DNA of 23,014 nt from positions 1 through 23,014 of the IMG/VR virus record IMGVR_UViG_3300027987_000099; one strand, 5' to 3'. The notes under the pieces were generated by a model. It did no database searches. It worked only from the letters and a program-made list of their open reading frames with translations, and was not told where the DNA came from. The DNA is from a virus. Positions 1 through 23,014 of the stretch are shown here, piece by piece; within the stretch, counting starts at the first letter, position 1, and each line of letters starts with the position of its first letter. A program made the translations under genes and the position numbers.

Positions 1-148
1 CCTGTCGGACGGCAGCTATCGCTGCGTCACCGGATCCGGTTTCGATGTAGGCAGCTTCCCAGACGTCACCGAGCGGTGTGTCTTGGAGCCATGTGGGGAT
101 CAGCCACGAGTAGTCAGTGTCGGTGCCTGTGTCCTCTGTGTCTGACAT
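1..148 (-). CDS. Hypothetical phage protein, N-terminal part only
   Basis: The ATG is at 148 on the minus strand, and the reading frame runs off the left edge after 49 codons, so only the N-terminus is visible. It opens with an acidic Asp/Thr-rich stretch (MSDTEDTGTDTD), then a Trp-containing segment. The start shares a TGATG overlap with the stop of the upstream 421-residue gene, so it belongs to the same leftward virion-gene operon and is probably translationally coupled. A similar acidic, Thr-rich opening is seen in the 731-residue protein of the operon. I do not recognise a family. A structural or internal virion role is inferred from position only. Confidence 0.75.
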   Translation of the reverse strand, partial: MSDTEDTGTDTDYSWLIPTWLQDTPLGDVWEAAYIETGSGDAAIAAVRQ

Positions 149-1413
149 CAGATCGCCCTTCTCACGGAACCGCCGCCACCGGCAGCTGACATCGCCATCG
201 CCGCTTCCTGCTTCACCTTATCGACACCCTGCCTGAGCCCTTCACGACGCAGCACCTTCTGTGCCGTACCCAGATCGTTCGCTGCAAGGATCTCTTGGAA
301 CATTGGCGCAGTTTCGTCTGCGGTACGCCCCCACATCTGCTGCACCACCGACTTCCACGGTGACGCAATGTCCTGATACGTGGCGTTCGGATCGGTGTAT
401 TGCGGATACAGCGTCTGCCGCTGGTTCCGCAACATCGCTGTCAGTTCCTCTTCGGCAGCAGGGGAGTTACGCAGCTTCGTCGCCCATTGAGAGATCTGTT
501 CATCCGTGGGAGGGAAGGCAGGGCCGAGCCAACGGTCGAACATGGCACGTACCGCTTCGGTCTGATCCTCCGTGTGGACGGCATCGATCTCGTTGTCCTC
601 CATGAACTCCTGAGTCTCAGGCAGCACCGTTGTCCACCCTGACGTGACAGCCTCAACCTGGTCGGCAAGCTGACGCTGCGTCCAGTTCCCGTAGGTGTAT
701 TGCTGCGCCATGAACTCGATGAGGGCTGGGTCGTTCCCGACTGCACCCAGCTCGGAGAACATCGACTGCACGGTGAGGATGTTGTCACCGAGGGTTTGGG
801 CTGCTGTCTCTGGATCAGCCAACGCCTTCTCTGCCCATGCCCGCTGTGCAGCATTGCGTGACTGCCACCAATCGGTGCCTTGCAGCTCCCAATCCTGAAT
901 GTCACGATCCTCGATGTAGGCCGCACCGATGAGGGCGTATACCTCTGGGTCGGTGAGCCACGGCTGCACCTTCGCTGCCCGCTCCATCCGTTCCTTGAAC
1001 CCTGTCCACGGATCAAGGTCGCCTTCAGGGATCTCATTCGTGGTGCCGAACAGGATGCTGCCAGTGTCGATGATGTCTTGATCTGTCACCGTCTTGTCCG
1101 GTGTCGGGATCTCTCCGTGACCGAACGCCTTCAGGGTCTCTTCGTCGGGTACACGCCACATGGTTGCGATGGGCGGGTCGAAGGGGCCGGGGGCGTAGTA
1201 GACGATGTACCACTCGTCGCCGTTCTTCCACAGTTCCGGCTCACCGCCGAGCCCTGCGAACTTGTGTTCTGCCGTACCGATGCTTGTGTCGCCAGTGGTC
1301 GAGTTTGTGCCACCACCCGTATCGGTACCCGAGTCGTCAGGGGGCGGCGGCGGCTGTTCTGTTGGCGGGGTCTCGGTATCTTCCCCTTCTGCACCATATG
1401 GTTTGAGTGCCAT
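148..1413 (-). CDS. Putative virion-associated protein, 421 aa, function unknown
   Basis: This is a 421-residue protein in the leftward virion operon. Residues about 10-45 are a low-complexity Pro/Thr/Gly/Asp linker (PPTEQPPPPPDDSGTD) with no expected fold. The next ~80 residues are Trp/Tyr-rich, and the remainder (about 130-400) looks largely helical, with many Gln, Glu and Ala. The C-terminus has a small Gly run (AAGGGGSV) and ends in a basic tail. No signal peptide, membrane helix or catalytic motif is visible. The start is the ATG at 1413, which overlaps the stop of the wall-degrading gene in a TGATG junction, and its own stop overlaps the next start the same way. Its place beside the peptidase and the giant protein suggests an internal or tail-associated protein. 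That is inference from context. Confidence 0.8.
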   Translation of the reverse strand: MALKPYGAEGEDTETPPTEQPPPPPDDSGTDTGGGTNSTTGDTSIGTAEHKFAGLGGEPELWKNGDEWYIVYYAPGPFDPPIATMWRVPDEETLKAFGHGEIPTPDKTVTDQDIIDTGSILFGTTNEIPEGDLDPWTGFKERMERAAKVQPWLTDPEVYALIGAAYIEDRDIQDWELQGTDWWQSRNAAQRAWAEKALADPETAAQTLGDNILTVQSMFSELGAVGNDPALIEFMAQQYTYGNWTQRQLADQVEAVTSGWTTVLPETQEFMEDNEIDAVHTEDQTEAVRAMFDRWLGPAFPPTDEQISQWATKLRNSPAAEEELTAMLRNQRQTLYPQYTDPNATYQDIASPWKSVVQQMWGRTADETAPMFQEILAANDLGTAQKVLRREGLRQGVDKVKQEAAMAMSAAGGGGSVRRAI

Positions 1414-2423
1414 CAGATCGGCTCCTGTGCTTGGACACCCTGATCGTATTCAGCCGTACCGATCAAACGAGGATCCTTCCGCTCCTGACCCTCTGGCACC
1501 ATCGCCGTCGAGACACGCTGAAGCATCCCATCAAGGTTCGCACCCAACGCACCAGCACCACCGACACGATGCGTTCCCTCTGCCCTGAACCTGCCCTTCA
1601 CTTCCCTCGCCCCATCGAGATACGACTTCGGATTGACATACGAGCCGCCTTCCTTCATCGACATATGCAGATGCGGCGAGGTCGTCTTGGCTGAACCGCT
1701 GTTCCCAACGAACCCAACATGGTCGCCCTGGACGACCCGTTGCCCCTGCTTGGCTACGGCAGGCTGATCCATGTGAGCGAAGTAGTAGGTGATCCCGTCA
1801 TCGCCCAAGATCGTGACGGTGTTCCCGCCATGCTCATTCCATCCTGCACGCATGACCTTGCCAGCGATCGGGGCAACGATCGGGGTGCCCTTCTCTGCGT
1901 ACACATCGATGGCAGGGTGTGTCCTGCCACGATGGTTCTCCTTGTCGGGCATCCACGAACCGCCCGAGTATTCGTACTGCCCCGCAATCGGTGACAGCCA
2001 CCCACCCGAATACGTTTGGTTCTCCCACCGTTTCGCTGACAGCGGAACCTCGGCGTCAGCGTGACGATCCATCGCTTCCTTCATCGCCTGTTGGAAGGCG
2101 AGGATCCTCTGATTCTTGAACGATGTGCGCCCCTCCGCATAGATGCGATCCATCTCATCCTGACCGGCAATCCACGCACCCGACACGGCATCCCACGACC
2201 CGTACCGCTTGAACATCTTCGTCGCCCAATAGCCAGCAACCGCATCCTGCGCCATCGGATCAGCAGGATGAGCACCGCTGAACCCTGCCTCGGCGCTCCA
2301 CTTCTTCCAGTTCTCGAGGAGGATCCCATAGGCACCGAACGGGTGAACCCCGTCCTCTTCCGTGATGACGTTGCTGCGCCCACGGTTCAACTCTCGGAGC
2401 GCAGCGAGGTACCCACCAAGCAT
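1413..2423 (-). CDS. Virion peptidoglycan hydrolase: lysozyme-like domain plus M23 peptidase
   Basis: This 336-residue protein probably opens the cell wall during DNA entry. The N-terminal ~95 residues resemble a lytic transglycosylase/lysozyme-like fold: a GAYGI motif at 30-34, then YGSWDAVSGAWIAG at 74-87. The usual catalytic Glu just before GAYG is unclear, with E11, E22 and E23 as candidates. After a linker, residues about 145-270 match M23 (lysostaphin/LytM-type) zinc endopeptidases. H169 and D173 (HPAID), H217 (FAHMD) and H251/H253 (HLH) are the expected zinc and catalytic positions. There is no signal peptide, as expected for a virion-packaged enzyme rather than a secreted one. The ATG at 2423 overlaps the preceding stop, and an in-frame stop lies about 50 nt upstream, so the domain cannot be much longer. 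The M23 assignment is firm and the lysozyme-like part is moderate. Confidence 0.88.
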   Translation of the reverse strand: MLGGYLAALRELNRGRSNVITEEDGVHPFGAYGILLENWKKWSAEAGFSGAHPADPMAQDAVAGYWATKMFKRYGSWDAVSGAWIAGQDEMDRIYAEGRTSFKNQRILAFQQAMKEAMDRHADAEVPLSAKRWENQTYSGGWLSPIAGQYEYSGGSWMPDKENHRGRTHPAIDVYAEKGTPIVAPIAGKVMRAGWNEHGGNTVTILGDDGITYYFAHMDQPAVAKQGQRVVQGDHVGFVGNSGSAKTTSPHLHMSMKEGGSYVNPKSYLDGAREVKGRFRAEGTHRVGGAGALGANLDGMLQRVSTAMVPEGQERKDPRLIGTAEYDQGVQAQEPI

Positions 2424-4618
2424 CAGATGCTCCCCGCAATCTTGTTCAGCGAAGTGAACAGACCGCTGCTCTTACGCTGCGACAGGTTCGCCCGTTCACG
2501 GTGCTGGATCTCACCAGCGAACTGATCCTCGAACAGCTCATCGAATCGTGCCATCGCATCGACACCTTGCACCGTACCTGCCGACTGATCTTCGCCTGTC
2601 TCCCACTCCCTCGCACGAGCGGCATTCTCCTGACGGGCAGCCTGCGTCTGTGCTTCCCACTGATCCTTGTCAAGCGCAGCGAGATGATCGACGTACATCT
2701 GCAACTCTGCCGACGATGCACGCCGACCAAGCCGAGCCTCGAACGTCTGCTTCGTCGTCTGGGCAAGGGTGGCGTAATCAGGTGCGAGATAGGCCGGTGT
2801 CACGAAGTTGGCGTAAGGATTGGCGTCGTCCTCCGGGTTGTCCTCCAACCATGCCTGATACACACGGATCTCTTCTTGAAGCTGATCTTCCCACGTGTTC
2901 CCGTTGGCGTTCGCCAGCGCCATGATCTGTGTCATGGCAGTCATCGTGAACCCATCACGCTGCCCAGGGTGGAAGCCTTGTTCCGTGAGGTCGAGGAGAC
3001 CGGCGAGGGCAGCCTGTTCTTGGAACCACGAGATCTTGTCTACGCCCCACCCTGCCAGCAGCTCGTCGTAGTCACGCTGGTAGTAGCGGGGCTCGTAGGT
3101 GTCGAGTCGATCTTCACGGTACGGCTCGTTGCGGAACGCATCGGTCGGGTGCATCCCCGATCGGGGTGTCGTGACGGTCGGCACAACACCGAGGCGTGGG
3201 GGAAGCTCACCGATGACACCGCCCCGAGCCTTCCGTGCCGCATCCATGCGGGCATAGTGGGCTTCAAGCTGGTTCTCGATGTCCTCTGCGGTGAGGACAC
3301 GGTTCTCTCGCTGTGCCGTTTCGGGATCATCGAGGACTCCGGTGAATCCGAGATCCTGAGCTTCCTGCTCATCGTTCACCATGTTGGTGTTCACGGCAGG
3401 ACGCACCCACGTTCCCGTCGTAGGGTCGTAGGTGCCACGAGTACCGGCATAGGTGCGTTCAGCCGCAACCGTCTTGCCGGTGTTCAGCGGAGGCTTCCAC
3501 TGTCCATCGGTCGGGTCGTACCATTTGCGGAGAGGATGCCCAAGAGTCGTTTGCTTCGTTGGGTCATAGTCATACCCCCCATACTTGGCGTCCTGCTCCT
3601 GGTACCACTCTTCCTGCGTCACATCACCAAGCGATTGACCTGACAACTGTTGCATTGCCTGAAGCAAGGCGTATGCCATCTCGGGGTCGTACTCGCCCTT
3701 CTCGACGGCACGAGTCAGGTCAGCGGTCACGGATTCTGTTGCTGCGCTGTCGTTCTGTGCCTGAGCAATGACGTAGTTCGTCATCAGCACTCCGGCTGAA
3801 GTTGCAAACCCCGCAACACGAGCTCGCCCGATACCGGAATAGAACCCCTTGCCCAAGTCCATGAGGATCGGGGCACTCTTCGTTCCCGCCTGAACAGCAG
3901 TTTCGGTGCTCTTCAACCACCTCGCAAATCGTGGCCCCATCTTTGCCCCGCCGCCAGCCATGAATGCAATGGCAATATCAGGCCCCCAGTCGCCCAAGAA
4001 GTTGATCTTCTGTTCAGCCCTCTGCATCCCCTCGCTCTTGTTGCCGCCGTTCAACGCAGCGTCGAAGAGGGAGAGCGCACCCTTCTCCTCGTAATCCCAA
4101 TCCCCCCACGGTGGGCCGGTGAACATCCTGCCCTTGTCGAAGTCGATCTGCTTCTTCGAGACCTCAGACAGACGGTCGTTCATCCGACCGCCATAGCTGT
4201 TGTCCGAGATGATCCCGGTGTCCTCACCATTGATGCGGGGCCACCCGACAGCGTTCTCGCCCGAACCGACGAACCACTCGTAGAGCTTGTCGTTGCCGAT
4301 CAGTTTCTTACCGGCCTCGAGAGCGTCTTTGTCGTTCGCTCCCCACGCTGCGATCACGATGACATCATCAGTGATCTGAGACATATCGCCCCTGTCGAGA
4401 GCGTCGTTGAGTTGGAGCCACGAGTTGATGATCATCACGAACCGGACTTCCTCAGTCAGCTCGTACCACTTGTAGACAAACGGCTTCAGCGAATGATCGC
4501 CCCACCCAGGCCACTGTCGGTCGTATGGGTCGCCATACGGATCAGGGTTCTCCTCCTCGGTGGGAACCTGTGCCTGATCCGGTGGGAGGGTCGTTCCGGT
4601 AGTCGTTGTGTCGCTCAT
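2423..4618 (-). CDS. Large putative internal virion protein, 731 aa
   Basis: This 731-residue protein lies between the giant protein and the wall hydrolase. Its first ~40 residues are Thr/Pro/Glu-rich. Two apolar segments, at about 211-228 (WGPDIAIAFMAGGG) and 266-286 (ARVAGFATSAGVLMTNYVIA), could interact with membrane, which would suit an ejected pore or channel protein. A short imperfect repeat sits in the middle: YDPTDGQWKPPLNT at 367-380 and YDPTTGTWVRPAVNT at 397-411. The C-terminal third (about 520-700) is helical and Gln/Glu/Ala-rich, followed by a basic end. No enzymatic motif is visible. Both boundaries are TGATG stop/start overlaps. By analogy with podovirus internal core proteins, it may be ejected with the DNA. 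That role is inferred from size, composition and neighbours. Confidence 0.85.
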   Translation of the reverse strand: MSDTTTTGTTLPPDQAQVPTEEENPDPYGDPYDRQWPGWGDHSLKPFVYKWYELTEEVRFVMIINSWLQLNDALDRGDMSQITDDVIVIAAWGANDKDALEAGKKLIGNDKLYEWFVGSGENAVGWPRINGEDTGIISDNSYGGRMNDRLSEVSKKQIDFDKGRMFTGPPWGDWDYEEKGALSLFDAALNGGNKSEGMQRAEQKINFLGDWGPDIAIAFMAGGGAKMGPRFARWLKSTETAVQAGTKSAPILMDLGKGFYSGIGRARVAGFATSAGVLMTNYVIAQAQNDSAATESVTADLTRAVEKGEYDPEMAYALLQAMQQLSGQSLGDVTQEEWYQEQDAKYGGYDYDPTKQTTLGHPLRKWYDPTDGQWKPPLNTGKTVAAERTYAGTRGTYDPTTGTWVRPAVNTNMVNDEQEAQDLGFTGVLDDPETAQRENRVLTAEDIENQLEAHYARMDAARKARGGVIGELPPRLGVVPTVTTPRSGMHPTDAFRNEPYREDRLDTYEPRYYQRDYDELLAGWGVDKISWFQEQAALAGLLDLTEQGFHPGQRDGFTMTAMTQIMALANANGNTWEDQLQEEIRVYQAWLEDNPEDDANPYANFVTPAYLAPDYATLAQTTKQTFEARLGRRASSAELQMYVDHLAALDKDQWEAQTQAARQENAARAREWETGEDQSAGTVQGVDAMARFDELFEDQFAGEIQHRERANLSQRKSSGLFTSLNKIAGSI

Positions 4619-7600
4619 CAGAAATCAATCCCTGTCGGAAGCGTCGGGTACAGCTCAAGCTCTGGCGCAAACTCTTGACCGATCCATTCCCAATCCTTCG
4701 CCAAAGGGTCGATGATGCGAGTCACGATGAACGTAGCGTAATCCCTCGCATGCGGGTCGGTAAGTGATTCGATGTACGCCTCCGAATCCTCGATCAACAT
4801 CCTCATGTATTCCTTCGCCTCTGGCGACTCGGCACGCTGCCACCAGACAGGTGAGCCGGTCTGGTTCTCACGCCCCATCGAAATCGTTTCGAGGGTGCGG
4901 AACCAACGGGTGAAGGTTTCGGCTACCTGAGCAAGTGCCGGTTCGTGTTCACGGTACGCATCGTTCGCTTTCGTGCCGGGGGTGCCGATGTCCTCGATCT
5001 CCTTCAGGAGATGGTTCGTCGTCACCGACTGGCGTTCACCGACCACCGCTCCACTGTTCTCGGATTCGACAGGCGGGAACTGCGTCATGATGATCGCACG
5101 GTTGTTCCGGTGGATCCGCATGAGCTGATCCTTCTTGATCTGGTACTCGGGATCGTTCTCCCATCCCCGACCGTAGGTGAGGCGCAACTGCTCGATCTGC
5201 TTCTCCAACATGGCGTCCTGATAGCGCAGCATCTCGTAGCCCTGTGACCGCTGGATGCGTTGCATGATCGTGGCAGGGTCGTTCTTCTCACGAATCGTCG
5301 GCCCCTCGACACCATCGATCATCACCCGATCAGTGAACTGATCCTGCCATGCACGATGCGAATACACCTCTTCGCCTATCGGTACTGCAAAGCCTGCCGT
5401 GTACGGCGACACTTCCTCCAACCACGGATTCGCTGCGGCGTAGTTGACGTAATCCCATGTGGCAGGACGCTGCACAACACCGGACGACATTCCCTGCAAC
5501 ACGACAGGGTTCACCCCGTAGCGTTCCACCATGTAGAGCGCAGCTTCCGATTCGCCCCACAACTCACGAGCGTGCCGGTACTCGTTCGACATCGAGATGA
5601 GCGACAACACTTGCTGCCCGCCTGGTGCCTTCGGGTTGATGTCCTTGACGATGGTGGGCTGATACTGCGGCTGCCCCGGCATGAAGAACGAGTCGAACAG
5701 TCGAGCGATCGACAGCCAAGTTCCGGCAGTTTGGGCAACCTCCCACGCCTTCCGCATCCCCTCTGGATCCCACGACTGATAGCGAGGGTCGCCTGATGTC
5801 AGCATCGCCTCGAAGATCCTCATCTTCGTGTTGCCGTACACCTCACGGTTCGATTCCTCCGTGATGATGGCGAGCATGCGCCTGATCGGGGTCGGCATGA
5901 AGGTCGTGGCTGCGTCCATCACACTCGTAGGACGCCCCGGCTGGAAGGCATCAGCACCGCCGTAGGCCGCCCAGTTCACCAGCGAACGGAGGGCAGGCAT
6001 CTTGTCGAGGGTCGGCTGCGCCATCCGTGCCGAGAGCTGCACCAGCGGCGACATCGATGGGCCTGCTATGCCACGAGCAGTCGGGTCGATGAACATCAGC
6101 GACGACATCGGCATCTGCGAGTTGAGACCGAACGGCTGCCCGTCACCGATCGGGGCGAGCCCTGCAAGTCCAGGCCAGTTCATCACTTCCTCACCAAACT
6201 CGTTGGTGGACAAGAAGCCGGACTGACGGCCGGCAGCCATCGCTGTCTGCAAGCGGCGCACGTTCCGGTACGGCTGGGAGCCTGAGTAGCGGGGGTTCAT
6301 GATCTTCGCCCACCGTGACAGCACCTCGTACCACGCATCTCCGAACGGGAACAGAAGTCGGGAGGCGTCAGCCGTGTTCGACTTCGTAGCAAGGTCGTAG
6401 AACAGGTCTTTGGTTTCCTCGATGGCTGCGTACTTCGATCCTTGAAGGATGTTCTCAAGCTGATCGGCAAGCTGTTTCTCAGCGTCGGTTCCCTGATACG
6501 CCTTCCCAAAGACCTTGCGTGGGCCGCCCGTTTCGCCCCATCGTGCTCGGTAGTTCTCGACGTTGAAGAACCGTTGCACCGCATCAGCACGCTGTGCTTG
6601 CGGTACTTGGGAGAAGTCGTGGTCGAGGATCACCTGACGGAGCGTCGTTGCCTGATCGACTGCTTCATCGATCATGTTCTCAAGCTGGGTGAGGGTCAGG
6701 TTCTCACGCTGGAAGTTCAGATACTTGCTCGTTCCGTGGTTCTCCTGCGAGTACGTTCGCACCTTCTCATAGAGAGCATCGATCTCGTCTACGAGATGCG
6801 GGTACGTTTCGATTGCTTCATCGATGGTGCCGAAGTCATGGAGGCGGTTCTGCCACTTCTCCAACCCGACACGCCATGTGAGCGGCATTTCGGGCATCGC
6901 ACCCTTCGGTCGGATCTTCCCGATCTGTCCGGTGAAGTTCTGCCTGATCGAGTCGATCCCGACCTCGATGTTGTGGATGTCGTTGAACACCGTGTCACGG
7001 AACTTGTAGAACGCCTCATCGATCTGTGCCTGTGTGAGCGGCGCATCGAAGTCATCGATCCCCAAGATGTGATGCGTCATATCGTCTACGGAGGGGAACG
7101 GATGCCCGTAAGCATCCGTCCATGCGTACCACGCATCACCCACAACACGGTCGTAGTAGACGAACGTGAGGTGGTTGAACTCCTCCACCGACATTGGAAT
7201 TGATGGGCGCCTCGCCAGTCCAGGCAGCGGGTAGTGGTTCCACATTGCCTCGTACAGCGACCCGATGAAGTTGCGAAGGTCAGGCGATGCGTACAGCTCG
7301 GCGTAGTTGTACGACAGGATCTCACCATCGGGATGATTCGACGTGAGCCCTCGTGTGTACGCCGCAGATTGGTGTTCGATGAACTCCTGCAAGCCGGTCT
7401 CGAAGTCATTGAGGGTGGGATACCCCGCAGGAGTCTCAAGGTCTTGGAACAGCCCTCGCTTCGGCGTTCCCGGTTCGTGATCGATCACTGATTCCATGAA
7501 GGCACGGAACCGATCTTTCTCAGTTCGGGAAAGAATCTCACCGAGAGGCATTCCTGTGAACCGATCCGACTCCCTCCACGCAACGGGAACCGGCTCGAAG

Positions 7601-10600
7601 TAGGTATCGAGAAACATCGCTGCGTCACCAATGGCATGCTCTGATCGGGGCATCACGCCTTCGGAGACCAGCTTCTCGAACATATCGTGTTGGAGGACGG
7701 CAATCGGTCGGACTCCCCCTTGAGACACGACGATCTCTGCGGGGCGCCCTGACCGATGCTGATAGAGACTCCGCACCTTCTCCGCTTCAATATCAGGCAG
7801 CGAGAACTTCCTAGCGAAGTGCTCAACGAAACCGCTCTCAGTAAACGGGATGGAGGTACCGGCGTGAAAGCCCCGACCGTCCGTGTACCTCTCCATGATG
7901 TAGCCGAGTTTGCGGCGAGCATCCCAACCACCCTCACTGGCGTAGTGGCGCAGGGCATCCTCAACGTGCGGTGGTGCCGTCAGCCAGTCGATGTGGTGCT
8001 CGATCTCGTCAAGCATCAGCGTCTTGAGTTCAGACGGCGTGTGATCGAGGACGTCGGTTGCCATTCCGGTTTCTGTGTTGAACCGTGACCTAGCACGCTG
8101 TTCGATCCAGTCGAGGGCTTCGTTCAGCAACCTCGCCTGATCGTCATCAAGGACACCAAGCATGTCGCCCACCAGACGATTCTCTATCTCGATGTACGAC
8201 CGCTGCGCTACGGCGTTCCATTCGTCCTCAAGCCCCTCGATGTGGTCGAGACCCCACTTGGAGAGCGCTTCGTGCTGTTCGGCATCGCCAACGATTTCCA
8301 TGTAGGAGCGCATCGATGGCGGTAGATCACGAGGGTCGAAGATCAGGACGACGTTCTGGTGGGGCGCACCCATGCCGGTGTATCCGCTTGGGCGGGTCGC
8401 ATCCCACGAGATGCCGCCACCTGTCTTTGGCTCGAAGGCAAGCGACGGATCATCTGCCATGCGCTGCCCCAGATGGAACGCCACCCGTTCACGTTCGATC
8501 TCGTCAAGGCGGGCAAGCAACTCTGCCCGTCGAGTGTCATCGATGACACCAAAGGTGTCGGTACCTTGATCCAGCAGTTTCTGCAACATGCGTTCCTCAC
8601 CCATGAGGCGAGTGAGTTGCGTCTGGTACTTCGATGATCCGTGGAAGGTGAGCAGGTTGTTCTCCAGCACGCCTGCCTGCCCATACGCCTGAATCCCTCG
8701 CCGCTGTCCACGGCGAAGCTCCAACAAGCCGAGGTCGTTCATCACTTCCCAGAAGGCAGGCGTCGTCCACGAGCTGCCGTCACCGATTTCGACCTTCAGG
8801 TACCGTGCCGGTTCTGTGTCGTATGCCGACATCGGCGGTTCGATGATCCCCTCCGGTGTCACGTTCGCAACGGTGGCAGGATCGGGCGGTTCGAGGCTGC
8901 GGACAGGGGGCAGCTCGTCAAGGCCGAGCTCGTCAAGGGCACGCTTCACGCCAGAGTCGAAGATCTCCTTGAAGGCTGGGTTCGCTGCGGCGTAGTCATC
9001 GATGACCTTCCGTACCTCTGCGGGGGAGTAGACATACGAGATGGCGACGTTGCGTCCGAACGCCTGAGCGAAGTGGGGAGATCGGTTGAGTTTCGCTGAC
9101 GGCACGGCGTTGAACCCACGGAAGAAACCATCCATCGCCCTGTTGTAGAAGTTGGTGCCTCGTGCCTTCCTCACCAGCTCGTCCTTCGGCACCTGAACGT
9201 GGAACCCGCTCATCTCGATGCCACGGTTCTCGTAGGCGAGGCGCACCTTGTTGTCGAGCGCACGCACCTGATCGAACGTCATATCTTCGACAAACTCGAT
9301 GTCGTCAAGGGTGCCCTGGTGGATCAGTTGCCTGAAGTCGGCGTTGCCGTGATCGACCACATGGACGACTTTGCGTTGCGCCTCGAGAGCATCGATGTCG
9401 TATTTCGCTGCAACAGCAGCAGCCTGTTCAAGTTCTTTGCGGTTCAGTCGGGTGAGGGGTCGTTGCCCTGTCTTGTTCTCGATGAAGTCAGCGAGCCGCT
9501 TCTTGTTCGGGAACGCCTCTGGGCTTGTGTCGGAGAAGGCATATCTGCGCCTGCCGTCAGAACCGAACCACACGCCTTTCGGGTGGTCGGGTGTGATCTC
9601 CTTGTAGATGCCCGATCCCCCAGACATCTCTGCGATCTTCAACTCAACGACATCGATGTATTCGTTGAGGATCCGTGGGGTGGCGATCTTCTCCAGCGTG
9701 TCGCCCTTCTTGGCTTGCGATGCGACCTCACGGAGAATCTGCTTCCCTTCCTCAGTGCGGAAGTATTGGCGAGCGGCATCGGGGCCGTGCTCAGCGATGT
9801 ATCTCCCGATCCGGTCGTTGTGGATGATGAGGTAGTCACGAGTCATCCCCGCCCACCCAAGCTCAGGGTTCTGCCCGATGTTCACGACCGTCCAATCGGC
9901 TTTCGCTGCGTCGAACACGTCGCCGGTCTTGAGGTCACGGAGCATGGCTGCGCCAAGCCCGTCTTTCTGAAGCACCGCCGCAAGGGTGATGTCGTCACCC
10001 GGAAGAATGAAGTCCATGTTGTTCGTCATCATCGAGAAGTAATCCATCGGGTGACGGAACATATTCGAGTAGCCCATTGCCCCCATACGCAGATGCTCTT
10101 CAGGGAGGATGCGGAGCGCCCAACCGACACGGAACAGGGCGAAGTCACGCCACACACCGAACGCCAGATCAGCAGCCCTCATCGGCGTTGACGACTGCAA
10201 TCCGAGAGCGAGGTACGGGTACTTCTCTGTGTCCTTGACCGCTTTCCAGATGGCACGCCTCGCACCCTCGTACACCCACCGTTGACCGGACGACATGCGG
10301 CGAAGCTGCCGCACGTTCGGGATCCCGATGGTGGAGCTTGCGAACTGCGCTTCGAGCATGGCGCCGTGCTGGGTTTGGAGCACCGGCCCTTCCATGTTGG
10401 CGACGTATCGCTTCCCGTTCCACCACAACTGTCGTGCTCGACCCGTCGTCGGGTTTACGGCATAGATGTGGTTCATCTCCGTGGCGTCGCCCCACTGCTT
10501 CAGGATCTGCTCGGTCTGGAACGCAACCTCTGCCTCGTCGCCGTGGAGCCTCGCCTTCTCAACGATGGCGTCACGCAGCTCCTCGTATACCCGACGCAGC

Positions 10601-12891
10601 CCCGTCTGGGTGTCGCCCATCAGCAACACCTTCTTCTGCAAGTCATCGATCACATTCAGATCGAGACCTACGGTGTTGCCAGCGTTGGCGATTGCCAGCA
10701 GGTTCTCACGAGCGTTCCCGACTGCCAGCATGTTGTGTCCGGCTTCTGCACCTGCCCTGCGTGCGAGCCGACGAGCCGACGACACGAGCATCGCTGCGCC
10801 CCCGAACTGTGTGCTGGACTCCCAAGCATCAAGCCCTCGCCCGATCGGATCCTTGAAGCCGCCCGTCTTGGGTTTCTGCTTCGGAGCGTCAGCGTATGCC
10901 CTACGGAACATTTCGGTGATCTCGCCAACATCGGTCGATTCAGCGATGCGCCTCCAATCCTGCGGGTCGAGCCCTGGTGCGTGCTTCCGTACCTTCTCGA
11001 TGGTGTCGAACTCGTTTGCGAACCGCTCCATCAACCTCTGACCACGAGCTGTGTTCACCCACTCGAAGAACGTCTTGATGTTGACGTTCTTGCGGACGCC
11101 TTTCTTGGTGATCCCTGCGTTCTGACGCATCAGCTCCATGATCCGTGGCCCTGACCATGTGCCATCCACCATGTTGCGGAACGCCCGACCTTCGGCTGCG
11201 GTCTCCACGACCTGTTCGTAGGTCGATGACAGCGCCTCTGCCAACGATTCGATTTGGAGTTTCGCCGGTCTCCACTGATCGAGGGCATAAACGGTGCGTG
11301 CTCGTGCCTCCCGCAACGCCTTCATCTCTTCTGCCGTCTTGCCCGGAACCAGCATCTCGTCCTGCAACGCCTTGATCCGTTCCGTCAGGCGCTTCTGGAC
11401 GCTGCCGATCTCAGTCGTGTCATACACCGACACATCATCGAAGAACTCCTCGAACCCCTCCCCGACCTTCTCACGGAGGTTCCGCATGACACCGGCAGCG
11501 TTCTCGTCTGCCGTGTTGTAGAGCGTCCTGATCTCATCGGGTGCTGCATCTGAGAGGCGGCGAAGATCAACCCACTCCTGTCCCGCATCGTCAACCCAAG
11601 TTGGGTGCCACAGGTTTTGGATTTCGGCATGCACAAGCTCGTGTTCAATCGTCAGCATCAGCGATGCCTCATCGCCGCCGTGCTTCATAACAGCCCGATA
11701 CACATCATCAGGTGACAGCCCCATATCGATGAACGCCCTGTGATATACGTTCGCCGGATCCCAATCGCCTCGGGCGCCGACCCTCTTGAAGTGGCTCATC
11801 GCCTCCCTGATCGAGACCTCGATGCGGTTCAGGCCTCGATCGTTCAGCTTGTATCCCGACTCTGCAACTTGGAACGGGTCATCCATCGGGCCCTTCCTTG
11901 CCACGATCTCGGCTTCGTCCTCCAATGCCTTGACGATCCGTTGAACAGCATCTTCCGAAAGCTCACCGGCAGCGTTGCGTGCAAGCGCCTGATCGCCACC
12001 AATCAACCTCGACGTCTTGTACGCCTTCAACGCACGATCAGCCAACACATCGACAGGCTCGAACACGAGCCGTGCCACCGAATCGACCATCGCTGACGCT
12101 GTGTCATAGGCACGAGTGCCAGGAGTGGTGAAGATGATCGCTGCGCCCGCCCCCGGCGAGTACGGCACCTGAGCAACCGTGCCATCGTCAAGCGTCTTAT
12201 GGAGGTGCGTCGAACGCCACATGGCCGACGTGAGCCCCATGTTCGACACACCCTGATTCTTGATCTGCTCGATCCGTGCCTGATTGACTGCCTTCAATAG
12301 TTGCTCGTCGGGTGAACCGGCGAACTGCTTGGACTGCACCAGCTCCTTGATGCGACCCCAATAGTCAGGCCCCGGCTGGAAGTCCTCATACGTCGGGATG
12401 AACCCTTGCCCGAAGTCGGACTTGATGCCGAGCTTGTCGAGCGACGTCTGTGTGCCGAGCGCAGAGTTCAGCGACATATCGAACGCATCACCCCATCCTG
12501 CACCCTGCCCATGATTGATGAGTGTCCGTGGGATCAGGTGGATGGGTGACACGTTGTAGAGATCTTCGGCAGCGAGGAAGCCGTGACGGGTCGTGTACTT
12601 CATCCAGTTCCACGGCTGGTACCACCACGACGAGTTCTGGACAGCCTTCTCGGACTGTCGGATGGTGGCGTCGAGGAGACCCTGATCCATGCTGATGAGT
12701 CCGCTCACGGCAAGACCGGCAACGAGGTCACGAGGAACGGACGGGTACTCCATCACCAGCCGCTCGATCTTCTTCCCAATCTCAGGGTCGGCAAACTTCC
12801 TGTCGAGGATCGCTGCGGTACGGCTGAAGTCTGACGCTCCCCTGAACTGCGAATACTGAACCGTGACAGGAACGGATGTCGGTTCGGGCAT
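4618..12891 (-). CDS. Giant virion protein, 2757 aa, with HExxH metallopeptidase motif
   Basis: A single uninterrupted 8.27 kb frame encodes 2757 residues and occupies over a third of the window. The clearest motif is HELVH at residues 417-421, in the context TIEHELVHAEIQNLWHP, which matches zincin-type metallopeptidases. Further segments recall large multi-domain phage proteins: WRDFALFRVGWALRILPEEH at about 914-933, WFGSDGRRRYAFSD at 1108-1121, LTFHGSSKYQ near 1414 followed by YTGMGAPHQNVVLIFDP near 1504-1520 (possibly ADP-ribosyltransferase-like, unproven), and an LFPFGDAWYEVLSRW segment in the C-terminal third. It directly precedes the 731-residue protein and the wall hydrolase. An internal, ejected polyvalent-type protein is the best reading. 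I could not recognise virion RNA polymerase signatures. The gene is flanked at both ends by the same 11-base sequence covering its stop/start junctions. Confidence 0.88.
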   Translation of the reverse strand: MPEPTSVPVTVQYSQFRGASDFSRTAAILDRKFADPEIGKKIERLVMEYPSVPRDLVAGLAVSGLISMDQGLLDATIRQSEKAVQNSSWWYQPWNWMKYTTRHGFLAAEDLYNVSPIHLIPRTLINHGQGAGWGDAFDMSLNSALGTQTSLDKLGIKSDFGQGFIPTYEDFQPGPDYWGRIKELVQSKQFAGSPDEQLLKAVNQARIEQIKNQGVSNMGLTSAMWRSTHLHKTLDDGTVAQVPYSPGAGAAIIFTTPGTRAYDTASAMVDSVARLVFEPVDVLADRALKAYKTSRLIGGDQALARNAAGELSEDAVQRIVKALEDEAEIVARKGPMDDPFQVAESGYKLNDRGLNRIEVSIREAMSHFKRVGARGDWDPANVYHRAFIDMGLSPDDVYRAVMKHGGDEASLMLTIEHELVHAEIQNLWHPTWVDDAGQEWVDLRRLSDAAPDEIRTLYNTADENAAGVMRNLREKVGEGFEEFFDDVSVYDTTEIGSVQKRLTERIKALQDEMLVPGKTAEEMKALREARARTVYALDQWRPAKLQIESLAEALSSTYEQVVETAAEGRAFRNMVDGTWSGPRIMELMRQNAGITKKGVRKNVNIKTFFEWVNTARGQRLMERFANEFDTIEKVRKHAPGLDPQDWRRIAESTDVGEITEMFRRAYADAPKQKPKTGGFKDPIGRGLDAWESSTQFGGAAMLVSSARRLARRAGAEAGHNMLAVGNARENLLAIANAGNTVGLDLNVIDDLQKKVLLMGDTQTGLRRVYEELRDAIVEKARLHGDEAEVAFQTEQILKQWGDATEMNHIYAVNPTTGRARQLWWNGKRYVANMEGPVLQTQHGAMLEAQFASSTIGIPNVRQLRRMSSGQRWVYEGARRAIWKAVKDTEKYPYLALGLQSSTPMRAADLAFGVWRDFALFRVGWALRILPEEHLRMGAMGYSNMFRHPMDYFSMMTNNMDFILPGDDITLAAVLQKDGLGAAMLRDLKTGDVFDAAKADWTVVNIGQNPELGWAGMTRDYLIIHNDRIGRYIAEHGPDAARQYFRTEEGKQILREVASQAKKGDTLEKIATPRILNEYIDVVELKIAEMSGGSGIYKEITPDHPKGVWFGSDGRRRYAFSDTSPEAFPNKKRLADFIENKTGQRPLTRLNRKELEQAAAVAAKYDIDALEAQRKVVHVVDHGNADFRQLIHQGTLDDIEFVEDMTFDQVRALDNKVRLAYENRGIEMSGFHVQVPKDELVRKARGTNFYNRAMDGFFRGFNAVPSAKLNRSPHFAQAFGRNVAISYVYSPAEVRKVIDDYAAANPAFKEIFDSGVKRALDELGLDELPPVRSLEPPDPATVANVTPEGIIEPPMSAYDTEPARYLKVEIGDGSSWTTPAFWEVMNDLGLLELRRGQRRGIQAYGQAGVLENNLLTFHGSSKYQTQLTRLMGEERMLQKLLDQGTDTFGVIDDTRRAELLARLDEIERERVAFHLGQRMADDPSLAFEPKTGGGISWDATRPSGYTGMGAPHQNVVLIFDPRDLPPSMRSYMEIVGDAEQHEALSKWGLDHIEGLEDEWNAVAQRSYIEIENRLVGDMLGVLDDDQARLLNEALDWIEQRARSRFNTETGMATDVLDHTPSELKTLMLDEIEHHIDWLTAPPHVEDALRHYASEGGWDARRKLGYIMERYTDGRGFHAGTSIPFTESGFVEHFARKFSLPDIEAEKVRSLYQHRSGRPAEIVVSQGGVRPIAVLQHDMFEKLVSEGVMPRSEHAIGDAAMFLDTYFEPVPVAWRESDRFTGMPLGEILSRTEKDRFRAFMESVIDHEPGTPKRGLFQDLETPAGYPTLNDFETGLQEFIEHQSAAYTRGLTSNHPDGEILSYNYAELYASPDLRNFIGSLYEAMWNHYPLPGLARRPSIPMSVEEFNHLTFVYYDRVVGDAWYAWTDAYGHPFPSVDDMTHHILGIDDFDAPLTQAQIDEAFYKFRDTVFNDIHNIEVGIDSIRQNFTGQIGKIRPKGAMPEMPLTWRVGLEKWQNRLHDFGTIDEAIETYPHLVDEIDALYEKVRTYSQENHGTSKYLNFQRENLTLTQLENMIDEAVDQATTLRQVILDHDFSQVPQAQRADAVQRFFNVENYRARWGETGGPRKVFGKAYQGTDAEKQLADQLENILQGSKYAAIEETKDLFYDLATKSNTADASRLLFPFGDAWYEVLSRWAKIMNPRYSGSQPYRNVRRLQTAMAAGRQSGFLSTNEFGEEVMNWPGLAGLAPIGDGQPFGLNSQMPMSSLMFIDPTARGIAGPSMSPLVQLSARMAQPTLDKMPALRSLVNWAAYGGADAFQPGRPTSVMDAATTFMPTPIRRMLAIITEESNREVYGNTKMRIFEAMLTSGDPRYQSWDPEGMRKAWEVAQTAGTWLSIARLFDSFFMPGQPQYQPTIVKDINPKAPGGQQVLSLISMSNEYRHARELWGESEAALYMVERYGVNPVVLQGMSSGVVQRPATWDYVNYAAANPWLEEVSPYTAGFAVPIGEEVYSHRAWQDQFTDRVMIDGVEGPTIREKNDPATIMQRIQRSQGYEMLRYQDAMLEKQIEQLRLTYGRGWENDPEYQIKKDQLMRIHRNNRAIIMTQFPPVESENSGAVVGERQSVTTNHLLKEIEDIGTPGTKANDAYREHEPALAQVAETFTRWFRTLETISMGRENQTGSPVWWQRAESPEAKEYMRMLIEDSEAYIESLTDPHARDYATFIVTRIIDPLAKDWEWIGQEFAPELELYPTLPTGIDF

Positions 12892-13259
12892 CAGAAATCG
12901 TCACCGATCAATCCCGCAATCACCGGCGACGGGTAGGCACGCCAGATCGCTTTCAACACCTGAACGGGGTCGTAGTAGTCACCGGGGGCGGGTTGCCCTG
13001 CCGTGAGCGGTTCGTTCGGACGCCGAGTCGGGCCGAATGCGTCAGGCAGCGGAGCCAAAGGCAGGCCGCCCGAAGGCGCAGGTCGGGAAGAAGGGGCTCC
13101 TGATGCGGCGTCGTACATCGGAGCGGCGGCAACCTGCGCCTCCGTAGCGGCCCTCTGACCGTAGGGCTGCCCTGGGGCAACATCAGGTGGGCTATCTCCT
13201 GAATCCCCTACGGAATCTTGGGCATCGGTGCGGGTTCCCCCCCGCTTGCCCCTCGCCAT
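12891..13259 (-). CDS. Hypothetical Pro/Ala/Gly-rich phage protein, 122 aa
   Basis: This 122-residue protein has a basic N-terminus (MARGKRGGTR), then a long Pro/Ala/Gly/Ser-rich region (about 25-95) that looks disordered, and a short ordered-looking C-terminal segment (YYDPVQVLKAIWRAYPSPVI). The start ATG at 13259 overlaps the previous TAA in a TAATG junction, with no strong ribosome site of its own, so translation is probably coupled. Its stop overlaps the start of the giant gene in TGATG. Its position between the portal-proximal 141-residue gene and the giant protein suggests a small head- or portal-associated protein. I do not recognise a family, and the disordered composition makes homology searches by eye useless. 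Confidence 0.72.
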   Translation of the reverse strand: MARGKRGGTRTDAQDSVGDSGDSPPDVAPGQPYGQRAATEAQVAAAPMYDAASGAPSSRPAPSGGLPLAPLPDAFGPTRRPNEPLTAGQPAPGDYYDPVQVLKAIWRAYPSPVIAGLIGDDF

Positions 13260-13684
13260 TACGAAGCGAGCGCTTCCTCAGCCTCACGAGCTGCCTTCGC
13301 CGCCTCGACAACGTAAGCGACAAGCTCGGCTGGTGCGTCCTCATAGACGGGGTACGGACGGATGACCTCTCGGCCTTCCTTCTTGTCGAACTCCTTGCGG
13401 TACTCGAACCGGAGGATCTTGCCATACGGGATGGCGTACTCACCGTGGCGGGTGGTGACGAACCCGTATGCGTCCAAAGGGCCGAAGAAGTCGATCATCG
13501 GGCGACCTTCGACCAGATCGAACGGCGAACCGATCCCGCCGACCATGACCGTGGGCGGCACCTCAACCTCGTCGTCCTCGTGGATGCCGCCTGTCTCGTC
13601 GGCTTCGACCACAGCCGGCTCGTTCTTGTTGTGCGACTTCTTGCTGGACAGATCCTCTGCGATCTGCGCTGCGGACTTTGCCAT
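13259..13684 (-). CDS. Hypothetical protein downstream of portal, 141 aa
   Basis: This 141-residue acidic protein has a Lys/Ser-rich start (MAKSAAQIAEDLSSKKSHNK), an acidic Asp/Glu stretch around 25-45, then a compact-looking segment containing GYVTT-like and YGKILRFEYRKEF sequences (about 70-100), and an Ala/Glu helix at the end. A strong ribosome site, AAGGAG, lies about 6 nt before the ATG at 13684 and overlaps the end of the portal gene (TAA at 13696-13694). This is one of the few clear independent initiation sites in the leftward operon. A head-completion, decoration or scaffold role is possible from position, but nothing in the sequence decides it. Confidence 0.78.
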   Translation of the reverse strand: MAKSAAQIAEDLSSKKSHNKNEPAVVEADETGGIHEDDEVEVPPTVMVGGIGSPFDLVEGRPMIDFFGPLDAYGFVTTRHGEYAIPYGKILRFEYRKEFDKKEGREVIRPYPVYEDAPAELVAYVVEAAKAAREAEEALAS

Positions 13685-13693
13685 GATGTCTCC

Positions 13694-15514
13694 TTATCTC
13701 TGGACGGCGACTGTCTGGACGCCTCCATCTACTGCACCCGAACCTTCCATCCGTGAGAGGACGGACTGGACGGGTGGTGGCGCACCGGACGGTACACCAA
13801 CGGGGCCGCCTTGCTGTGCAGCCATCATCTGTGCCTGCATACCCATCATCTCTTCCATCGATGGTTCCTGCTGTTCGGGTACGAAGTATTCACGCAGCAG
13901 ATCCATCTCCTTGTCGGGGTTCTCCATGATCTCGACAAGGATGCGGTCAGCGTTCGGATCCTGCTCGGACTTGGCTGCGAGGCGGCTCATCATCAGCTCC
14001 CGGTACTGCTTGCGGGTGATGCGCTCGTTGATGAGCTCCAAGTCCTCGAGACCATCGACGTTCTCTTGGAATGTCAGCATGTCGATCGCCCCTGCCGTTT
14101 CGAGCTGCAACCCGACGATGATCTTCTGGTGGTCATCGAACGTCGCCATTGCACCGAAGATGCGCCGTGTCCGGTAGTCGCCGTTGATGACGTTCTTCAC
14201 CGTGACCTCATGTGCCTTGCCACGGACGTCGAAGAACCGGCGCTTCTCGTTGCGGTACATCTCCTCAGCGAACTGCAACCGGATCCGGTCGTTGTCCTCG
14301 TATGCCTGCCGTGCGATCTTGTGGTACTCCGCCACGTTGTCATTGACGGCACCCTGCAACTCACGCATCCCCATGCCGGTCGCAAACGAGTTTGGCGACT
14401 GGCCGTCCTGCTGGACGTCGTACTGCGCCCCGATGCGGAGCTGGCGTTCGAGGCGGTCGATCTGCTGGAACGCATGGACGTAGTTGTTGCCTGACCGCTG
14501 CGGGTACACCTTCGTGCCTGGTGCGAGCTGGTTCACGGCATCCCTGCCGAACTCGTACTCGCCGGACTCCACGTCGCCGTCGATGTCCACACCTGTCAGC
14601 ACACCGTCCTCGGCAGCGATGATCCCCAGAATGTTGAGCTTGGCTTGCGCCCCCTGCAACCCGATCACATGGTGGTACTGGCTGGTGAGCTTGTCGAAGC
14701 TGTACCGCTTTGCGAACGTGAACTGGCGCACACCCGTCACGTTCGGGGTGTACGACAGAATGTATTCGGCTTCGGGGATGCACACCCACTTGCCCTCAAG
14801 GTTCTCGTACTCGATGACCTCGACACCGGACTTGACGCCCTCCCACGTTTTCTGCGTGCCGGTCGGTGCGAGGAACGAGAAACGGTTGCTGTTCTGTTCG
14901 AGGTTGCGAGTCACCCGAGCCGCTACCTCTGGGTCGGGGATGGCGTGGGCAAGCTCTTTGATCGGGATGGTGCGGCAGCGGGCGTACTCGTTCGGTTGCT
15001 GGTCGGGGCCGAGCCAGCCGGGGTAGTAGTCGAACGGGTCTTGGAGCGCCATGTGGGGGAACAGCCGCCCGTCCTCGCCACGCTTCTGTGTCAGCCCCCA
15101 CGCCACGAACGAGTAGCCGGGGAGCCACCGCCCGATCTGGGGGGTCTGCATCCCGAACTTCCCCTGCCGATCCCAATCCCGCAACATATCGATGCGGAGC
15201 TGGTGCGCCTCCATCACGGTCTCGCCCTGCGACTTCGGCGGCTTGAGTGTCGGGGTGCGCCCAACCTTCTGAGCGATGCGGGTCAGACCGGAATCCATCA
15301 GGTTCACCGCAGGGAGGTCGATACCGAACGTGTCGGAGATCTCCGCAATCGACTGCTGCATCGAAGCGCCCTTGCCGACATCCCACGCCAACAGCGAGTA
15401 GATACCGGCAGCCCCGCCGTTGAGGATGGCACGGATACGCCAACGGTCGTCGTACTGGCCTTCATGCTGATGCTTCAGGATGACAAGGCGTGAGTGAATG
15501 TCTGCGTAGTCCAT
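13694..15514 (-). CDS. Phage portal protein
   Basis: The portal forms the dodecameric ring at the capsid vertex through which DNA is packaged and ejected. This protein of about 606 residues directly follows the terminase, has the expected size, and ends in a Met/Gln/Pro-rich low-complexity tail as many portals do. Its middle region has alternating strand and long-helix content (for example QIDRLERQLRIGAQYDV and DNVAEYHKIARQAYEDNDR), consistent with a portal stem and crown. I chose the ATG at 15514 because GGAGGGG ends 6 nt upstream. The ATG at 15520 forms an ATGA overlap with the terminase stop but sits too close to that site, and a GTG at 15529 is also in frame. The assignment rests on order, length and overall character rather than a single signature motif. 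Confidence 0.85.
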   Translation of the reverse strand: MDYADIHSRLVILKHQHEGQYDDRWRIRAILNGGAAGIYSLLAWDVGKGASMQQSIAEISDTFGIDLPAVNLMDSGLTRIAQKVGRTPTLKPPKSQGETVMEAHQLRIDMLRDWDRQGKFGMQTPQIGRWLPGYSFVAWGLTQKRGEDGRLFPHMALQDPFDYYPGWLGPDQQPNEYARCRTIPIKELAHAIPDPEVAARVTRNLEQNSNRFSFLAPTGTQKTWEGVKSGVEVIEYENLEGKWVCIPEAEYILSYTPNVTGVRQFTFAKRYSFDKLTSQYHHVIGLQGAQAKLNILGIIAAEDGVLTGVDIDGDVESGEYEFGRDAVNQLAPGTKVYPQRSGNNYVHAFQQIDRLERQLRIGAQYDVQQDGQSPNSFATGMGMRELQGAVNDNVAEYHKIARQAYEDNDRIRLQFAEEMYRNEKRRFFDVRGKAHEVTVKNVINGDYRTRRIFGAMATFDDHQKIIVGLQLETAGAIDMLTFQENVDGLEDLELINERITRKQYRELMMSRLAAKSEQDPNADRILVEIMENPDKEMDLLREYFVPEQQEPSMEEMMGMQAQMMAAQQGGPVGVPSGAPPPVQSVLSRMEGSGAVDGGVQTVAVQR

Positions 15515-15516
15515 CC

Positions 15517-17523
15517 TCATCCCCTCCACGGAACCGACCTGCCGGTGAGCCTAGACACCTTCGGGTACGACTTCTGGTAGTTGTCACGAGCTTTGTGCTG
15601 GGGCGGCATGTGTTCCTTCTGCAACCTGCGCTCCATCTTTCGGATCTCATACGTCGGGAACCACGACGCCATCAGGATGTCGGACTTCACCGCACGGTTG
15701 TGCGACGTCGCTTCCTCCGTGAAGGCAAGCATCTGCTCGACGTACATATCGACCTTCGCCACCGCCTCCTCGTCGCCATACGGCAAGTCGATCAGGTTCG
15801 CCTCGTACAGCCGGTTCATCGACCCCACGCCGTACACCGGATCGACCTTGTTGATCCCGGTACGGTGCGGCGTCAACGTCACATCTTCCTGCTTCGCCCA
15901 CCGCACCAGATCCTCATCATCGAGGATCGCCTGCTGGAAGGCGTTGACCTCCACCACCCAATGACGGCACCCGTACAGGTCGAGCCACTTCTTCATCAAG
16001 TCGTTCGCCTTCTGGATACCGCCACCGAGCGAGTTGTCCAGATCGACCATCCACCGCTGCACACGGATCACGGTGCGCCGATCCGTGATCGACTCGTCCT
16101 TCCGCATCCGCAACGCCCACAGGAACGCCGCCTGGTACCCCGTCGATGAAGGGTCGAGCCCTGCCACCAGCGAGAACCCCGATGGGATCCCCGACAGCCC
16201 GATCGCCCTCGACGGGTTCCGAGCCGCCATGATCGCCTTCTTGTTGAACACCGCCATGCCCTCACCGAGCGGATTGTTCTGATACACCATCTCGAACAGC
16301 TTTGCGTTGTTCCGAGCCTCAGCGCCCCGCTTCTTCGTCATCAACCATCGGTACGTCCGCAACGCAGGGAACAACATGCACGCCTTGTGCAGCTTCTCGT
16401 TGTACGGGTCGAGCGGACAGTCAGGGTCGTGCGCCGAGTTCACGATGTTGTAGAAGTTCGGATCCTTCAGGTTCGAGTTGTAGATGTCATCGAGATGCTG
16501 GCGAGACCCGATCACCACAAGCCCCGTATGTTCCTCCTTGCGGGAGTCGAGGTCGGTACCGAACCAGTCCTTCGTGGACTGCCGCAGCTTCGGTTGCGCC
16601 ACCGACGCCTTGTTCTCGATGTCGTCGCACACGATCAGGTCGGCGTTCCGTGACAGCAACTGGCCGCCCCTGCCCGTGGCGAGCATCGTGGAACCCACCA
16701 GCGTCACGGTGCGTGCCGCAACCGTGAACGACTTGGACGACCAATCCGACCCTCGCAGCGACGTCGGCTCAAACGACCGACCAGGCCCCAACACCGCCTC
16801 GATCATCTCCGTCGTGTCCGCAAGGTACGTCTTGACCGCCACCAGCATGTCACCGGCAATGTCGTCGTTCGGCCCCACCCACAAGATGCGGATGTTCGGA
16901 TTCCGGCAGATCAGCCACACACAGAAGTGAACCAGCAGCTCCGACTTTCCGTGACGGGGAGGCGACAGAATCTGGAGGTAGCCGCCCGAAGCGATCGTCG
17001 CCAACGTCGCCGTGATCCACTCGTAATGGAAGTCCTCACGCATGAACGGCTTCCCATCAGACGTAGCGAACCACCGCCGCTCAAACGCCATGAACCGCTC
17101 AGTCGCCTCAATCGCCCACCGAGCACACGCCTCCGCATCCTCCTTAGCAGGCATCTCGAGATCAAGAGCAAGCTCCCACGCCGTAGTCGGATCCATCTCC
17201 CAATCCCCGACCTTCGCAAACTCCTCAACCGCCTTACGCCACTCCCGATAATCCTTCGTCACACGAGCAACCGACACCTGCGCCGCAGCCGCAGCAACCT
17301 CCAACGTGTTCGTACCCGCAGCGATCTGGTGATACAACGGCAACAGCAACTTCCGCATCGGCGTCACCGCCTCGCCACGCCCCGACTCCACCTCCGTCCG
17401 GGCATACATCGTCCGCTTACGGGAAGCCTGCTCCATATGCGTCTTGGAGCAATACTTCGCAGACGACGTGCGACCAACAATCTTGCCCCCACACAGCAGA
17501 CACAGCCGATCAACGACGGCCAC
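15517..17523 (-). CDS. terL: Terminase large subunit with N-terminal zinc-ribbon/HTH extension
   Basis: The packaging motor couples ATP hydrolysis to DNA translocation and cuts concatemers. The ATPase half shows Walker A SPPRHGKS at 187-194 and a Walker B-like strand DLIVCDD at 295-301. The RNase H-like nuclease half has its acidic residues at D457 (VAGLDPSS), E525 (HWVVEVNAF) and D615 (KSDILMASW). At 668 residues it is longer than many large terminases. The extra N-terminal ~150 residues carry a putative zinc site (C8, C11, C25, H29, in CLLCGG and YCSKTH) and a helix-turn-helix-like stretch at about 63-97 (LYHQIAAGTNTLEVAAAAAQ...). No separate small terminase is visible, so this extension could supply DNA recognition. 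The start is GTG at 17523, inside the end of the upstream small gene. Confidence is very high for the family, moderate for the extension's role. Confidence 0.96.
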   Translation of the reverse strand: MAVVDRLCLLCGGKIVGRTSSAKYCSKTHMEQASRKRTMYARTEVESGRGEAVTPMRKLLLPLYHQIAAGTNTLEVAAAAAQVSVARVTKDYREWRKAVEEFAKVGDWEMDPTTAWELALDLEMPAKEDAEACARWAIEATERFMAFERRWFATSDGKPFMREDFHYEWITATLATIASGGYLQILSPPRHGKSELLVHFCVWLICRNPNIRILWVGPNDDIAGDMLVAVKTYLADTTEMIEAVLGPGRSFEPTSLRGSDWSSKSFTVAARTVTLVGSTMLATGRGGQLLSRNADLIVCDDIENKASVAQPKLRQSTKDWFGTDLDSRKEEHTGLVVIGSRQHLDDIYNSNLKDPNFYNIVNSAHDPDCPLDPYNEKLHKACMLFPALRTYRWLMTKKRGAEARNNAKLFEMVYQNNPLGEGMAVFNKKAIMAARNPSRAIGLSGIPSGFSLVAGLDPSSTGYQAAFLWALRMRKDESITDRRTVIRVQRWMVDLDNSLGGGIQKANDLMKKWLDLYGCRHWVVEVNAFQQAILDDEDLVRWAKQEDVTLTPHRTGINKVDPVYGVGSMNRLYEANLIDLPYGDEEAVAKVDMYVEQMLAFTEEATSHNRAVKSDILMASWFPTYEIRKMERRLQKEHMPPQHKARDNYQKSYPKVSRLTGRSVPWRG

Positions 17524-17662
17524 TCGTCACCACCACTTCGACATCAACCAGCCGATACGAACACTGGCACTCAACCGCCCGATACCGAACCTCATGCGAA
17601 GCATCAAGAGCGAGCTGAACCCACTCCAAAGCCCTCTCAACATCTCCGCACACATCGCACAT
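17510..17662 (-). CDS. Small zinc-ribbon-like protein, 50 aa
   Basis: This 50-residue protein lies just upstream of the terminase and overlaps its GTG start by 14 nt, so the two are probably cotranslated. Two cysteine pairs, C2/C5 (MCDVCG) and C32/C34 (VECQCSYR), separated by a helix, suggest a single zinc-binding knuckle. I chose the ATG at 17662 because GAGG sits 6 nt upstream. An in-frame ATG at 17683 would add seven residues but has no ribosome site. The sequence reads as natural protein (charged, mixed composition). Function unknown. It is the first gene of the leftward operon, a position where small terminases often lie, but it is too short to be one. Confidence 0.6.
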   Translation of the reverse strand: MCDVCGDVERALEWVQLALDASHEVRYRAVECQCSYRLVDVEVVVTSGRR

Positions 17663-17739
17663 GAGAATCCTCGTAGCCGCCATGCGCCACAGCGTATCAT
17701 GACAACACCCGGCACAACGCCCATCAGGAAGGACACCCA
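17663..17739. promoter_or_regulatory. Candidate divergent promoter region
   Basis: This 77 bp gap separates the leftward packaging/virion operon from a rightward gene, so promoters for both directions could lie here. On the plus strand TATCAT (17695-17700) resembles a -10 box about 40 nt before the ATG at 17740. On the minus strand the overlapping TACGCT (17696-17691) fits a TAnnnT -10 and would give a short leader to the ATG at 17662. No convincing -35 box is visible for either, which is not unusual for actinobacterial promoters. This is a weak, position-driven call. Confidence 0.25.
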
Positions 17740-18066
17740 ATGTCAGTCGCCATCCACCCATCAGCAGCCGAAGGAGCCAACGGCAACTCGGCCCCCATCC
17801 AATCACCACCCAACGCCATCGGAATCGGCATCGACATCTCAGCCCAATCAGGCACCACACCCACCATCGACTTCGAAGTGGAATGGTCGCCAGACGGCGT
17901 GAACTTCGGATCAGCCGAAACCCCCGACACCTTCACCCAAATCGGCGCAGCCACCCCCACCGTCGCCAAACGCTTCACCGTCAAAGCCCCCTGGTACCGA
18001 CTCGTATGGACACTCGGCGGCACCACCCCCAACTACACCTTCGCCGCCTACGCAACCCACGGATAA
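17740..18066 (+). CDS. Small beta-rich putative phage structural protein, 108 aa
   Basis: This 108-residue protein is transcribed divergently from the packaging operon. GGAAGG lies about 7 nt before the ATG. The pattern of alternating hydrophobic residues with SGTTPTIDFEVEWSPDGVNF, then TVAKRFTVKAPWYRLVWTLG and GTTPNYTFAAYATHG, recalls a small beta-sandwich protein family common in phage structural clusters, where SGT-P, W/T-SPDG and a C-terminal GGT-P--TF recur. The precise role in those phages is, to my knowledge, not settled (decoration or minor structural). The coding strand is strikingly C-rich with C-ending codons (27 C against 11 G in 17761-17820), unlike the G-rich coding strands of the genes to its right. 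A hairpin follows 3 nt after the TAA. Confidence 0.8.
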   Translation: MSVAIHPSAAEGANGNSAPIQSPPNAIGIGIDISAQSGTTPTIDFEVEWSPDGVNFGSAETPDTFTQIGAATPTVAKRFTVKAPWYRLVWTLGGTTPNYTFAAYATHG

Positions 18067-18068
18067 CA

Positions 18069-18098
18069 AGAGAGGGAGCCCCAAAGGACTCCCTCTCT
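18069..18098 (+). terminator. Hairpin after the 108-aa gene
   Basis: A perfect 10 bp stem, AGAGAGGGAG (18069-18078) with CTCCCTCTCT (18089-18098), encloses a 10 nt loop and begins 3 nt after the stop at 18066. There is no U-tract on the plus side. On the minus side a short T-containing stretch follows. Position and stability suggest a transcription end or a 3'-end stabiliser. Termination without a U-run is an inference. Confidence 0.6.
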
Positions 18099-18221
18099 CA
18101 ATGACAGTTGCGAAGCTCGAAGGACTCAGCTACCGTCTAGGTCACTACCACCTACTCGGAAGGTTACAACAACCACCCACCCACCGCAACACCCAGAGCA
18201 GAAGGCTCCCCCCGACTCCTT

Positions 18222-18313
18222 GCGGAGATGTAGCGCAGTCGGCCAACGAGCAAGATCGCAAACAGATCGCCCCTCATAACCCGGAGGGCAACTGTGCCTT
18301 CAGAACCCACCCC
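18222..18313 (+). other. tRNA-fMet-like relic, not a functional tRNA
   Basis: Three tRNA-like pieces occur in the right order: TAGCGCAGTCGG (18231-18242) like a D-arm, CTCATAACCCGGAGG (18273-18287), which differs at one base from the anticodon loop and 3' stem of initiator tRNA-Met as I know it (CAT anticodon), and TTCAGAA (18299-18305) like a T-loop. The stems do not hold: the 5' side of the anticodon stem is CCC where GGG is needed, the acceptor ends do not pair, and spacing is about 15 nt too long, including an AGATCGC direct repeat at 18253-18259 and 18264-18270. A decayed tRNA or chance resemblance are both possible. Confidence 0.2.
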
Positions 18314-18338
18314 TTGTTTCGAGGCGCACTTCCGATTT

Positions 18339-18353
18339 TGTACCTTACGTACA
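18339..18353. promoter_or_regulatory. Small inverted repeat, possible operator
   Basis: TGTAC (18339-18343) and GTACA (18349-18353) form an inverted repeat with a 5 nt spacer (CTTAC) in an AT-richer island about 20 nt before a TTGACA at 18374-18379. The layout could be a protein-binding site next to a promoter, but no full promoter could be built around it. Confidence 0.2.
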
Positions 18354-18523
18354 CATATTCAGACCCCCTCAGGTTGACATCCCCCGTATCTGCGGATTGG
18401 TGAGGTTCGAGGTGGAGAATCCCCGATTTCCTGCGGTCTCCCCAGAGTCGCCGTGGCTTCAGCGGGGCGGCGGTGGGCTATATGCCCATTGCTGCGCCGG
18501 TGGGCGACGGTGGTGTTGGGGTG

Positions 18524-18985
18524 TCAGCCGCTGCGCCGCAGGTATAGGGGGCGACTCGTGGCGCACCCGTAGCCTGCGGGGTGGCGGTGTTCGTTGGGGT
18601 AGAACGCAAGGTCGCCGTCGAGCCGTGCTGCTTTGCGGACTGCAAGGGTGGCGGGGCGGGTGGCGAGCGGAGCGATGCGAGCCTCCTGCCAGCCGTGCGG
18701 TGTGGGTCTCGATGCCGGTCGTCAATGGGTGTGGTGCTCATCTCATCTCCGTGGTGGGGGGTGTCGCTGCGTTCGCCTCCTTCCTCAATCGCTGCCCGAC
18801 GGCACCGCCAGTCGACCGTGACGGGCGCCCTGCCCGGAGCGGGGGACATGGCGGGGGTGTCAGGGCGTGGCTGTGCTTGCATACTCGATGGGCGTGACAG
18901 CCTCTCACGGTTCGTGGACTTGCCGAGCGTGCCGATCGCACTAGGTCGGCAAAGAGGTGTCGGTGAGGATCCTTGCGGTGGTCAC
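18524..18985 (-). pseudogene. Frameshifted mirror copy of the 160-aa Cys-rich gene
   Basis: Read on the minus strand, this stretch aligns along its length with the intact gene at 19145-19627. It includes a matching GTG start (18985-18983) behind GGGAGAG, but that frame hits a TAG after 14 codons. Recognisable pieces then appear in different frames: AVGQRLRKEANA (intact gene AVEQRRKEANA), DEMSTT, TGIETHT (intact TGFEIHT), and GWQEARIAPLAT...LDGDLAFYPNE...AGYG (intact GWQEFVVRPLAT...FDGGTFLGFYRNE...AGFG), ending at a TGA at 18526-18524. At least three frame changes are needed, so it is not a working gene. Survival of the C-terminal part as one open frame suggests decay is incomplete. Confidence 0.75.
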
Positions 18986-19144
18986 GGCTCTCCCTCCGCA
19001 TCGAGTCCTATGTGCCACACAGGATACCACACGACCCCGATGGCTCTTGATGCCGGACACGCCCAGGCGTGGACGGTGAGAGAGGTGAGGGGATCGTGTG
19101 GTTTTTCATCCTGTATGGCACGACTCGATACGAAGGGAGAACTC

Positions 19145-19627
19145 GTGACCACTTGCAAGCACCTCATCGACACGCCGACCTGCACGATCTGCACACACGG
19201 CAAGTCCTACGATCCGTGGAGGCTGTACCCGCCCGTCGATTATGTGGCGCACAACCTCGACCTGACACCGCCTCGCCCTGTCTACCCGTCCGATCAGGGC
19301 TGCCCGTCACAGGCCGACTGGGATGCCGTCGAGCAGCGGAGGAAGGAGGCAAACGCTGACTGCGAGCTTTGTGGTTTGTTGGATGAGATGAGCACCACCG
19401 GCATTGATGTTTTGACCGGCTTCGAGATCCACACATGCTTTGATGGCTGGCAGGAGTTCGTGGTTCGTCCGCTCGCCACCCAGTATCCCGAGCCGAGGGT
19501 TGTTGGGCGTCCGGCGTGGGCAAAGCAGCACGACTTCGACGGCGGCACCTTTCTGGGGTTCTACCGCAACGAACTGACTTCGCTGGCAGGCTTCGGGTAC
19601 GACCCCGAGTTCGCCTCTATCCACTAG
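19145..19627 (+). CDS. Cysteine-rich hypothetical phage protein, 160 aa
   Basis: The chosen start is GTG at 19145, with GGGAG 5 nt upstream. The frame is open much further upstream, but that part has no ribosome site, is Gly/Arg/Ser-rich nonsense, and lies over the inverted pseudogene. The 160-residue product has possible metal-binding groups near its N-terminus (C4, then C13/C16 in TCTICTHGK) and in the middle (C73/C76 in DCELCG), a conserved-looking centre (MSTTGIDVLTGFEIHTCFDG) and an aromatic C-terminal part (GTFLGFYRNELTSLAGFGYD). I do not recognise the family. The mirror copy next door preserves the same motifs, which supports this being a real gene that was once duplicated. A strong hairpin follows its stop. 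Confidence 0.72.
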   Translation: MTTCKHLIDTPTCTICTHGKSYDPWRLYPPVDYVAHNLDLTPPRPVYPSDQGCPSQADWDAVEQRRKEANADCELCGLLDEMSTTGIDVLTGFEIHTCFDGWQEFVVRPLATQYPEPRVVGRPAWAKQHDFDGGTFLGFYRNELTSLAGFGYDPEFASIH

Positions 19628-19645
19628 GCGTAGCGCACCGGCTGA

Positions 19646-19689
19646 CACGCCCTCTGTCCTGTCGCCCACCGGCGGCAGGCGGGGGCGTG
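19646..19689 (+). terminator. Two-tier hairpin after the 160-aa gene
   Basis: The outer stem CACGCCC (19646-19652) pairs with GGGCGTG (19683-19689), and the inner stem CCTGTCGCC (19658-19666) pairs with GGCGGCAGG (19671-19679, one G-T pair) around a 4 nt loop. It starts 18 nt after the stop codon. No U-tract follows. A part of it (GTCGCCCACCGGCG) is preserved exactly in the inverted copy. Confidence 0.55.
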
Positions 19690-19788
19690 GCTGTCGGTGT
19701 GCCGCCCCGCTGGTGAGGTGGGGTCGTGTGGTCGCCGCTTTGGTGGGTGTGGCTACGACCAGGCGGTGTCGCTGAACCGTGGCGCACA

Positions 19789-19833
19789 GGTCAGCACGCT
19801 GATGCCCCCGACAGGGGGCAGGCGTTGCTGACC
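19789..19833 (+). repeat. Long imperfect hairpin
   Basis: GGTCAGCA (19789-19796) pairs with TGCTGACC (19826-19833), CGC (19797-19799) with GCG (19822-19824), and TGCCCCC (19803-19809) with GGGGGCA (19814-19820), around a GACA loop. In total about 18 base pairs form, with small bulges. It lies in gene-free sequence and does not immediately follow a stop codon. Confidence 0.6.
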
Positions 19834-19902
19834 GCAGCCGAGGTTCAGTCACCGCCTGATCGGGGCAGGTTCCCGACGCTCATGGGCAGGGCTGTCCGTC
19901 AT

Positions 19903-19920
19903 CCTCACGCTGCCGTGAGG
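19903..19920 (+). repeat. Short perfect hairpin
   Basis: CCTCACG (19903-19909) and CGTGAGG (19914-19920) form a 7 bp stem with a CTGC loop, inside the structured gene-free region. Confidence 0.5.
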
Positions 19921-19977
19921 CATCCACCTCCCGTCACGGAGCGCTTAGCCCTCTTGCCGTGGCAGATCCGGGCGTCA

Positions 19978-20013
19978 GTGCTCTCGTCACCGCCGAACGG
20001 CGGGGATGAGCAC
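19978..20013 (+). repeat. Imperfect hairpin
   Basis: The outer stem GTGCTC (19978-19983) pairs with GAGCAC (20008-20013), and the inner stem CCGCC (19990-19994) pairs with GGCGG (19999-20003) around GAAC, separated by an internal loop. It lies in gene-free sequence. Confidence 0.45.
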
Positions 20014-20032
20014 GGACGCACGGTCTTGCTGC

Positions 20033-20053
20033 GTTCGCACCCCGACTGCGAAC
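20033..20053 (+). repeat. Short perfect hairpin with 7 nt loop
   Basis: GTTCGCA (20033-20039) and TGCGAAC (20047-20053) form a 7 bp stem around a 7 nt loop (CCCCGAC). An AGCG/CGCT pair follows directly. The loop size is tRNA-arm-like, but no tRNA can be built here. Confidence 0.45.
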
Positions 20054-20189
20054 AGCGGGCTCATCGCTGGTGCTTGGTGCGTGACCTTGATGCAGGCTTG
20101 AAGCTCCGACTGTTGTTGCCGGACACGCCCGCTCTCTGCGTCGGCGCCTTCAGGTTGCACCTGCTTTGGACTGATGGCACCGTCCTGTC

Positions 20190-20276
20190 TGTGCCTCATC
20201 GGGCTACTGCCGGAACCATGGCAGCCCCCCTCACCAGTGAGGAGGCTGCCAGAACCCGGCGCAGCCATGAGGCACA
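20190..20276 (+). promoter_or_regulatory. 87-nt stem-loop abutting a ribosome binding site
   Basis: Nested stems form one long imperfect hairpin: TGTGCCTCAT (20190-20199) with ATGAGGCACA (20267-20276), GGCT (20202-20205) with AGCC (20263-20266), GCCGG (20209-20213) with CCGGC (20256-20260), GGCAGCC (20220-20226) with GGCTGCC (20244-20250), and CCTCA (20229-20233) with TGAGG (20238-20242). The outer arm ends one base before the AGGAGG (20278-20283) that serves the gene at 20288. This suggests a leader that controls translation or messenger stability, or a terminator/attenuator ahead of the gene. The structure is seen; its role is inferred. Confidence 0.6.
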
Positions 20277-20287
20277 CAGGAGGTGCC

Positions 20288-20656
20288 ATGTCCAAAGCGG
20301 TACAACTGAATACGCTCGTCGCAGAGGCGATCGATCCGGCGTCAGTCGGAGCGAAGCCTGCGTTCAAGGTCACGCTGACCAAGCGTGGCGATGCGACCCA
20401 CCGTCCGCAGTTCGAGGGTGCGCTTGACGCAGCCGAGACCGTGCGGGTCCGTGCGTACATCCCCGAGGGGTTCGACGGTGACAAGATCATCGTGACGCCT
20501 GCGGATCTGCGCCCCGGCAAGGAGGGCGTGAAGCGCTCCCGTGACGGGCGGGTGAATGTCGCTCACTTTGAGCGTGAGGATGAGAACATCCTCGTGCTCA
20601 TGTGGGCGCCGGTGAACCTGCCCCCGATCGAGTCGGTGACGCTGAACCTCGTCTGA
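20288..20656 (+). CDS. Hypothetical phage protein, 122 aa
   Basis: The ATG at 20288 is preceded by AGGAGG at 4 nt spacing, which decides the start although the frame is open further upstream through a hairpin. The 122-residue protein has a helical start (MSKAVQLNTLVAEAIDPAS), then a basic/acidic alternating region (KVTLTKRGDATHRPQFEGAL), a segment reading as beta strands (ETVRVRAYIPEGFDGDKIIV), and an apolar C-terminal strand region (ENILVLMWAPVNLPPIESVTLN). No cysteine pair, membrane helix or catalytic motif is visible, and I do not recognise the family. It is isolated between a long leader hairpin and a tandem pair of terminator-like hairpins, so it probably forms its own transcription unit. 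Confidence 0.75.
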   Translation: MSKAVQLNTLVAEAIDPASVGAKPAFKVTLTKRGDATHRPQFEGALDAAETVRVRAYIPEGFDGDKIIVTPADLRPGKEGVKRSRDGRVNVAHFEREDENILVLMWAPVNLPPIESVTLNLV

Positions 20657-20697
20657 GGTTCAGCCGACGCCTCGCCCCCTTCGGGGGGCGGGGTGTC
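20641..20697 (+). terminator. Tandem hairpins, the second with a UUCG tetraloop
   Basis: The first is a perfect 10 bp stem, GCTGAACCTC (20641-20650) with GAGGTTCAGC (20655-20664), loop GTCT, and contains the stop codon of the 122-aa gene. The second, starting 1 nt later (20666-20697), has about 14 pairs closing on C(UUCG)G: CGCCCCC (20673-20679) with GGGGGCG (20684-20690), extended outward with two wobble pairs. UUCG loops are exceptionally stable. No U-tract follows. Confidence 0.65.
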
Positions 20698-20723
20698 TCG
20701 GCTCCGTGTGACGGGAGGTCACG

Positions 20724-20843
20724 ATGCAATGTCAGTATCAGCACGGTTGCGTCCGCATGGCGGGCGACAACCATCTGTCGTTGTGTCATCAGCATTGGCT
20801 GATGCACATCCGACAGATGGAGCAGGTCAATCGCCGTGATTGA
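20724..20843 (+). CDS. Very small zinc-ribbon-like protein, 39 aa
   Basis: The ATG at 20724 has GGGAGG 5 nt upstream. The 39-residue product is Cys/His/Gln-rich, with C3 and C9 in MCQ-type context (CQYQHGC), then C21 and H22/H24 (LCHQHW). This resembles short zinc-binding proteins of the C-x5-C ... C-x2-H kind often found in actinobacteriophages. The C-terminal half is an amphipathic helix (LMHIRQMEQVNRRD). Its stop overlaps the GTG of a tiny membrane-peptide frame. Too short for a family call; reality is supported by ribosome site and residue pattern. Confidence 0.55.
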   Translation: MQCQYQHGCVRMAGDNHLSLCHQHWLMHIRQMEQVNRRD

Positions 20844-20913
20844 CCTGCTGTTTGTCGCCCTGGCGGGCGGTCTGTTGGCGGCTGCGCTCTACCGGATCAT
20901 CGACAGGTGGTAG
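20836..20913 (+). CDS. Possible 25-aa single-span membrane peptide
   Basis: The frame begins with GTG at 20836 inside the end of the 39-aa gene (GTGATTGA overlap) and encodes 25 residues: a hydrophobic span (IDLLFVALAGGLLAAALY) and a short charged tail (RIIDRW). The span is long enough to cross a membrane. There is no strong ribosome site, so it would depend on coupled translation. A chance frame is possible. Confidence 0.35.
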   Translation: MIDLLFVALAGGLLAAALYRIIDRW

Positions 20914-20929
20914 TGGGGCGCAGCCCCAC
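20913..20929 (+). terminator. Small hairpin after the 25-aa frame
   Basis: GTGGGGC (20913-20919) and GCCCCAC (20923-20929) form a perfect 7 bp stem with a 3 nt GCA loop, overlapping the TAG at 20911-20913. It fits the pattern of a hairpin at each gene boundary. Confidence 0.4.
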
Positions 20930-20955
20930 GGAAGGTGTCGCACTTGGCTGGCACA

Positions 20956-21090
20956 ATGAACCGTGAGGGGGGATGGGGGTTGAAGGCAACGGCAATGGCT
21001 ACGACGAATGAGGATCGCCGTGTCCACTCGGGGGGGAACCCCCCAACAAGTGAGGGGGTTCCCCCCCTCGCTCCGAAGCAAGGAGGTTGA
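20956..21090 (+). CDS. Doubtful 44-aa frame running through a hairpin
   Basis: The ATG at 20956 opens a 44-residue frame ending in TGA at 21088-21090, inside the spacer before the next gene's ATG at 21093. No good ribosome site precedes it. A shorter version from the ATG at 20994 is equally possible. The second half (HSGGNPPTSEGVPPLAPKQGG) is simply the translation of the 14 bp hairpin and ribosome site, so it may be a leader peptide or no gene at all. Confidence 0.2.
   Translation: MNREGGWGLKATAMATTNEDRRVHSGGNPPTSEGVPPLAPKQGG
21030..21067 (+). promoter_or_regulatory. 14-bp perfect GC-rich hairpin before the 205-aa gene
   Basis: The plus-strand arm at 21030-21043 (seven G, two A, five C) pairs perfectly with the arm at 21054-21067 (five G, two T, seven C) around a 10 nt loop (CAACAAGTGA). 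It lies 13 nt upstream of the AGGAGG that serves the ATG at 21093. It could end the preceding transcript or shape the leader of the 205-aa gene. Confidence 0.6.
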
Positions 21091-21092
21091 AG

Positions 21093-21710
21093 ATGTCGAT
21101 GAGGATGATGCAGTTGCATGTTCATCATCAGGTGAACGGCATTGGGGGTACGAACAGGAACACGTGGCTGTCGTTGGGGGTGCTTACGAGTCAAGCCGAT
21201 GCGATTCGTGAGCTCGTGCGTCAGGCAATGGTGAAGGCAGCGAGGCACAAGCGCATCGAGGTTCGGGAGCTGGCGTTCATGCGGCATCTCGTGAACCTGT
21301 CGCATCGTGCTGGTATCGCATGGTATCCGACCGTCCCTGACCCGACGATGCTCAAGGTGTTGAGTGCAACGGAGACCACATCGATCGAGGTCTTGTATGT
21401 GGAGGGGTTCACGCCTGCCCAGCGGTACTTCGAGTGCGACCTGATGCACGTCGAGGTTTCGGATTTGCCACCGGCTGATCGGTTCTCGACGTATACCGCT
21501 GTCGAGTTGAGGGATCTGTTCAAGGACTTCGATTGGGATGATGTGAAGTATCGGCGTTCGATCGAAGGCACGATCCATCGTTGGACGACGAACGCAGACG
21601 ACATCGATGGCAGGTTGAAGGCTGAGTTCCCTCGCATCGAGACACCTGAGGAGGTCGATGCGATGCGGGCAGAGGCACAGCGTATGGCTGATGAGGAGGG
21701 GTATGAGTAG
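21093..21710 (+). CDS. Hypothetical phage protein, 205 aa
   Basis: AGGAGG (21081-21086) lies 6 nt before the ATG at 21093, which decides this start over an in-frame TTG at 21087. The 205-residue product begins Met/His-rich (MSMRMMQLHVHHQV), has a helical basic segment (AIRELVRQAMVKAARHKRIEV), a central region of mixed strands (MLKVLSATETTSIEVLYVEGF), and an acidic helical C-terminus (EEVDAMRAEAQRMADEEGYE). No catalytic motif or cysteine pair is seen and I do not recognise the family. It heads a tight four-gene cluster in which each gene overlaps the next by 8-11 nt, so coupled translation is likely. Confidence 0.8.
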   Translation: MSMRMMQLHVHHQVNGIGGTNRNTWLSLGVLTSQADAIRELVRQAMVKAARHKRIEVRELAFMRHLVNLSHRAGIAWYPTVPDPTMLKVLSATETTSIEVLYVEGFTPAQRYFECDLMHVEVSDLPPADRFSTYTAVELRDLFKDFDWDDVKYRRSIEGTIHRWTTNADDIDGRLKAEFPRIETPEEVDAMRAEAQRMADEEGYE

Positions 21711-21999
21711 GTACGACGAGATTGGTGCACTCGACAGGTGGGATCACGACATCCCCGAGGTGGTGAACCAGCATGTGCATGACGACTGTGAGCCTGGTGA
21801 ACAGCACGATGACCGCCCGAATCACACGGTTCAGCCCCGCTGCCCTCGCTGTTACACGGAGATCTATGGGCCTGCGGTGATTGCGTTCAGTCACGGTGCG
21901 GCTGCGTGTCACGGATGTGGGAAGTTCTCCGAGACCATGGGGTATGCGGTGTACCGGGAGCTGTTGGCAGAGGCAAGGAGGAAACATCGTGGCCGATGA
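21703..21999 (+). CDS. Zinc-ribbon protein, 98 aa
   Basis: The ATG at 21703 overlaps the end of the 205-aa gene by 8 nt, with GGAGG close upstream in that gene's end. The 98-residue protein has an acidic, His-rich first half (VVNQHVHDDCEPGEQHDDRP) and then a classic four-cysteine zinc ribbon: CPRC at 47-50 and CHGC at 69-72, separated by 18 residues with beta-like content. A basic helix ends the protein (AVYRELLAEARRKHRGR). Zinc ribbons of this kind bind nucleic acid or protein partners; which applies here cannot be read from the sequence. Confidence 0.78.
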   Translation: MSRYDEIGALDRWDHDIPEVVNQHVHDDCEPGEQHDDRPNHTVQPRCPRCYTEIYGPAVIAFSHGAAACHGCGKFSETMGYAVYRELLAEARRKHRGR

Positions 22000-22264
22000 T
22001 TACACGATCGTGAGGCAGGCAGCATTCGACACAGGGAAATACCGCTACGAGTGGTGGACTTCCGGTGATGGGATGGTGAGTCAGTTCCGCAAGGTCGAGA
22101 TCAGTGGCGATCAGGAAGTGATTGTCGTTCAGCAAACGTGGAGAGGGGAGACATCGCATCATCGAGCGGAGCGTGAGTTCACTGAGGCGGTGCTGTTCTT
22201 CAATGCACATGAGCGTGATCCGTGGAGCACGAGTCGAGCACCGGAGGTGGTGTTCGATGGGTGA
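21989..22264 (+). CDS. Hypothetical phage protein, 91 aa
   Basis: The start is GTG at 21989, 7 nt after a full AAGGAGG, and overlaps the previous gene by 11 nt. The 91-residue protein appears compact and beta-rich in its first half (YRYEWWTSGDGMVSQFRKVE, DQEVIVVQQTW), followed by a charged helix (HHRAEREFTEAVLFFNAHER). No known motif is visible. Its composition is typical of small soluble phage proteins expressed early. Function not recognised. Confidence 0.72.
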   Translation: MADDYTIVRQAAFDTGKYRYEWWTSGDGMVSQFRKVEISGDQEVIVVQQTWRGETSHHRAEREFTEAVLFFNAHERDPWSTSRAPEVVFDG

Positions 22265-22511
22265 AGAGGGAATGATCTCCGTTGACCTGTCCATCCACGA
22301 TGAGAACAACGAGGAAGTGGAGCTCGTCACGCTTGGCTGGTTCAAGTATCGGCGTGATGCCCAAGCCCTGTTCGATGCGCTCGAGAAGCGGACACCAGAG
22401 ATCTATGCAAGTTTGCCACCCGTATCACGTACCCCCAGTGATGCGGGTGGCGCCGCTATTTCGTCATCTCTAGGCGGCCAGCACCCTCAACATGGGGCTG
22501 AGGGGAGATGA
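22257..22511 (+). CDS. Hypothetical phage protein, 84 aa
   Basis: The ATG at 22257 has GGAGG 9 nt upstream and overlaps the preceding gene by 8 nt. The first ~55 residues read as normal protein (MISVDLSIHDENNEEVEL, LGWFKYRRDAQALFDALEKR). The last ~25 (PPVSRTPSDAGGAAISSSLG) are low-complexity because that stretch is also a 14 bp hairpin (22415-22451). The tail may therefore be tolerated rather than functional. It is the last gene of the overlapping four-gene cluster. I do not recognise the family. Confidence 0.65.
   Translation: MGEEGMISVDLSIHDENNEEVELVTLGWFKYRRDAQALFDALEKRTPEIYASLPPVSRTPSDAGGAAISSSLGGQHPQHGAEGR
22415..22451 (+). repeat. 14-bp hairpin inside the 3' end of a gene
   Basis: GCCACCCGTATCAC (22415-22428) pairs with GTGATGCGGGTGGC (22438-22451), with one G-T pair, around a 9 nt loop. 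It lies within the coding sequence of the 84-aa protein, 60 nt before its stop. A smaller CCCTCA/TGAGGG hairpin (22484-22504) follows. Confidence 0.55.
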
Positions 22512-22515
22512 CGGA

Positions 22516-22557
22516 GGGAGGCAGCATCACAACAGCCCCAGGTCGATGCTGCCTCCC
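22516..22557 (+). terminator. 13-bp perfect hairpin after the four-gene cluster
   Basis: GGGAGGCAGCATC (22516-22528) and GATGCTGCCTCCC (22545-22557) form a perfect 13 bp stem with a 16 nt loop, starting 5 nt after the TGA at 22511. It is the best terminator candidate for the 21093-22511 cluster, although no U-tract follows (CAAGAAATG). Confidence 0.65.
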
Positions 22558-22666
22558 CAAGAAATGCTGCGCTGTAATCCGTGGCGATGCCGGGGAGAGA
22601 CAGCCACTGTCGTCGGGTGACGTCGTGACGATGGTGCAGCAGCAGGGCGAGAGGAAGGAGGCGCCT

Positions 22667-22855
22667 ATGGCAGGTATCGGTACCAGCCACACCCCTCTCG
22701 CCCCCGGTTTGGGTGCGTCATGCCCACAGGAAATCGACCAGCAGTCGGTCGTGGCCGAAGCATGGCGCACCCGAAGGAGGACGGGAATGCCCACCCCCCC
22801 ATTCAGGGAGGGGTGGGCATTCCCTACCCGTAGCTACGAAGGAGGTAGCAGGTGA
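22667..22855 (+). CDS. Small hypothetical protein or leader peptide, 62 aa
   Basis: The ATG at 22667 follows a strong AAGGAGG at 5 nt spacing. The 62-residue frame ends in TGA at 22853-22855, overlapping the next GTG start by 4 nt (GTGA). The first ~40 residues read as a plausible soluble peptide (ASCPQEIDQQSVVAEAWRTRRR). The C-terminal part (GMPTPPFREGWAFPTRS) is encoded by a 15 bp perfect hairpin. It may be a real small protein or a leader whose translation opens that hairpin and feeds ribosomes to the next gene. Confidence 0.5.
   Translation: MAGIGTSHTPLAPGLGASCPQEIDQQSVVAEAWRTRRRTGMPTPPFREGWAFPTRSYEGGSR
22783..22824 (+). promoter_or_regulatory. 15-bp perfect hairpin before the DUF932-like gene
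   Basis: GGGAATGCCCACCCC (22783-22797) pairs perfectly with GGGGTGGGCATTCCC (22810-22824). CCC/GGG inside the loop can extend it further. It ends 15 nt before the AAGGAGG of the gene at 22852 and lies inside the 62-aa frame. This is among the strongest stems in the window and a likely attenuator or terminator between adjacent genes. Confidence 0.6.
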
Positions 22856-23014
22856 CGTTGAACAGGGAAAGCGCACGGCAGTTGCCGTGGCTGGCGGTGC
22901 AGGCGTACACGCAGCGTGATGCGCTCGCACAATGTGACTCGTTCCGTGAGGGGTTGCATCTTGCCGGTCTGGATTGGGAGCCGGAGAAGGTGCCGTTGAC
23001 ACATCATGTGATGA
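22852..23014 (+). CDS. DUF932-like phage protein, N-terminal part only
   Basis: The start is GTG at 22852, 6 nt after AAGGAGG and overlapping the previous stop by 4 nt. The frame runs off the right edge after 54 codons. The visible part includes LPWLAVQAYTQRDALAQ and then LHLAGLDWEPEKVPLTHHV. The AGLDW-x-(V/P)-E-(K)-x-PL pattern, following a helix from the N-terminus, is characteristic of DUF932 phage/plasmid proteins (family of TIGR03299 type). These are common in phage early regions, but their biochemical role is not established. Only the N-terminus can be judged. Confidence 0.6.
   Translation, partial: MTLNRESARQLPWLAVQAYTQRDALAQCDSFREGLHLAGLDWEPEKVPLTHHVM

Follow-up and report, generated by a model that had tools for sequence, protein, structure and literature searches.

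A gene and its decayed mirror copy in an unclassified tailed phage, best read as an old inverted duplication

A 23-kb piece of an unclassified tailed phage (virus record IMGVR_UViG_3300027987_000099; the whole 23,014-nt stretch that was analysed is called the window) carries a small gene next to a decayed mirror image of itself. The reading that we favour, at a probability of roughly 0.78, is that a 0.6-kb unit was duplicated in inverted, head-to-head orientation, that the right copy stayed a gene and the left eroded, and that the arrangement persists because the arms have diverged. An earlier note on this DNA, drawn from the letters alone, had proposed an old inversion-duplication with one decayed copy. 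The proposal is supported by the intact ORF of the right copy, by the dead left copy and by the same decay, with zero indels, in a second strain (contig L003).

To compare the two arms, positions 18460-19064 were reverse complemented and globally aligned with 19065-19712, with 200 dinucleotide shuffles as controls. The alignment scored +299; the shuffles averaged -292 (s.d. 17) and the highest of the 200 reached -217.5, so that z is about 35. A blastn search of this stretch, with the window as subject, returned 18495-19674 as a match to its own reverse complement (E = 1e-110). The arms are inverted copies with about 80-82% identity, and the tally of 465-475 identities, 102-116 mismatches and 39-49 gap events varies with the gap costs. 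This is the alignment by which the earlier note proposed to judge its claim that both strands carry versions of one unit, and the excess over shuffled controls upholds that claim. The note had also seen matching blocks reaching both outer ends, and the arms do close there on an exact 12-nt match (Table 1), past which no homology was found in the flanks. A target-site duplication was likewise not found at the outer ends, the flanks GCCGTGGCTT and GTGAGGTGGG having no abutting direct repeat. We rejected a mobile element with terminal inverted repeats, given this lack of a target duplication and of a transposase (the 160-aa protein of the right copy was placed in no Pfam or PHROG family). A short perfect hairpin (TGGGC-TATAT-GCCCA, 18473-18487) stands at the outer end of the left arm; the right arm lacks a counterpart.

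The arms had further been described as meeting at a small palindrome. The palindrome is present (CACGCC-CA-GGCGTG, 14 nt with 6-bp arms, at 19058-19071), but it lies inside a central spacer of 51 nt whose halves, the 6-bp palindrome arms apart, match no better than chance, 37% of shuffles equalling them, so that the data do not link the palindrome to the duplication or show the arms meeting there. The motif GGGGTCGTGTGGT is found in both leaders (19090-19102 and 19026-19038) and a third time just past the right arm (19720-19732); at least three such matches arise by chance in 12% of shuffles. Its presence at 19720 prompted us to consider a third unit, in direct orientation, at 19713-20287. This candidate was dismissed, as it ranked 104 and 18 of 552 genome windows and as the best matches to its 5′ block, promising in shuffles, fell in coding DNA at other places in the genome.

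Table 1. Coordinates of the inverted pair and of neighbouring features in the window.
Feature	Positions	Strand	Basis or remark
Left arm (relic), mirror of the leader/RBS/gene/3′ unit	18492-19038	-	Best local alignment (with the right arm), blastn
Right arm, with leader, RBS, gene and 3′ region matching those of the left arm	19090-19678	+	Best local alignment (with the left arm), blastn
Left arm outer end	18460-18471	-	Exact match to 19701-19712
Right arm outer end, GCCGCCCCGCTG	19701-19712	+	Exact 12-nt match to 18460-18471
Central spacer, 51 nt, no detectable duplication	19039-19089	.	Shuffle test
Right copy, intact GTG-started ORF, 160 codons/160 aa	19145-19627	+	Translation, codon usage
3′ region of right copy	19628-19702	+	Imperfect nested hairpin, 19633-19652 with 19683-19702, 80%
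Terminase	15517-17523	-	PHROG 38, E = 6e-55
2757-aa ORF, probably tape measure	4618-12891	-	

The right copy is an intact coding copy, open over its 160 codons and phage-like in its codon usage. A ribosome-binding site (AAGGGAG) lies upstream of the GTG at 19145, and the frame ends with a TAG at 19625-19627. On a codon-usage score trained on the structural genes of the window, the ORF, whose GC3 is 0.78, reaches +0.14 bit per codon, and the other five frames lie between -0.20 and -0.81. No T-run terminator was found in the 3′ region. The 160-aa protein has Cys motifs (C4, C13-x2-C16 and C73-x2-C76). No Pfam family was assigned to it, the sole match being Fer4_18 below threshold (E = 0.013), and no homologues were found in phages, plasmids, PDB or PHROGs, nor in IMG/VR and GTDB genomes, where the pattern-seeded searches cover close relatives only. 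Its single-sequence AlphaFold model (pLDDT 34) is uninformative. As the protein is without detectable relatives, one-copy relatives could not be found either, and the assignment of the right copy as ancestral rests on its intact ORF.

In the left copy, the minus-strand GTG at 18985 opens 14 codons, VTTARILTDTSLPT, before a stop, and the codon score of the arm is negative in all six frames and in every 120-nt window. A significant match to an adjacent intact gene is joined to a disrupted frame and an absent coding signal, as in a duplicate pseudogene. The earlier note was right that the arms have diverged, but the single frameshift that it gave to one copy falls short of the 39-49 indels and several in-frame stops seen there. 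Blocks are missing from the left arm 2.3 to 2.5 times as often as from the right. By codon position, mismatches number 18/142, 29/141 and 19/141. Since the third position is not enriched, the two copies did not diverge as a pair of working genes, and the left one seems to have been free of coding constraint as it decayed. The same counts weigh on another origin, in which the left arm would stem from a diverged paralogue that entered from another phage in inverted orientation and later died, with no local duplication. Tailed phages are mosaics and the arms are about 20% different, as such an origin would allow. However, separate life as genes would have left the third-position excess that is lacking among the mismatches, the homology takes in the leader and the 3′ region up to the common 12-nt end, and no relative of the gene turned up in any collection searched, all of which makes this origin unlikely.

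With the right arm taken as ancestor, the left arm has, on the + strand, gained 6-8 A and lost 33-39, and gained 46-53 G and lost 14-18, the commonest changes being C-to-G and A-to-G. Simulated independent substitutions and indels reproduce the identity of the arms, their gap counts and their run lengths. The idea that template switching had homogenised the arms in patches was discarded, as the run lengths fit these independent simulated mutations. Indels per substitution come to about 0.34-0.48; differences between the arms are often clustered, so event counts vary with the alignment, and the cleanly isolated ones amount to only about 25 substitutions and 23 indels. For comparison, the bacterial mutation-accumulation rates reported in PMC5833318 and PMC8717266 give computed ratios of 0.14 for Teredinibacter and 0.35 for Acidobacterium, respectively. 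The high indel share makes average neutral decay a slightly awkward fit. If the palindrome as such were the target of selection or of an unusual mutational process, with indels and pair-breaking changes favoured as disarming the inverted repeat, this would account both for this share and for the strongly directional changes (A and C lost, G gained on the + strand); we regard it as improbable.

The second strain is represented by L003 (IMGVR_UViG_3300027985_000245, 4005 bases), which matches 15019-19023 of the window at 99.4%, with 24 SNPs and zero indels. Searches for relatives through the terminase, the 611-aa protein, the 20288 gene, the 21093 gene and the 731-aa protein found this contig alone. 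It has the left arm minus the innermost 15 bases, in the same position beside the terminase and indel for indel, and since the decayed arm is found in two strains the decay is not a sequencing error. Polarised against the right arm, private left-arm changes are seen in each strain (in the window 18531 is derived, in L003 18518 and 18801). SNPs affect 5/564 nt of the left arm against 0/936 nt of adjacent DNA (Fisher p = 0.007), a weak difference given their patchiness. Indeed, 19 SNPs lie in 15035-16197, none in 16198-18517 and then 5 in the left arm, a distribution that suggests recombination between strains. L003 ends at 19023, 41 nt before the midpoint, and the junction (19024-19089) is covered by a single metagenome contig, as would be the case if the assembler or chimeric reads had produced the inverted order or the central join. 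Yet fold-back chimeras yield near-identical arms, not arms 80% alike with directional changes, L003 independently places the left arm beside the terminase without an indel, and both the longest match between the arms (17 bp) and the arms of the palindrome (6 bp) are short for an assembly k-mer. We hold an artefact to be very improbable.

The pair sits in a divergent region, with the minus-strand structural block on one side and plus-strand genes on the other. Structural genes, including the terminase, are read leftward and rightward genes start from about 20288. The closest named relatives of the terminase are those of Streptomyces phages, at ~26% identity across two thirds of its length, and the 2757-aa ORF, if it is a tape measure, implies a very long tail. 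Cumulative GC skew reaches its minimum at 18001-18500, where minus-strand structural genes give way to plus-strand genes, which marks a possible replication origin or merely an effect of gene orientation. A plus-strand ORF of 108 aa (17740-18066), directed away from the terminase, weakly resembles the C-terminal portion of a major tail protein of phages (PHROG 9522, E = 9e-5); the DNA around it is strongly C- and A-rich, and a hairpin follows it. Between the right gene and the next, 19713-20287 are 575 nt of GC-rich DNA with no clear coding signal, a long gap for a phage.

This location is one of the points in favour of mirror arms kept for a function, as a large hairpin or cruciform or as an antisense read-through RNA, with a part in replication, in packaging or in the regulation of the right gene: the locus lies between the structural block, near the terminase, and the plus-strand genes, and near the GC-skew minimum. 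A + strand transcript of the left arm would moreover be about 80% antisense to the right gene. With a longest exact match of only 17 bp the arms are far from a perfect palindrome, yet a single strand can fold over the whole inner 600 nt (z = -20.8). Such folding is nevertheless expected of any decayed inverted duplicate, about 40 indels and the C-to-G changes break pairs instead of preserving them, no Rfam family was matched, and the left arm is still changing, as far as the SNP difference between strains can be trusted. A function of this kind is thus quite improbable, more so than a foreign paralogue. The composite element whose arms serve replication or structure, offered as a second possibility in the earlier note, finds no positive support, as pairing is not kept and there is no Rfam match, no target-site duplication and no relative. 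Evolution as a hairpin RNA that preserves wobble pairs was rejected as well, C to G, the commonest change, being one that breaks pairs.

Under the inverted duplication that we favour, a unit comprising leader, ribosome site, small gene and 3′ region would have been copied in inverted orientation within the divergent intergenic region, with some 51 nt separating the two copies. We infer that the copy was probably made while the genome replicated, short inverted repeats being the sites of fold-back (snap-back) or template-switch synthesis. The right copy would have been kept as a gene, and the left one would have been released from coding constraint when it arose or shortly afterwards, to be eroded by substitutions and many small deletions (about 2.5 per insertion) and to move in composition, through the loss of A and gain of G on the + strand, toward the neighbouring non-coding DNA. 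The arrangement may have persisted because the arms, which now share no exact match longer than 17 bp, had become too unlike to act as a perfect palindrome; the stabilisation by decay that the earlier note suggested is thus plausible.

A snap-back origin at short interrupted inverted repeats is the published model for tandem inversion duplication (TID; Kugelberg et al. 2010, as presented in PMC4689423). In the terms of that account, the present locus resembles a TID in its head-to-head inverted copies, its short (51-nt) spacer, its replicating genome and the short interrupted inverted repeat at its centre. It differs in that a TID gives three copies (direct, inverse, direct) whereas two are detectable here, no third copy in direct orientation being found left of the left arm and 19713-20287 being unexceptional among the 552 genome windows. 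The inner ends, too, are not homologous through the centre: the junction has its 6-bp-arm palindrome, yet the inner sequence flanking it is not homologous. Duplicate pseudogenes of bacteria and phages are alike in having one intact copy and another with stops, frameshifts, an excess of deletions and no coding signal, but the relic described here is inverted and adjacent, not tandem or dispersed, and comparatively rich in indels. The long inverted repeats of Nematomorpha mitochondria (PMC6649704) also hold coding DNA; they are perfect and coding in both arms, whereas the phage arms are 80% alike and one of them is dead. In the literature searched (open papers), no phage case of a gene beside its decayed mirror copy was found.

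The locus is best read as an inverted gene duplication of which one arm has decayed, an arrangement uncommon in phage that would have arisen by an ordinary mechanism and constitutes no new kind of system. Beyond this, the evidence so far shows nothing out of the ordinary: a gene of no known function and its pseudogene. The locus is a clear example from nature of how an inverted gene duplication can last in a compact phage genome through the decay of one arm, and if a series of strains were found, the natural disarming of a large palindrome could be observed, including whether indels bring it about faster than the neutral expectation.
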